Shown here in pieces: positions 1 through 64,000 of a stretch of DNA of 64,000 nt (position 1 is its first letter; each line of letters opens with the position of its first letter). The DNA is taken from the NCBI GenBank assembly GCA_016791005.1, contig JAEUNY010000086.1, positions 1-64,000 of the forward strand, written 5' to 3'. The notes under the pieces are model-generated. The model saw only the letters and a program-made list of their open reading frames with translations. It did not search any database and was not told where the DNA came from. The translations under genes and the position numbers were made by a program. The DNA comes from Zoogloeaceae bacterium. GTDB taxonomy: Bacteria > Pseudomonadota > Gammaproteobacteria > Burkholderiales > Rhodocyclaceae.

Positions 1-2619
1 ATCCATCTCCTGCGCGTGCAGTGAGCGCCCACTCGTCTGGATGTGGTACTTGAGCTTCTGGCTGCGCTCGTTGGCGCCGTACTTGTTCTTCATCGCCACC
101 GCCCAGATGCGGCGGGCGACGCGGCCGATCACCGAGTATTCCGGGTCCATGCCGTTGCTGAAGAAGAAGGACAGGTTGGGGGCGAAGTCATCGATGTGCA
201 TGCCCCGCGCCAGATAGCTCTCCACGTAGGTGAAGCCATTGGAGAGAGTGAAGGCAAGCTGGCTGATGGGGTTCGCGCCCGCCTCGGCGATATGATAGCC
301 GGAGATGGACACCGAGTAGAAGTTCTGCACCTGGTGATGGACAAAGTACTCCTGGATGTCGCCCATCATCTTAAGGGCGAATTCCGTGGAGAAGATGCAG
401 GTGTTCTGGCCCTGGTCTTCCTTGAGGATGTCCGCCTGCACGGTGCCCCGCACGGTCTTGAGGGTCCATTCGCGGATCTTCTGCACTTCGTCGTCGGTGG
501 GGTCCCGGCCGTTGTCGGCGGCAAACTTGGCCACCTGCTGGTCCATGGCGGTGTTGAAGAACATGGCCAGGATGATGGGCGCGGGTCCATTGATGGTCAT
601 GGACACCGAGGTGGTCGGGCAGCACAGATCAAAGCCGTCGTAGAGCACCTTCATGTCGTCCAGGGTGGCAATGGACACCCCGGAGTTGCCGATCTTGCCG
701 TAGATGTCGGGACGCGGATCGGGGTCGCAGCCATACAGCGTCACCGAGTCGAAGGCGGTGGAAAGGCGGTGGGCCGGCATCCCTTCGGACACCCGCTTGA
801 AGCGGCGGTTGGTGCGGAAGGCATCCCCCTCGCCGGCGAACATGCGGGTGGGGTCCTCGCCCTCGCGCTTGAAGGCGAACACGCCGGCGGTGAAGGGGAA
901 GGAACCGGGGACGTTTTCCTTCATGAGGAAGCGCAGGGTCTCTCCCTCATCCTCGAAAGCCGGCAGGGCGACCTTGCGGATCTTGCTGCCCGAGAGGGAT
1001 TCGGTGGTGAGCTTGGTGCGGATCTCCTTGTCGCGGATCTTCACCACGTACTCATCAGCGGCGTAGAGCTCCCGGGTCTTGGGCCACTGGTCGAGCAGCT
1101 TCTTGGCCGTCGGGGTGAGTTCGCCATCCTTCCAGCTCACCAGCTCGTCAAAATGCTCCGCCGGCTTGCCACATTGTTCGAACAGGGCCTTGGCGGTGCG
1201 CAGGGATTGACGCTCCCGGGCCACCCGGGCCTGTTGGGCCGTGTGTTTGTGATAGTCCCGCACGCTGTCGGCGATCTCGGCGAGGTAGCGGATGCGCTCG
1301 GCGGGGACGATGGCCCGCCCCTTGGAGGAGGACTTCACCCCCACCTTGGGCAGCTTGCCGGATTTGGCCTTGAGCCCTTTCTCGACCAGGCGCGGCAAAA
1401 GGGCTTGATACAGGCCGGTGACGCCGTCGTCGTTGAAGCGGGCGGCCATGGTGCCAAAAACCGGCATCTCTTCGACGCTGGTGCCAAACAATTCCCGGTT
1501 GCGCTGGTACTGCTTGCGCACGTCCCGCAGGGCATCCTCCGCGCCCTTGCGATCGTACTTGTTGATGGCGACGAAGTCCGCGAAGTCCAGCATGTCGATC
1601 TTCTCGAGCTGGCTCGCCGCACCGAACTCCGGCGTCATCACGTAGAGGGACACATCGACAAAGGGCACGATGGCCGCGTCGCCCTGGCCGATGCCCGAGG
1701 TCTCCACGATTATTAGGTCGAAACCTGCCAGCTTGCAGGCTGCAATGACCTCCGGCAGCGCGGCCGACACTTCGGAGCCGGTGTCCCGGGTGGCCAGGGA
1801 ACGCATGAAGATGTTTTCATGGTCGATGGCGTTCATGCGGATGCGGTCCCCCAGGAGCGCCCCGCCGGTGCGCTTGCGGGAGGGGTCGATAGAGACAATG
1901 GCAATGCGCAGGCGGTCATCCTGGTCCAGGCGCAGCCGCCGTACGAGTTCGTCGGTGAGGGAGCTCTTGCCCGCGCCGCCGGTCCCGGTAATGCCCAGGG
2001 TGGGCGTCTTGACCTTGGCGGCGGCGTCCTTGAGGGCGGCCTTGACCTCGGCCCCACAGGCGCCGTTTTCCAGGGCGGTAATGATCCGCGCCAGGGCCCG
2101 GCGATCGCCGGCGGTCAGGCGCTTGAGGATGGCCTCCGCGCCCTGGGGCGCTGCCGCGGTAAGGTCGTAATCGGATTTCTCAACCACATCGTTGATCATG
2201 CCCTGCAGGCCGATCGTGGCGCCGTCGGCCGGAGAGTAGATCCGGGTGACGCCGTAGGCATGAAGCTCGTCGATCTCGGCGGGCACGATGACCCCGCCGC
2301 CGCCGCCGAACACCTTGATCCCTTCGCCGCCGTTGGCCCGGAGCAAATCAATCATGTACTTGAAGAATTCGACGTGGCCGCCCTGGTAGGAGGTGATGGC
2401 GATGCCCTGCACATCTTCCTGCAGGGCCGCATTGACGATCTCCCCCACCGAGCGGTTGTGCCCCAGGTGGATCACCTCGGAGCCGGTGGATTGGAGGATG
2501 CGGCGCATGATGTTGATCGAGGCGTCATGGCCATCGAACAGCGCAGCCGCCGTGACAAAACGGACCTTGTTTTTCGGCTTGTAGGGAACCAGTTTCTTGC
2601 TCACGGATAAATCGCTCAT
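1..2619 (-). CDS. icmF: Fused isobutyryl-CoA mutase IcmF (partial; 3' end outside window)
   Basis: Adenosylcobalamin-dependent carbon-skeleton mutase interconverting isobutyryl-CoA and n-butyryl-CoA. 873 codons are visible from the ATG at 2619 and the frame runs off the left edge; family members are about 1,090 aa, so roughly the last 200 residues are missing. Domain order is the IcmF one: N-terminal B12-binding domain (DGHDAS), MeaB-like G-domain with P-loop [12 protein letters not shown] (Lys218) and NKYD, then the substrate domain. Active-site positions by local alignment: Phe594 (RMFAGEG) and Gln738 (GQNTCIF), the pair known for isobutyryl-CoA; pivalyl-CoA mutases have Leu/His and methylmalonyl-CoA mutases Tyr/Arg. 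It is divergent from the kinase gene at 2892, with a promoter and inverted repeat just upstream. Identification is firm; the substrate is inferred from two residues. Confidence 0.95.
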
Positions 2620-2677
2620 GCCTCGTCTCCTCCTCGAATTGTGATCGCTCTTGCCCGCCCCCCGGCGAGTGGAACGA

Positions 2678-2711
2678 AATCTAGTGGAAGCTTACGTTAA
2701 CGTCAACGTAA
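2678..2711 (-). promoter_or_regulatory. icmF promoter overlapping an inverted-repeat operator
   Basis: On the minus strand TTGACG (2706-2701) and TAGATT (2683-2678) are 17 bp apart, a good sigma-70 match about 60 bp upstream of the icmF ATG. The -35 lies inside the inverted repeat TTACGTT-N6-AACGTAA (2692-2711), which itself holds the perfect palindrome ACGTTAACGT (2694-2703). The repeat resembles sites of acyl-CoA catabolism regulators such as MerR-family LiuR; that assignment is inference. An operator over the -35 would suit repression or MerR-type control. Confidence 0.55.
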
Positions 2712-2891
2712 ACTTCTCTTGGCACTTCAACCCCCCTAATCCCCCCCATCCGCAGCCCGGGATCTGCATCGAAATGCGGCAAGTTACCCAGTGTGCGGCG
2801 GGAAAGTTGCGGAACTGTTGCGCAATGTAGGCAATTGTTTCATCCTGCATTTTCATAAGATAGAACACCCGCAAGGGGGAGTCAGGAGACC

Positions 2892-4937
2892 ATGATCATG
2901 GCGGTCGCCCCACCGGCGCCCCGTCCCGAAGCTTTGCGCCGATACGATCTGCTGCTGGCGGGTCTGGACCTGCTGGACCAGGGCGTAGCGGTATTCGATG
3001 CGACGCCGGAGCTCGTCACCTGGAACAAGGCCTTCACCCGCCTGCTGGATTTTCCCGAGTCCATGGTCCGGGTGGGCACCCCCTTCGAAGATTTCGTCCG
3101 CTACAACGCCCAGCGCGGCGAATACGGCGAGGGCGAGGTCGATCGCCTGGTGGCGGAACGCATGCGAGCCGTCCGCGCCTTTCAGCCCCACTACACGGAG
3201 CGGGCGCGGCCCAATGGCCAGGTTCTGGCGATTCGCGGCGTGCCGATTCCCAATCTGGGATTCGTGTCCCTGTGGACCGACGTCACGGAGCAGCGGCGCA
3301 ATGAGCGCCTGATCCAGGAGCACAACGCGGTGCTCGAGGCGCGGGTCCGAGAACGCACCTCCGCGCTGACCCGCGCCAACCAGGAGATCGACCAGATTGC
3401 CGAGGCCCTGCGCCTGTCGGAAGGTCGCCTGCGGCTCATCATGGACGCCATTCCGGCGCTGATCGCCCATGTGGATGCGGGGCACCATTACCTCTACGCC
3501 AACCGCGGCTACGCCGAATGGTTCGGCCTCACCCCGGAGGCCATCTGCGGCCTGACGATCGAGCAGGTTTTCGGAGCCGAGGCCTACAGCATCATCCGTC
3601 CATACCTGGACCTGGCGGCTGCAGGTGAGCAGGTCAGCTACGAGTATTCCCGCCAGGGCCCGGAAGGGCGAACGGTGCATGCCCGCAGCGTGGTGGTGCC
3701 AGAAGTGTCCCTGGAAGGTGGCGTGCAGGGCTTCTTCGTCCTCTCCATCGACATCACGGAGCAGAAGGCCAGCCAGGCAGCCCTCATCCAGGCGCAGAAG
3801 ATGGAAGCCGTCGGGCAGCTCACCGGCGGCCTCGCCCACGACTTCAACAACCTCCTCACTATCATCATCGGCAATCTGTCGACCCTCAAGGACAAGCTGC
3901 CCGGCGGCAACATGGCGGGGCCCTACATCACCCCCGCACTCCAGGCGGCGCAGCGTGGCGCCGAACTGATCCGCCGGCTCCTCACCTTCTCCCGCCGGCA
4001 ATCCCTGGACCCCACGGCGGTGGAGGTAACGGGCCTCATCCTCAACATGACCCAGCTCCTGTCCCACTCGCTGTCGGAGTCCATCGACATCCAGACCCAG
4101 CTGCCCGACCCGCCGCTCTACGCCCTGGCCGACCCCCATCAGCTTGAAAACGCACTCCTGAATCTGGCCATCAATGCCCGGGACGCCATGCCCCAGGGGG
4201 GCCGCCTCACCATTTCCGCCAGCGCGGTCAAAGTGGAGGGCAAACTTGCCAACCGATTCGAACTGGCCCGGGGCGACTACGTCCTGATCGACGTGGCAGA
4301 TACCGGATTCGGCATTCCCGCCGCGTTGCTGGGCCGGGTTTTCGAGCCGTTCTTCACGACCAAGCCCTTCGGCAGCGGCAGCGGGCTGGGACTCTCGATG
4401 GTGTATGGCTTCGTCCGCCAATCCGGCGGCAATGCCCGGATCCGCAGCAAGCCCGGGCGAGGCACGACCGTCTCCTTCGTGCTCCCAGTGGCCGACGCGC
4501 CCCTCGCCCCCCCCGCCCCCCGCCCGACCGCCGGCCACACACCGGACGCGCCGCAATTGCCCGTTCTCCTCGTCGAAGACGAACCCGATGTGCGCCGGGT
4601 GATCCGGCAGCAACTGATGGACCTGGGCTACCCCGTCATCGAGGCGGACAATGGGCTGGAGGCCAAAGGGATGCTCGAAGCCGTCCCGGACATTTCGATC
4701 CTGGTCTCGGACACCGTCATGCCCGGCGGCATGGACGGCCGCGATCTCGCCCGGGCGGCCCGCCAGATCCGGCCGGACCTGCCCATATTGCTCATTACCG
4801 GCTACACGGCCAACGCCACACCGGACGCCATCCCCGTGCTGCGCAAGCCCTTCGACAAAGCGACCCTTGCCCGGGCCCTCCGCGACCTCCTGGGCCAGCA
4901 CACCCTGGAACCCCTTGCCGTTCAAGAGACACCATGA
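2892..4937 (+). CDS. PAS-domain hybrid sensor histidine kinase with C-terminal receiver
   Basis: Cytoplasmic two-component kinase; no membrane segment is seen. Domains: PAS_7-type sensor (about residues 22-135), a coiled-coil (136-180), a second PAS (180-300), HisKA with the phospho-acceptor His316 in LAHDFNN, an HATPase domain (NLAINARDAM; DTGFGIP; GSGSGLGLSMVYGF), and a receiver with Asp607 in SDTVMPG and Lys in RKPFD. Start: an AGGAG at 2884-2888 is only 3 nt from the ATG at 2892 but 9 nt from a second in-frame ATG at 2898, so MAVAPP may be the true N-terminus. It overlaps the response regulator by ATGA, so the two are co-translated. Its position divergent from icmF suggests but does not prove a link to acyl-CoA metabolism. 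The ligand is unknown. Confidence 0.9.
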   Translation: MIMAVAPPAPRPEALRRYDLLLAGLDLLDQGVAVFDATPELVTWNKAFTRLLDFPESMVRVGTPFEDFVRYNAQRGEYGEGEVDRLVAERMRAVRAFQPHYTERARPNGQVLAIRGVPIPNLGFVSLWTDVTEQRRNERLIQEHNAVLEARVRERTSALTRANQEIDQIAEALRLSEGRLRLIMDAIPALIAHVDAGHHYLYANRGYAEWFGLTPEAICGLTIEQVFGAEAYSIIRPYLDLAAAGEQVSYEYSRQGPEGRTVHARSVVVPEVSLEGGVQGFFVLSIDITEQKASQAALIQAQKMEAVGQLTGGLAHDFNNLLTIIIGNLSTLKDKLPGGNMAGPYITPALQAAQRGAELIRRLLTFSRRQSLDPTAVEVTGLILNMTQLLSHSLSESIDIQTQLPDPPLYALADPHQLENALLNLAINARDAMPQGGRLTISASAVKVEGKLANRFELARGDYVLIDVADTGFGIPAALLGRVFEPFFTTKPFGSGSGLGLSMVYGFVRQSGGNARIRSKPGRGTTVSFVLPVADAPLAPPAPRPTAGHTPDAPQLPVLLVEDEPDVRRVIRQQLMDLGYPVIEADNGLEAKGMLEAVPDISILVSDTVMPGGMDGRDLARAARQIRPDLPILLITGYTANATPDAIPVLRKPFDKATLARALRDLLGQHTLEPLAVQETP

Positions 4938-5659
4938 GCCCCAATCCCATCATGTCGGCCCAGGTCCTGGTCCTGGAAGACGAACCCGAAGTGGCGCGCC
5001 TGATCTGCGCCAGCCTTGCCGACTACGGCCTGCAGGCCGAGACCGTGCCGACCGGCCGCGAGCTCCTCAAACGCGCCCAGCGCTCTGCCCCCGACCTCTG
5101 CCTGATCGACCTTGGGCTGCCCGACATGGACGGCCTTCAGGTCCTCAAGGAACTTCAGGAGCGGGCGCCCTGCGCGGTGATGATCCTCACCGGCCGCAAT
5201 GACGTCTCGGACCGGGTTCTGGGCCTGGAACTGGGGGCCGACGACTACTTGGTCAAACCCTTCGAGCCGCGGGAACTCGTCGCCCGGGCCCGCTCCATCC
5301 TGCGCCGCTACCAGCGCAACGCCAGTGAAGCTCCGGTCACCGTGAGCCCGGGAGTCGCCCACTTCAACGGATGGACTTTCGACCCGGGCCGCCACCATCT
5401 TCTGACCCCCACCGGCGAGGAAGTCGGCCTGTCGGCAGCGGAAGCGGCCCTGCTGCAGACCCTCCTGCGTCGCCCCAACCGCATCCTGACCCGGGAACAA
5501 CTGCTGGGCGAGCGGGACGTGGACCCCTACGACCGCAGCATCGACGTGCGGATCTCCCGCCTGCGCCGCAAGCTTGACGACGACCCCCAGAATCCACGCC
5601 TCATCAAGACCGTTTACGGTGCCGGTTACCTTTTTACCGCCAGCGTCACCTGGGGCTGA
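4934..5659 (+). CDS. OmpR/PhoB-family response regulator
   Basis: 241-aa DNA-binding response regulator. The N-terminal receiver has acidic residues LEDEPE, phospho-acceptor Asp59 (LIDLGLPD), a Thr in ILTGRND and Lys in LVKPFEP. The C-terminal winged helix ends in [12 protein letters not shown] and [10 protein letters not shown], typical of the Trans_reg_C family. The start ATG overlaps the kinase stop (ATGA), which makes this the cognate partner; phosphotransfer may run through the kinase's own receiver or directly. Target genes cannot be read from the sequence. Confidence 0.93.
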
Positions 5660-5711
5660 ATCGGCCGCGCCGGCCTGGCATAAAATGGGCGTTTATTCGA
5701 GGGAGAGCACC

Positions 5712-6188
5712 ATGACGACAAGACCTTTCAAAGTGCTGGGGATTCAGCAAATCGCCATCGGCGGCCCGAGCAAGGAGCGCCTGCGCACTCTGTGGGTGGA
5801 AAAGCTCGGGCTGGAGATTACCGGCAATTTTGTGTCCGAGCGGGAGAACGTGGATGAGGACATCTGCGCCATGGGATCCGGCCCCTTCAAGGTGGAGGTG
5901 GACCTCATGCAACCCCTGGATCCGGAGAAAAAGCCAGCCGTCCACACCACCCCCCTGAACCACGTCGGCCTGTGGATCGACGACCTGCCCAAGGCCGTGG
6001 AGTGGCTCGGCGCCAATGGCGTGCGCTTTGCCCCCGGCGGCATCCGCAAGGGCGCGGCCGGCTTCGACATCTGCTTCCTCCACCCCAAGGGCAATGAAGA
6101 ATTCCCCGTGGGGGGCGAAGGCGTGCTGGTGGAACTAGTCCAGGCGCCGCCTGAAGTCGTGCAAGCCTTCGCCAAACTTGCCGGCTAA
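5712..6188 (+). CDS. VOC (glyoxalase I-fold) protein, possible methylmalonyl-CoA epimerase
   Basis: 158-aa single-module vicinal-oxygen-chelate protein. The ATG at 5712 follows a GGGAG at 5701-5705; an upstream in-frame extension overlaps the response regulator gene and is not used. Likely metal ligands: Gln in IQQIAIG where most epimerases have His, His in [11 protein letters not shown], and Glu in LVELVQ. The [10 protein letters not shown] and VELVQ segments resemble methylmalonyl-CoA epimerase, and the window otherwise encodes propionyl-CoA carboxylase and methylmalonyl-CoA mutase without an epimerase. Lactoylglutathione lyase is an alternative; Gln is also a metal ligand in human glyoxalase I. 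A -10-like TAAAAT lies at 5681. Fold is secure, substrate is not. Confidence 0.75.
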
Positions 6189-6681
6189 CCCTGCGGCGAG
6201 AGGCGCTGGTAGGCAAGCCTTGCCGCACCCCGGGTCGGCAAGTGCACCCCACCCAACAATGCGCCCGGGGACGGGCGCGCTTAAAAGCACCTGCGCCGGG
6301 CGCATTCGAAACCCTGACCCTTGGCGGGTCCGCTTTGCTGCCACGATCTGAACCCGGACAATAGTCCCGCCAAGCCAACTACACGGCGGAGTGGGGCTTC
6401 CAACTAAGCCCACCTCCGCCTTCGCGCCACCGAACAAAGTCGCTGTGCCAGACGTGTTTGCCCGCTTCCCCTCCATCCTGCCAATTGGAAGCGAGGCACC
6501 CCAGTCCGTCCCATCCCTATAGCGCCCGCATTCTGACGCCCCACTCGCCCAGCGAGCGTCGTCAGCCTGCAACCTTTCCTCGCCACAATCCGCCCCTGCG
6601 CCCTCCAGCGCCGCGCCCGCGACGGGATGTGGCCCCAGGTCGCGCCTTCGACCACGACCCTCTTTGCATCCGGAGACTCGC
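6189..6681. other. 493-bp non-coding stretch with two hairpins
   Basis: No credible gene is seen. A 7-bp inverted repeat (CTTGCCG 6219-6225 with CGGCAAG 6236-6242) lies 30 bp after the VOC stop but lacks a T-run. A longer imperfect hairpin spans 6385-6420: GGCGGAG pairs with CTCCGCC and TGGG(G)CTT with AAGCCCA, around the loop CCAACT. The rest looks like low-complexity GC-rich intergenic DNA. Confidence 0.5.
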
Positions 6682-7698
6682 ATGCGGAAATCCCTCCTCG
6701 CCCTAGCCTTGGCCAGCGCCCTTGTTGCCCTGCCCCACGCCGCCCAGGCCGCCACCGGCACTGAAATCGACCAATCTGCCAAGGCCCTCAGCATCGCCGT
6801 CCTGGCGGACACCCCCTACGGCAACGCCCAGCGGGCGGTCTTCCCCGCCATGATCGACAGCGTGAACAACGACCCCAAGGTCCGCGTCGTCATCCACCTG
6901 GGCGATCTCAAGAACGGCAGCACCTCCTGCTCCAATGAATACCTGGGCTTCGTCGTTGAACAACTCGCTCGTCTGCAGGATCCCCTGGTCTACACCCCGG
7001 GCGACAACGAATGGACCGACTGCCACCGCCTGAACAACGGCCCCTTCGACCCCCTGGAGCGCCTGGACTGGATCCGCACAACGCTCTTCCCGCAACCCGG
7101 CACCACGCTGGGGGGCCGCCCCAAGAGCGTGTTCACCCAGGCCCATGAGCCGGGCTTTGAAACCTTCGTCGAGAACGTGCTGTGGTTTGAGTCCCGCGTC
7201 GCCTTCAGCGCCGTTCATGTGGTGGGCAGCAACAACTCCAAGGCCGCCTGGACCAACGAGCAACCCAGCGACACCGAGCGCCGCAAAGCCGAACGCCTGG
7301 CCCGCACCGAAGCCGCCATTGCCTGGATCGACCGCACGTTCGATCTGGCCGGAGAACAAGGCGCCGCCGGCGTGGTGATCGCCATGCAGGCCGACATGTG
7401 GGACGCCTTCTCGGTGAACAACCACCTGCCCCTGGACGGCTTCACGTCCATCGCCCAGCGCCTGGCCGACCGCGCCCGCGCCTTCGGCCGCCCCGTGCTC
7501 CTCCTCCAGGGCGACTCCCACGGCTACCTGGTGGACAACCCGCTGGCGGGGGCTGACCCGGTACATCACATCGCCCACCCCGTGCCCAACCTGACCCGCA
7601 TCGTCGCTCCCGGCGCCACCGCCACCCAATGGCTGCGCCTCAACGTCGATCCCGCCAAGCCCGAGGTGTTCACCTGGGAAGCGGTGAACGTTCAGTAA
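6682..7698 (+). CDS. Secreted metallophosphoesterase-like protein
   Basis: 338 aa from the ATG at 6682, preceded by CGGAG at 6671-6675; an in-frame ATG 18 bp upstream lacks this spacing. The N-terminus is a classic Sec signal peptide (MRKS, hydrophobic ALALASALVAL, cleavage near AQA-A), so the product is periplasmic or exported. Calcineurin-like motifs are present but altered: LADTPY where DxH is expected, HLGDLK for GDxxD, PGDNEW for GNH(D/E), and LLQGDSHGY near the C-terminus. Substrate unknown. It stands alone, with long intergenic regions on both sides. Confidence 0.75.
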   Translation: MRKSLLALALASALVALPHAAQAATGTEIDQSAKALSIAVLADTPYGNAQRAVFPAMIDSVNNDPKVRVVIHLGDLKNGSTSCSNEYLGFVVEQLARLQDPLVYTPGDNEWTDCHRLNNGPFDPLERLDWIRTTLFPQPGTTLGGRPKSVFTQAHEPGFETFVENVLWFESRVAFSAVHVVGSNNSKAAWTNEQPSDTERRKAERLARTEAAIAWIDRTFDLAGEQGAAGVVIAMQADMWDAFSVNNHLPLDGFTSIAQRLADRARAFGRPVLLLQGDSHGYLVDNPLAGADPVHHIAHPVPNLTRIVAPGATATQWLRLNVDPAKPEVFTWEAVNVQ

Positions 7699-8019
7699 AG
7701 AAGGCGCACGACAGGCCTCCCAGGCTCCGGGGCACATCTGAGGTCCCAGGGAGTGAAGCTGGCACAACGCCAGCGGGGCCGCCCCTACTTTGAATCCGGC
7801 TTGAAGTGAGCTCGGCAAATACCCCCCTCCAGGGGGTTGGGGCAGTATGTCTTTCAGCCTGGAATTCGTGCAACGAGGAGTTTCGTTGCGGGGCCAACGC
7901 CAGCGGCATTCCGGCTCTTAGCCCGAGCAGGTCGCAAAAGCACAGCACCTTCCATCTGATGGGCCTGGGCAGAGCTTGGCAGCTTGCGAAAGGCGCCCGC
8001 GGGGGCTGACTGATCCAGG
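7699..8019. other. 321-bp intergenic stretch, no gene recognised
   Basis: Lies between convergent genes. It holds two near-copies of a short direct repeat (AACGCCAGCGG, near 7765 and 7899) and small hairpins such as CAACGA/TCGTTG near 7870, but no intrinsic terminator with a T-run and no convincing coding frame. Confidence 0.4.
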
Positions 8020-8460
8020 TCAGGCACCACCCTGCGCACCCAGCAAGTCGAGGGTCAGCGGATCCCTCTGGCCTCCGAAGAAACGCGCCAGCGCATCAGT
8101 GAAAGGCTCGATGGTCGGCCCGGCCTCGGCAAAAAGGGTGAGGCACGAGCGAAGTTTAAGCGCATCAACGTCGCCCAGAATTTGGCGAGCCGTCACGTCC
8201 GGATGAGCCAGCATAGCCTGGACGCTCTCGAGCAGACGGGGCCCGAGTATCGGATGGGCAAGATAGGCGCGGGCCTCGCCCAGCCCCCCCAGGCCGTAAA
8301 ACTGCGCCGTCGTGCTGCGTCCAAGCCCCGCCAACTGGGGAAAAACGAACCAGATCCAGTGGGAGGACTTCCGTCCCCGTCGCAGCTCGGCCAACGCTAC
8401 CGCGTAGGTCGTCCTCTGGGCCTCAACGAAGCGGATCAGGTGGTAAGGATCCCCAGTCAT
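8020..8460 (-). CDS. DUF1810 family protein
   Basis: 146-aa soluble protein matching DUF1810 along its length: the N-terminal DPYHLIRFVEAQ, the family hallmark SHWIWFVFPQLAGLG, and the central RAYLAHPILGPRL are all recognisable. Homologues are widespread in bacteria and of uncertain biochemical function. The start ATG at 8460 begins MTGDPYHL. It runs in the same direction as the zinc peptidase gene 27 bp upstream and may be co-transcribed with it. Confidence 0.88.
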   Translation of the reverse strand: MTGDPYHLIRFVEAQRTTYAVALAELRRGRKSSHWIWFVFPQLAGLGRSTTAQFYGLGGLGEARAYLAHPILGPRLLESVQAMLAHPDVTARQILGDVDALKLRSCLTLFAEAGPTIEPFTDALARFFGGQRDPLTLDLLGAQGGA

Positions 8461-8487
8461 TCCAAACTCGCTGCTTCAGCCCGCCCC

Positions 8488-9348
8488 TCAGAGCGAGGCG
8501 ACTGAAAAGGTATCGCAGTCGCCCATGCGACCGGATTCCAGCCCGCGCCGGAACCAGCGCACCCGCTGGGCCGAGGATCCATGGGTGAAGCTGTCGGGAA
8601 CCGCATACCCCCGAGCTTCCTTTTGCAGTCGGTCGTCGCCGATGGCCGTTGCGGCCGCCAAGGCCTCCTCGACGTCCCCGGCTTCCAGCACATGGCGCGC
8701 CCGATCAGCGTGGTAGGCCCACACCCCGGCCAGGCAATCCGCCTGAAGTTCCAGACGCACGGAAAGCAGGTTCCCTTCGCGCTCCGTCACCCGCTGGCGC
8801 GCAGACTGGACTTTCTCGGAGATCCCCAGGACGTTCTGGACGTGATGCCCCACCTCGTGGGCGATCACGTAGGCCTGGGCAAAATCCCCCGGAGCGCGGA
8901 AGCGGGTGCGCATCTCTTCATAAAAAGACAAATCGATGTATACCTTCTGATCGCCGGGGCAGTAAAACGGTCCCATTGCGGCCTGGCCCGTCCCACAGGC
9001 GGTGGGGGTCATGCCTGAAAACAAGACCAGACTGGGCATCGGGTACTGCCGTCCGGACTGCTTGAATAGTGCGCTCCAGGTGTCTTCCGTGTCTGCCAAC
9101 ACCATGGACACGAACCGCGCTTCGGTATCGCCTTCCGGCGGTCTTTGTGCGGGGGCTTGCTGGACCGGAGCCGACCCGCCGGCGAGGTTGAGAATCACCC
9201 GGGGATCGACGCCGAAATACATGGCGATCAGGGCGATGGCGATGGTTCCCACACCAATGCGTCCGCCCCCCAGGCGCCCCCCTCTGCCCCCGCCCTCACC
9301 CCGCCGGTCCTCGACGTTTTCGCTTTCCCGCCCGTCATCGAATCGCAT
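8488..9348 (-). CDS. Neutral zinc metallopeptidase, YpfJ family
   Basis: 286 aa. The start ATG at 9348 has GGAGA 5 nt upstream on the minus strand. The N-terminus is Gly/Arg-rich (GGRGGRLGGGR) followed by one membrane segment (IGVGTIAIALIAMYF), so the catalytic domain is probably periplasmic. Zinc site: AHEVGHHVQN, with the downstream ELQADCLAGVWA typical of the family. Length and architecture match YpfJ/KPN_02809 proteins, whose substrate is not established. Possibly transcribed together with the DUF1810 gene. Confidence 0.92.
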   Translation of the reverse strand: MRFDDGRESENVEDRRGEGGGRGGRLGGGRIGVGTIAIALIAMYFGVDPRVILNLAGGSAPVQQAPAQRPPEGDTEARFVSMVLADTEDTWSALFKQSGRQYPMPSLVLFSGMTPTACGTGQAAMGPFYCPGDQKVYIDLSFYEEMRTRFRAPGDFAQAYVIAHEVGHHVQNVLGISEKVQSARQRVTEREGNLLSVRLELQADCLAGVWAYHADRARHVLEAGDVEEALAAATAIGDDRLQKEARGYAVPDSFTHGSSAQRVRWFRRGLESGRMGDCDTFSVASL

Positions 9349-9408
9349 GCCTGTCTCCGGAGTCTGCGGCCAAGATCTTACTCCCGCGCAGCCAAGGCAC
9401 CGGAGCAC

Positions 9409-9434
9409 AAAAAAAAGGCTCACTTGCGTGAGCC
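9409..9434 (-). terminator. Intrinsic terminator of the mcm-meaB-pccBA operon
   Basis: Perfect 7-bp stem GGCTCAC/GTGAGCC (9417-9434) with loop TTGC and an 8-base A-run at 9409-9416, which is a U-run on the minus strand. It lies about 90 bp past the pccA stop. Confidence 0.9.
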
Positions 9435-9495
9435 TTGAGCCCTCGATAGGAACCCACCCGAAGGCAGGCCTCCCTCCCCATCGAACGCAACCGGT

Positions 9496-9516
9496 GGGCA
9501 CCCCCAGGGGGTGCCC
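9496..9516. repeat. Perfect 10-bp inverted repeat after pccA
   Basis: GGGCACCCCC and GGGGGTGCCC flank a single A, 8 bp beyond the pccA stop. It forms a very stable hairpin without a T-run and may protect the operon's 3' end or assist termination. Confidence 0.7.
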
Positions 9517-9524
9517 GAAACTCT

Positions 9525-11516
9525 TTATTCGAACTCGATGATGACCTCGTCCACCGACAAGCTGGTGCCGGCGCTGGCCACGACCTTCTTGACCTTGCCG
9601 TCCTGCTCGGCCTTGAGGACGTTTTCCATCTTCATGGCTTCGATGACCGCAAGCTTTTCGCCCGCCTTCACGTCCTGCCCCACGCTGACCGCCACTTCGC
9701 GCAGCAATCCCGGCATGGGCGAGAGGAGGAACTTGGAGAGGTCCGGCGCCGCCTTCTTGGGCATCAGGGCCATCAGCTCGGCGGCCCGGGCAGTCACCAC
9801 CTCGGCCTCGGCCAGGGTGCCCCAGTGCATGAGGCGGTACTTGAGGCCGATTCGCTCCACCTGCATGACGAAGGGGCGGCCGTTGAGGGTGCCCTTCATG
9901 AGCGGGTTGTAAAAGTGCCAGTCGGACTCGACGTCGTAATGCTCGCCCTGGTAGGTGATGCGGCAACCGTTGCCCTGCTCCGTCACGGTGACGGGGTGCT
10001 GATTGCCACCGATGATCACCACGAAGCGCTGGCCGATCTTGAACTCATGACCGGGCAATTGGCCGACGATGCGGGAGGCCCGCTCCAGGTAGCGGCGATG
10101 GACGAAGCCCGCCACAGCGACCAGCATCGCCGGATCGTCGTGGGGCACCATCGACGAATTGAAGCCCTTCGGGTACTCCTCGGCAATGAACGCCGTGGTG
10201 AAGTTGCCCGCCACGAAGCGCGAATGCTGCATCAGCGCGGCCTGGAACGGAATGTTGGAGCTGATGCCGCGGATCACGAAGGCGTTAAGGGCTTCGCGCA
10301 TCCGCTCGATGGCCTGATCCCGGGTGGAACCGTGGACGATGAGCTTGGCGATCATCGAATCATAGAACATGGAGATTTCGCCGCCGTCATAGACGCCGGT
10401 ATCCACCCGCACATGCTCGCCGTCCGAATCCGCCGGCGGATCGAAACGCACCAACCGGCCAGTGGAAGGCAGGAAGCCGCGGAAGGGGTCTTCCGCGTTG
10501 ATCCGGCACTCCATGGCCCAACCGTCCAACTTGACGTCGGCTTGGGTGAAGGACAGCTTTTCGCCGGCCGCCACGCGGATCATTTGCTCCACCAGGTCCA
10601 GCCCGGTGATCTTCTCGGTGACGGGGTGCTCAACCTGGAGACGGGTGTTCATTTCCAGGAAGTAGAAGCTCTTGTCCGAGCCCACCACGAATTCCACCGT
10701 GCCGGCGGACTCGTAATTCACCGCCCGGGCCAGGGCGACGGCCTGCTCGCCCATGGCCTTGCGCGTGGCCGGGTCGATGAAGGGAGACGGAGCCTCCTCG
10801 ATGACCTTCTGGTGACGGCGCTGGATGGAACAGTCCCGCTCATTCAGATAGACGTAGTTGCCGAAGGAATCGCCCAGCACCTGGATTTCAATGTGGCGCG
10901 GCTCCAGCACGAACTTCTCGATGAACACCCGGTCGTCGCCGAAGGCGTTCTTGGCTTCATTGACGCAGGAGGAAAAGCCCTCGAAGGCTTCCTGGTCGTT
11001 GAAGGCCACCCGCAGACCCTTGCCGCCACCGCCGGCGGAGGCCTTGATCATGACCGGGTAACCGATGCCCTGGGCGATCTTGACCGCCTCGTCCGGACCC
11101 GAAATGGCTTCGTTGTAGCCAGGAATCGTATTGACCTTGGCCTCCAGGGCGAGCTTCTTGGACTCGATCTTGTCCCCCATCTTGCCCACGGAGTAGTGCT
11201 TGGGCCCGATGAACTTGATGCCCTCTTCCTCGAGACGCCGGGAGAACTCGGCGTTTTCGGACAGGAAGCCATAGCCGGGGTGAACCGCCTGGGCGCCGGT
11301 CTGCTTGCAGGCGGCGATGATCTTGTCCATCACCAGGTAGGACTCTTTCGAGGCCGCCGGGCCGATGCACACCGCTTCGTCGGCGAGCTCGACATGGAGC
11401 GCGTCCTTGTCGGCCTCGGAATAGACCGCCACAGTCTTGATGCCCATCTTGCGGGCGGTCTTCATGACGCGGCAAGCGATCTCGCCGCGGTTCGCAATCA
11501 GAATCTTGGTAAACAT
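9525..11516 (-). CDS. pccA: Propionyl-CoA carboxylase, biotin-carboxylase/BCCP alpha subunit
   Basis: 663 aa, the usual size for an alpha subunit that carries biotin carboxylase, the BT linker and the biotin carrier on one chain. N-terminal MFTKILIANRGEIACRV, the ATP-grasp glycine loop ASAGGGGKG, MNTRLQVEHPVTE, and biotinylation Lys629 in EAMKMEN near the C-terminus. With PccB it carboxylates propionyl-CoA to (S)-methylmalonyl-CoA. Last gene of the operon, starting 19 nt after the pccB stop. An acetyl/propionyl-CoA carboxylase of relaxed specificity is possible, but the mcm-meaB neighbours favour propionyl-CoA. Confidence 0.95.
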   Translation of the reverse strand: MFTKILIANRGEIACRVMKTARKMGIKTVAVYSEADKDALHVELADEAVCIGPAASKESYLVMDKIIAACKQTGAQAVHPGYGFLSENAEFSRRLEEEGIKFIGPKHYSVGKMGDKIESKKLALEAKVNTIPGYNEAISGPDEAVKIAQGIGYPVMIKASAGGGGKGLRVAFNDQEAFEGFSSCVNEAKNAFGDDRVFIEKFVLEPRHIEIQVLGDSFGNYVYLNERDCSIQRRHQKVIEEAPSPFIDPATRKAMGEQAVALARAVNYESAGTVEFVVGSDKSFYFLEMNTRLQVEHPVTEKITGLDLVEQMIRVAAGEKLSFTQADVKLDGWAMECRINAEDPFRGFLPSTGRLVRFDPPADSDGEHVRVDTGVYDGGEISMFYDSMIAKLIVHGSTRDQAIERMREALNAFVIRGISSNIPFQAALMQHSRFVAGNFTTAFIAEEYPKGFNSSMVPHDDPAMLVAVAGFVHRRYLERASRIVGQLPGHEFKIGQRFVVIIGGNQHPVTVTEQGNGCRITYQGEHYDVESDWHFYNPLMKGTLNGRPFVMQVERIGLKYRLMHWGTLAEAEVVTARAAELMALMPKKAAPDLSKFLLSPMPGLLREVAVSVGQDVKAGEKLAVIEAMKMENVLKAEQDGKVKKVVASAGTSLSVDEVIIEFE

Positions 11517-11535
11517 GTCTTGGCGTCCTCGGCGA

Positions 11536-13068
<1,533 letters not shown>

Positions 13069-13110
13069 AAAGCCTCCGATGAAAACTTGTCTCTAACGCC
13101 GAAACGGCGC

Positions 13111-14118
13111 CTATCCCAGATAGCTCAGCAACCGGCCCGCGGCTGCGGCGGGCGTGGTCACGCCTGCCTCAACGGCGCCGGAGAGTTGCGGCAGCGCATG
13201 ACGTACCTGGGGATGGCCACGGAATCGATGGCGCAGCCCCTGGTCTATCAATTCCCACATCCAGGCCAGAGCCTGGTGCCGCCGCTTGGCGGCGAATTCC
13301 CCGGAGGCGGTCATCGCCTCCCGATAGCGCTTCACCTCATTCCAAAAGTCCACCACGCCATCCTTCTTCAGCGCAGAGAGGGTCAGCACCGGCACCGTCC
13401 AGTTCGGGCTGGCCGAACGCAGCATATGGAGGGCCGAGAGCATCTGAGCCTTGGCACGGGTCGCCGCCGCAGCATCGATGTCCGCCTTGTTAATGACGAT
13501 GAGATCGGCGATCTCCATGATGCCCTTCTTCATCGCCTGAAGGTCGTCACCCGCATTCGGGAGCTGCAGCAGACAGAAGATATCCGTCATGCCGGCCACC
13601 GCGGTTTCGGACTGCCCGACCCCCACCGTCTCGACGATGATGACGTCGAAGCCCGATGCCTCGCAGATCAGCATGGCCTCGCGGGTCTTTTCCGCCACCC
13701 CGCCCAGGCTGCCCGCCGACGGGCTGGGGCGAATGAAGGCTTCAGGGCGCTGGGAGAGCAACTCCATTCGCGTCTTGTCCCCCAGAATCGATCCTCCGGT
13801 GAGGGTCGATGAGGGATCCACCGCGAGAACCGCCACCCGGCAGCCCTGTTCGATGAGGTGCAGTCCCAAAGCCTCGATGAAGGTCGATTTCCCCACCCCG
13901 GGGACCCCGGAAATGCCCACCCGCATGGCCTTGCCCGTATGGGGCAGGAGGCCCTCCAGGACGCGATGGGCCCGCTCGCGGTGATCCGCCCGGCTCGACT
14001 CGATGAGCGTGATCGCCTTGGCGAGCGGGCGCAATTGCCCCGCCAGCACGCCAGACACCAGTGCCTGGTCAGCAGAGTCGAGATTGAGGAATTCAGCGGG
14101 CATGTTCATGCGCAGCAC
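13111..14118 (-). CDS. meaB: MeaB/ArgK G-protein chaperone of methylmalonyl-CoA mutase
   Basis: 335 aa if the GTG at 14118 is used; in-frame ATGs at 14109 and 14103 are equally possible and no clear ribosome site decides. P-loop GISGVPGVGKST (Lys77), VETVGVGQSE (switch region) and NKAD for guanine. MeaB gates adenosylcobalamin loading and protects or rescues MCM. It lies between mcm and pccB, as in many propionate operons. Its presence beside a separate MCM fits, since IcmF in this window has its own G-domain. Confidence 0.95.
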   Translation of the reverse strand: MLRMNMPAEFLNLDSADQALVSGVLAGQLRPLAKAITLIESSRADHRERAHRVLEGLLPHTGKAMRVGISGVPGVGKSTFIEALGLHLIEQGCRVAVLAVDPSSTLTGGSILGDKTRMELLSQRPEAFIRPSPSAGSLGGVAEKTREAMLICEASGFDVIIVETVGVGQSETAVAGMTDIFCLLQLPNAGDDLQAMKKGIMEIADLIVINKADIDAAAATRAKAQMLSALHMLRSASPNWTVPVLTLSALKKDGVVDFWNEVKRYREAMTASGEFAAKRRHQALAWMWELIDQGLRHRFRGHPQVRHALPQLSGAVEAGVTTPAAAAGRLLSYLG

Positions 14119-14191
14119 AGGCGATGCGGAAAGAATAATGGCCCCGGCGCAGGACCGCCACCTTGGACGATCCCGCCGAGACCCGACCGGG

Positions 14192-16354
14192 TCAGCCTTG
14201 ACGCGCTGCGCGGATCTGCTTCAAAACCTCCCGAGCCGCCGTCGGGATGGGCGTTCCGGGCCCGAAGATCCCCTTGGCGCCTGCCGCGTAGAGCGCGTCA
14301 TAGTCCTGCGCAGGAATGACCCCGCCGACGAAGGTAATGATGTCGTCGGCGCCCTGATCCTTGAGGGCTTTGATGATGGCGGGCACGAGGGTCTTGTGAC
14401 CGGCGGCCAGACTGGAGCAGCCCACCGCATGGACGTCGTTTTCGACGGCGTGGCGGGCAGCCTCTTCCGGAGTCTGGAAGAGCGGCCCGATGTCGATGTC
14501 GAAACCCAGGTCGGCGAAGGCCGAGGCCACCACCTTGGCGCCGCGGTCGTGGCCGTCCTGGCCCAGCTTGGCAATCATGATCCGGGGGCGGCGGCCCTCG
14601 TCAGCGACAAACGCCTCGATGTCAGCCTTGAGAGCCTGCCAATCTTCATTGCCTTCCACTACAGAGTTGTAGATCCCGGACACGGCCTGGGGGTTGGCGC
14701 GGTAGCGGCCGAACTCGGTTTCCAGCGCGTCGGAAATTTCGCCCACGGTGGCGCGCAGGCGCACCGCCTTGACGGCGAGGTCCAGCAGATTGCCCTGGCC
14801 GGTCTTGGCGCACTCGGTGAGCGCGGCCAGCGCAGCGTCTACGGCGGCCTGATCCCGGGTGGCGCGGATGCGGGACAGCCGTTCGACCTGGGCCTCGCGC
14901 ACGACGTGGTTGTCGATGTCGAGGATGTCGATCGGATCTTCCTTGGCCAACTTATATTTGTTCACGCCGACGATGACGTCCTTGCCGGAGTCGATGCGGG
15001 CCTGCTTTTCCGCCGCGCACTCCTCGACCTTCATCTTGGCCCAGCCGGACTCGACGGCCTTGGTCATGCCGCCCATGGCCTCGATTTCTTCGATCAGGCT
15101 CCAGGCCTTGTCCGCCATATCCTGGGTCAGCTTTTCCATCATGTAGGAGCCGGCCCAGGGGTCCACCACGGAGCAGATGTGGGTCTCTTCCTGGATGATG
15201 ATCTGGGTGTTGCGGGCGATACGGGCCGAGAATTCGGTGGGCAGCGCGATGGCTTCGTCCAGCGCGTTGGTGTGGAGCGACTGGGTGCCGCCAAACACGG
15301 CCGCCATGGCCTCGATGGTGGTGCGCACCACATTGTTGTACGGGTCCTGCTCGGTCAGCGACCAGCCCGAAGTCTGCGAATGGGTCCGCAGCATCATGGA
15401 CTTGGCGTTCTTGGGATTGAACTGCTTCATGATCCGCCACCACAGCAGACGCGCAGCCCGCATCTTGGCGATCTCGAGGTAGAAGTTCATCCCCACCGCC
15501 CAGAAGAACGACAGGCGGCCAGCGAAGGTATCCACGTCCATGCCCGACTTGATGCCGGTGCGCACATATTCCAGGCCGTCGGCCAGGGTAAACGCCAGCT
15601 CGATAGCCTGGTTCGCCCCCGCCTCCTGGATGTGATAGCCCGAGATCGAGATGCTGTTGAACTTGGGCATGTGCGACGACGTGTACTGGAAGATGTCGGC
15701 GATGATCTTCATCGACGGCGTCGGCGGGTAGATATAGGTGTTGCGGACCATGAACTCCTTGAGGATGTCGTTCTGGATGGTCCCGGAAAGCTGCGCCTGG
15801 GCGACGCCCTGCTCCTCGGCGGCGATGATGTAGCCGGCCAGGATCGGCAGCACGGCGCCGTTCATGGTCATTGAGACCGAAATCTTGTCCAGCGGGATGC
15901 CGTCGAAGAGGATCTTCATATCCTCCACGGAGTCGATGGCCACGCCGGCCTTGCCCACATCACCCACCACGCGGGGATTGTCGGAGTCGTAGCCGCGGTG
16001 TGTGGCCAGATCGAAGGCCACCGACACCCCCTGCCCGCCGGCGGCCAGCGCCTTGCGGTAGAAGGCGTTGGAGGCTTCGGCGGTGGAGAAGCCGGCATAC
16101 TGGCGGATCGTCCACGGCTTGACTGCGTACATCGTGGCCTGCGGTCCACGAAGGAAGGGCTCGAAGCCGGGCAGGGTATCAGCATACTGAAGCGCCGCCG
16201 TGTCCGCGGCGGTGTACAGGGGCTTGACGGTGATCCCTTCCGGCGTCACCCAATTCAGCGCAGAGACGTCATTGCCCGGCGCACTTTTCGCCGCAGCCTT
16301 GGCCCACTGGTCCAGCCCGGCCTTCGGGCACTCGGGGACGTTGGAATCGGACAT
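14192..16354 (-). CDS. mcm: Methylmalonyl-CoA mutase (single-chain, alpha type)
   Basis: 720 aa from the ATG at 16354, which has GGAG 8 nt upstream; an upstream in-frame GTG extension is not needed. Converts (R)-methylmalonyl-CoA to succinyl-CoA with adenosylcobalamin. Substrate-specific residues by local alignment: Tyr86 (RQYAGFS; Tyr89 of the P. shermanii enzyme) and Arg204 (MVRNTYI; Arg207), the methylmalonyl pair. C-terminal B12 domain carries DxHxxG with His602 ([10 protein letters not shown]). First gene of the operon mcm-meaB-pccB-pccA. An intrinsic terminator lies about 80 bp upstream on the same strand. Confidence 0.96.
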
Positions 16355-16432
16355 CTTGCACTCTCCAGAATACTTGGCGTGCCGGACGGCCCCGCCACCA
16401 TTGACTGTATTGACCACCACCCCTTGCGCGGC

Positions 16433-16464
16433 AAAAAACCGCCCGTGGTCGAAACCACGGGCGG
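16433..16464 (-). terminator. Strong intrinsic terminator in the presumed mcm leader
   Basis: Perfect 11-bp stem CCGCCCGTGGT/ACCACGGGCGG (16439-16464) with loop CGAA, i.e. a UUCG tetraloop in the minus-strand RNA, then six U (A-run 16433-16438). It points at mcm, whose ATG is about 80 bp further on, so it acts in the leader (attenuation), ends a short RNA, or blocks read-through from the leftward gene at 18163-19386. Confidence 0.85.
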
Positions 16465-16548
16465 CTGCCTGCGCCTCAGCACGAAACCGCTCCCTCTCCC
16501 GATGCCGACTATCCTGCCGGCATTCCCTTGGCCGATTCGTCCGAGAAC

Positions 16549-16597
16549 TTGACTTGCACCGCCGGCGATAATACTTTATCCATAATTATGAATGCAA
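16549..16597. promoter_or_regulatory. Face-to-face promoters of gntR and the mcm leader over one palindrome
   Basis: Plus strand: TTGACT (16549-16554), 17 bp, TACTTT (16572-16577) towards gntR. Minus strand: TTGCAT (16597-16592), 18 bp, TATTAT (16573-16568) towards mcm. The perfect palindrome CATAATTATG (16581-16590) lies in the minus-strand spacer and includes the gntR start codon; it is a natural operator candidate for the GntR protein. All assignments are by eye. Confidence 0.45.
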
Positions 16598-17298
16598 GCA
16601 CCCCCCAACCTATCCGCCGGGACCCGATTCCCCACTCCCAGATTGAACCGCTCGCCCTGTATCAGCAGGTGGCGGAGCGCTTACGGCAGCGGATTTTTTC
16701 CCATGAGCTCCCCCCGGGAAGCTGGGTCGACGAACAAGCCCTGGCCGAGCAATATGGGATTTCCAGGACCCCCCTGCGGGAAGCGCTGAAAGTCCTCGCG
16801 GCGGAGGGCCTCGTGACCCTTAAACCTCGGCGAGGCTGCTACGTAACGGAAGTTTCGGACCGCGACCTGGACGAGGTGTTTTCGGTGATGGCCCTCCTGG
16901 AAGGCCAATGTGCCGCGGAATGCGCCCAGCGCGCAACGGCGGCAGATCTAGCCGAGCTGCAGCGCCTGCATGCTCTCCTCGAACAGTCCGCGACGGACGG
17001 GGATATCGAAGCGTACTTCGAGGCCAACCAGGCCTTCCATCGCCGGGTCCAGGATGTCGCGGACAACCGCTGGCTTCAGCAGATGATTCAAGACCTCCGA
17101 AAAGTCATCAAACTTTCGCGGCACCACTCCCTCTTCAGCGAGGGGCGCCTGGTCCAGTCCCTCACCGAGCATCGGCAGATCCTCGCCGCCTTGCTGGCGC
17201 GGGATCGCGATGGCGCAGAGGCCGGCATGCGGGCCCACATCGCCAGCGCCCGCAAGGCCCTGGCGCGCGCCACCGCGGGCCGCAGCCACCTCGTCTGA
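16588..17298 (+). CDS. GntR-family regulator, FadR/FCD subgroup
   Basis: 236 aa from ATG 16588. An N-terminal winged HTH (LYQQVAERLRQRIF, then EQYGISRTPLREALKVLAAEGLV) is followed by an all-helical FCD domain (residues about 95-220) that in this family binds small organic acids or acyl-CoAs through a metal site. No Shine-Dalgarno precedes the ATG; an in-frame TTG at 16528 would add 20 residues but also lacks one. If the plus-strand promoter at 16549-16577 is real, the transcript starts near the ATG and is leaderless. Divergent from mcm and followed by a crotonase gene, so a local regulator of propionate/methylmalonate genes is likely. Confidence 0.88.
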   Translation: MNASTPQPIRRDPIPHSQIEPLALYQQVAERLRQRIFSHELPPGSWVDEQALAEQYGISRTPLREALKVLAAEGLVTLKPRRGCYVTEVSDRDLDEVFSVMALLEGQCAAECAQRATAADLAELQRLHALLEQSATDGDIEAYFEANQAFHRRVQDVADNRWLQQMIQDLRKVIKLSRHHSLFSEGRLVQSLTEHRQILAALLARDRDGAEAGMRAHIASARKALARATAGRSHLV

Positions 17299-17346
17299 CC
17301 CCACCCCGCGGCGGGGCATCGCCACCCAATTCAGAGGAGCCCGTCA

Positions 17347-18129
17347 ATGCCGGGGACCATTCTTTGCGAGCAGGATGGCGGACTGGCCATCGTCACCCTG
17401 TCCAATCCGGACAAGCTCAATGCCATCGACGCCCAAATGTGGAGGGATCTCAAAGCTACATTCTCTCGGCTTGGCGCCGAGCCGGCCGTAGGCTGCGTCA
17501 TGTTGCGCGGCGCCGGGGACAAGGCCTTCGCTGCCGGGGGCGATATCGAAGAGTTTCTGACGGTACGCAGCACCGTCGATGACGCGCTCCACTATCACGA
17601 CGAACTGGTGGCAGCCGCGCTCGAGGCGATTCGTCAATGTCCGGTGCCGACCCTTGCGGTGATCGACGGGGCGTGCATCGGCGGGGGACTGGAAATCGCC
17701 GGTTGCTGCGACATCCGGATCGCTAGCCTTGGCTCCCGATTCGGCGCCCCGATCAATCGCCTCGGGTTTTCCATGTACCCAGGGGAAATGGCAGGCTTGC
17801 TGGCCCTCGTCGGACCTGCGGTTCTGCTGGAGATCCTGCTCGAAGGGCGCATCCTCGATGCGCGGGAAGCCTACGAAAAGGGCTTGCTGACCCGGATCGT
17901 TGCCCCAGAACGCCTGGAGGAAGAAGGCCACGCGACCGCCCAACGAATTCTAGCGGGGGCGCCGCTCGTCGCCCGCTGGCACAAGCAATGGGTGCATCGT
18001 TTGATGAGCGGCGAGCCCCTCAGCCTGACCGAAAAACGACAGGCCTTCGACTTTTTGGCCACCGAGGATTACGCGGAAGGCATCGCCGCCTTCCTCGCCA
18101 AGCGCAGGCCCCACTTCAAGGGTCGCTGA
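17347..18129 (+). CDS. Enoyl-CoA hydratase/isomerase-family protein (possible acyl-CoA decarboxylase)
   Basis: 260 aa, crotonase fold, with GAGGAG about 7 nt before the ATG. Oxyanion-hole segments are intact: AAGGDIEEF and IDGACIGGGLEIAGCCDIR, the latter keeping the first catalytic Glu. The second catalytic Glu (PE in hydratases) is replaced: the segment reads FGAPINRLGFSMYPGE. Loss of this Glu is shared with decarboxylating family members such as E. coli YgfG (methylmalonyl-CoA decarboxylase). With mcm next door, a methylmalonyl- or ethylmalonyl-CoA decarboxylase or another non-hydratase role is plausible but inferred. Co-directional with gntR, 48 bp apart. Confidence 0.82.
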   Translation: MPGTILCEQDGGLAIVTLSNPDKLNAIDAQMWRDLKATFSRLGAEPAVGCVMLRGAGDKAFAAGGDIEEFLTVRSTVDDALHYHDELVAAALEAIRQCPVPTLAVIDGACIGGGLEIAGCCDIRIASLGSRFGAPINRLGFSMYPGEMAGLLALVGPAVLLEILLEGRILDAREAYEKGLLTRIVAPERLEEEGHATAQRILAGAPLVARWHKQWVHRLMSGEPLSLTEKRQAFDFLATEDYAEGIAAFLAKRRPHFKGR

Positions 18130-18162
18130 CCGCGACACCGGGAGTGACGGCAAAGGGGTCGA

Positions 18163-19386
18163 TTACCCGATGGTCAGGAATCGCTGCGGATCGACTTTCC
18201 AGCGCTCCGGCGCCTCCGTCGAGACGATTTTGTCAGCGCCCCCATTCCCCACGGGGCGGGAGAGATCGACCAATTCCGGACGAATGTGAGCGCCAGATTT
18301 GGTGCTGAAGAACACTCGAACCTTCGGCGTCAATAGACTCTCGTCGCACTGCTCGACCACCACACCGAGTCTCCCGGACTCCAGCCGAACGAGGCTGCCC
18401 ACCGGGTAGATACCCACGCAGCGCATGAAAGCCTGCAGCAGGTTGTGGTCGAAGTGATTCTTGCTCCACTCCCACATCTTGCGCAGCGCCTCTGTGGCCG
18501 GCATGCCTTGGTGATAGCAGCGATCCGCGGTGATGGCGTCGTAGACATCGACGATGGCGGCCATCCTGGCCGCTGCCGTGATCGCGTCACCGGCCAATTG
18601 GTCGGGATAACCTTTGCCGTCAAGCCGTTCGTGATGATGACGGGTGATATCGAGGGGAATCTCACCCACCCCTCCCGTCTCGAGGAGAATGGCATGGCCA
18701 TCGCCCGGATGACGTTTGATCAGCGCGAACTCTTCGTCGGTGAGGCGCCCGGGTTTGTTGAGCACGGCGTCCGGCACCTTCATCTTTCCCAAATCGTGCA
18801 CAAGCCCGCCGATTCCGAGTTCCCTCACCATGTCGGCGCCCAGGCCCATCGATCGACCAAAGGCCACGAGGAGCGTGCACACGCTCACGGAATGGAGAAA
18901 GGTGTAATCGTCCTTGTTTTTGATGCCGACCAAGCCGATCAAAGCGCCGCTGTTACGCAGAACCGAACCGGTAATCGCCTCGACCACCGGCTCCACGTCG
19001 TCAAGGGAGACCGCCTTGCCCAGACGAACGTCCTGCATCATGCCCCGCACCACCTTGTGGGCCTGGGAATGGACCTTGCGGGCCCGCTCCATCTCTTCGG
19101 CCAGGGAAACCCGCAGTGGCTCAGGGGGCACGGTCTCCATGGCGGCCACCAAATCACGCTCGACCTCCGCCCGCACCACCGCCGCATCGCGTCCCTCGGC
19201 GTCATCCAGACCTTTGGAAGTATCGATGTAGACCTCGTGAATCCCGGCATCCAGAATGCGCGCGAGGTCGCTTTCGGATTTGAGCAAGAAGCTCTTTCGC
19301 CAGAAGGGATGCGACATCCAGTCTCCACAGAGTTCCTGGACGTACATACCCAGCTTGAGACGATCGACCGGGATTTTCTTCAGCAT
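18163..19386 (-). CDS. HD-GYP domain protein, probable cyclic-di-GMP phosphodiesterase
   Basis: 407 aa from the ATG at 19386. An N-terminal DUF3391-type region (about 1-90: KKIPVDRLKLGMYVQEL) precedes an HD-GYP domain with His197-Asp198 in LVHDLGKMKVP, HHHERLDGKGYP (GYP at 259-261) and IVDVYDAITADRCY. All signature residues are intact, so hydrolysis of c-di-GMP to pGpG/GMP is expected. No membrane segment. Convergent with the crotonase gene. It may adjust motility or matrix, given the pilus chemosensory system and the PEP-CTERM protein in the window. Confidence 0.9.
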   Translation of the reverse strand: MLKKIPVDRLKLGMYVQELCGDWMSHPFWRKSFLLKSESDLARILDAGIHEVYIDTSKGLDDAEGRDAAVVRAEVERDLVAAMETVPPEPLRVSLAEEMERARKVHSQAHKVVRGMMQDVRLGKAVSLDDVEPVVEAITGSVLRNSGALIGLVGIKNKDDYTFLHSVSVCTLLVAFGRSMGLGADMVRELGIGGLVHDLGKMKVPDAVLNKPGRLTDEEFALIKRHPGDGHAILLETGGVGEIPLDITRHHHERLDGKGYPDQLAGDAITAAARMAAIVDVYDAITADRCYHQGMPATEALRKMWEWSKNHFDHNLLQAFMRCVGIYPVGSLVRLESGRLGVVVEQCDESLLTPKVRVFFSTKSGAHIRPELVDLSRPVGNGGADKIVSTEAPERWKVDPQRFLTIG

Positions 19387-19530
19387 GACGAAGCAATTTC
19401 CATTTTGCGGCGGACGCCGCGTCTGCCCTGCTAACGGACCCGGACAGGGCGACTTGAGGCAGAAATTCACGCCACCGGACGCAGGCGGAGAAGGCCGTAT
19501 AATGGGGTTCCGCAAGTTTTGACCCCCCTA

Positions 19531-20355
19531 ATGGATCCCCTCCTGCTTCTAAAGGCCCTGATCCTCGGCGTCGTCGAGGGCCTAACCGAATTTCTCCCCA
19601 TCTCCAGCACTGGCCACTTGATCCTCGCCGGAGACCTCCTCGACTTCAATGATGACCGGGGCAAGCTGTTCGAGATCGTCATCCAGTCTGGCGCCATCCT
19701 TGCGGTGTGCTGGGAATATCGGGAGCGCATCGGCCGCACCTTCAGTCGCCTCGGCCGCGACCGGATGGCCAATCGCCTCATCCTGAACCTTGGCATCGCC
19801 TTCCTCCCCCTGGCCATTCTCGGGTTGGCCTTTGGCAAAGCGATCAAGGCTCATTTGTTCGCACCGGTCCCGGTTGCCATCGCCTTCATTGTGGGTGCAT
19901 TCGTCATTCTTTGGGCCGAGAAGCGGGATCACCGGATCCGCATCTATTCCGTCGACGAGCTTCGCCCCCTGGATGCGCTGAAGCTGGGTCTGGCTCAAGC
20001 TTGCGCGCTGATCCCAGGCACCAGCCGGTCTGGTGCCACCATCATCGGCGGCCTGCTCTTTGGCCTCTCGCGCAAGGCGGCGACGGAATTTTCCTTCTTC
20101 CTCGCCATCCCAACCCTGAGCATCGCCACCGTGTACCAACTCTACAAAGAGCGTGCACTCCTCAGCATCGACGACCTGGGCATGTGGATCGCAGGCTTCA
20201 TCGCCGCCTTCGTATCGGCCTTTTTTTGCGTGCGCTGGCTGCTGCGATACATTTCCTCCCACGACTTCACGATCTTCGCGTGGTATCGCATCGCATTCGG
20301 GATCGTCGTGTTGGCCACCTGGCAGCTGGGCCTGGTGGACTGGACGGCTGGATAG
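19531..20355 (+). CDS. uppP: Undecaprenyl-diphosphate phosphatase UppP (BacA)
   Basis: 274-aa polytopic membrane protein. Both family signatures are present: [17 protein letters not shown] near the N-terminus and [10 protein letters not shown] in the middle. Recycles undecaprenyl diphosphate to the monophosphate used for peptidoglycan and glycan export. The ATG at 19531 is preferred over an in-frame TTG at 19519. A -10-like TATAAT is at 19498. First gene of a rightward run that includes yqiA-like, aroE and mtgA genes. Confidence 0.96.
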
Positions 20356-20366
20356 ACGCTGAACTC

Positions 20367-20948
20367 ATGATCCTCTACCTCCACGGTTTTCGCTCCGCAC
20401 CGTCCTCCCACAAGGCCCAGGCGCTGCGGGCTCGGATGGCCGAGCGAGGATTGGAGGAGGCGTTCTGGTGCCCGCAGCTTCCGGTTTCGGGAAAAGACGC
20501 CATGGCCATGGTCGAGACCCGCATCCTGCAGTGCCGTAATGACGGCGGCCCTGCGCCGACCCTCGTAGGAAGTTCCTTGGGCGGGTATTACGCGACCTGG
20601 CTCGCTGAACGCCACAATCTTCAGGCGGTCCTGGTGAACCCTGCCGTCCTGGCCCCAATCTCCCTGGAGCCCTACCTGGGCACCCAGACCAATCTCTACA
20701 CCGGCGAGCGTTTCGAGTTCACCCCAGCCCACATTGCCGAGTTGCGTGAATTGGAGGTCCCACGCGTCACCCGCCCCGAACGCTACTGGCTGATGGTCGA
20801 AACAGGCGACGAGGTCCTCGACTACCGGGACGCCGTTCTGAAATACGCCGGTGCCCGTCAAACGGTGCTGGAGGGCGGTGACCACAGCTTTACGCGTTGG
20901 GCCGATTACCTCGACGACATCCTCCACATGGCCCGTTTGATCCGATGA
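20367..20948 (+). CDS. YqiA-like esterase (alpha/beta hydrolase)
   Basis: 193 aa, the size and pattern of the YqiA/UPF0227 family: N-terminal MILYLHGFRSAPSSHKA, nucleophile Ser in LVGSSLGGYYA, Asp in VETGDEVLDY and His in LEGGDHSFTRW. Predicted cytoplasmic carboxylesterase. Starts 11 bp after uppP and overlaps the following methyltransferase by ATGA, so the three are probably one transcript. Confidence 0.88.
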   Translation: MILYLHGFRSAPSSHKAQALRARMAERGLEEAFWCPQLPVSGKDAMAMVETRILQCRNDGGPAPTLVGSSLGGYYATWLAERHNLQAVLVNPAVLAPISLEPYLGTQTNLYTGERFEFTPAHIAELRELEVPRVTRPERYWLMVETGDEVLDYRDAVLKYAGARQTVLEGGDHSFTRWADYLDDILHMARLIR

Positions 20949-21775
20949 GTAGCGAGGGGAAACCCTTCGATCCCCGGCGCTATAAGGCCCAGGAGCGTGC
21001 CGGATTCAATCGCATTGCCGACCGCTACGGCGCGAATGCCCAGATGCGAGAGAGCCTCGCTCGGAGTCTCCTCCATGCCGCCGACCTGGCCCCCGGCCAG
21101 GCGGTCCTGGACCTGGCCAGCGGCCCCGGCCTCCTGGCACGCCACGCCCTGGAAGCGGTGGGGCCCACCGGCTGGGTCCTGGCCAGCGATCTGGCCGAGG
21201 GCATGCTGCATTCCGCCCAGGCCGACACCCCCGGCCTGGGGGCCTGCGGGGCGGATGCGGAGCAACTCCCCTTTGCGCCCGCCACCTTCGACCGGGTGCT
21301 GATGGGCCTGGGCCTCTTCGTCTGCCCGCATCCCCAACAGGTCCTCCTTGAAATCCGCCGCACGTTGAGGCCCGGCGGGCGCGTGGCCCTGTCGGTCTGG
21401 GGCCCGCCCGAGCAGGTCCCCCTCATCACCTGCGCCCAGGACTGCCTGAGCCGCATCGTCGGGCCCGCTCGGGCGGCCCGACCCTCGGTGTTCCGCCTCG
21501 GCGGCCCCGGCGTAATGGCCAGGATGTTGGCCGAGGCCGGTTTCCGCGCGATTCAGGTTCAGGACCACCCTCTCCGCTGCGACTTTGCCGATGCTGCCCA
21601 ATACTGGCAGGCCTTTCTCGACCTCGCCGGCGGCGTCACCGAAGCCCTCGCCAAGCTGCCGGAAGAGACGCGTCTGGCCCTCGCCCGGGCCGTCGAAGCC
21701 GACCTCCTGCCCTACCGAAGCGAATCGGGCTTTCGCCTCCCCGCCCAAACGCTCATCGCGACCGCCCAGGCGTGA
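20945..21775 (+). CDS. Class I SAM-dependent methyltransferase
   Basis: 276 aa starting at the ATG overlapping the preceding stop. Motif I is VLDLASGPGLLARHA; AADL..GADAEQLPFAP and LRPGGRVALSVWG are the usual downstream motifs of the Methyltransf_11/UbiE-like group. The N-terminal RYKAQERAGFNRIADRYG is also seen in UbiE-like enzymes. Substrate unknown; quinone or small-molecule methylation is possible. Confidence 0.85.
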   Translation: MSSEGKPFDPRRYKAQERAGFNRIADRYGANAQMRESLARSLLHAADLAPGQAVLDLASGPGLLARHALEAVGPTGWVLASDLAEGMLHSAQADTPGLGACGADAEQLPFAPATFDRVLMGLGLFVCPHPQQVLLEIRRTLRPGGRVALSVWGPPEQVPLITCAQDCLSRIVGPARAARPSVFRLGGPGVMARMLAEAGFRAIQVQDHPLRCDFADAAQYWQAFLDLAGGVTEALAKLPEETRLALARAVEADLLPYRSESGFRLPAQTLIATAQA

Positions 21776-21847
21776 AAGACCGCCAACGGGAACGGGAGCA
21801 GCGGAAACTTCAGTAGAATGGTGGGTTTATCGCCCACTGTCACGCCG

Positions 21848-23752
21848 ATGTTCGTGTTGTTTGAAGAGGATGGGGCCTTCAAAGCCGGTACCGTTCTCAC
21901 CGAAACCGACGCTTCCCTTCAGGTCGAAACCAGCCACGGCAAGCGAATCAAGCTCAAGGCTGCCCAGGTACTCCTCCGCTTCCAGGCACCCAGCCCCGCC
22001 GCGCTGCTCGACGAGGCGGAACGGGAGGCTGAGAAACTCGACACCGAGTTTCTCTGGGAAGTGAGCGGCGACGCAGAGTTTGGCTTTTGCGAGCTCGCAG
22101 CGGACTATTTCGGCCATGCCCCCGGGGCGGTGGAAGCCTCGGCCCTCCTGCTGCGCTTGCACAGCGCGCCGATCTGGTTCCACCGCAAAGGCCGGGGCCG
22201 CTTCCGCAAAGCGCCGGCGGAGATCCTGCAGGCCGCCCTGGCCGGCCAGGAAAAGAAGCGCCAGCAGGCGGAGCTGATCGACCGGATGCGCGACCAACTG
22301 GTCGCCGGCGAGGTGCCCGGCGAAATCACTGCGATGCTGGACCAGATCCTCTACCGTCCCGACCGCAATCGCCTCGAAGTTAAGGCCGTCGAGGCCGCCT
22401 GCGCCGAAACCGGGCTCTCCGCACCCCGCCTGCTGCTGCGCGGCGGCGCCCTGGGTTCCTCCTACGACTATCACTACAAGCGCTTCCTCTTCGAGTATTT
22501 CGCCGAGGGCACCGCCTTCCCCGAAACGCCCGATCCGGCGGCGGACGAGAATCTCCCCGTGGCGGGCGTTGCTGCGTTTTCCATCGACGACGCCCAGACC
22601 ACGGAAATCGACGACGCCTTCTCCGTCAGCCCCCGGGCGGAGGGCGGCTGGCGGGTGGGCATTCACATTGCGGCGCCTGGTCTGGGTCTGCGCCGAGGCG
22701 ATGCCCTCGACGATATTGCCCGCCGACGGCTGTCCACCGTCTACATGCCGGGCAACAAGATCACCATGCTGCCCGACCCGGTGGTGGAGCGTTTTACCCT
22801 GGCTGCAGGGCGCGCCTCCCCGGCGCTGTCCCTCTACCTGACGGTCAATGCCGATTTCTCGGTCGCCAGCCACGACTCGCGGATCGAAGTGGTGCCCATT
22901 GCCGCCAATCTCCGCCACCACGACATCGAGCCGCTTTTCAACGCCACAACCCTCGCAGAAGGCGGCCCGGATTTTCCGTGGAAGTCCGAACTCACGGTGC
23001 TATGGGAACTCGCCACGGTTCTGGAGGCCGGTCGCGGCAAACCCTCGGCCAACCAGAATCTCCTGGACTTCAATTACGTGGTCGATTGGGCGGTCAATAC
23101 TGATGACGGCCCCGGCGAGGTAAGCATCACCCGGCGGCCGCGCGGCTCGCCCCTCGATACCTTGGTGGCGGAGCTCATGATCGTCGCCAATTCCACCTGG
23201 GGCACCCTCCTCGACGAGGCCGGAGTGCCTGGACTGTACCGGGTGCAGACGGCGGGGAAGGTGCGGATGAGCACAGTCGCCGGGCCCCATGAGGGCCTCG
23301 GTGTGCCCTGCTACGCCTGGAGCAGTTCACCCCTGCGGCGCTATGTGGATCTCGTCAATCAGTGGCAGATCGTGGCGGTCCTGCGGGGAGAAGACCCGGC
23401 CTTCGCACCGAAGTCGCAGGAATTGGTCGCCGCGATGCGGGATTTCGAGTTGACCTATGCCGCCTACGCCGATTTTCAGCGCCACATGGAGCGCTATTGG
23501 TGCCTGCGCTGGCTGCGCCGGGCAGGCCTGACCGAAGTGACCGGGCGGACCCTACGAGAGAACCTGGTCCGCCTCGAGACCGTACCGATGGTGGTCAAAG
23601 TGCCCTCCTTGCCTGCGCTGGATCCGGGCTGCCGGGTCCGGCTCGCGGTGGAGCGCAGTGACCTCATCGACGTGGAACTCCAACTGCGCTACGTCGCCAG
23701 CCTGACCGAGCCGGTAGAGGCGGCGGTCGAAGTCCCCGTCCAGTCGGAGTAA
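21848..23752 (+). CDS. RNase II-family exoribonuclease (RNB domain)
   Basis: 634 aa from ATG 21848 (MFVLFEEDG). An upstream ATG at 21818 is unlikely because it overlaps a -10-like TAGAAT at 21814-21819. The RNB catalytic segment is FSIDDAQTTEIDDAFSV, with metal-binding Asp residues, followed by YMPGNKITMLPDPVVE and AWSSSPLRRYVDLVNQWQ. Length and domain order (N-terminal OB-like region, RNB, C-terminal S1-like) fit 3'-5' exoribonuclease II relatives common in betaproteobacteria. Confidence 0.9.
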   Translation: MFVLFEEDGAFKAGTVLTETDASLQVETSHGKRIKLKAAQVLLRFQAPSPAALLDEAEREAEKLDTEFLWEVSGDAEFGFCELAADYFGHAPGAVEASALLLRLHSAPIWFHRKGRGRFRKAPAEILQAALAGQEKKRQQAELIDRMRDQLVAGEVPGEITAMLDQILYRPDRNRLEVKAVEAACAETGLSAPRLLLRGGALGSSYDYHYKRFLFEYFAEGTAFPETPDPAADENLPVAGVAAFSIDDAQTTEIDDAFSVSPRAEGGWRVGIHIAAPGLGLRRGDALDDIARRRLSTVYMPGNKITMLPDPVVERFTLAAGRASPALSLYLTVNADFSVASHDSRIEVVPIAANLRHHDIEPLFNATTLAEGGPDFPWKSELTVLWELATVLEAGRGKPSANQNLLDFNYVVDWAVNTDDGPGEVSITRRPRGSPLDTLVAELMIVANSTWGTLLDEAGVPGLYRVQTAGKVRMSTVAGPHEGLGVPCYAWSSSPLRRYVDLVNQWQIVAVLRGEDPAFAPKSQELVAAMRDFELTYAAYADFQRHMERYWCLRWLRRAGLTEVTGRTLRENLVRLETVPMVVKVPSLPALDPGCRVRLAVERSDLIDVELQLRYVASLTEPVEAAVEVPVQSE

Positions 23753-23762
23753 GATTCTCCCG

Positions 23763-24686
23763 ATGTCTGCGCCCGCCCCCACCCTGTCGGCCTTCCCGCC
23801 TGGAGCTCGCGGACGGCTCCGCGGGCCCCGGCGCCACCCCGACCAGGCGATGTGGCTCGCGGTGTTCGTATCCTTGGCCCTCCACGCGGTATTGCTCACC
23901 ATTCACTTCCGCTTCCCCGACGCATTGGGGGCCAAGCGGGCCGACAAGAATCTGGAAGTGGTGCTCGTGAATGCCCGCCATGCCCGGGCGCCGACCGACG
24001 CGGATGCCCTGGCCCAGGCCAATCTCGAAGGTGGGGGCGAAGTGGAAGGGAAAACCCGGCCCAGCACCCCCCTGCCCCCGCAAGACCAACGGCGGGAGGG
24101 GGACGCGCTCCAGGAGGCGCGACGTCGCGCCGTGGTGGCCGAACGCAAGGCCCACCAAGTGCTCACCCGCCCGAGCGCTACGGCGTCGCTGCGCAGCGAG
24201 CCCCGCCCCGACGATCAACCCACGGACACGCCTCGCCAGGTCTCGGGCTACGACCTCCTTGACAGCGCCGCGGCGATGGTCCGCATGGACGCCTCCATCG
24301 ACAAAAGCCTCAATGAAATGGCCCAGCGTCCCCGCCGCGCCATCGTCGGAGCCCGCACCCAGGAATATCGCTTCGCCCGTTACGTCGAGGACTGGCGCCA
24401 GAAGATCGAACGGATCGGCACGCTGAACTATCCCGAGTCGGCCCGCGGCAAGACCTACGGCAGCCTTGTCCTGTCGGTGTCCATCAAGGCAGACGGCAGC
24501 GTCGACCGCGTCGAGATCAACCGCTCGTCCGGACACAAGGTCCTCGACGAGGCGGCCCAGCGCATCGTCCTCCTCGCCGCCCCCTTCGCCGCTTTTCCCC
24601 CCGATATCCGGCGGGACACGGACGTCATCGAGATCGTCCGCACCTGGACCTTCACCCAGGGCGACCAGATCCAAACGGCCCGCTAA
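23763..24686 (+). CDS. TonB-like energy transducer
   Basis: 307 aa. A short cytoplasmic N-terminus, one membrane anchor (MWLAVFVSLALHAVLLTIHF) and a charged periplasmic spacer rich in Ala/Arg/Glu/Pro lead to a C-terminal TonB domain (YPESARGKTYGSLVLSVSI, then DRVEINRSSGHKVLDEAA). No exbB/exbD lies beside it, so it may share another energising complex. Sits between the RNase gene and aroE, as often in betaproteobacteria. Confidence 0.88.
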   Translation: MSAPAPTLSAFPPGARGRLRGPRRHPDQAMWLAVFVSLALHAVLLTIHFRFPDALGAKRADKNLEVVLVNARHARAPTDADALAQANLEGGGEVEGKTRPSTPLPPQDQRREGDALQEARRRAVVAERKAHQVLTRPSATASLRSEPRPDDQPTDTPRQVSGYDLLDSAAAMVRMDASIDKSLNEMAQRPRRAIVGARTQEYRFARYVEDWRQKIERIGTLNYPESARGKTYGSLVLSVSIKADGSVDRVEINRSSGHKVLDEAAQRIVLLAAPFAAFPPDIRRDTDVIEIVRTWTFTQGDQIQTAR

Positions 24687-24713
24687 CCCGACATTGCCCG
24701 AGGACCCCTGAAC

Positions 24714-25544
24714 GTGGATCGCTACGCCGTGGTGGGCCACCCGATCGCCCACAGCAAATCTCCCCTGATCCACCGCGCGTTTGCCCGCCAGACCGGCCAG
24801 GCAATGAGTTACGAGGCCCTGCTGGCGCCCCTCGATGGCTTTGCCGCCACGGTGCGTGCCTTCGGCGAGAACCAGGGTCGCGGGATGAACGTCACCGTGC
24901 CCTTCAAGCTGGAAGCCCATGATCTGGCGACAGAATTGACGGAGCGCGCCCGCGCGGCCGGGGCGGTCAATACCCTGGTCTTCAGACCCAAAGGAGTGTT
25001 GGGCGACAACACCGATGGCGCGGGGCTGGTTCGGGATATCACCAAGAACCTGGGCTACGCCCTCAATGGCCGACGCGTCCTGCTCCTTGGCGCGGGCGGC
25101 GCAGCCCGGGGGACGATCCTCCCGCTCCTCGGTGAGCGGCCGGCTGGCCTGGTGATCGCCAATCGTACGGTCGCCCGGGCCGAAAGCCTGGCCGAGCAGT
25201 TTTCCCAGGCGGCCGGGGCCATCCCCCTGGCCGCCAGCTCCTTCGCAGGCCTCGCGGGACAGACCTTCGACGTGATCATCAACGCCACCGCCGCCAGTCT
25301 GGCCAACGAAGCACCCCCGCTTCCTCCGGGGCTCTACGCCCCTGGGGCCCTCGCCTACGACATGATGTATGGCAAGGGAGACACCCCATTCCTCGCGGCG
25401 GCCCGGCAGGAGGGCGCAGCGAAGTTGGCCGACGGGCTCGGGATGCTGGTCGAGCAAGCTGCCGAGAGCTTCTGGTTGTGGCGTGGCGTGCGTCCGCAAA
25501 CCGGGCCAGTCCTGGAGGCCCTGCGCGCCGGCCGCACTCCGTGA
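24714..25544 (+). CDS. aroE: Shikimate dehydrogenase
   Basis: 276 aa, GTG start at 24714. NADP-dependent reduction of 3-dehydroshikimate. Shikimate site: AHSKSPLIH, catalytic Lys in NVTVPFK, Asn in AVNTL and Asp in NTDGAG. Cofactor loop GAGGAARG and NADP-binding NRT. C-terminal [10 protein letters not shown] is standard. It overlaps mtgA by GTGA, so the two are translationally coupled. Confidence 0.97.
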
Positions 25545-26233
25545 CGGTCATCACCCGCTGGATCGTGCGGGGCGCGGCCATCGCGCTCCTCGTGCTCCTG
25601 GTCTGGCAGGCATGGATTCTCGCCCACGTAGTCTGGTGGAGTTGGGCCAACCCCGCGGAAACCAGTTTCATGGCGCTACGTCTGGACGAGTTCCGGGAAA
25701 AGGACCCAGACGCCCGTTTGCGTCAGGAATGGGTGCCCTACGAGCGGATCTCGATCCATTTGAAACGGGCCGTCGTCGCCGCGGAGGACGATGGCTTCGT
25801 CGATCACGACGGCTTTGACTGGGAAGCCATTCAGAAGGCCCTGGAGAAAAACGAGCGACGGGGTCGCCCGGTGGTCGGTGGCTCCACCATTAGCCAACAA
25901 TTGGCCAAGAACCTCTTCCTCTCCCCCAGCCGGAGCTACCTGCGCAAGGCCGAGGAGGCCCTGATCACCCTCATGATCGAGGCCATATGGACCAAACGCC
26001 GGATCCTGGAGGTCTATCTCAATGTGGTGGAGTGGGGGAACGGAATCTTTGGCTGCGAAGCGGCCGCCCGGCGCTATTACGGTGTCACGGCGGCTCAGCT
26101 CGGCCCCGCCCAGGCGGCGCGGCTGGCCGTGATGCTACCCAACCCCCGGCGATACGAGCGCCAGTTCGGCCCGCGCCTGGCCGCCCACGCCGCCCGCATC
26201 CAGGCCCGAATGGCCCGCGCCGACGTGCCCTGA
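25541..26233 (+). CDS. mtgA: Monofunctional peptidoglycan glycosyltransferase
   Basis: 230 aa from the GTG at 25541 that overlaps the aroE stop. One N-terminal membrane anchor ([18 protein letters not shown]), then a GT51 domain: catalytic Glu in [15 protein letters not shown] and [32 protein letters not shown]. Polymerises lipid II into glycan strands in the periplasm. aroE-mtgA pairing is common in betaproteobacteria. Confidence 0.96.
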
Positions 26234-26360
26234 GTCATCCCGATCGACGAATCTTTTCCTTTCGTCACTGCCCAACGCAAGATGTCAGTCAGGGTCGCGC
26301 CGGTCACACCGGAACCCGTAGAATGGCCCCCTTTGTGCCCTCCCCGCCACCGCCATCGCC

Positions 26361-27800
26361 ATGACTCCGGAAGAGGAACTCCACCCTGACGACGTGCAGC
26401 AGCATTTGCGCGAAGTCCAGGCCCTGCTCAGCCGCCAACGGCTGGTGGAGAACCTCGTCCATCGCCAGGACATGCCCCGCCATGATTTGGTGGAAAACCT
26501 GGTACATAAGCAGCACACGGCGGAACTGCGGCACAAGCTGGACGCCCTTCACCCGGCAGATATCGCCTACATCCTCGAAGCCCTGCCCCTGGAAGAACGG
26601 CGCTTCGTCTGGGATCTGGTCAAGGCGGAGCGCGACGGCGAGATCCTGCTGGAAGTCACCGATGCGGTGCGGGAAACCCTCATCGAGGCAATGGCGCCGG
26701 AGGAACTCAAGGCCGCCGCCGAGAGCCTGGACGCCGACGAGTTGGCGGACCTCGCGCCGGACCTGCCAGCGGAGGTCATCCAGGACGTCTTCCAGTCCCT
26801 GCCCAGCGAGGAACGGGAGCAACTGCGGGCAGCGATGTCCTACCCGGAGGACTCGGTGGGCGCCCTCATGGACTTCGACATGGTGACCGTCAGAGAGGAC
26901 GTACGTCTGGAGGTGGTGCTCCGCTACCTGCGCCTCTTCGACGATCTCCCCGCTCACACCGACAAGCTCTTCGTGGTCGATCGCGAAGACCACCTGAAGG
27001 GCATCCTCACCCTCGAGACCCTGCTCATCAACGATCCGGACAAAGAGGTCTCGGAGTTGATGCGCACCGAGATCGTGAGCTTCGAGCCTGAGGACGACGC
27101 CGACGAGGCTGCCCAGGCCTTCGAGCGCTACGACCTGATTTCCGCCCCCGTGATCGGCAAGGACAAACGTGTCATCGGCCGATTGACCGTGGTGGATGTC
27201 GTCGATTACATCCGGGAGGAATCGGACGCCGAAATCCTCAGCCAGGCCGGCTTGCGGGAAGAGGAGGACATTTTCGCGTCGGTTTGGGATTCAGTGAAGA
27301 ACCGCTGGTCGTGGCTGGCCATCAACCTCGTCACAGCCTTCATCGCGTCCCGCGTCATCGGCCTTTTCGAAGGCTCCATCGAGAAGTTGGTGGCCCTCGC
27401 CGCCCTGATGCCCATCGTGGCGGGCATTGGCGGGAACTCCGGCAACCAGACCATCACCATGATCGTCCGGGCCATCGCCACCGGTCAGGTGCAACCGGAG
27501 GCCCTTCAGCGCCTTCTGCGCAAAGAACTCGGCGTCGCGCTCATCAATGGTCTGGTCTGGGGCGGCCTCCTTGGCCTGCTCGCCTGGTGGCTCTACAAGA
27601 GCGCTTCCCTCGGCGCGGTGATGACGGCCGCCATGACCTTGAATCTCCTCCTTGCCGCCTCCGCTGGAGTCATCATTCCAATGCTCCGCTCGCGAGTCGG
27701 AGCCGATCCCGCCATCGGAAGCTCGGTCATGATCACCGCCCTCACCGACTCCGGTGGCTTCTTCATCTTCCTGGGCCTGGCCACCCTGATTCTGCTCTGA
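26361..27800 (+). CDS. mgtE: Magnesium transporter MgtE
   Basis: 479 aa. The cytoplasmic N domain (about 1-155) is built of helical repeats; a CBS pair follows (about 160-285: MDFDMVTVREDV, KRVIGRLTVVDVVDYI), then a plug-helix region and five membrane helices (WSWLAINLVTAFIASRVIG; MPIVAGIGGNSGNQT; C-terminal SGGFFIFLGLATLILL). The pore motif GGNSGNQT is intact. Mg2+-gated uptake channel. No Mg-sensing leader is evident upstream; a -10-like TAGAAT is at 26319. Confidence 0.96.
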   Translation: MTPEEELHPDDVQQHLREVQALLSRQRLVENLVHRQDMPRHDLVENLVHKQHTAELRHKLDALHPADIAYILEALPLEERRFVWDLVKAERDGEILLEVTDAVRETLIEAMAPEELKAAAESLDADELADLAPDLPAEVIQDVFQSLPSEEREQLRAAMSYPEDSVGALMDFDMVTVREDVRLEVVLRYLRLFDDLPAHTDKLFVVDREDHLKGILTLETLLINDPDKEVSELMRTEIVSFEPEDDADEAAQAFERYDLISAPVIGKDKRVIGRLTVVDVVDYIREESDAEILSQAGLREEEDIFASVWDSVKNRWSWLAINLVTAFIASRVIGLFEGSIEKLVALAALMPIVAGIGGNSGNQTITMIVRAIATGQVQPEALQRLLRKELGVALINGLVWGGLLGLLAWWLYKSASLGAVMTAAMTLNLLLAASAGVIIPMLRSRVGADPAIGSSVMITALTDSGGFFIFLGLATLILL

Positions 27801-28049
27801 ATCACCGCGATTTCAAGCGGCCTATTGCGCAGCACGGGGTGACCCGATTGACAGAGCCGACCCTCCAACGAAAGCAGCATTTCGGGGACATCACACCCTT
27901 TTGGGCGTGATTCACACCACGGACGAGGTGCGGCGACGTGAGGCTACCCAGCGACACTGCCAACTACTTCCTCATGACCGCCACGCCCCGCGGCTGTAAT
28001 GGCGCCACCAGCCCCGCCGGGGCGGAATCGCCCACCACTCGTGACGGTC

Positions 28050-28709
28050 ATGACCATGCTGCCAGCCCTTCGCCGCTCCCTCGCCACACTCTGCCTCGCA
28101 GGCTTCGCGGCACTCCCCTCCCTCAGTCACGCCAGCCTGGTCTCGATCGAAAGCAGCTTCGCTGAATCCGGACAGCCCTTCGAGGTCAAGAAGGACAACG
28201 ACGCCGTAATTGGCACCTTTGACTTCGGCACCCAGGGGGACGGGCTGATCAACCTGTCATCGCTTTCCCTGACCCTAACGCTCACGGATGGCGACACGGC
28301 CAGCGGAAATTTTGACGAGGACAACCTGTTTCTGTTGCTGGACGGCATCAATACCGGAGTGGCGCTGAACGGCTTCGGCAACAATGCCACGCAAACCCGC
28401 ACGTTTGGACTGTCCTTGGCTAACACCAGCTTTGCCGACGCCCTGCTTGATGCGCTCCTCAAGGACGGAATGCTCGATATCGGCATCCTGGATACGGACA
28501 GCGACAACAAAAAGACCGGCGCGTACGACGACAAGAACGGCAAGAATACCTTTATCACAACATCTGGATATGAGGCCCGCCTCATCCTTGGGGGCGATGC
28601 GCGCGACCCTGTGGCCGCTGCGGCCACCGTTCCTGAACCCACCTCCCTCGCGCTAACCGCTTTGGCCTTGGCCGGGCTCATCACCTCTCGTCGCAAGCGC
28701 CTCGCCTGA
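28050..28709 (+). CDS. PEP-CTERM sorting-domain exported protein
   Basis: 219 aa from ATG 28050 (a second ATG at 28056 is possible). Signal peptide at the N-terminus (RRSLATLCLAGFAALPSLSHA). The C-terminus is a PEP-CTERM tripartite signal: VPEPTSLALT, a hydrophobic stretch and a basic tail SRRKRLA, which marks it for exosortase processing. The middle is Asp/Asn/Thr-rich, without Cys and of no known fold. No exosortase is in the window. Neighbours (mgtE, sbp) give no functional hint; PEP-CTERM proteins are generally tied to extracellular matrix. Confidence 0.88.
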   Translation: MTMLPALRRSLATLCLAGFAALPSLSHASLVSIESSFAESGQPFEVKKDNDAVIGTFDFGTQGDGLINLSSLSLTLTLTDGDTASGNFDEDNLFLLLDGINTGVALNGFGNNATQTRTFGLSLANTSFADALLDALLKDGMLDIGILDTDSDNKKTGAYDDKNGKNTFITTSGYEARLILGGDARDPVAAAATVPEPTSLALTALALAGLITSRRKRLA

Positions 28710-28835
28710 ATCTCGCTTCCTAGGCGGGAAGCTCCTGCAGCATCCCGCTTCCCATCCACCCGGGCGCGAACGGCTGTAGTTCGCAGCCTCGGGTACGAGA
28801 ATCCCCGCCGGAAACGCGCGGAAGGGAGTATTGCC

Positions 28836-28886
28836 GAATATTTGAATATCAATCGCACTTTTTCTTGGTTATCTGGAATATATACA
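28836..28886 (+). promoter_or_regulatory. Candidate sbp promoter with three GAATAT repeats
   Basis: TATACA (28881-28886) is a good -10 about 43 bp before the sbp ATG; the paired -35 (TTTTTC, 28859-28864, 16-bp spacer) is poor, as expected of an activator-dependent promoter. GAATAT occurs at 28836, 28844 and 28876, spaced 8 and 32 bp, and could be CysB contact points. Confidence 0.45.
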
Positions 28887-28928
28887 TCGGATAAATTGGG
28901 CCCTCAACCCTAAACTCAGGACCCGATC

Positions 28929-29933
28929 ATGTCTGCTTCAGCCCAGAAATTGCTGGCCGCCGCCTTGGCTCTATCCTTTGGGACCCACCTTGTCGCCGCG
29001 GCTGATACCACGCTGCTCAACGTCTCCTACGACCCAACCCGCGAGCTCTATCAGGATTTCAACGCTGCCTTCACCAAGGCATGGAAGGCCAAGGGAGGCG
29101 GCGATCTTGCTATCCGACAATCCCACGGCGGGTCTGGCAAGCAGGCTCGTTCGGTGATTGACGGGCTGGAAGCCGACGTCGTGACCCTGGCCCTGGCCTA
29201 CGATATCGACGTAATCGCCGAAAAAGGCCTCCTCGCCCAGGACTGGCAAAAACGTTTGCCCCGGAATGCCAGCCCTTACACCTCCACGATCGTGTTCCTG
29301 GTGCGCAAGGGCAACCCGAAGGGAATTCGCGACTGGGGCGACCTGGTCAAGCCGGGCATCGCCGTCATTACGCCCAATCCCAAGACCTCTGGCGGTGCCC
29401 GGTGGAATTACCTGGCGGCATGGGGCTTTGCCCTCAAACAACAGGGGGGCGGCGAAGCCAAAGCGCGGGAGTTCGTACGACAGCTCTTTGCCAACGTCAA
29501 GGTACTCGATTCAGGCGCCCGGGGTTCAACCACCACCTTTGTTGAAAGAGGGGTCGGTGATGTCCTGATCGCCTGGGAAAACGAGGCCTATCTGGCCGTC
29601 AAGGAATTGGGGCCAGACAAATTCGAGATCGTTACTCCCTCGATTTCCATTTTGGCGGAGCCGCCCGTCGCTGTGGTGGATCGCGTGGTGGACAAGCGAG
29701 GCACCCGCAAGGTGGCCACGGCGTATCTGGAGTATCTCTATTCGCCCGAAGCACAGGAGCTAGCCGCACGGAACTATTACCGGCCAATCGACAAGGCAGT
29801 CGCATCGCGGTATGCAAAGCTATTCGCGCCGGTGAAGCTCTTCACCATCGACGAGGTTTTCGGGGGGTGGGCCAAGGCCCAGAAAACCCATTTCGCCGAT
29901 GGCGGCGTGTTCGACCAGATTGTCATCAGATGA
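28929..29933 (+). CDS. sbp: Sulfate ABC transporter periplasmic binding protein
   Basis: 334 aa with a Sec signal peptide ([18 protein letters not shown]). Family hallmarks: [13 protein letters not shown], the ligand-binding [30 protein letters not shown], and [13 protein letters not shown]. Delivers sulfate (or thiosulfate) to the CysTWA complex encoded on the opposite strand 4 kb away. Its stop overlaps the start of the following hydrolase gene (ATGA). Confidence 0.95.
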
Positions 29934-30643
29934 ATCCGACGCCCAAGTTACCCCTGAGAAAGGGGACGCACACCACCCTGGTGGTCCCTGGTTTCCAGGG
30001 TAGTGGCCCAGACCATTGGCAGAGCTGGTTCGAGACCCAGGTACCGGAGGCGCAGCGCGTCCGCGACATAGATTGGGAGGTTCCGGTGCTTGCCCATTGG
30101 GCCACCGCGCTCGTACGGGAAATCGATGCCGCGTCTGGCCCGGTGTGGATCGTCGCACACAGCTTCGGTTGCCTTGCGGCGGTCGTTGCGGCGGCCGACC
30201 GTCCGGAGCGTATCGGCGGTGCCCTCCTGGTCGCACCTGCCGATCCGGCGCGGTTTTCACCAATTGGCGTACGGAACCAGGGCGTTGCACCCGACGTCGA
30301 GTCCCTAGCTCCGTGGATTCCCGCGTCTCCCCTCCCCTTTTCAAGCGCCGTTGTCGCAAGTCGCAATGATCCCTGGCTCCCTTTTTCCGAGGCCATCGAG
30401 TGGGCCGAGCGCTGGGGGAGCCGCTTGATTGACGTGGGCCCACAGGGTCACATCAACGCCGAATCGGGTCACGGACCGTGGCCGGCAGGCCTATCTCTCT
30501 ACCGGGAGCTTGTCGCGGCCCAGGGCGATCTCCCCATCGGCGAGCTGCGAAGCAGGATGCTCAAACCCCAACGCAGGCGCCTTGGGGCCCTTGCCGCCCT
30601 GCGCCAGGGCACCCGCGCAATGTGGACGTTTCCCCTCGGCTAA
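29930..30643 (+). CDS. RBBP9/YdeN-family serine hydrolase
   Basis: 237 aa beginning at the ATG that overlaps the sbp stop. Alpha/beta hydrolase of the small RBBP9 type: [16 protein letters not shown], nucleophile Ser in [11 protein letters not shown], Asp in [11 protein letters not shown], and His in [15 protein letters not shown]. The C-terminal 40 residues are basic and beyond the usual domain. Translational coupling to sbp suggests expression under sulfur limitation, perhaps to free sulfur from an ester or thioester, but that is speculative. Confidence 0.85.
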
Positions 30644-30754
30644 AACACCGGAAGGTGGGCGTGCGGGGCGGCCCGGAAGGGCGCCCCAAAAAAAACCAGC
30701 CGAGGCGGGGGAAGAGCGGTTGCCTGGGTGCAGCGCGCCAGCCGATGGCCGCGA

Positions 30755-31717
30755 CTACCAGGGCCCCCCGCTTTGGGAATGCGGCTCCCCCTCCAGTTCT
30801 GGCCGCGTCGCCGAGCGGACCACGGATTCGGTCAGGATCGATGCGCACAGCTCAATGAACCGGTAGGCAAAGCCCCGCAGGTAGTGCCCTTTGCGAACCG
30901 CAATTCGGGTGGTATTGGGGGCAAAAAGGTGGGCGCTGGATAACTGGCTCAGCGTCTGGTCACGAAGAGGATCGAAGGCAACCGAGGCAATGATGCCAAT
31001 ACCCAGGCCAAGTTCGACATACGTCTTGATCACATCCGCATCCAGCGCAGACATTACGATGTCAGGCGACAAGCCGGCGTTGGCAAAGGTCCGGTCGAGA
31101 TAGGCCCTCCCCGTAAAGCCATCGTGATAGGTGATGATGGGATGCTCGGCGATGGCTTCCAAAGTCAGGGGTCGCACAGCTTCCAGGGGATGGCCGACGG
31201 GGACCACCACCGAATGGTGCCACGCATAGTAGGCAAAAGAAGCCAACTCCGGTGCCTCGGCCAGGGCTTCTGTCGCCACACCGATATCGGCTTGCCCGTC
31301 CTGAACCATCGCTGCGATCTCACCTGGGCTGGCCTGATGCAATACGAGATGGACCCGCGGAAACGCCTCTTTGAACTTTGACACCACCGCAGGCAGCGCA
31401 TACCGGGCCTGGGTATGGGTGGTGGCCACCGTGAGCCGCCCGTGATCGGCCTGACTGTATTGGTCGGCCAGCGACTTGATATTGCGGGCATCCAAAAGCA
31501 TCCGCTCAACGATGGCCACCAAGTCCTTCCCAGGGTCGGTGAGGCCGAGGAAGCGCTTGCCCCGGCGGACAAAAAGCTCGACTCCCAGCTCGTCCTCCAG
31601 GTCCTTGATATGCTTGGAAACACCGGACTGGGACGTAAATAGGGCGCTTGCCACGTCGGTGAGATTGAATCCCTGGCGAACCGTCTCTCGGATGATCCGC
31701 AGTTGCTGAAAATTCAT
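30755..31717 (-). CDS. cysB: LysR-type regulator CysB
   Basis: 320 aa. N-terminal HTH with the CysB-specific MNFQQLRIIRETVR and SQSGVSKHIKDLEDELG; effector domain with TTHTQARYALP and YHDGFTGRAYLD. CysB activates sulfate assimilation genes when O-acetylserine/N-acetylserine accumulates. Last gene of cysT-cysW-cysA-cysB, 2 bp after the cysA stop, so it is itself in the sulfate regulon. Confidence 0.94.
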   Translation of the reverse strand: MNFQQLRIIRETVRQGFNLTDVASALFTSQSGVSKHIKDLEDELGVELFVRRGKRFLGLTDPGKDLVAIVERMLLDARNIKSLADQYSQADHGRLTVATTHTQARYALPAVVSKFKEAFPRVHLVLHQASPGEIAAMVQDGQADIGVATEALAEAPELASFAYYAWHHSVVVPVGHPLEAVRPLTLEAIAEHPIITYHDGFTGRAYLDRTFANAGLSPDIVMSALDADVIKTYVELGLGIGIIASVAFDPLRDQTLSQLSSAHLFAPNTTRIAVRKGHYLRGFAYRFIELCASILTESVVRSATRPELEGEPHSQSGGPW

Positions 31718-31719
31718 CG

Positions 31720-32799
31720 TTATCCTCCAGCCCCCTGGCGCTCAAAGACCCTCAAACGCGAGGGCAGCAAGCGCACCGCCTGGCCCTCCTGCAAACTCAG
31801 CTCCGCGACCTGAACCTGGGCAAGTTCCACCTCGAAGTGGGCGCCGGTCGACCCATTGGTACCCTCCAATTCCACCCTTGCACTCGCGCCGAACGCCCGG
31901 ATTCGTGCAATGCGTGCGGCCACGCCATCCATCCGTTCCCGATCGGTGACGATCTCCAGTTCGTGGGGACGGGCGTAGGCGAGGACCTCGGCACCCTGAT
32001 TCACCCCACCGCTGGAGTGGGGCACACGGTCCTCGCCCACCCACAATCCCTCGCCGTCGACCCGGCCATGAAAGAGATTGACTGCGCCGAGGAATCCGTA
32101 GACGAAGGGCGTCGCCGGATGGCGATAGACCTCCTCAGGCGTCCCAATCTGCTCAACCCGACCATGGTTCATCAGGACAACCTGATCGGCCACCTCGAGG
32201 GCTTCTTCCTGATCGTGGGTGACAAAAATGGACGTGATGTGGAGTTCGTCGTGAAGTTTGCGCAGCCATCGGCGCAATTCCTTGCGCACCTTCGCATCCA
32301 GGGCGCCGAAGGGCTCATCGAGCAGGAGCACCCGGGGCTCCACGGCCAGGGCCCGAGCAAGGGCAATACGCTGACGCTGCCCGCCGGACAATTGAGAAGG
32401 AAAGCGATCGGCCAGCCAATCCAATTGAACCAGGCCCAATAGCTCATGGACCTTGCTGTGGATGCGGGTCTCGGAAAGACGTTGGCGACGCGGCTTCATG
32501 CGCAGGCCGAAAGCGACATTGTCAAAAACTGTCATGTGGCGAAACAGGGCGTAGTGCTGAAACACGAAACCAACCTGGCGTTCCCGCACGTTGGTGGCGG
32601 AGGCATCCTGACCATCGAGCAACACCTGGCCCGAATCGGCGTGCTCCAGCCCGGCGATTACCCGGAGAAGAGTGGTCTTTCCGCAGCCCGACGGACCGAG
32701 GAGCGCCACCAGTTGCCCGGAGGGAAAATCAATGGAAACTTCGTCCAGGGCCACAAAGCTCCCAAACTGTTTATGAATCTGACGGACCTGGATACTCAT
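31720..32799 (-). CDS. cysA: Sulfate/thiosulfate ABC transporter ATPase
   Basis: 359 aa. Walker [11 protein letters not shown]-loop FVFQHYALF, signature [15 protein letters not shown], Walker [14 protein letters not shown], and switch His in VTHDQEEAL. The C-terminal TOBE-like region (about 240-355) matches CysA. Powers sulfate import by CysT/CysW. Start overlaps the cysW stop by ATGA. Confidence 0.96.
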
Positions 32800-33737
32800 G
32801 GGGATATCGCCTCAAAAAGATTGGAATTGGACGCGGATTGGCTGTTGCCGGGCTTCGGCCGCCCGGATCGTGACTCGACCCAGACTTTGAGCCCCAGGGT
32901 CACCAGGGCCAGGAGAGCGAGCAAGGAGGCGACCGCAAAGGCCGCAGCGAACTGGTACTCGTTATAAAGAATCTCCACGTGCAGCGGCAGCGTGTTGGTC
33001 AAGCCACGGATGTGGCCGGAAACCACCGACACCGCGCCGAATTCCCCCATCGCCCGTGCATTACAAAGAATCACGCCGTACAGGAGACCCCACTTGATGT
33101 TGGGGAGGGTCACGTGCCAGAACACCTGCCAACCCCGAGCCCCGAGGACCACGGCGGCTTCTTCCTCCTCCTTGCCCTGCGCCTGCATGAGGGGAATCAA
33201 CTCCCTCGCCACAAAGGGGAAGGTCACAAAGATGGTGGCCAGGACGATTCCCGGCACGGCGAAGATCACCTTCAGATCGTGCTCCGCCAGCCAAGACCCA
33301 AACCAACCCTGGACACCGAAAACCAAAACATAGATGAGTCCCACCACCACGGGGGACACCGAAAATGGCAGGTCGATGAGGGTCGTGAGAAGTTGTTTGC
33401 CTGGGAAGGTGAATTTGGCGATGGCCCAGGCCGCAGCGACGCCGAAGACAAGGTTCAGTGGCACTGCGATGGCTGCCGCCAGCAGGGTCAGCCGGACGGC
33501 CGACAGGGCATCCGGATCCCATAGCGCCGCTCCGTAGGCCGCCCAGCCTTTTCGCAAAGCTTCGGCAAAGACGGCCACCAACGGTAACAGTAAGAACATC
33601 GCGAAAAATGCCATGGAGCTGGCGAGGATCAACCCCTTTAAGGCGGCCGGATCCCGGGTTGCGGGCCGTCCGTCAAAGCGGCTCGCTCCCTGCTCACCTT
33701 GAGTGATGCTCGACGAGACGACAGACAAGGATGTCAT
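32796..33737 (-). CDS. cysW: Sulfate ABC transporter permease CysW
   Basis: 313 aa from the ATG at 33737, which overlaps the cysT stop (ATGA). About six membrane helices; the CysW signatures [19 protein letters not shown] and the EAA-type loop [19 protein letters not shown] are present. Long N-terminal tail of about 35 residues before the first helix. Forms the inner-membrane channel with CysT. Confidence 0.95.
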
Positions 33738-34648
33738 CAGCGAGCCCTCCCGGTTTGCCAACTGGACCAGGCCTGTAGCGCATTGATGATCAACAGCAAC
33801 ACAAACGAGAACACCAACATCACCACGGCAATGGCCGTCGCACCGGCGTAATCGAACTGTTCCAGTTTGGTGATGATCATGAGAGGCGTGATCTCGCTCA
33901 CCAGGGGAATATTGCCAGCGATGAAAATCACCGATCCGTACTCGCCGACGGCCCGAGCAAAGGCCAGCGCAAACCCGGTGAGCAAAGCTGGAACAAGGAC
34001 GGGGAGAATCACATGGCGAAAGGTCTGCCCGCGGGAAGCCCCCAGACTGGCAGCAGCCTCCTCAAGCTCGACCTCGAGATCCTCGAGAATGGGCTGCACC
34101 GTCCTTACGACAAACGGGACGCCGATGAACACCAGGGCCACCAGCACCCCCAGAGGACCGAAAGCGACCTGAACCCCTAATGGTTCCAGGAGACGACCGA
34201 GCCAGCCGTTCGGGGCATACAGCGCAGTCAAGGCAATCCCCGCCACCGCCGTGGGCAAAGCGAACGGCAGATCGATCAAGGCATCGACCAATCGCTTTCC
34301 CGGAAAGCGATAGCGAACCAGGGTCCAGGCGAGGAGGAGGCCGAATACCGAATTGATGGCCGCTGCAATCAAGGAGGCCCCAAAGGAGAGCTTGTAGGAG
34401 GCCACGACCCGTGGAGCTGTGACAGCGGCGACAAACCCATCCCAGCCCAGCCCTGCCGCCTTGGCGAAGACCGCCGAAAGTGGCACCAAGACGATGAGAG
34501 CCAGATAGAACACGGTTACACCTAGGGTCAGGCCGAACCCCGGAAGCACCTGGCGTGCTCCTTTGGCTCCTGTCCCCCGACCAATCCTGGGGGTTCGAAG
34601 TTGAAGTGCCCCAATGGGGGCGGTAAGACAATCTGTTCGGCGGGCCAT
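33737..34648 (-). CDS. cysT: Sulfate ABC transporter permease CysT (CysU)
   Basis: 303 aa from ATG 34648; a TTG 12 bp upstream is less likely. Six or so membrane helices with LIDLPFALPTAVAGIALTALY and the EAA loop AAASLGASRGQTFRHVILP. First gene of the sulfate uptake operon cysT-cysW-cysA-cysB, all coupled or nearly so. Promoter candidate at 34705-34733. Confidence 0.95.
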   Translation of the reverse strand: MARRTDCLTAPIGALQLRTPRIGRGTGAKGARQVLPGFGLTLGVTVFYLALIVLVPLSAVFAKAAGLGWDGFVAAVTAPRVVASYKLSFGASLIAAAINSVFGLLLAWTLVRYRFPGKRLVDALIDLPFALPTAVAGIALTALYAPNGWLGRLLEPLGVQVAFGPLGVLVALVFIGVPFVVRTVQPILEDLEVELEEAAASLGASRGQTFRHVILPVLVPALLTGFALAFARAVGEYGSVIFIAGNIPLVSEITPLMIITKLEQFDYAGATAIAVVMLVFSFVLLLIINALQAWSSWQTGRAR

Positions 34649-34704
34649 GCCTGGCTCCAAGTCTGCGATGGAAACAGTCTAGGGAGCCGGGAGAAGAACA
34701 ATAA

Positions 34705-34733
34705 ATAATATTAACTACGTTCCATATGAACAA
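34705..34733 (-). promoter_or_regulatory. cysT promoter with GTTC-N5-GAAC repeat
   Basis: Minus strand: TTGTTC (34733-34728), 17 bp, TATTAT (34710-34705), about 57 bp before the cysT ATG in an AT-rich island. The inverted repeat GTTC-N5-GAAC (34719-34731) overlaps the -35 and is a candidate CysB contact. Confidence 0.5.
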
Positions 34734-34739
34734 ATCTAC

Positions 34740-34776
34740 TAAAAGAAAACGGCGGGGATACCCCCGCCGCTTTTTT
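34740..34776. terminator. Bidirectional intrinsic terminator after the Tim44-like gene
   Basis: Perfect 8-bp stem CGGCGGGG/CCCCGCCG (34750-34769) with loop ATAC, an A-rich run on the left and a T-run at 34771-34776. It ends the leftward Tim44-like transcript just past its stop and separates it from the cysT promoter. Confidence 0.9.
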
Positions 34777-34798
34777 AGCAATGACTCTCGCTGCGAAT

Positions 34799-35689
34799 TC
34801 AGGCCGTCTGCTGAATCCCCGCGACCACCCAGCCCTGGTTGCCCTGGACGGGCTTGACCAAATGCCAGACTTCATCGAAATCCGCCGGTGCAGCGCCAGC
34901 GTCCTCCCGCAACAGGCCGTTGAAGCGAACGCTCACGATGTAGCGCCCTGACTCCTCGACGCAGGACAGCACCGTCGCCTGCAGATCCATCACCTCAGTG
35001 TGCTGCACTGCGCCCTGACGCTCGCGGAGGTCCATTTGTAGCTCTGCAAACATCTCGGGTGAGGTGAATTCCCGCAGGTCCGCCAAGTTGCCCGTATCGT
35101 TCGCCGTTTGGAGGCGGAGGAAGTTTACCTTCGCCTGCCGGGCAAACCCCTCGGCATCAAAGCCGGCCGGAAAGGCTGCCGCCGGGGCTGCGCCCATCGC
35201 TAAAGCCGCTCCCTGACCACCGAAGGGCGTCTCAGGGGCGCCCATCCGCGCCATTCCCACGTCGGGCGAAGCACCGCCCGGCCCCGCGCCGGCATAGCTC
35301 AGACCGCTACCGCTCCCCGTCGCAGCCTTCCGCCGGGCGAGGAGACGGAAGATCATGAAGCCCGCCATCACGACGAGGGCAATCAGCATGATGTTGCCGA
35401 ATTCTTCACCAAACCCGAGATGCGAGGCCAGGGCAGCAAGCCCGAGACCCGCGGCCAGACCGGCTACCGGACCAAGCCACCCATTGCGTCGCGGCTGGGC
35501 CGCCGCGGCGGCCGTTGGAGCCGTGGCAGCGCCCGATGTGGCCGTGGGGGCGGTCGCCGGCGAGGTGGGGGTGGTGCTGCGTTGCATGCCCAGGGATTTG
35601 CCGCCCCCCAGGCGCTTGGCTTCGGCGTCCGTAACGCCTACGCCGACACTGAGAATGACCGCACAAACGGCCAGCAGTAACTTTTTCAT
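34799..35689 (-). CDS. Tim44-like domain membrane protein
   Basis: 296 aa. N-terminal signal-like segment (KKLLLAVCAVILSVGVGVTDA), an Ala/Thr/Pro-rich linker (residues about 30-70), two hydrophobic stretches (GWLGPVAGLAAGLGLAALAS and FGNIMLIALVVMAGFMIF), a Gly/Ala-rich linker, then a C-terminal Tim44-like domain (about 175-296: FLRLQTANDTGNLADLREF). The family is widespread in proteobacteria with no settled function. Good ribosome site AAGGAGATGAG before ATG 35689. The leader upstream can form competing hairpins including a terminator. Confidence 0.86.
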   Translation of the reverse strand: MKKLLLAVCAVILSVGVGVTDAEAKRLGGGKSLGMQRSTTPTSPATAPTATSGAATAPTAAAAAQPRRNGWLGPVAGLAAGLGLAALASHLGFGEEFGNIMLIALVVMAGFMIFRLLARRKAATGSGSGLSYAGAGPGGASPDVGMARMGAPETPFGGQGAALAMGAAPAAAFPAGFDAEGFARQAKVNFLRLQTANDTGNLADLREFTSPEMFAELQMDLRERQGAVQHTEVMDLQATVLSCVEESGRYIVSVRFNGLLREDAGAAPADFDEVWHLVKPVQGNQGWVVAGIQQTA

Positions 35690-35713
35690 CCGATCTCATC
35701 TCCTTGAAGACGG

Positions 35714-35794
35714 AAAAAACCCGGTGATGGCCGTCTGTCCCACGCCCATCACCGGAAGGGTGACGGGCAAAATGTACCCGCACATGAAATTCTA
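35714..35794 (-). promoter_or_regulatory. Leader with competing terminator/antiterminator hairpins (attenuator or riboswitch candidate)
   Basis: On the minus strand, a -10-like TAGAAT (35794-35789) is followed by three mutually exclusive pairings. (1) GCGGGT (35781-35776) with GCCCGT (35768-35763). (2) GCCCGTCAC (35768-35760) with GTGATGGGC (35752-35744), 9 bp. (3) CCGGTGATGG (35755-35746) with CCATCACCGG (35730-35721), 10 bp, followed by six U, an intrinsic terminator. Helix 2 uses the 5' arm of helix 3, so it would be an antiterminator. The ATG of the Tim44-like gene is 25 nt past the U-run. It matches no riboswitch class I recognise. Confidence 0.6.
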
Positions 35795-35852
35795 TTGAAG
35801 CTGAATTTATCGTATATTTACTTCCGATTATCCGCACTCCATCCCGCTTGCC

Positions 35853-36737
35853 ATGCAATCCCTCAACTACCGCCACCTTTACTATTTTTGGGTCGCCGCC
35901 AAGGAAGGCGGGATCGCCCGCGCTGCCGAACGCCTCGACATGGCGATCCAGACGGTCAGCACCCAGGTTCGGGAACTGGAACGCCAACTTGGCTACGCCC
36001 TCCTGAAACCCTCTGGCCGGAGCGTGGAACTGACTGAAGCCGGAGCGGCCGCCTTTCGCCTGGCCGAACAGATCTTCCAGTTGGGGGAGCAAATTCCGGC
36101 GGCCGTGCAGAACGCCGCCCAAGCCCAGGGCCAGCGCCTCGCGGTGGGCATCGCGGACAGCCTCCCAAAGCTCGTGGTTCGGCATCTCCTGCAGCCAGCA
36201 GTCGATACGCCCCATTTGCGCCTCTTGTGCCACGAAGATGAATTCGACGATCTTCTCGCGGACCTCGCGCTGCATCGTCTCGACCTCGTCCTGGCGGATC
36301 GTCCAGCCCCGGTGAATCCCAATCTGCGCGTCTTCAGCCACCCCATGGGCAGCGCTTCACTGGCCTGGTACGCCCCCGCCCTGCTCGTTGAGCCGGGACT
36401 CGCCCCATTTCCAGCCTGTCTGGCCCAAATTCCCCTGCTCCTGCCCACCGCCCATTCCGCTGTGCGGGCACGGCTGGATGACTGGTTCGCGCGGCAGGGC
36501 ATCCGCCCCAACGTGGTGGGAGAGTTTGAGGACAGCGCCCTCTTGGCCACCTTCGGCCAGAGTGGATTGGGAGCATTTCCCGCACCCGAGTGGTCGGCGG
36601 AGGAATTGACGGGGCGCCTGGGCCTGACGATCCTGGGACGCAGTCCAGAGGTGGTGGAACACTTTTACGGCATCTCCGCCCACCGGCGCGTCGAACACCC
36701 GGTGGTTCAGCGCCTCCTCGGTGCCGCAACGCCCTAA
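35853..36737 (+). CDS. LysR-type regulator, NhaR-like
   Basis: 294 aa. N-terminal HTH with the NhaR-type opening LNYRHLYYFWVAAKEGG and TVSTQVRELERQLG; effector-binding domain beyond residue 90 (GIADSLPKLVVRHLLQP; VVGEFEDSALLATFG). NhaR proteins respond to Na+/Li+ and control antiporter or adhesin genes; no antiporter gene is here. Divergent from the Tim44-like gene; its stop overlaps that of the convergent hydrolase. Confidence 0.9.
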   Translation: MQSLNYRHLYYFWVAAKEGGIARAAERLDMAIQTVSTQVRELERQLGYALLKPSGRSVELTEAGAAAFRLAEQIFQLGEQIPAAVQNAAQAQGQRLAVGIADSLPKLVVRHLLQPAVDTPHLRLLCHEDEFDDLLADLALHRLDLVLADRPAPVNPNLRVFSHPMGSASLAWYAPALLVEPGLAPFPACLAQIPLLLPTAHSAVRARLDDWFARQGIRPNVVGEFEDSALLATFGQSGLGAFPAPEWSAEELTGRLGLTILGRSPEVVEHFYGISAHRRVEHPVVQRLLGAATP

Positions 36738-37507
36738 ACGTCGAGCAGGCGCTCGACGAATGCCTGGGTCGCGGCGATGACGGCCTCGGGCTGGTCCTTA
36801 TGGGGGCTGTGGCGGCAGTCTGCCAGCTTTACCAAATCGACGTCGGCAGCGCCGCGAGCGATCCGTTCGATCTGATCCAGGGTCCCGTATTCATCGTCTT
36901 CGCCCTGGATGGCCAGGATCGGGCAATGGATCTGCGCAAGGTAGGCTTCGATATTCCAGTCCCGAAAGGCCGGATCGAGCCAGATGCGATGCCAGGCCTG
37001 AAAAACTCGATCGACGTCCGGATGGTGGCGGCTGAGGCGCTGGGGCAGGTCAGTCCGTGCGTAGGCTTCGCCGGCTTCGCGGATTCCGGCGAGGGTAATC
37101 TCTTCCACCAATACATGGGGTGCCATCACCACGATGCCGGCCAACGGCGTCGCCGTCCCGCCCGCGCAGATCAAGGCGATGGACCCCCCGTCGCTGTGAC
37201 CGAACAGAAACGGATTCTCCAGTCCCAGGGCAGAAAGGAACGCCGGAAGGACCTCCAACCCTTGCTTATGCATGTAGTCCACGCCCCGCGGCGCCGGCTC
37301 GGGATCCGAGCGTCCATATCCCGCGCGGGAAAACACCACCGCCTCGCAGCCGGTGGCGTCCGCCACGCGCTGGGGAAAATCCCGCCACAACGAGATCGAG
37401 CCGAGGCCTTCGTGGAGAAAAACCAGAGCGGGTGCCGCGTCCTTGGGATGGGCGGATGGCAGACGCACATATTCCAGCGCCTTGCCATCGATCACGACGG
37501 TTTTCAT
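36734..37507 (-). CDS. Alpha/beta hydrolase
   Basis: 257 aa from the ATG at 37507 (MKTVVIDGK). Oxyanion region VFLHEGLGSISLWRDFP, nucleophile Ser in FLFGHSDGGSIAL, Asp in IQGEDDEYG and His in CRHSPHKDQP make a complete catalytic triad. Resembles the esterase/lactonase-like group often annotated simply as alpha/beta hydrolase. The convergent nhaR-like gene shares its last 4 bp. Substrate unknown. Confidence 0.85.
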   Translation of the reverse strand: MKTVVIDGKALEYVRLPSAHPKDAAPALVFLHEGLGSISLWRDFPQRVADATGCEAVVFSRAGYGRSDPEPAPRGVDYMHKQGLEVLPAFLSALGLENPFLFGHSDGGSIALICAGGTATPLAGIVVMAPHVLVEEITLAGIREAGEAYARTDLPQRLSRHHPDVDRVFQAWHRIWLDPAFRDWNIEAYLAQIHCPILAIQGEDDEYGTLDQIERIARGAADVDLVKLADCRHSPHKDQPEAVIAATQAFVERLLDV

Positions 37508-37618
37508 GGTCCGTTGTCCTGAAAAAACCGAACCCAAACCGGGAGAGCCGGCGGTCGGCACAGGGTGCGAGTGTGCCGACAAAAGAACCTGTCCGGCAAG
37601 GCCACGAGGCGTATGTGC

Positions 37619-38488
37619 CTAGCCTCGATGACCCACACGCGGGAACGGTGCAACGCCTGTCCCGGCCTCCTCCACATCGACCAGAAATTCCGGCGAGCGC
37701 AGGTAGGCCCATTCCGCTTCCCTCGCCATGGTGAGCCCGTCGCGCCCACGCAGCAACCCATCCACCCGCCCGGGATGAACATGGATCAAAGGCCGCGGGC
37801 CCGGGAAGCGGAGGAAGGCCCGCATGAGTTCGCGAAAGGGTCGCTGCCCGGAAAAATCATGCAAGCCGGCGAACCCCTGGTTGAGGGGCACTCCGGCCTC
37901 CCGGGCTCTGCGGGCGAAGCCAGCACCCAACCCAGTCAGAAACAAGGCCTTGGGAATGGCCACCCCGCGTTTGAGGATGGTCCCAAGTCGCTCCCGGCAA
38001 TCCCGGGCATAGACCGCTCCGGGGGAATAGCGCCGGCCGATTTCCTCGATCAGGGCCTCCCGCACGATGGGGAGCAAGTGCATGTGCTGGTGGCCGTCGA
38101 CGTAGTCGGGCGGTCCGCCCCAGGCATCCTCGAAGGCATCAAGCTGCGCACAAATTTCGTCCCGCACCGCCGAGGCCGGCAGTTGGCCGGACAAGCCACG
38201 ACGAAGCATGACGCCCACTCCCGGAAACCGCCCATCCGGAGCCAACGGCGACGCCCCCCGGAGGGCGGGCTGATCGGTCAGGGTGAGGTGCAGGCCGACG
38301 TCCGCGGGGAAACTTGTGATGGCGGACTTCAACAGGCCCACCCCTCCGCGCCACTCTGGCCAGGCCACCATGCAGCTCGTGGCCGAGAGCCGGCCCGCCG
38401 CGATCAGGTCGGCAATGACCTCATTGACACCCGGCGCGAGACCGAAGTCATCGGCGCAGACAATGCTTGTAGCAAATTGATCTTCCAC
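37619..38488 (-). CDS. YdjC/ChbG/HpnK-family carbohydrate deacetylase
   Basis: 289 aa from the GTG at 38488, with GGAG 10 nt upstream. Metal-binding motifs: CADDFGLAPGVNEVI (Asp-Asp), HLTLTDQP, and VDGHQHMHLLPIV; the C-terminal IHVHPG is also characteristic. Members remove N-acetyl groups from chito-oligosaccharides or, as HpnK, act in hopanoid glycoside formation; ArnD plays a similar step in lipid A modification. It is divergent, about 50 bp apart, from genes for a polyprenyl glycosyltransferase, a GT-C transferase and a GtrA flippase, so deacetylation of the sugar they carry is likely. No hpn genes are in the window. Confidence 0.88.
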   Translation of the reverse strand: MEDQFATSIVCADDFGLAPGVNEVIADLIAAGRLSATSCMVAWPEWRGGVGLLKSAITSFPADVGLHLTLTDQPALRGASPLAPDGRFPGVGVMLRRGLSGQLPASAVRDEICAQLDAFEDAWGGPPDYVDGHQHMHLLPIVREALIEEIGRRYSPGAVYARDCRERLGTILKRGVAIPKALFLTGLGAGFARRAREAGVPLNQGFAGLHDFSGQRPFRELMRAFLRFPGPRPLIHVHPGRVDGLLRGRDGLTMAREAEWAYLRSPEFLVDVEEAGTGVAPFPRVGHRG

Positions 38489-38539
38489 GCTTTTTGCGCT
38501 CCGGTAGAATGCGCGCTCCTTTCCCCCGGGACCTCCATC

Positions 38540-39517
38540 TTGTCCATCGAACGGGACTCCGTCCCGCCGTCCTTCTCCGTGGTGATTCCGCTTTACAACG
38601 AAGCCGCCGGAGTCGCCCTGCTTCATGCCCGGCTCCAGGCCGTGCTCGCACAACTGCCGGTCAGCCGTCGCGAGATTGTATTTGTGGATGATGGCAGCCG
38701 GGACGCCACCTTTGCCGCCGTCACAGTTTTGGCCGCGGACGACCCCACTATCAAGGGCATCCGTTTCGCGCGGAACTTTGGCAAGGAAGCGGCCATGGCG
38801 GCGGGGCTACGGGCCGCCACCGGCGACGTGGTGGTCCTGATGGACGGCGATCTCCAGCATCCCCCTGAGCTGATTCCACAGATGCTCGAGGCCTGGCACC
38901 AAGGCGCCCGGATGGTCACAGCCGTGCGCCGCTCGCGGGATACCGACCCCTGGCTGCGGCGCCAGCTGAGCCGGGCCTTCTACGCCACCTTCGCCAAAGT
39001 CTCCGAGGTCGCGCTGGAAGCCGGTGGCGGCGATTACCGGCTGTTCGACCGGGCGGTGGTGAACGCCATCAACAGCCTGCCGGAGCGCACCCGGTTCATG
39101 AAAGGCATCACGAGTTGGGTGGGGTTTCGCCAGGCCACCGTGGATTTTGAACCGGAAGAGCGCGCAGCAGGCACCTCGGCCTGGTCCCTCTGGCGCCTGT
39201 TGCGCTACGCAGTTGACGGCCTCTCGGCGTTTTCCACGCTACCGCTGCGGGTCTGGTCGGTAATCGGCCTGGTCATGGCCGCAATCTCCGGGCTGTACGG
39301 CAGCTTCCTCATCGTGCGTACGATCATTCTCGGGCGCGACGTCCCAGGCTACGCGTCCATCATGGTCGCGATTCTGTTCCTCTCCGGAATCCAGCTCATC
39401 AGCCTGGGCGTCCTGGGTGAGTACATCGGGCGCATCTTTACGGAGGTCAAGGGCCGGCCCCTGTTCCTGGTCGCCGAGCGCATTGGATTTTCCCCCGCAG
39501 AAAGCGAACCCTCCTGA
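38540..39517 (+). CDS. GT2 polyprenyl-phosphate glycosyltransferase (ArnC/GtrB/DPM-like)
   Basis: 325 aa from a TTG at 38540 (MSIERDSVPP); no in-frame ATG fits, so the start is tentative. A -10-like TAGAAT lies at 38505-38510. Catalytic GT2 domain: VVIPLYNEAAG, VDDGSRDAT, VVLMDGDLQHPPELIP; then two C-terminal membrane helices (VWSVIGLVMAAISGLYGSFL; VAILFLSGIQLISLGVLGEY). Transfers a sugar onto polyprenyl phosphate at the cytoplasmic face. Stop overlaps the next start (TGATG). Confidence 0.9.
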   Translation: MSIERDSVPPSFSVVIPLYNEAAGVALLHARLQAVLAQLPVSRREIVFVDDGSRDATFAAVTVLAADDPTIKGIRFARNFGKEAAMAAGLRAATGDVVVLMDGDLQHPPELIPQMLEAWHQGARMVTAVRRSRDTDPWLRRQLSRAFYATFAKVSEVALEAGGGDYRLFDRAVVNAINSLPERTRFMKGITSWVGFRQATVDFEPEERAAGTSAWSLWRLLRYAVDGLSAFSTLPLRVWSVIGLVMAAISGLYGSFLIVRTIILGRDVPGYASIMVAILFLSGIQLISLGVLGEYIGRIFTEVKGRPLFLVAERIGFSPAESEPS

Positions 39518-41106
39518 TGCCCGCCGAACGTGGCGACGCCCTGGCCCGGCGGCTGGCCCTACTGGTCTTTGCCGCTCTCGGTCTCTATGTCGCTTTCGCC
39601 TGGGATCAGCACGGCATCAGCAATGACGAGGAGGTGCAGCACGTCTATGGGCGCTTGCTGGTGGATTTCTACACCTCGGGGCTGCAGGACCTCGCCGCCT
39701 TTACCTACAAAAACCTTTATCTCTACGGCGGGTTTTTCGACCTTATCGCGGCGGGGTTGGAGCGGGTGCTGCCCGCGTCAATTTCGGTCTGGGATTTGCG
39801 CCACTTGCTTTCGGCGGGCTTCGGCCTCGCCGGTCTTGCCGCAGTCTGGCAACTCGGGCGCGTGCTGGGCGGCGAGCGGGCAGGCCTGTTCGCCCTGCTG
39901 TGCCTCACACTAACCGGCGCCTGGATCGGCGGCATGTTCACCCACACCAAGGACGTGCCCTTCGCCAGCTGCATGACCTGGGCCCTTTACTTTACGACCC
40001 GCATCGTGACCGCCCTGCCCCGCCCGCCGTGGCGTTGGCGGGTGGGCCTCGGCGTAGCGGTTGGCTGTGCCCTGGGCCTACGCGTCGGTGCGGTCTTCGC
40101 GGTGTTCTATCTCGGCCTTGCCCTGATCGTGGCGACGCTCCTCGTCGGCCCTCCGGGCGAGCGATGGGCGTATTTCTGGCGCAGCGTCATGGGCCTCGTC
40201 CCCGCCGGGTTGATCGCCGTGGTGCTGATGGGGGTCTTCTGGCCCTGGTCGGTGATGGCGCCCGGGAATCTCTTGCAGGCGGCCACCGCCTTCTCCCATT
40301 TCTCATTCCTACTCCATACGATCGTTGATGGGCAGGTCTATCTCAACGGCCAAGTGCCACGTACCTATTTGTTAAGCTATCTCTCGGTCCGCTTGCCGGA
40401 GATCTTGCTGCTCGGCTTACTGTGGACCGTGCTGCTCGCGCCGTTTCACCGCCGTGACGAGCGGGCAGTCCCTTCCGTCTCCGGGGCGGCCCTGTTTCCC
40501 CTCCTTCTCGCGGCCACGTTCCCGATCGCGTTTACGCTGGCAACCCAGCCTGCCCTCTACAACGGAACCCGCCACTTCCTTTTCGTCATCCCGCCCCTGG
40601 CGGTGCTAGCTGGCCTGGGCTGGCGCCGACTTGCCGGGTTCGGCCGTGGCGGCGCGCTGATTGCCGGGGCGGCCATCGTCGGCCTCTCCGCCTTTCACGG
40701 TCTCACCCTGGCTCGCCTCCACCCCTACGAGTACGTCGCCTACAATCAATGGGTCGGCGGCCTGCCAGGCGCCCAGGGCAAGTGGGAAACCGATTACTGG
40801 GGCGACACCATCCGCCCCGCCGCCCGGTTGCTCACGAATTACGTCGCCCGGGAGGGGCTCGCCGACAAGGGCCCGTGGCCCGTCGCGGTGTGTGCCGAAT
40901 CCATCCAGGCAGCGGCCTACCTGGGGCCAGAATTCGAAGTGACGCGGGACTGGCGGCGGGCCGATTTTTTTATTTCTCCGACCCATATGGATTGCGATTC
41001 AGCGGTCAAGGGCCAAGTCATCGGCACGATCGACCGCTTGGGCGTAACTTTGGCGGTGGTCAAGGACCGACGCGCTTTGGTGGGCGATGAACGCACCCCG
41101 CGCTAA
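39517..41106 (+). CDS. GT-C family membrane glycosyltransferase (ArnT/PMT-like)
   Basis: 529 aa, about 10-11 membrane helices. The first periplasmic loop has the acidic motif DQHGISNDEEVQHVYG expected of a GT39/GT83-type transferase that uses polyprenyl-phosphate sugars. The C-terminal soluble part (about 400-529) is periplasmic. Likely acceptor is lipid A, another lipid or a surface glycan; not determinable here. Overlaps gtrA by 20 bp. Confidence 0.85.
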   Translation: MPAERGDALARRLALLVFAALGLYVAFAWDQHGISNDEEVQHVYGRLLVDFYTSGLQDLAAFTYKNLYLYGGFFDLIAAGLERVLPASISVWDLRHLLSAGFGLAGLAAVWQLGRVLGGERAGLFALLCLTLTGAWIGGMFTHTKDVPFASCMTWALYFTTRIVTALPRPPWRWRVGLGVAVGCALGLRVGAVFAVFYLGLALIVATLLVGPPGERWAYFWRSVMGLVPAGLIAVVLMGVFWPWSVMAPGNLLQAATAFSHFSFLLHTIVDGQVYLNGQVPRTYLLSYLSVRLPEILLLGLLWTVLLAPFHRRDERAVPSVSGAALFPLLLAATFPIAFTLATQPALYNGTRHFLFVIPPLAVLAGLGWRRLAGFGRGGALIAGAAIVGLSAFHGLTLARLHPYEYVAYNQWVGGLPGAQGKWETDYWGDTIRPAARLLTNYVAREGLADKGPWPVAVCAESIQAAAYLGPEFEVTRDWRRADFFISPTHMDCDSAVKGQVIGTIDRLGVTLAVVKDRRALVGDERTPR

Positions 41107-41509
41107 AGAACTCGGCCCGACCCAGCATTCCTTCGGCCGATTCCTCCGCTTCGCTGCCCTCGGTCTCGCGGGAACGGGTGCCCATTACCTCGCCCTAATC
41201 GGCCTGGTGGAGGGGGCAGGCGTCGATCCGCTCTTCGCCTCGATCGCCGGTTTCTGTCTCGGTGCCTTGGTCAACTACCTGATGAGCCATCGCTTCGTAT
41301 TCCGTTCGCAGCGGGCCCACCAGGAGGCGCTCCCCCGCTTTTTTGCGGTGGCGCTCACCGGCTTGGCCTGGAATGCCTTGCTCATGAAATTGATGGTGCA
41401 TTCAGCCGGCTGGCCCTACCTTGTCGCCCAGCTGCTGACGACCGGCCTGCTGGTCTTCTGGCATTACGCGGTGAATGCGGTGTGGACCTTCCGCACCCAC
41501 CGTGACTGA
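41087..41509 (+). CDS. GtrA-family flippase-like membrane protein
   Basis: 140 aa, four membrane helices, with the GtrA features RFLRFAALGLAGTGAHYLAL, the central NYLMSHRFVFRS and the C-terminal NAVWTFRTH. GtrA proteins are thought to flip polyprenyl-phosphate sugars across the inner membrane. Third gene of the GT2 / GT-C / GtrA set. Confidence 0.9.
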   Translation: MNAPRAKELGPTQHSFGRFLRFAALGLAGTGAHYLALIGLVEGAGVDPLFASIAGFCLGALVNYLMSHRFVFRSQRAHQEALPRFFAVALTGLAWNALLMKLMVHSAGWPYLVAQLLTTGLLVFWHYAVNAVWTFRTHRD

Positions 41510-41518
41510 ATTGCCCGG

Positions 41519-43174
41519 TCAGGTTCGACGCAAATGGCGCCTGCCAAACAGCGCCGGCTCCAGCGGACGGCCAATAGCGGGCCCTTGAAGGGCGGGGAAG
41601 CCCAAATCCACCATCTGGACGCGCCGGACTTCAGAATCCACCCCCGTAGCCACCGCCTCATAGCCGAAGGTCTGGGCCACGCCCAGCGCCCCCTCCAGAA
41701 GGCGGGCATTCACTGCCCCCCCCGGAGCCATCCCGCTATCGATCATCACCCTCGTGAGGGGAAGCTGACCGAGTCGCAGTAAATTCATGTTCCCCTGGCC
41801 AAAGCCATCCACCGCCACCTGGCAGCCTTGGTCAGCCAGGGTCTGCACCGCACCTTCGACCGCCCCCTGACGATCATCCAGTAAGCGGCTTTCGAGGACC
41901 AACTCGAGCCGCTCCGCGGCCAAGCCGGCGCGCTTAAGGGCACTTTCGACCTGGCGGGGAAATTTCGGGTCCAGCAACTGAGTCAGAGCCACCGGGACGG
42001 ACAGGCGGAATCGGATTCCCGCGGCAACCCAGCGCCGGGCCTCGTCGCATGCCGTCCGCAACAGCCAGTCCCCCAGGCGGGCAACGTTCTCGCCCGCTCC
42101 ACTCAAAAGGTCCCGCCCGGTGAGGTGCCCGAAACGGGGATGGGTCCATTGAATCTCCGTCACCGCCAGGGGCAGGCCATTGGGTGCACTGTGCCACTCG
42201 GGGCGAAAGCGGACGGCCAAAACATCGCGCCCCAGCGCCTTGCCCAATTCTGCGCAAAGATCCATCCCGTCACGGCTCCCCGGCGACGCAGGTTCTGCCA
42301 CGGCGCCGTGGGTCGTCGCGCTGGAGCCGGTCATCGGTCGCGCTGGGTTGAGCAACAACAGGCGCCAGCCCGGTTTGGGCCCCGGTAGGATGCGGGCCGT
42401 GCATGCTTCATCGGCCCCCATACGCAGTCGGACCGTTGTATCCCCCTGGGCAGAGGGCCACGACACCGCGAAATGGTGGCTGAGAGAGCGCCCCACCAAC
42501 CCCTCGCGACCCAACCCGAAACGTCGCAATGCGGCACCGTTGGCGGCGCTGACCCGGTCTTCTGCATCGAGGACGAGGAGAGCCTGATCAAGGGCCGCAG
42601 CCAGGCGCGGCCAGACACTGGAAGCATCCTCCCGCACGTCGCGAAGAATGTCCGGGCTGAGAATCAAGGCATGAATGCCTGGCCTCAAGCGCGCCGCAGC
42701 GCAAAAACGCATCTCCCGCTGACGTCCGTCCGGCATGGCCAAGTGCAGGCTGCCCCGCATCTGTCCCTGGATGAACAAGCGGGCCCGCGCGGCAAGAAAA
42801 GCTTGTTCCGAGGCAAAGAGTTCACTGAGCGGACGTCCGGCGAGATCACCGTAGCGGCGCTCCAGGAGGCGGCACGCTGCGGAATTGACCTCGAGGATGG
42901 TTTCGTCGCTGACGATCAGGAGCCCCTCGTCGAGCATCTCGAGCAGGGCGAGATAAAGCCCCCGCTCCACCCCTTCGGTGAAATCGGGCAAGAATCGCTC
43001 TTCCGAATCGGAGGTAAAGCGGGGCACCCCGGCAAGTTCCATGAACGAAGACAAGAGTTCGGTTCGTTGCAGCCCGTCGAATCTGGTGATCCAACGGCAT
43101 CCAGAGGGCAATCTTGACGCGTGAGCCCGGCCGCCCAGCGCGGAAAAAATGGCCGGTTTCCCGGCCAATTCCAT
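41519..43174 (-). CDS. PAS and degenerate EAL domain protein
   Basis: About 551 aa if ATG 43174 is used; a TTG at 43180 and a Met at 43042 are alternatives and no ribosome site decides. Two PAS-like regions (about 60-170 and 180-270) precede an EAL-like domain (about 305-540). Key c-di-GMP residues are lost: EAL reads VTE (AVTEIQWTHPRFG), the Asn position reads FRLSVPVAL, DDFG reads VDGFGQG, the Lys of KID reads VMIDSG, and AEGVE reads ATGVDSE. Catalysis is therefore unlikely; a sensor or scaffold role is possible. Convergent with gtrA. Confidence 0.85.
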   Translation of the reverse strand: MELAGKPAIFSALGGRAHASRLPSGCRWITRFDGLQRTELLSSFMELAGVPRFTSDSEERFLPDFTEGVERGLYLALLEMLDEGLLIVSDETILEVNSAACRLLERRYGDLAGRPLSELFASEQAFLAARARLFIQGQMRGSLHLAMPDGRQREMRFCAAARLRPGIHALILSPDILRDVREDASSVWPRLAAALDQALLVLDAEDRVSAANGAALRRFGLGREGLVGRSLSHHFAVSWPSAQGDTTVRLRMGADEACTARILPGPKPGWRLLLLNPARPMTGSSATTHGAVAEPASPGSRDGMDLCAELGKALGRDVLAVRFRPEWHSAPNGLPLAVTEIQWTHPRFGHLTGRDLLSGAGENVARLGDWLLRTACDEARRWVAAGIRFRLSVPVALTQLLDPKFPRQVESALKRAGLAAERLELVLESRLLDDRQGAVEGAVQTLADQGCQVAVDGFGQGNMNLLRLGQLPLTRVMIDSGMAPGGAVNARLLEGALGVAQTFGYEAVATGVDSEVRRVQMVDLGFPALQGPAIGRPLEPALFGRRHLRRT

Positions 43175-43213
43175 TGGCAAGCTAGAGGGGCGGATCGTCG
43201 CGAACGCGGCCGC

Positions 43214-44647
43214 TTATTTGCGGCCAAGGCCCCCAAGGAGGAAGGGTATGGGGCGCTGCGGGCGCTTGGGGGAGTCCCCCTCGGCATCGGAGGCCCCGGC
43301 GGCAGCCCCCACCGGAGGCGCGGGAGGTTCATAAGGCTTTGAAAAATCAAAGCCATCCGCAGCGACGGCGGGTCGCTTCCCACCCGTGGCGCCGCCCCGC
43401 GGTTTGGCGCCACGGTCGCTCGCCTTGCGCTCCCTGGCCTCGCCGGAGGCATCGGCGCCCCCGCTGCGGCGACGACCTCTGGCCGGGGCCTCGAAGAAAT
43501 CGGCCTCCGGATCGAACCCGGGGACCACTTCCTGGGGGATGGTCAGCTTGATGAGCTTCTCGATCTCCGCCAAGCGGTGCTTTTCCTCGGCACAAACCAA
43601 GGACACGGCGTTGCCCTGCCGCCCCGCCCGCCCGGTCCGCCCGATGCGGTGGACGTAATCCTCCGCCGTGTGCGGGAGCTCGAAATTGATGACATAGGGG
43701 AGGTCATCAATATCCAGACCGCGGGCGGCCACGTCGGTGGCCACCAGGACCCGCGTGCCGCCGGATTTGAATGATTCCAGGGTTTCGGTACGCTGGGCCT
43801 GGCCCTTGTCGCCGTGGATCGCATCGGCGCGGATGCCATGGCGGTTGAGAAAATGGGCCAATCGACTACACCCGAATTTGGTATCCACAAAAACCAGCAC
43901 CTGGGCGTCGGGTTCGTGGCGCAGGATGTGGGCGAGGAGGTTGCGCTTCAAGCCTGCGGACACCGGATGGACGCGATGGCCGATGGTTTCGGAGACCTGA
44001 TTCCGCCGCGCCACCTCGATGAGCTGCGGATTCTTGAGCATCTGGTCGGCGAGCTTCTTGATCTCGTCCGAAAAGGTCGCGGAAAACAACAGGCTCTGGC
44101 GTGCCGCCGGCAGGAGCGAAAGGATGCGCCGAATGTCCGGGATGAACCCCATGTCCAGCATGCGATCCGCCTCGTCCAGGACCAGCATCTCGACCTGCCC
44201 GAGCTGGATGGTCTTTTGCTGGACGTGGTCGAGAAGGCGACCGGGTGTGGCCACCACGATCTCGATGCCTCGGCGCAACTCGGCGATCTGCGCATTCATA
44301 TCCACGCCGCCGTAAATGCAGGTGGATCGCAGCGGCAGATGTTTGGAATAGGTTTTCACCGATTCCTCGACCTGCATGGCCAATTCCCGGGTCGGCGCGA
44401 GGATCAGGGCGCGGGTCTGGTGGCGGGCAGGTGAGGTGCTGGTATTGGCGTGGCGAGCCAGGCGCTGCAGGAGCGGCAGGGTGAAACCGGCCGTCTTGCC
44501 GGTCCCGGTCTGGGCCCCGCCCATCAGATCCGCGCCGCCGAGGACGACGGGAATGGCCTGGGCCTGGATGGGGGTGGGCTCGGTGTAGCCGGCGTCGGCC
44601 ACCGCCCGCAATAGTTCGGGTATGAGTCCGAGGTCGGCGAAGCTCAT
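43214..44647 (-). CDS. rhlE: DEAD-box RNA helicase RhlE
   Basis: 477 aa from ATG 44647 (MSFADLGL). Q motif and motif I GAQTGTGKTAGF, Ia APTRELA, II VLDEADRMLDMGF, III FSATFS, IV/V ATDVAARGLDID, VI HRIGRTGRAGR. The C-terminal 90 residues are basic and low-complexity (ARGRRRSGG; RGAKPRGG), ending in RPIPFLLGGLGRK, typical of RhlE. Acts in rRNA maturation and RNA decay. A TATAAT at 44788-44783 on this strand would give a leader of about 130 nt. Confidence 0.95.
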   Translation of the reverse strand: MSFADLGLIPELLRAVADAGYTEPTPIQAQAIPVVLGGADLMGGAQTGTGKTAGFTLPLLQRLARHANTSTSPARHQTRALILAPTRELAMQVEESVKTYSKHLPLRSTCIYGGVDMNAQIAELRRGIEIVVATPGRLLDHVQQKTIQLGQVEMLVLDEADRMLDMGFIPDIRRILSLLPAARQSLLFSATFSDEIKKLADQMLKNPQLIEVARRNQVSETIGHRVHPVSAGLKRNLLAHILRHEPDAQVLVFVDTKFGCSRLAHFLNRHGIRADAIHGDKGQAQRTETLESFKSGGTRVLVATDVAARGLDIDDLPYVINFELPHTAEDYVHRIGRTGRAGRQGNAVSLVCAEEKHRLAEIEKLIKLTIPQEVVPGFDPEADFFEAPARGRRRSGGADASGEARERKASDRGAKPRGGATGGKRPAVAADGFDFSKPYEPPAPPVGAAAGASDAEGDSPKRPQRPIPFLLGGLGRK

Positions 44648-44782
44648 GAGTCGGTGTGGTCCTGGCACCCCGGAAATGCCTGAATCCGGTCAGGGTGCAA
44701 AATGCGAATTCGCTTGTTATTCGGTCGCCCGGGGGCAGCCATGCAGGCCACCAGAGCGGGACGGACTTGACAATAACTTTGA

Positions 44783-44788
44783 ATTATA
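44783..44788 (-). promoter_or_regulatory. Candidate rhlE -10 element
   Basis: A perfect TATAAT on the minus strand in an AT-rich island just past the rlmM stop, about 136 bp before the rhlE ATG. No good -35 at 17 bp, so the assignment is weak. Confidence 0.35.
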
Positions 44789-44802
44789 CAACGCAATGCT
44801 CA

Positions 44803-45912
44803 TCAGCGCTTCAGGGCGAGGTACCCCGTCACCTCGTCCCGATCGTGATACAGGTGCTTGAAGCGGAGATCGACCGGCCCGGCAACGCGAGTGAGCTTGA
44901 AAATCAGGGCCCGACAGCGCTGAAGCTCCTCGCCCCGGCGCTTCATGGGCAGCTTGAGATTGAAGATGCAGTGCCGGCAGCGGCCTGCCGCCACCCATTC
45001 GGCCACCAGCTGGGCCACCCGGATGGGCTGGGCCACCATGTCGCAGACCATCCAATCAACGGGCCGGGCGGGCCGCCAGGTAAAGCCATCGGCCTTGAGG
45101 TGCTGAATCATCCCCGTGGCGTGGGCGGAGGGGGCCAGGGGTCCGTTGTCGATGGCGACCACCCGCAGACCCCGCCGGGCAAGGTGCCAGGACCACCCCC
45201 CGGGAGCGGCGCCCAGGTCCACCGCCCGCTGCCCGGCACGCAGGGAGGCCTCGCGCTCCTTGTCAGTCAGTAGAGCCTCGATGGCCTCCACCAATTTATG
45301 GGCCGATCGGCTCGGTGCTTCCTTGGACACCCGCAAGCGCGGAATGCCCATCGGCCAGGGCGAACCGTCACCAGCCTCGACCAAGGCCAACCAGGCCGTG
45401 GTCGCATCAGTGAAGACGACATGGAGGACGGGGAGCCCGGTTTGATCCGCCCGCAACCGCTTTACCGCCACCATGGCCTCGGCAAGGGGCGTCTCGAAGC
45501 GCCCACAAAAACCGGAGAGCGGGCGAGCCGCGTCGGAGTCCGGGACTTCAATCACCAGCCGCGACACCAGCACCCCGTGCCGCTCCAGAGCCGCCACGAT
45601 GGGGGCATCACGCCCCCGCTGGGGAATTTCATCCGCGCGAGCAACCCAGAACAACCGTTGGCGAGCAAACACCAGGTCGCGCAGGGGAAACTGCTCGGCA
45701 AGGCCTCGTAGGGGCAAGGCCTCAGCGAATTTCAAGGTGGCATACCCCGCGCCAGTCGCCGCCGTGCCCTCCGCCCGAATCCCGGATCGTCCAGCGAGGT
45801 CCATCAATTCCGCCACCACCTCCCCCTCAAAGCCGACGCGACAAAACGCCAGCACACCCTGGCAGGGCACGTCTTTCGGGGAGGAGGATGAGCGGTTGGA
45901 AGCCACGGCCAT
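44803..45912 (-). CDS. rlmM: 23S rRNA 2'-O-ribose methyltransferase RlmM
   Basis: 369 aa from ATG 45912; an ATG at 45927 would add five residues. N-terminal THUMP-like region, then a Rossmann methyltransferase: SAM motif VDLGAAPGGWSWHL, DWMVCDMVAQP, FNLKLPMKRR and HDRDEVTGYLALKR, consistent with the catalytic tetrad of RlmM. Modifies C2498 of 23S rRNA in E. coli. Same direction as rhlE, another ribosome-related gene. Confidence 0.94.
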   Translation of the reverse strand: MAVASNRSSSSPKDVPCQGVLAFCRVGFEGEVVAELMDLAGRSGIRAEGTAATGAGYATLKFAEALPLRGLAEQFPLRDLVFARQRLFWVARADEIPQRGRDAPIVAALERHGVLVSRLVIEVPDSDAARPLSGFCGRFETPLAEAMVAVKRLRADQTGLPVLHVVFTDATTAWLALVEAGDGSPWPMGIPRLRVSKEAPSRSAHKLVEAIEALLTDKEREASLRAGQRAVDLGAAPGGWSWHLARRGLRVVAIDNGPLAPSAHATGMIQHLKADGFTWRPARPVDWMVCDMVAQPIRVAQLVAEWVAAGRCRHCIFNLKLPMKRRGEELQRCRALIFKLTRVAGPVDLRFKHLYHDRDEVTGYLALKR

Positions 45913-45983
45913 GGATCGCCAGATCATTGAGATGGGGGATGATACGCGGGATGATTGGCGATCTTGGCGAGGAAAGCTGACAA

Positions 45984-47021
45984 ATGGAACGGCGACGACT
46001 GGGGCGGAGTGAGCTTGAAGTGTCTTCCGTGTGCCTGGGCACCATGACTTTTGGCCAGCAGAACACCGAAGCCGAGGGGCACGCCCAGTTGGACCGGGCC
46101 TTCGAGCGCGGGGTGAACTTCATCGACGCAGCCGAGATGTATCCGGTCCCGACCCGCGCGGAAACCTACGGCGACACGGAACGCATCGTCGGGACCTGGC
46201 TTGCCCGCCAGCCCAGAGACCAGGTGGTGGTCGCCACCAAGGCGGCGGGACCGGGACGCCGGCTGGAGTGGATCCGCGGCGGCCCAACGGCCTTCGACCG
46301 CGCCAACCTGCGGGTGGCCGTCGAAGGCAGCTTGCGCCGTCTGCAGACCGACTATATCGACCTCTACCAACTCCACTGGCCGGCCCGCAACCAACCCATG
46401 TTCGGGGGGTGGACCTACGACCCCGCCGCCGAGCGCACCGCCACCCCCATCGAGGAAACCCTGGAAGCCCTGACGGAACTGGTCCGGGAAGGAAAGATTC
46501 GCGCCTTCGGGGTTTCCAACGAGCACCCCTGGGGCCTGATGCAGTACCTGCGTCTGGCCGACCAGGCGGATTTGTCCCGAGTCGCCACGATCCAGAACGC
46601 TTACAACCTCGTGAATCGGGTGTTCGAGTACGGACTCGCTGAGATGTGTCACCGGGAAGCGGTGAGTCTCCTCGCCTATTCGCCCTTGGGATTCGGCGCC
46701 CTCTCAGGCAAGTACCTGGGCGACCCCCAGGCACAGGGCCGTTTCACCCTTTTCCCTGGCTTTGGCCAACGCTATGCCAAACCGGGCGCCGCGCCGGCCA
46801 TTGCCGATTACGCCGCATTGGCACGCCGCCTTGGCATGACGCCAACCCGGCTGGCCCTGGGGTTCGTGCATCAGCGCTGGTGCGTGACGAGCACCATCAT
46901 CGGCGCCACAAGCCTCACCCAACTTGAAGAAAATCTCGATGCCTGCGCGATGCCACTGCCTGGTGAGGTTCTGGAAGATGTGGAGGCGCTGCATCTGTCG
47001 CGCAGCAATCCGGCGCCATGA
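45984..47021 (+). CDS. tas: Aldo/keto reductase, Tas-like
   Basis: 345 aa with ribosome site GAGGAAAG before ATG 45984. NADPH-dependent oxidoreductase: MERRRLGRSELEVSSVCLGTMTFG, active-site Tyr in DAAEMYPVP, Lys in VVATKAAG, His in YQLHWPARN, and the Tas-type insert NQPMFGGWTYDP. Physiological substrate unknown. Divergent from rlmM. Confidence 0.92.
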   Translation: MERRRLGRSELEVSSVCLGTMTFGQQNTEAEGHAQLDRAFERGVNFIDAAEMYPVPTRAETYGDTERIVGTWLARQPRDQVVVATKAAGPGRRLEWIRGGPTAFDRANLRVAVEGSLRRLQTDYIDLYQLHWPARNQPMFGGWTYDPAAERTATPIEETLEALTELVREGKIRAFGVSNEHPWGLMQYLRLADQADLSRVATIQNAYNLVNRVFEYGLAEMCHREAVSLLAYSPLGFGALSGKYLGDPQAQGRFTLFPGFGQRYAKPGAAPAIADYAALARRLGMTPTRLALGFVHQRWCVTSTIIGATSLTQLEENLDACAMPLPGEVLEDVEALHLSRSNPAP

Positions 47022-47043
47022 GGGCGACCACCGCGCCCTGCCG

Positions 47044-47487
47044 TCAGGAGTTGTCCCGGCTGCGCCGACTCCGTCGAGGCGGCGGGGCGTCATGGGCGTC
47101 GCCCTCGCCCTCCTCCTTCGCCCCCGATGACGCGGGATTGGAATGGTCGTTGGTCGGCGCGCCCTCTTTGGACGGCAGGCTGACGCCAGGAGAAGGCAAA
47201 TGGCTGGGCACCACGGCCAGGTTGTTCTGGGTCATGTAGTCGTTCATTTCCCGCCAGCCGGAGAAAACCGAAGCCTTGCTTGCGGAGGGATTCAAGGCAT
47301 AGCAGTCTTCCAGCGCCCGGCCGGAATGCCGGCAAGCGCTCCCGATTGCCCGCCCATCGGCCTCGGCCGCCGCTGCCTCTTTCTTCGGGTCCGGAAGCCC
47401 CAACTGGGCCACCAGCTGGTCGCAGCCGGTGAGGAAGGACGCGGCAATGACCAAGGCCCCAAGGCCTCCCCGTGATGGGAACCGCAT
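47044..47487 (-). CDS. Small predicted lipoprotein, family unknown
   Basis: 147 aa from ATG 47487. N-terminal signal with lipobox FLTGC (Cys acylation expected). The mature part has a Glu/Ala-rich helix (KKEAAAAEADGRAIGSAC), two further Cys residues (ACRHSGRALEDC) that could pair, a GWREMNDYMTQNNLAVV segment, and a charged C-terminus PPPRRSRRSRDNS. I do not recognise the family. Convergent with tas and divergent from ugpB. Confidence 0.72.
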   Translation of the reverse strand: MRFPSRGGLGALVIAASFLTGCDQLVAQLGLPDPKKEAAAAEADGRAIGSACRHSGRALEDCYALNPSASKASVFSGWREMNDYMTQNNLAVVPSHLPSPGVSLPSKEGAPTNDHSNPASSGAKEEGEGDAHDAPPPRRSRRSRDNS

Positions 47488-47620
47488 GAATCGACACGAA
47501 AAGATTTGGATTGGGCTCACCGCCAGCATAACGGTCCGGATTTGGTATTCTTGACGCCCCCGCCTCCCCGCCTCATCCCTGGGGTGGCCCTACGGCGGAG
47601 CGCCCTTCAGGAGTCGTTCG

Positions 47621-48922
47621 ATGTCTTCCACTCGCCCCATTGCCCAAGCCCTGACGCTTGCCGGATTGTGTCTCGCTCTCGCCGTCCCGCCCGCCCAGGC
47701 CAAGAGCACCCGTGCCGCATCCAAAGCGCCACCGCCGGTTGAACGCTGCGACGGGATCGAGCTCACTCAGGAACTCGGCCAGTACAATGGCGCTGCCCTG
47801 AGCGAGTTGGTGAACCGTTTCAACCTCACCAACAAGGACTGTCCGATCCAGATCACGGATCGGGCGTGGAGCGAGGGCAAGCTGCCGCCGATGATGATCC
47901 TCGGCGAAGCGGAAGAAGAAAAATTCCTGGCGGGCACGCCGCGCTATCGTCCGCTCCACGAGGTGATGAAGGCCGCTGGGCAGCCGCTGACGACGCTTCG
48001 CCCGCCGACGATGATGACCCCGATGCCGCTGGACGCCCAGGGACGGCTGCGGGCGCTGCCCATCGCCCTGTCTACGCCGATCCTCTACATCAACCAGGAG
48101 GCATTCCGCCGGGTCGGACTCAATGCGGAGCAAGCTCCCCAGACCTGGTTCGACCTTCAGCAGGCCCTTGGTCAGCTCATCGACAACGGCGTACGCTGCC
48201 CCTACACCGTCGCCGAGCCCAGCCGGGTCATGATCGAAAATACCAGCGCCTGGCACAACGAACCGACTGTCACGCGGCGCGGAAAATCCGATGGCCTGTC
48301 GATCAACGGCATGCTGCAGATCAAGCACGTTGCGCTGATGGCCAGCTGGGTCCGCTCCAGCTACCTGCATATCTTCGGCCGAGGTTCGGAAGCCCAGCAG
48401 CACTTCACATCAGGAGAATGCGCGGTCATCGCGGCGCCATCTTCGAGCCTGCCTGAGATTCGGCGGACCTCCCGCTTTCCCGTCGCGGTGTCGGGACTGC
48501 CCTACCATGACGACTATCCCGGCGCACCTCAGAACACTCTCCTCGATGGTTCGTCCCTTTGGGTCGCAGCCGGCCGTACGCCAGTGGAATATAAAACGAT
48601 CGCCCGCTTCGTCCGGTTCTGGCTCGAGCCGGAAAACCAGGTTGCATGGCAAAAGCAGACGGGCTTCCTGCCCCTCAATCGCGCTGGCGTCGCGGCGGCG
48701 CGGGAATCCGAATTGCTCAAGGACGAGTTGGACGGCGTGCGGGTCGCCATTGCCCAGGTGGCCCACAAGCCGGCCACGACCGCCTCGTCCGCCAACCTCC
48801 TGATTGCCAAGACCTCGGTGCGCCAGATCGTCGATGAGGAATTGGAGGCCGTATGGGCGGATCGCAAACCGGCCAAGGAAGCGCTGGACACCGCAGTGAC
48901 ACGGGCGTCGGCCTTGCCCTGA
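47621..48922 (+). CDS. ugpB: ABC transporter substrate-binding protein, UgpB-like
   Basis: 433 aa, ribosome site CAGGAG 8 nt before ATG 47621. Signal peptide (LAGLCLALAVPPAQA). Solute-binding family 1 features: LSELVNRFNLTN, ALPIALSTPILYINQEAFR, TSGECAVIAAPSSSLPE and FWLEPENQVAWQKQTGFLPL, the last typical of glycerol-3-phosphate binding protein. No ugpA/E/C permease or ATPase lies nearby; a glycerophosphodiesterase gene follows in convergent orientation. Confidence 0.85.
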   Translation: MSSTRPIAQALTLAGLCLALAVPPAQAKSTRAASKAPPPVERCDGIELTQELGQYNGAALSELVNRFNLTNKDCPIQITDRAWSEGKLPPMMILGEAEEEKFLAGTPRYRPLHEVMKAAGQPLTTLRPPTMMTPMPLDAQGRLRALPIALSTPILYINQEAFRRVGLNAEQAPQTWFDLQQALGQLIDNGVRCPYTVAEPSRVMIENTSAWHNEPTVTRRGKSDGLSINGMLQIKHVALMASWVRSSYLHIFGRGSEAQQHFTSGECAVIAAPSSSLPEIRRTSRFPVAVSGLPYHDDYPGAPQNTLLDGSSLWVAAGRTPVEYKTIARFVRFWLEPENQVAWQKQTGFLPLNRAGVAAARESELLKDELDGVRVAIAQVAHKPATTASSANLLIAKTSVRQIVDEELEAVWADRKPAKEALDTAVTRASALP

Positions 48923-48970
48923 GGTCAGACCGACTCGCCCCGTCCTTTGACGTCCCCGCAGCGCGGCGCA

Positions 48971-49867
48971 TCACCCTCGGCCGGCCCCGATTACCGGCAG
49001 GGTCCAGTGGGCCCTGGCCGGGTCGTCCACGATCAGGGCAGCCAGGCGATCGGGCGAAATCCCTTCGCCCAAACGACCCGGCAAGCTGCTCCCCTCCACC
49101 TCGCGACGCTCGGTAAATACCCAAGCCACGATGCGCGCCTTGGGGAGAACGGCCACCACGTCCTCGACGGTTTCCGGCGTCAGCGCAGAATCCGGGATCA
49201 CTACGAAATCCGGAGCCAAGGCGGCGAGGGTCGGCTCCGCCAGGGATTCACGGTTCAGCGGGAGGTAGCACGCCCCCGACTGCGGATCCCACGGAAACAG
49301 CGGCGTGGGTGGCTGATCCGGCGCCACGAACAGCGCTCCGATGGGCACTTCCGGCAACTGGTGCCGCACCGCCCTCAGCGCCCCATGATTGAAGGACGAA
49401 ACCAAGAGGGACGATCGGGCGATCCGCCCGCCCCAAAGTGCAGATGCCAGCAGCGGTATCACCGCTTCGGCCGCCCCGGCCCCCTTCAACTCGATGTTGA
49501 AAAGTTTGTCGGGCCGATCCACGAACAACGCTAGCGCCTCTTCGAGGGTCGGAATCGGCGAACCGTCCTTCAAACGGAAGCGGCGAAGGGTGTCACGATC
49601 CACTTCGTCGATTCTGCGCCGCCCCAGCATCGCGGCACTGTCCGGGGCCAGGTGTTCCGCGGCGCAGTACTGAACACCGCACCGCGGGTCTGAATACTTC
49701 GCCTCGTGGATCAAAAAGACCTCCCCGTCCCGGGACACACAGGCGTCCGACTCAAAACCATCGGCAACCCGCAGCGCCAACTCGAAGGCTGCAAGACTGT
49801 TCTGATACGGCCGGCCCGCTGGCAGGATGGCGCCCCGGTGCCCCAACAGCCGACATGAACCACCCAT
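48971..49867 (-). CDS. ugpQ: Glycerophosphodiester phosphodiesterase
   Basis: 298 aa from ATG 49867 with AGGAGG 9 nt upstream. GDPD TIM-barrel motifs: LGHRGAILPAGRPYQNS, ESDACVSRDGEVFLIHEA (Glu-x-Asp and His) and FNIELKG. No signal peptide, so cytoplasmic like UgpQ. Releases glycerol-3-phosphate from glycerophosphodiesters, which fits the UgpB-like protein next to it. Confidence 0.87.
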   Translation of the reverse strand: MGGSCRLLGHRGAILPAGRPYQNSLAAFELALRVADGFESDACVSRDGEVFLIHEAKYSDPRCGVQYCAAEHLAPDSAAMLGRRRIDEVDRDTLRRFRLKDGSPIPTLEEALALFVDRPDKLFNIELKGAGAAEAVIPLLASALWGGRIARSSLLVSSFNHGALRAVRHQLPEVPIGALFVAPDQPPTPLFPWDPQSGACYLPLNRESLAEPTLAALAPDFVVIPDSALTPETVEDVVAVLPKARIVAWVFTERREVEGSSLPGRLGEGISPDRLAALIVDDPARAHWTLPVIGAGRG

Positions 49868-50194
49868 CTCCCTTGCCCTCCTGCGACATCTTTGTCGCCA
49901 TCCTGCCACAGGCGATGCCGTCAGATTTCAGTGCATCGGGAAACGCGAGGCAGCACTACCCGCGGGCCCACTCAAGCACCCCTCGCGCAAAAGAATCCTC
50001 GCGCGCCACCTTGACCCACCCACACCCGAAGGCCTACCATCCCGCCCTCGGTGCCGCGGGCACGGCTGTAGGGCTTCGACGCATCCTCCATCCTCACGGT
50101 GGAACCGGCGATTCCGACACAGGAATTGCGGGGTGCAGGGGCAGCGCCCATCGGCGGCGCCAACATTAACTTTTGAGCGCTGTTTCACTGCATC
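49868..50194. other. 327-bp divergent intergenic region, no gene recognised
   Basis: Separates ugpQ (leftward) from ispB (rightward) and must hold both promoters. I see no strong sigma-70 pair, tRNA or terminator. GC-rich short inverted repeats occur but none stands out. Confidence 0.4.
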
Positions 50195-51163
50195 GTGTCC
50201 CTCCAGCAAATTTATTCCCCTATCGCCGCGGATATGCTTGCCATGGACGGCGTCATCCGTGAACGTCTGCATTCGGACGTCGTTCTCGTCCGGCAGGTCG
50301 CGGAATACATCATCCAAAGCGGCGGCAAGCGTATGCGCCCGGCACTGCTTCTGCTCACGGCCGGCGCGATGGACTACCAGGGGCCGCATCATCTGGTCCT
50401 GGCAGCCGTGGTGGAATTCATTCACACCGCCACCTTGCTGCATGACGACGTGGTGGACGAATCTGATCTGCGGCGGGGGCACCAGACCGCCAACGCCATG
50501 TTTGGCAATGCGGCCTCCGTCCTGGTGGGGGATTTTCTTTATTCCCGCGCCTTCCAGATGATGGTCACGGTGGGCAGCATGCGAGTGATGGAAGTTCTCG
50601 CCGACGCCACCAACGTCATCGCCGAAGGGGAGGTGCTGCAGCTTCTCAACTGCCACAACGCCGACGTCGACATCCAAGACTATTTGCGCGTGATTCGCTT
50701 TAAAACTGCCAAACTTTTCGAAGCGGCCACGCGGCTCGGCGGCATCCTTGGCCATGCCGACCCGTCCCTCGAAGACGCGCTGGCGAGCTTTGGCAAGCAC
50801 ATCGGCACGGCTTTCCAGCTCATCGACGACGTCCTCGACTATTCCGCAGACGAAGCCGAGACTGGCAAGCACGTCGGCGATGACCTCGCGGAGGGCAAAC
50901 CCACCCTGCCCCTCATCCACGTCATGCAACAGGGCACTCCAGAACAGGCCCACCTGGTGCGCCAGGCCATTATCGACGGTGGCCGCGAGGCCTTCCCGGA
51001 GATCCTCGCAGCCATCAAGGCGACCGGCGCCCTGGATGTGACGCGCGAGCATGCCGCCCGGGAAGCCGCCCTCGCGCGAGCATTCCTCTCCGGCCTTCGC
51101 CCTTCCATTTACAAGGACGCGCTGCTAGAATTGTGCGCTTTCGCGGTCAATCGGGCGTACTGA
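50195..51163 (+). CDS. ispB: Octaprenyl diphosphate synthase
   Basis: 322 aa, GTG start at 50195. Trans-isoprenyl diphosphate synthase: first Asp-rich motif LLHDDVVDESDLRRG, KTAKLFEAAT, second Asp-rich motif IDDVLDYSAD, and DLAEGKPTLPLIH. Makes the ubiquinone side chain; the exact chain length (C40 or so) cannot be read from the sequence. Followed 14 bp later by a tRNA gene. Confidence 0.95.
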   Translation: MSLQQIYSPIAADMLAMDGVIRERLHSDVVLVRQVAEYIIQSGGKRMRPALLLLTAGAMDYQGPHHLVLAAVVEFIHTATLLHDDVVDESDLRRGHQTANAMFGNAASVLVGDFLYSRAFQMMVTVGSMRVMEVLADATNVIAEGEVLQLLNCHNADVDIQDYLRVIRFKTAKLFEAATRLGGILGHADPSLEDALASFGKHIGTAFQLIDDVLDYSADEAETGKHVGDDLAEGKPTLPLIHVMQQGTPEQAHLVRQAIIDGGREAFPEILAAIKATGALDVTREHAAREAALARAFLSGLRPSIYKDALLELCAFAVNRAY

Positions 51164-51177
51164 TTGCACGGCGTTTT

Positions 51178-51254
51178 CGGGGAATAGCTCAGCCTGGTAG
51201 AGCACTGCGTTCGGGACGCAGGGGCCGGAGGTTCGAATCCTCTTTCCCCGACCA
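51178..51254 (+). tRNA. tRNA-Pro (anticodon CGG)
   Basis: 77 nt with encoded CCA. Acceptor stem CGGGGAA/TTCCCCG, D-loop AGCCTGGTAGAGC, anticodon stem CTGCG/CGCAG around TTCGGGA (anticodon CGG), T-loop GGTTCGAATCC. All stems pair. Reads CCG codons, abundant in this genome. Confidence 0.97.
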
Positions 51255-51262
51255 AAAACAAA

Positions 51263-51289
51263 GGGTTAGGCAAGTGCCTAGCCCTTTTT
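51263..51289. terminator. Intrinsic terminator after tRNA-Pro
   Basis: Perfect 9-bp stem GGGTTAGGC/GCCTAGCCC with loop AAGT followed by five T. An A-rich run on the left makes it usable in both directions, though hemL ends over 100 bp away. Confidence 0.92.
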
Positions 51290-51399
51290 CTTTGCCTGGG
51301 TCCGCCGTGCTTTCGCACTCCTTTGGCCGTCACTGAAATTGCCGAAAATCGATTCTCGAGACCGGGTTCACAATCGGACCCGGCCTCGGCGCCTGGAGA

Positions 51400-52683
51400 C
51401 TAAGCCTCGCCTGAACTGAAATACACCTTGGCGGCTTCGATGGTTGCCGCAATGTCCTCCTCGCCGTGGGCGGAGGAAACAAATCCGGCCTCGAAGGCTG
51501 AGGGGGCGAAAAAGTGGCCGGCTTCCAGCATGGCATGGAAGAAGCGGTTGAACGCCTCCCGGTCGGTTGCCATGACTTCCTGGTAGGTGGCCGGGCAGTG
51601 TTCGGAAAAATAGATGCCGAACATACCGCCCACGGATTGGGCACTGAAGGTCACCCCGGCCTCGACGGCGGCGGCGATCAAGCCTTCCACCAATTGACGA
51701 GTCCGCACCTCCAGCTGATCGTAGAAGCGAGGGGCCGCCACGAGGCGTAGCGAGGCCAGGCCCGCCGCCACAGCAACCGGACTGCCCGACAGCGTGCCGG
51801 CTTGATAAACCGGACCCAGGGGCGCGATCTGCGACATGATGTCCCGCCGGCCGCCGAAGGCCCCCACGGGCATCCCGCCGCCGATGACCTTGCCGAGGGT
51901 GGTGAGGTCGGGTTCGATGGCCAAAAGACCTTGAACCCCTCGGGGGCCGACACGAAATCCGGTCATCACCTCATCGAAGATGAGTATAGAGCCATGTTTT
52001 GTGCAGAGACGGCGCAATGCGGCCAGAAATTCCGGCCGGGGCATGATGAGGTTCATGTTGCCGGCAATCGGCTCGACGATCACTGCGGCGATTTGATCCC
52101 CCCGGGCGGCAAAGATGTCTTCAAGGCCCTGGCAGTCGTTGTAATCCAGCACCAGGGTATGCCGCGCGAAGTCCGCTGGCACCCCGCTGGAGGACGGATG
52201 ACCAAAGGTCAGGGCGCCGGATCCGGCCTTGACCAACAGACTATCGGCGTGACCGTGGTAGCAGCCTTCGAACTTGACGATGGCGTCCCGCCCGGTAAAT
52301 CCCCGGGCGAGGCGAATCGCACTCATGGTCGCCTCGGTGCCGGAACTCACGAGGCGCACCATCTCGAGGCTGGGCAACCGCTCACAGAGAAGCTCGGCCA
52401 TCTCCACTTCGGCCTCGCAAGGTGCCCCGAAGGAGAGTCCCCGTGTCGCCGCCTCCTGCACCGCCTTCACGATCTCTGGATGCGCATGGCCCGTAATTGC
52501 CGGCCCCCACGAGCCAACGTAATCGAGGTAGGCCTTGCCGTCGGCATCCCAGACCCGCGCCCCCTTGGCTCGCCCAATGAAACGCGGCGTCCCGCCCACT
52601 GAACGGAAAGCTCGCACCGGTGAATTGACCCCTCCGGGAATCGTGCGCTGGGCGCGCAAAAAAAGCTCCTCGTTACGACTCAT
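51400..52683 (-). CDS. hemL: Glutamate-1-semialdehyde 2,1-aminomutase
   Basis: 427 aa, full length. PLP enzyme converting glutamate-1-semialdehyde to 5-aminolevulinate for tetrapyrrole (heme, B12) synthesis. Motifs: [53 protein letters not shown] and PLP-Lys in [13 protein letters not shown]. First of the leftward genes that precede the rubredoxin/pil cluster. Confidence 0.97.
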
Positions 52684-52719
52684 TCGTAAATCCTCTTTCT
52701 TCTTCCAAAATACCTTGAT

Positions 52720-53364
52720 CTAGCTGGGCAAGGATCCGGCCGGCCAGAGATGGCGATAGGACGCTGCGCGGGCCGCGGGATCGGGATCCTCGAACACATC
52801 GGAAATGACCGCCAGGAGATGGGCGCCCGCCGTCACCACTTCGCCGGCCCTGGGCAGCGTAATGCCCCCGATGGCCGCGACCGGACACACCAGTTCGCGA
52901 CGGGCACGCGCGAGCAACTCCGGGGAGGCCGGCACTGCATTGGGCTTGGTGGACGAAGGGAACACTGCTCCGAAGGCGACATAATCGGCCCCGGCGGCTT
53001 GAGCGGACACAGCGCGAGCCAGATCGTCGTAGCAGGACACGCCAAGGATCAGATCGTCCCCCAGCGCCGTCCTCAGGGCGGCCGGGTCACCATCGTCACG
53101 ACCGATGTGCAATCCGTCAGCACCGACAGCGCTTAGGAGTTCGAGGTCATCGTTGATGATCATGGGCACCCCGGCTTCCTGGCACAAGCGGTGCAGGCAT
53201 CTGGCCTGCTCCAGCCGCAACGCCGGGTTCAGCGACTTGCTGCGGTACTGCAGCAAGGCAGGTCGGCCGGTCAAGGCCTGGGCAACCCTCTGTGCCAGAA
53301 GCGGGGTATCGGTCCAATCCGGTGTCACGAGGTACAAGCCCTCGCGCAGTTCAGGCCGCCCCAT
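52720..53364 (-). CDS. thiE: Thiamine-phosphate synthase
   Basis: 214 aa from ATG 53364, which has GGAG 7 nt upstream; another ATG two codons earlier is too close to that site. TIM-barrel motifs: YLVTPD, LQYRSKS, MIINDDLEL, DGLHIGRDD, VAFGAVFPSSTKP, AAIGGITLP. Joins HMP-PP and the thiazole phosphate. Overlaps thiD by 14 bp, so coupled. Confidence 0.94.
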   Translation of the reverse strand: MGRPELREGLYLVTPDWTDTPLLAQRVAQALTGRPALLQYRSKSLNPALRLEQARCLHRLCQEAGVPMIINDDLELLSAVGADGLHIGRDDGDPAALRTALGDDLILGVSCYDDLARAVSAQAAGADYVAFGAVFPSSTKPNAVPASPELLARARRELVCPVAAIGGITLPRAGEVVTAGAHLLAVISDVFEDPDPAARAASYRHLWPAGSLPS

Positions 53365-54190
53365 CTGCATTCTCCGCCTGCAGCCAGAAAAAGCGGTTGG
53401 GCAGGGACTTGCCCATGCCGGGCCGAAAGGCGGAGGCCAATGTTTGCCAGGTAAACTCCTCCGCCTCACCCACCGCATCAGCGATGGACATGTCGTGGGC
53501 GAGAGCCCCGGTCAACGCTGCGGACAGGGTATTACCCGCCCCCAGGTAGCGCTCGGGGAGCCGCGACCAGGGATCAGTCCGGATAACCCCCTCCTTGCCG
53601 TACAGGACATTCACCACCTGGGGCCCCGGCGTGGCGGATCCGGTCAGCAATACATGACCGACCCCGGATTCACAGAGCCGGGAGATCGCCGTATCCACAT
53701 CTGGCAATTCATCGTCCCCGGCGAGGACCATGGCCAATCTCTGCGCCTCCGCCTGGGCCACGACCAGAACGGTCGCGAGGGGGAGCAGCAACTCACAATG
53801 TACGGAGATCAGGCGATCGCCCGCCAGGGCGGCACTCGGCAAGCGCCCCAGTTCGGATTCCACCACCACTGGCACGCCAGGATAATCTGACAATATCTCT
53901 GCGGTCGCGGCGACATTCTCCGGCGTGGCCAGGACCCCCACCTTGAAGGCCCGCACCGCCACGTCTTCGAGAAGTAGACGCGCCTGCTTGGCAAGGAGCG
54001 GTGCAGACAATGGGAGAAGGTCTGCCACATTTTCCGTATCGCGAAGACAGACGGCCGACACCACCGAGAGCGGATGACACCCCATGCTAGCCAGGGTAAT
54101 CACGTCCCCCTGCAGCCCACCTCCGCCCGTAGGGTCCGTTGCCGCGATGGTCAAGGCTACAGGGGGCGTCGGCGGTATGGAACGCATCAT
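53351..54190 (-). CDS. thiD: Hydroxymethylpyrimidine (phosphate) kinase
   Basis: 279 aa from ATG 54190 (GGGAG 8 nt upstream). Ribokinase-fold motifs: IAATDPTGGGGLQGD, VKVGVLAT-like region (FKVGVLATPEN) and the C-terminal anion hole GAGNTLSAALTG. The residue before TLSAA, usually Asp or Cys and acting as catalytic base, is Asn220 here. Feeds ThiE with HMP-PP if active. Divergent from rubredoxin. Confidence 0.9.
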   Translation of the reverse strand: MMRSIPPTPPVALTIAATDPTGGGGLQGDVITLASMGCHPLSVVSAVCLRDTENVADLLPLSAPLLAKQARLLLEDVAVRAFKVGVLATPENVAATAEILSDYPGVPVVVESELGRLPSAALAGDRLISVHCELLLPLATVLVVAQAEAQRLAMVLAGDDELPDVDTAISRLCESGVGHVLLTGSATPGPQVVNVLYGKEGVIRTDPWSRLPERYLGAGNTLSAALTGALAHDMSIADAVGEAEEFTWQTLASAFRPGMGKSLPNRFFWLQAENADGAA

Positions 54191-54273
54191 GGCGGAATCT
54201 CCCGCCGCGCCGGCGGACGCGACCAATTGGGGTAAGATGGGCTCGATTGTAATGGTCACACCCCCCTGGCGCC

Positions 54274-54453
54274 ATGGCTGATGCACCCTTCAAGACCTAC
54301 ATGTGCCTGATTTGCGGCTTCATCTATGACGAAGCCGCGGGCTTGCCCGATGACGGAATCCCTCCCGGCACGCGCTGGGACGACCTCCCCCCGAACTGGA
54401 CCTGCCCCGAATGCCAGGCCCGCAAGGAAGACTTCGAGATGGTGGAGATTTAG
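54274..54453 (+). CDS. Rubredoxin
   Basis: 59 aa. Two Cys knuckles bind one Fe: [11 protein letters not shown] and [13 protein letters not shown]. The spacing and the hydrophobic residues match AlkG-type/class I rubredoxins. Starts 83 bp from the divergent thiD and lies just before pilG, an arrangement common in betaproteobacteria. Electron carrier of unknown partner. Confidence 0.95.
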
Positions 54454-54569
54454 GCGCCATCCGCCAAGCCGCTCCCCGGCTGACACCCTAAAGGCTGTCA
54501 GTTCCCGGCCGTAATCCCATCGAAATCCAGACGGAGCATGGGCTCCGCCCCCAGGCTTTTGATAGGACG

Positions 54570-54959
54570 ATGACCGTGGAATTGAGCGGACTGAAGGTGA
54601 TGGTGATTGACGACAGCAACACCATCCGGCGAAGCGCCGAAATCTTTCTGGGCCAGGCAGGCTGCCAGGTCCTCCTCGCGGAGGACGGATTCGATGCCCT
54701 CGCGAAAATCACGGATCACCTCCCGGACGTGATTTTCCTCGACATCATGATGCCGCGGCTGGATGGCTATCAGACCTGCGCGCTCATCAAGAAGAACAAT
54801 CGCCTACGAACCACCCCAGTCATCATGCTCTCGTCGAAGGACGGCCTCTTCGATCGAGCCCGGGGCAAGATGGTTGGTTCGGACGAATACCTCACCAAGC
54901 CCTTCACCAAAGACAGCCTCCTCAAGGCCGTGGCCGCCCACGCGCCGAATCACGCCTAA
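54570..54959 (+). CDS. pilG: Twitching motility response regulator PilG
   Basis: 129-aa single-domain CheY-like receiver: VMVIDDSNTIRRSAE, phospho-Asp in VIFLDIMMPRLDGYQ, IMLSSKDGLFD and LTKPFTKDSL. In the Pil-Chp system PilG promotes pilus extension and polar signalling. First gene of pilG-pilH-pilI-pilJ-chpA. Confidence 0.95.
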   Translation: MTVELSGLKVMVIDDSNTIRRSAEIFLGQAGCQVLLAEDGFDALAKITDHLPDVIFLDIMMPRLDGYQTCALIKKNNRLRTTPVIMLSSKDGLFDRARGKMVGSDEYLTKPFTKDSLLKAVAAHAPNHA

Positions 54960-54976
54960 TCGACAGGAATACCAAC

Positions 54977-55342
54977 ATGCCGATCAACAAGATTCTCGTG
55001 GTCGACGACTCCCCGACCGAAAGATTCGCCCTGACGGATTTCCTCAGCAAGCAGGGGTTCCAGGTCGTGACGGCCGACAATGGCGAAGAGGCGGTCACCA
55101 AGAGCAAGAGCGAGCTGCCTGACCTCATCCTGATGGACGTCGTGATGCCGGGGATCAATGGCTACCAGGCCACACGCACCATTTCGCGGGACGAGGCGAC
55201 CCGCAGCATTCCCATCATCATGTGCACCAGCAAGGGGCTGGAGACCGACAAGATCTGGGGCATGCGGCAAGGCGCCTATGACTACATGGTCAAGCCGGTC
55301 AACCTTCCCGAGTTGCTGGCCCGCATTCAGGGGATGGCCTAA
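54977..55342 (+). CDS. pilH: Twitching motility response regulator PilH
   Basis: 121-aa CheY-like receiver: ILVVDDSPTERFAL, phospho-Asp in LILMDVVMPGINGYQ, IMCTSKGLETDKIWG and MVKPVNLPELL, the PilH pattern. Opposes PilG in Pseudomonas. Lies 17 bp after pilG. Confidence 0.95.
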   Translation: MPINKILVVDDSPTERFALTDFLSKQGFQVVTADNGEEAVTKSKSELPDLILMDVVMPGINGYQATRTISRDEATRSIPIIMCTSKGLETDKIWGMRQGAYDYMVKPVNLPELLARIQGMA

Positions 55343-55346
55343 AACC

Positions 55347-55871
55347 ATGTCCCGTCGCATCAGCCTTCGCGAATTCCAGGAAAACCTGGTCCGTCGCCTC
55401 AACGAGACCGGGGTCACCGATCGCCGCACCCTGCTGGGGATCTCGGCCGGCGATGAACCCTGGGTCATGTCCCTTGCCGAGGCGGGAGAGATCCTCCCTG
55501 TTCCGCCCCTGGCCGAGGTGCCCCTGACCCAGGCCTATTTCCGCGGCCTGGCCAATGTCCGCGGTACGTTGTATGGAGTGATCGATTTCAGCGCCTTCAA
55601 CGGCGGCCCCCTGACCCCGATCGGCGGTCAGGCCCGGCTGGTCCTGGTTGGCGCCCGACACGGCATCAACACCGCATTGCTGGTCGGCCGGACCACCGGA
55701 CTGCGCAATCCCGACGAATTTGATCCGGCCCCTGCCGCCTCGCCCGATACCGAACTCGCCCCCTGGATCGGGCATCGCCTCATCGACGTCCAATCCAAAG
55801 TCTGGCGCCAGCTCGACATTGCGGCCCTCCTCGTTCAACCCCGATTCCTCGAAGTTGGCGTCGCGGAGTAA
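55347..55871 (+). CDS. pilI: CheW-like coupling protein PilI
   Basis: 174 aa from ATG 55347, 4 bp after pilH. CheW fold: [33 protein letters not shown] and [13 protein letters not shown]. Couples the receptor PilJ to the kinase ChpA. Confidence 0.93.
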
Positions 55872-55918
55872 ACCTCCCCGAGTCCAGCCCGGCCCACCTT
55901 CAAGCGGAGCCCCCACCC

Positions 55919-58015
55919 ATGGAACTCAAACTCGCCAGCTTCTTCGGCAACAAATCCGAGCCTGCGGCCCCCGGATCCGACACCACGATCATGGAAAACA
56001 CCCCGGCCGCCGCCTCCCGGGCCGATCCCCTGGCTCGGCCGAAGATCGCGGGTAAGCCGGGCGGCGTCGCCTCGCAACTGCGGCTCCAGGGCACGATCCT
56101 CGGTATCGTGGTGCTGTTCATCGCCGGGCTCCTGGTCTATCAAACTCGCAGCGCCACCCGCGCGACCGAACAGGTCGAGGGTGCAGGCCAATTGCAAACC
56201 CTTTCCCAGCAGATCGCCAAATCGGCGCAGTTGGCGATCCAGGGCAACGCCGCGGCCTTCGCGGAGCTCAAGGACGCACGAACCCGATTCAACGGCCTTC
56301 TCGAGCACCTCGGCAGCTACGGCAGCAACGACGCCTTGGAAAATCTGGGGACGACCTGGGCAAAGACTGACAAAGACGCCGGCCAGTTGTTGGAACAGGA
56401 AAAGAACCTCACGACCTTGAATCAATCGGTCGCCACGATCAATGCCAAGAATCCGCAGCTCCTCGAACTCTCCGAACAGGTTGCGGCATTGAAGCTCCAG
56501 AGCGGAGCCGGCCCGCGGGAAATTGCCACGGCCAACCGTGTCGTGATGCTCACCCAGCGCGTGGCCAAAAACGCCAACGGCTTGATGGTGGCGGATGCCG
56601 TCGATCCGGAAGTTGCTTTCCTGCTCGGCAAGGACACCAACACCCTCCGCGATTTGCTGGGCCAACTGCGCCAAATGGGCGGTGACGGGGAATTGCGCGC
56701 CAAGATCGAAGACCTCGACGGGGCCGCCAAGGACAGCCTGGCGGCCGTGGGCGGCATCCTGGGCAACGTTCAGCGGCTGGTCCAGGCGAAACAAGCCGGC
56801 AGCCGAATTTTTGGTGAATCCACGGGCCTTCTGGAACGCAGCCAAGCGCTGGCCGATAGCTATGCTCGGCAAGGTAGCCTTCTGAGTCCCGCCAACCTTC
56901 TCCTCATGATTGCCGGGTTGGGCGCCTTGGGCATTCTCGCTGTGATGGCACGAACCTATAACAACGACCTCGCCCATCGCCAGCAGGATACGGACAACCA
57001 GCGCCAGGTCGCCGAAAACGAGCGCAACCAGACCCAGCAGGCCATTTTGCGGCTGATGAACGAGATGGGCGATCTGGCCGATGGCGACCTCACGATTCGC
57101 GCCACGGTCTCGGAAGACATTACCGGCGCCATTGCCGATTCGGTGAATTACACCATCGAGGAACTCTCCGTCCTGGTCCGGCGCATCAACGACGCGGCGA
57201 GTCGCGTGTCGTCGGCCACCGAATCCGCCCAGAACACCTCGACTCAGCTGATCGAAGCCACCGGACGCCAATCCCTCGAGATCGAGGAAGCCGGCGCCAC
57301 CGTGCATCGAATGGCGCAGTCGATGTCCGACTCGTCACAACGTGCACTGGAATCCGCCCACGTCGCCCGCCGGTCTCTCGAGGCGGCCCAAAAGGGCGCC
57401 TCAGCCGTGGAAGACACCATTCGCGGCATGAGCGACATCCGGGAACAGATCCAGGAAACCTCCAAGCGCATCAAGCGCCTCGGCGAATCCTCCCAGGAAA
57501 TCGGGGAAATCGTCGAGTTGATCTCAGACATCACCGAGCAAACCAACGTCCTCGCCCTGAACGCCGCCATTCAGGCAGCCTCGGCGGGGGAAGCGGGCCG
57601 CGGCTTTACGGTGGTCGCGGAAGAGGTGCAGCGATTGGCCGAGCGTTCGGGCGAAGCCACCAAACAAATCGCCGCGATCGTCAAAACGATTCAGACCGAC
57701 ACCAAGGACGCAGTAGGCGCCATGGAAAATGCGACCCGCGACGTGGTGGCTGGGGCCGAACTTTCCGATGCCGCCGGCCGTGCCCTGGCAGAAATTGGTG
57801 ACGTGTCGTCTGAAACCGCTCGCCTCATCGAAGAGATTTCTGGCGAGATTCAGCAACAAGCGGCATCAGCCACCCGAGTGGCCGAGAGCATGAAGCATAT
57901 CCGCTCCATCACCGAGCAGACCACCCTCGGCACCCAGCAGACGGCGGTATCTATTGGTCAATTGGCGGACCTGGCCATCGAACTCAAAGGGTCGGTCTCA
58001 GGATTCAAAGTTTAA
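55919..58015 (+). CDS. pilJ: Pilus chemoreceptor PilJ
   Basis: 698 aa. Two membrane helices ([17 protein letters not shown] near 60-77; [18 protein letters not shown] near 325-342) bound a periplasmic region with PilJ-type helical repeats. HAMP-like linker, then a methyl-accepting signalling domain with hairpin tip [19 protein letters not shown] and [19 protein letters not shown]. In Pseudomonas PilJ senses retracted pilin. No methyltransferase (pilK) or methylesterase (chpB) gene accompanies it here. Confidence 0.94.
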
Positions 58016-58051
58016 GCCCCACCGGCTACCCTCCAAGGTAAGAGGCTGTCC

Positions 58052-61000
58052 ATGACGTTCCCCGCACCCCAACCTGATCTCGGCCCCCTCAACTGGGTGA
58101 AGGGCGAGATCGATCTCGCCCTGGAACGGGCCCGCATCGCCATCGCAGAAGCCGCCAGCGCCCCCGAGCCGGGCGCTGCGCTGCAGTCCGCTCAGGTCCA
58201 CATCCACCAGGCCCGCGGCGCCCTATCGATCGTCGGCCTGGACGGCCTCGCGCAATTCGCGGAAGCCGTCGATCGGCTCGCGAGTGCCCTGGCCAAAGGT
58301 GAGCACCCTGCAACCCCGGAAAAGCTCCAACTCCTCGGTCGCGGCCTCGCCGCCACCGGCAACTATCTCGATGAACTCGCCCAGGGTGCACCGGATCAGC
58401 CGCTGCGCCTTGCCAGCCTCTATGCCGAGCTTGCCCGCGCCAAGGGCGACGACGGTTCGGCAGCGGATCTGTTTTACCCGGACCTGAGTCAAAATCCACC
58501 CCGGCGGGAACCCCCGGCCATCGCCGCGACGCCGGACGAAGACCAGCGAGCCCTCAAAGGCTGGCGCAGCCGCTTCGAGCGCGGTTTGCTCAAGTGGCTC
58601 CGCGCCCCCCAGGATCCCCAGGGCCCCACGGAAATGCGCGACGCTGTCGCGGGAATCGAACAGCTCTACTCCGCACCCGGCGCGCGCAAGCTGTGGTGGA
58701 CCAGCCTCGCCTTCTTCGACTCCCTCGTGGCGGCCCCCGGCCAGGACCTGGCCACTGATCGCAAGCTCTGCACCCGCTTGGATGCCCAGATGCGCCGCCT
58801 CGTCTCCGGGTCCCCGATGGCCATCGAGCGCCTGATGCGTGAACTCCTGCACCACGTCGCGGTGCGCCCCTCGATCACCGCCCATCAACGCCTCGTCCGC
58901 GATTCGTTTCAGCTCGATGGTCTTCTCGCAGCGAACGGCAGCGACGTCGCAGAGGTGCACCTTGCACCGTTGGCCAAGAAATTCCGCGAAACCCTTCTGG
59001 CGGCCCGGGACGCCTGGGACGATTTTTCTAGCGGCAAGGCGGTCGCGCTCACTCACTTCGCCGCAGCGATACAGGAAGCCGCCAGTCAGGCCAGCACCCT
59101 GGGACGACCATTGCTGACTGAATGGACGCACACCCTTGTTGGCTTTGCCGACTGGCTGAGGCGGGACCCCCTGGCGCTCACCCCGCCCATGGCCCTGGAG
59201 GTCGCGGGAGCCCTCCTGCTGCCCGACGTCATTCTCGGCACCCCACAGCAAGACGCAGCGACGCAAGATCGGGTGGCCCATGCCCGTGAGCGGATTCGCA
59301 TCTACATGGCGGGCGGGGTACCCGCCGAAGAATCCCATGCTCCGGCCCATCAGGCGGCTCGCGAGGTGGAAGAACGCCACGCCGCGTCGAACCTGGCGCG
59401 TGAGCTCATGGCCACACTCTCCGACGTCGAGCAGGGCCTGGATGCCTACTTCCGTGACCCGGGACGGCCAGAAAGGCTGGCGGACCTCGACGCCCCCCTC
59501 GCCCAACTAGCGGGCGCGTTCTCCCTGTTCGACGATCCGGCCCCCCGCGAAGTCATTCTGGCGGCCGCCGCGACCGTCAAATCCTATCGAGACGGCAGTC
59601 AGCCCCCGGACGCGGAGGGATTCGAAACTCTCGCCCATCGGCTTTCCGCCCTCGGCTTTTTCCTTGACGCCGCCCGTCGGGGCCCGGCCCGCCTAGCCGA
59701 CTTCCTGCCGGACGCGGCCCCGCCGCCGGCCGACGAGATCCACGAGGCTCCGGAGCCCGTCATCACGCCGGCGCCCGTGGTGCAAGAGCCCGTCTCAACG
59801 GCACCCCCTGCCTCCGCAATCTCTGCCGACGATGATGAAGACATCGAGCCGGCCGCCATCCCGATTCCTGCGCCTTCCGCCCAGGCTCAGGCTCTGATGG
59901 CTGCCCCGGAAGAGGCCCTGGACGCCGAGTTGCTTGCGATCTTCGTGGAAGAGGCACACGAGGTCCTGGAGACCCTTTCCGCTCAACTGGAGCTGTCCAT
60001 CGCCAATCCGGCCGACACGGGGGCCCTGACCACCATCCGGCGCGGATTTCACACGCTCAAGGGCAGCGGCCGGATGGTCGGTCTCAAGGACCTGGGGGAA
60101 ACCGCCTGGGCCCTCGAGCAGACCCTCAACCGCTGGCTCCAGGCCGAGTGGACGCCGACTCCTGAACTCCACGCCCTCGTTGGCCAAGCCCGCACGCTGT
60201 TCGCCGCCTGGATCGCCCAGCTGGGAGCCGGAGGGCCCGCATGGCGGGACGCCGGCGACTTGGTGGCCGAAGCGGAACGCCTACGCAACTCGGGTGAAAG
60301 CACTCCATCCACTCCCCCCGCGCCGGAAACAGCGGCTCCCGAGGTGGAACCCCTCGCTGTGCCCAATGCTGCGGACTCCCCCACTCCGGATCTGGCCCTG
60401 GAAGCGCTTTCGATCGATCTCGCAGATCTGGACCTTGTGCTGGAAGAAGGCCCAGAACCCGAGCCGATCACTGTGGAGCCGGTGGTCGAGATGGCGCCAG
60501 CCATGGATTTGACGCTCGAATCGGTGCTTAGCGATTCCGAGCCCGATGCCATCGCCGATGAACCGGTGATCGACGCCACGGACATCGCGGAGGAACCAGC
60601 AATCGCTCAGCCAGCCGAGCCACTGGCTTGGGAAGGTGACCTGACTCTGGATCTGAGCGAACTGGAGTCCCTGGACGTCGGGCCGTTGGATCAGAGTACC
60701 GCCGCACCCTCCCCCCTCGCCGTCGAAGAGGACATCGAGGAGATCGCTCTCGCCCCCGAATTGGGCGACGACCTCCCTGCCGAGTTCGCCTTCGAGAGCC
60801 CGGCGAACGAGGCCAGGGACGATCACTTTGCTGAAGATCTGTCGGCGCCGGCGATGGACTTTCCCCTCGATTTGGATCTCAGCATTGAATCGGTCGAAGC
60901 ACTTGCCATCGCGGCTGGCGCCGAGCCCCCGGCCCCGAACGGCGACACCGAGTCGATTCGATTGGGCGGCGAAGAAATTCCCAGCGCCCTCCACGCGCTC

Positions 61001-63697
61001 TACCTCGCCGAAGCCCGCCAGCATCTCGACGTGCTTGGGCGCGAGTTGGGGCACCTCCGAAGCAATCCAGATCTGCCGCTTTCGGAGGCGGCCGTCCGCG
61101 CCGCCCACACCCTCGGGGGCATTTCAGGCACCACTCACGTCGAGTCCGCCCAGCACCTCGCCCGGGCGTTGGAGCACGCCCTGGAGCGACTGGTGGATAC
61201 CCGCACGACGCCCACCACAGCGGAAATCGACCTTCTCGAAACGACCACACGGCGACTCCATTTGATGGTCGAGGAGGTTGCCGAGCAGCGCCTGCCCAAT
61301 GACGCGCCGGATCTGATCCAGGGGCTGGAAGCCATCCCGGGCGCAGAGCCGGAGACAGCCATGGCGCCCGCGGTGGATGCCGCACTGACTGCGACTCCAG
61401 CAGCCCCACCCGTTGCCGCTTCGCCGGAGGTGCCACCCCCTGCCCCCGCTGCCGCCAAGGTCGAGGAGGACGAGGCCATCCATGTGGTGGACGACATCGA
61501 CACTCAACTCCTGGTGATCCTGAAGGAGGAGGGCGACGAGTTGCTGGCCCAAATCCGGTCGGGACTGCGGACCTGGCAGGCTGACCCTGAGGATCCGCGC
61601 CATCTCGTGGCCATCTCCCGCCTCCTCCACACCTTCAAGGGTAGCGCCCGGATGGCCGGCGCCATGCAGCTGGGAGAATTCCTGCACCAGGTGGAAAATC
61701 GCCTGGAGGGCGCCGACGGCACGGCCACCGAGGCGCTGGTGGAGGAGATCGAAAACGCCATGGACGGCGCCGAGCAGATGCTGGGCGCCCTGGGTAAGCC
61801 GGCGACCGATACCACCGCGCAAGCTGACTCGTCTTCACCCGCCTTGACGCCGGCGCCTATGGATGCCGAGCCCGCCGGCGCGGGTGCCGCGGTCCTGAAA
61901 TTACGGGCGGACATGGTGGACCGCTTCGTCAACGAAGCGGGCGAAATTGGCATCGCCCGGACCCGGGTGGAGGGCGAGCTACGCGGTCTGCGGCGCTCCC
62001 TCCTGGATCTCACCGAGAACGTCATCCGCCTGCGCAATCAGTTGCGGGAAATCGAAATCCAGGCGGAAGTGCAGATGCAATCCCGCATGGCCCAGGCTGA
62101 AACCCACCATGGGGATTTCGATCCCCTGGAAATGGACCGCTATACCCGCCTGCAGGAACTGACCCGGATGATGGCCGAGAGCGTCGGCGACGTCACGACG
62201 ATCCAGCAAAACCTGCTGCGCAATCTCGACAGCGCCGATGCCGCGGTAAACAGCCAGGCCCGCCTGTCGCGGGAGTTGCAGCAATCCCTGATGCAAGTGC
62301 GCATGGTGCGTTTTGATACCCTGGCCGACCGCCTGCACAAGGTGGTGCGCCAAAGCGCCAAGGATCAAGCCAAGCGGGCAAGCCTGGACCTGAAGGGTGG
62401 CCGCATTGAAATCGACCGCGGAGTGCTGGAACACATGACCGCCCCGCTGGAGCATTTGCTACGTAATGCGGTGGCCCACGGTATCGAAACACCGGCTGAA
62501 CGACGATCGGGCGGCAAGGCGGAGATGGGTGAAATCCGCCTGTCGGTGAGCCAGGAAGGAAATGAAATCGTTCTGGATCTCACCGACGACGGCGCGGGCC
62601 TCAATTTCGAGCGAATTCTAGCCAAGGCCCGGGCCCAGGGGCTCCTGGCCGACGATGAATCCGCCGATGAAAAGCGGCTCACCAATCTGATCTTCGTTCC
62701 CGGATTCTCCACCGCCGGCAGCGTGTCGACCTTGTCGGGACGCGGCGTGGGGATGGATGTGGTCAAGGCGGAAACTGCCGCCGTAGGGGGGCGCATCGAC
62801 GTGAAGAGTCGCCTGGGCCAGGGCACGCATTTCCGCATCTATCTTCCCCTCACCTTGGCCGTCACTCAGTCCCTGCTGGTCCAGGCCGCCCAGCGCACCT
62901 ATGCGATTCCATCCAGCATGGTGGCTCAGGTGATGGAAATGAAGCCTGAGGCCCTGACCCGTCTGCGCAATGAAGGCGCCATTGAGTGGATGGGCGACGC
63001 CTTCGCCTACCGCTACCTGCCGCGCCTTCTGGGAGACAGCCAGAGCCAGCCAGAGCTCCACCGCACGAACTGGGTCCTTTTGCTACGCGCCGGCGCCCAG
63101 ACCCTGGCCCTCCACGTGGATGGGCTGCGGGGCAATCAGGAAATCGTGGTGAAGAATGCCGGGCCGCAGTTGGCGCGCATCGTTGGCGTGTCGGGGGCTA
63201 CGGTGCTCGGCGACGGGGAGATCGTCCTCATCCTCAACCCGGTTGCCCTCGCCAGCCGCCGCCAAGTGGATGAGCCCACCGAGCGGGTGCAATTTGCCGC
63301 GCCGGAACCCGTCATCACCCAACCCACGGTCTTGATCGTCGATGACTCGCTGACCGTGCGCAAGATCACCGGACGCCTGCTGGAGCGGGAAGGTTATCGG
63401 GTGTTGACCGCCAAGGATGGCGTGGATGCGCTGGAGAAACTCCTCGAAGAGGTCCCGCAGGTCATCCTCTCCGATATTGAGATGCCGCGCATGGATGGTT
63501 TCGATCTATTGCGCAACATTCGGGCGGACCAGAGACTTGCTTCCGTTCCGGTCATCATGATCACCTCGCGGCTGGCCGAAAAGCACCAGCGCTACGCACG
63601 GGAGATCGGCGCCAACCACTACCTCGGCAAACCCTACCGGGAAGAGGAATTGCTCGCCCTGATCCAGGAATACGTTGCGGAGGCGGTACCCGCCTGA
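58052..63697 (+). CDS. chpA: Hybrid chemotaxis kinase ChpA/PilL
   Basis: 1,881 aa, shorter than the 2,472-aa Pseudomonas ChpA. N-terminal FimL-like/Hpt-like domains with His52 (HIHQARGALSIVG, Lys replaced by Arg); canonical Hpt His667 (HTLKGSGRMVG); an atypical Hpt His1019 (HTLGGISG, Lys replaced by Gly); and canonical Hpt His1193 (HTFKGSARMAG). Acidic Pro/Glu-rich linkers separate them (e.g. residues 735-950). Then CheA dimerisation/ATPase (LLRNAVAHGIETP; DDGAGLNFERI; GRGVGMDVV), CheW-like domain, and a C-terminal receiver with Asp1808 (ILSDIEMPRMDGF) and GKPYREEE. Phosphorylates PilG/PilH. Confidence 0.95.
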   Translation: MTFPAPQPDLGPLNWVKGEIDLALERARIAIAEAASAPEPGAALQSAQVHIHQARGALSIVGLDGLAQFAEAVDRLASALAKGEHPATPEKLQLLGRGLAATGNYLDELAQGAPDQPLRLASLYAELARAKGDDGSAADLFYPDLSQNPPRREPPAIAATPDEDQRALKGWRSRFERGLLKWLRAPQDPQGPTEMRDAVAGIEQLYSAPGARKLWWTSLAFFDSLVAAPGQDLATDRKLCTRLDAQMRRLVSGSPMAIERLMRELLHHVAVRPSITAHQRLVRDSFQLDGLLAANGSDVAEVHLAPLAKKFRETLLAARDAWDDFSSGKAVALTHFAAAIQEAASQASTLGRPLLTEWTHTLVGFADWLRRDPLALTPPMALEVAGALLLPDVILGTPQQDAATQDRVAHARERIRIYMAGGVPAEESHAPAHQAAREVEERHAASNLARELMATLSDVEQGLDAYFRDPGRPERLADLDAPLAQLAGAFSLFDDPAPREVILAAAATVKSYRDGSQPPDAEGFETLAHRLSALGFFLDAARRGPARLADFLPDAAPPPADEIHEAPEPVITPAPVVQEPVSTAPPASAISADDDEDIEPAAIPIPAPSAQAQALMAAPEEALDAELLAIFVEEAHEVLETLSAQLELSIANPADTGALTTIRRGFHTLKGSGRMVGLKDLGETAWALEQTLNRWLQAEWTPTPELHALVGQARTLFAAWIAQLGAGGPAWRDAGDLVAEAERLRNSGESTPSTPPAPETAAPEVEPLAVPNAADSPTPDLALEALSIDLADLDLVLEEGPEPEPITVEPVVEMAPAMDLTLESVLSDSEPDAIADEPVIDATDIAEEPAIAQPAEPLAWEGDLTLDLSELESLDVGPLDQSTAAPSPLAVEEDIEEIALAPELGDDLPAEFAFESPANEARDDHFAEDLSAPAMDFPLDLDLSIESVEALAIAAGAEPPAPNGDTESIRLGGEEIPSALHALYLAEARQHLDVLGRELGHLRSNPDLPLSEAAVRAAHTLGGISGTTHVESAQHLARALEHALERLVDTRTTPTTAEIDLLETTTRRLHLMVEEVAEQRLPNDAPDLIQGLEAIPGAEPETAMAPAVDAALTATPAAPPVAASPEVPPPAPAAAKVEEDEAIHVVDDIDTQLLVILKEEGDELLAQIRSGLRTWQADPEDPRHLVAISRLLHTFKGSARMAGAMQLGEFLHQVENRLEGADGTATEALVEEIENAMDGAEQMLGALGKPATDTTAQADSSSPALTPAPMDAEPAGAGAAVLKLRADMVDRFVNEAGEIGIARTRVEGELRGLRRSLLDLTENVIRLRNQLREIEIQAEVQMQSRMAQAETHHGDFDPLEMDRYTRLQELTRMMAESVGDVTTIQQNLLRNLDSADAAVNSQARLSRELQQSLMQVRMVRFDTLADRLHKVVRQSAKDQAKRASLDLKGGRIEIDRGVLEHMTAPLEHLLRNAVAHGIETPAERRSGGKAEMGEIRLSVSQEGNEIVLDLTDDGAGLNFERILAKARAQGLLADDESADEKRLTNLIFVPGFSTAGSVSTLSGRGVGMDVVKAETAAVGGRIDVKSRLGQGTHFRIYLPLTLAVTQSLLVQAAQRTYAIPSSMVAQVMEMKPEALTRLRNEGAIEWMGDAFAYRYLPRLLGDSQSQPELHRTNWVLLLRAGAQTLALHVDGLRGNQEIVVKNAGPQLARIVGVSGATVLGDGEIVLILNPVALASRRQVDEPTERVQFAAPEPVITQPTVLIVDDSLTVRKITGRLLEREGYRVLTAKDGVDALEKLLEEVPQVILSDIEMPRMDGFDLLRNIRADQRLASVPVIMITSRLAEKHQRYAREIGANHYLGKPYREEELLALIQEYVAEAVPA

Positions 63698-63710
63698 ACC
63701 CCACGGGGGG

Positions 63711-63730
63711 GGCCGCCCGCCGGGGCGGCC
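63711..63730. repeat. GC-rich hairpin between chpA and icd
   Basis: GGCCGCCC/GGGCGGCC, 8-bp perfect stem with a 4-nt loop, between the two convergent stops. No T-run on either side, so a protective 3'-end structure rather than a clear terminator. Confidence 0.5.
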
Positions 63731-63744
63731 TCACCCCGCGGCCC

Positions 63745-64000
63745 TTACATCCGCGCGATCATCGCCTCGCCGAAGGCCGAGCAACTCACCTCCGTGGCGC
63801 CTTCCATCAGGCGCGCAAAATCATAGGTCACCACCTTGTCGCCGATAGCCGCCTCCATTGCATGGATGACGAGATCCGCGGCCTCGGTCCAGCCTAGGTG
63901 ACGCAACATCATCTCGGCGGAGAGGATCAGCGAGCCCGGGTTCACCTTGTCCAGCCCCGCATACTTGGGCGCTGTGCCGTGGGTGGCCTCGAAGCAGGCG
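63745..64000 (-). CDS. icd: NADP-dependent isocitrate dehydrogenase, C-terminal part (5' end outside window)
   Basis: 85 complete codons ending at the TAA at 63745; the rest lies beyond the right edge. [42 protein letters not shown] and [11 protein letters not shown] match E. coli-type Icd closely, and HGTAPKYAG is the NADP-specific region. TCA-cycle enzyme. Convergent with chpA. Confidence 0.95.

Follow-up and report, generated by a model that had tools for sequence, protein, structure and literature searches.

A terminator-like hairpin between a predicted NhaR-type promoter and a Tim44-like gene

Does the leader of a bacterial Tim44-like gene carry an RNA switch? The locus that raises this question lies in a 64-kb stretch of DNA (the window), where the Tim44-like gene occupies positions 34799–35689 on the minus strand, with its ATG at 35689 and its identity upheld by a PF04280 profile match (E 9.8e-18), and where a gene for an NhaR-like LysR-type regulator (35853–36737, plus strand; PF00126 and PF03466) diverges from it. 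A sequence-only reading of the intervening DNA had described three mutually exclusive hairpins on the minus strand: helix 1, GCGGGT (35781–35776) with GCCCGT (35768–35763); helix 2, GCCCGTCAC (35768–35760) with GTGATGGGC (35752–35744), which extends to 11 pairs in DNA; and helix 3, CCGGTGATGG (35755–35746) with CCATCACCGG (35730–35721), followed by TTTTTT (35719–35714) and then the ATG. All of these complementary pairs are present, but helix 1 falls within predicted promoter DNA, as does the base of helix 2, and the three-helix switch read by eye falls apart when comparison is used to place the promoter. Our preferred reading, to which we give a probability of roughly 0.55, is an ordinary regulator-activated promoter followed by a leader of ~75 nt with a species-level intrinsic attenuator that would partially terminate transcription.

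The promoter and its predicted start

The NCBIfam model nearest to the divergent LysR regulator is NF008284 (transcriptional activator NhaR), matched with an E value of 7.8e-62 and a score of 209 bits, just below the cut-off of 219 bits. In the sister species (L002), a regulator 92% identical to that of the window adjoins the same leader. For the promoter comparison we combined the best 30 regulator-subfamily loci from 151 family genomes with three Aromatoleum loci, giving 33 divergent regions that include close relatives and are not 33 independent events. A GCTT-N5-GAA-like box served as the anchor, with the sequence downstream of it unused, and the motif TAnnnT was scanned at 26 offsets. In 25 of the 33 regions, window and sister species included, the motif kept the same distance from the regulator box: it stood at offset 13 in 19 regions and at offset 12 in 6, with at most one region at each of the other 24 offsets. 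By eye, the offset-12 regions are mostly the same site with a one-base shift of the anchor.

The window promoter reads GCTTCAATAGAA - N13 - TACATT and that of the sister species GCTTCAACCGAA - N13 - TACAGT, so that both have the N13 spacing between box and -10 found in most of the 33 regions. On the minus strand, the regulator box GAAGT...GCTTCAATAGAA (35790–35824), a putative operator overlapping the -35 region, recurs in most of these regions and is near-invariant between the window and the sister species. TACATT (35771–35776) is a poor match to sigma-70, and a mechanical sigma-70 scan scored another, upstream site instead (35854–35827), whose -35 hexamer the sister species does not share. 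We nevertheless take TACATT as the -10 element because the same fixed spacing holds across promoters of the regulator subfamily, including those in front of unrelated downstream genes (HtpX, TerC, and HPF-like). From its position, the Tim44 transcript is predicted to start near 35764 (a G, within 35761–35766).

This predicted start bears directly on the proposed switch. Helix 1 (35763–35781) lies upstream of it save for its last two bases and overlaps the predicted -10; because the start at about 35764 falls within its 3' end, helix 1 is predicted to be promoter DNA rather than an RNA hairpin. Its maximal length of 7 bp was reached in 178 of 2000 dinucleotide shuffles and is thus unremarkable, and the sister species, the one close relative to turn up, retains just 1 of the 6 pairs. 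An anti-antiterminator helix is therefore not apparent at this position, and helices 1 and 2 lack the substrate on which they could exclude each other.

Helix 2 (35744–35768) is only partly affected. Counted with the upstream DNA, its 11 bp were matched in 14 of 2000 shuffles and are unusual; when counting begins at the predicted start, 6 bp are left, a length reached in 1079 of 2000. The basal half is lost, being located ahead of the predicted start; the part predicted to be transcribed is the inner GUCACC-CUUCC-GGUGAU (35764–35748), with a stability of -6.3 kcal/mol versus -24.6 kcal/mol for helix 3. In the sister species, six contiguous inner pairs are still possible despite two one-sided changes. 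Folding of successive prefixes from +1 gave the short helix 2 at 20–25 nt and again at 35–40 nt, with helix 3 replacing it once the 3' arm of helix 3 is complete. Hence the proposed competition between helices 2 and 3 comes down to a helix of 6 bp facing a far more stable one; because the inner pairs persist in the sister species, some residual two-state competition may be left.

The hairpin and its sister-species counterpart

The third hairpin fared better. Helix 3 (35721–35755) comprises 11 contiguous pairs, one of them G-U and 7 of them GC, with inner CGU/ACG pairs and the conserved loop GGGACAG; without the terminal G-U its stability is -24.6 kcal/mol. A length of 11 bp was reached in 22 of 2000 dinucleotide shuffles, which is unusual, and the leader as a whole folds at -45.3 kcal/mol (z -4.0 versus shuffles). 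The window thus has a stable GC-rich hairpin directly before a U-run (U6, 35714–35719), followed by a Shine-Dalgarno sequence, AAGGAG (35700–35705), that is invariant in the sister species. Within the 64-kb window, which is the scope of these terminator statistics, five sites combine a hairpin and a T-run in this manner, helix 3 among them; the other four include a site directly behind a tRNA and another immediately beyond the Tim44 stop codon. By a tail-score formula, the window U-tract scores 5.2, close to the tRNA-side and Tim44-stop sites, and falls to 2.5 in the sister species. At 34746–34773, just 3' of the Tim44 stop codon and 5' of an ABC-transporter permease gene, lies a strong bidirectional terminator-like hairpin.

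Homologues of the leader are few. When 61 relatives and 398 genomes of the family were searched at the DNA level, no convincing match emerged beyond the sister species, the one other genome of the genus, where the leader is 77% identical over 142 nt (E 1.7e-23); rows with E values of 0.003–0.01 were rejected as short chance matches. With a covariance model of the leader run against 151 family genomes, only the window and the sister species scored high (106 and 111 bits), the next score being 29 bits. Two further weak matches (26–29 bits) were set aside, and one of them (L127) is not a Tim44 leader.

Between the two leaders there are 13 substitutions in 78 aligned positions, 9 of them within helix 3. 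Eight pairs of helix 3 are unchanged, three have changed in a compensatory manner (A-U to G-C, U-A to C-G, and G-C to A-U), and two are broken. When substitutions were placed at random in simulations, the probability of at least three compensations was 1.6e-4 with changes allowed anywhere in the leader and 0.009 with changes confined to the stem. Helix 3 is probably a selected RNA structure, as judged from the two sequences compared. The loop CGUGGGACAGACGG is invariant in both species, as is everything from CCGUCU to the ATG. The U-run region, however, reads GUUUUUUCC in the window and GCCUUUUACC in the sister species, and because U6 is shortened there to CCUUUUA, strong termination is not conserved.

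The sequence-only reading is partly supported. A terminator-like hairpin in the leader of a Tim44-like gene stands, on the strength of the PF04280 match and the compensatory changes. An antitermination switch of three RNA helices is not supported: the predicted start, the near-complete loss of helix 1 in the sister species, and the restriction of helix 2 to its inner six pairs all count against it, and a strong terminator would need a longer U-run than the sister species has. That reading had staked itself on conservation of helices 1 and 2 in homologous leaders and on a transcript start no further downstream than 35755; conservation fails for helix 1 but holds for the inner pairs of helix 2, and transcription is predicted to begin slightly upstream of that limit. 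It had also remarked that no known riboswitch was visible, which the Rfam scan bears out: at the gathering score and at E values up to 10 nothing credible was found, the weak matches being on the wrong strand or to human lncRNA. Its further suggestion of a sensing RNA loses ground, as the searches outside the genus turned up no conserved core resembling an aptamer.

Related leaders and rival readings

Beyond the genus of the window (g1), Tim44 leaders of the same regulator group take several forms. The nine g68 (Aromatoleum-like) leaders, L115–L123, have the same promoter and a longer leader with no U-run. Just after the predicted start they carry an invariant GCACC-N4-GGTGC hairpin with a varying loop, and further on a second GC-rich hairpin and then, ahead of the ribosome site, GCGGGACA-N-GGA, which is likewise invariant. 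In genus g35 the Tim44 leader is short and has no obvious hairpin, and other Tim44 leaders of the regulator group lack the U-run, some of them lacking a hairpin as well. Leader structure is common, then, but not uniform, and a terminator belongs to the window species or genus alone.

The regulator subfamily itself extends further. The NhaR-like LysR subfamily box, at its fixed spacing to TAnnnT, was seen at 35790–35853 and at loci L085–L114 before varied divergent genes, namely Tim44-like, HtpX (peptidase M48), TerC/DUF475, and S30AE/HPF-like genes. The subfamily and these targets form a candidate alkali or envelope stress regulon of a betaproteobacterial family, and this by-product of the analysis offers a testable role for bacterial Tim44-like proteins. 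Seven genomes of the order have two full-length Tim44-like genes. By eye there are two Tim44 types, one following a gene with a CHRGYKF-like C-terminus, which we take to be UbiE, and the other beside an NhaR-like regulator.

How might the window leader work? In the mechanism that we prefer, the NhaR-type regulator would bind the box at 35824–35790 and activate the promoter (-10 TACATT at 35776–35771, start about 35764), which would drive the ~75-nt leader of the Tim44-like gene. The nascent RNA would fold helix 3 (+10 to +44), and the hairpin with its U6 would constitutively terminate a fraction of transcripts ~50 nt from the start, the rest being read into the gene. Expression would depend chiefly on the regulator acting at the promoter, and the hairpin would reduce the message, which it may also stabilize. 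What the sequences show is the comparative promoter spacing and the compensatory change in the hairpin stem; the start site, the LysR activation, and the partial termination we infer.

It is possible, though we think it rather unlikely, that the hairpin is instead a structural element of the 5' UTR, stabilizing the message against RNase or acting as a spacer that frees the Shine-Dalgarno sequence, with the U-run incidental. The sister species, in which the stem is kept by compensation while the U-run decays, speaks for such an element, and the g68 leaders have strong hairpins at the same leader position without a U-run. The loop GUGGGACAG is moreover invariant in the two g1 species, and its GGGACA recurs in all nine g68 leaders. 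On the other side, the window hairpin with U6 resembles a good terminator, and only four other such sites exist in 64 kb. A regulated attenuator of two helices, in which a ligand, protein, or small RNA would hold GUCACC/GGUGAU open or closed and so decide whether helix 3 forms, appears quite unlikely. It would account for the conserved 5' arm, for the inner helix 2 pairs that persist in the sister species with both changes also compensated in helix 3, and for the CACC-N4-GGTG hairpin that the g68 leaders keep invariant right behind the predicted start; yet helix 2 is ~18 kcal/mol weaker than helix 3, its 6 bp from the predicted start are commonplace among shuffles (1079/2000), and the leader, found in one genus only (two species compared), shows no aptamer-sized conserved core and no Rfam match. 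Decidedly doubtful is a broader form of regulation, an NhaR-linked Tim44 leader in which the CACC...GGTG hairpin and GGGACA would gate a terminator or a ribosome site under alkali or membrane stress, the output modules differing between the window genus and g68.

Two readings place control at translation or in a protein site. The loop sequence AGACGG (35736–35731) could pair with CCGUCU (35713–35708) before the Shine-Dalgarno sequence to form an H-type pseudoknot, the 6-bp complementarity (35708–35736) being perfect and both strands invariant in the two species; but invariant pairs carry no covariation signal, six matching bases are not very unusual in a stretch of this size, and no counterpart was seen in the g68 leaders, which together make this very improbable. 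GGA motifs in the hairpin loop, at the Shine-Dalgarno sequence, and at the start codon, all three conserved in the sister species, would suit a CsrA/Rsm target. CsrA (PF02599), however, was not found in either genome of the genus (93% and 79% complete) by a search whose controls were positive in E. coli, B. subtilis, and T. maritima, and control of the leader by CsrA is nearly refuted because the protein was not found in the genus.

Comparison with known systems

A Na+ riboswitch (DUF1646 motif, PMC9337991) would suit an NhaR-like physiology, but the window leader has no Rfam match to it or to any riboswitch, and we found no literature linking Tim44-like genes to a riboswitch or to NhaR. The species-level attenuator that we favor is closer to the 5' UTR intrinsic terminators described from 3' end mapping in E. 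coli, with which, as far as that account describes them, it shares a GC-rich hairpin and U-run between promoter and ATG (PMC7815308). Because premature termination in 5' UTRs is reported there to be frequent in bacteria, the leader attenuator would not be a new kind of element. It differs from the terminators so described in that no ligand, leader peptide, or protein site is known for it, that it is defined by sequence only, and that it occurs in a single genus, with a degenerate form in the sister species.

The promoter side invites comparison with NhaR-type LysR systems. Common to both are a divergent gene with LysR domains, here matching NF008284 at 209 of the 219 bits, and a target promoter in which a conserved box overlaps the -35 region at a fixed spacing to the -10. 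The window regulator differs from NhaR proper in scoring below the equivalog cut-off. Its subfamily also appears to serve a different set of genes: the predicted targets are Tim44, HtpX, TerC, and HPF-like genes, whereas the targets named for E. coli NhaR include nhaA, osmC, and pgaA (PMC6307784).
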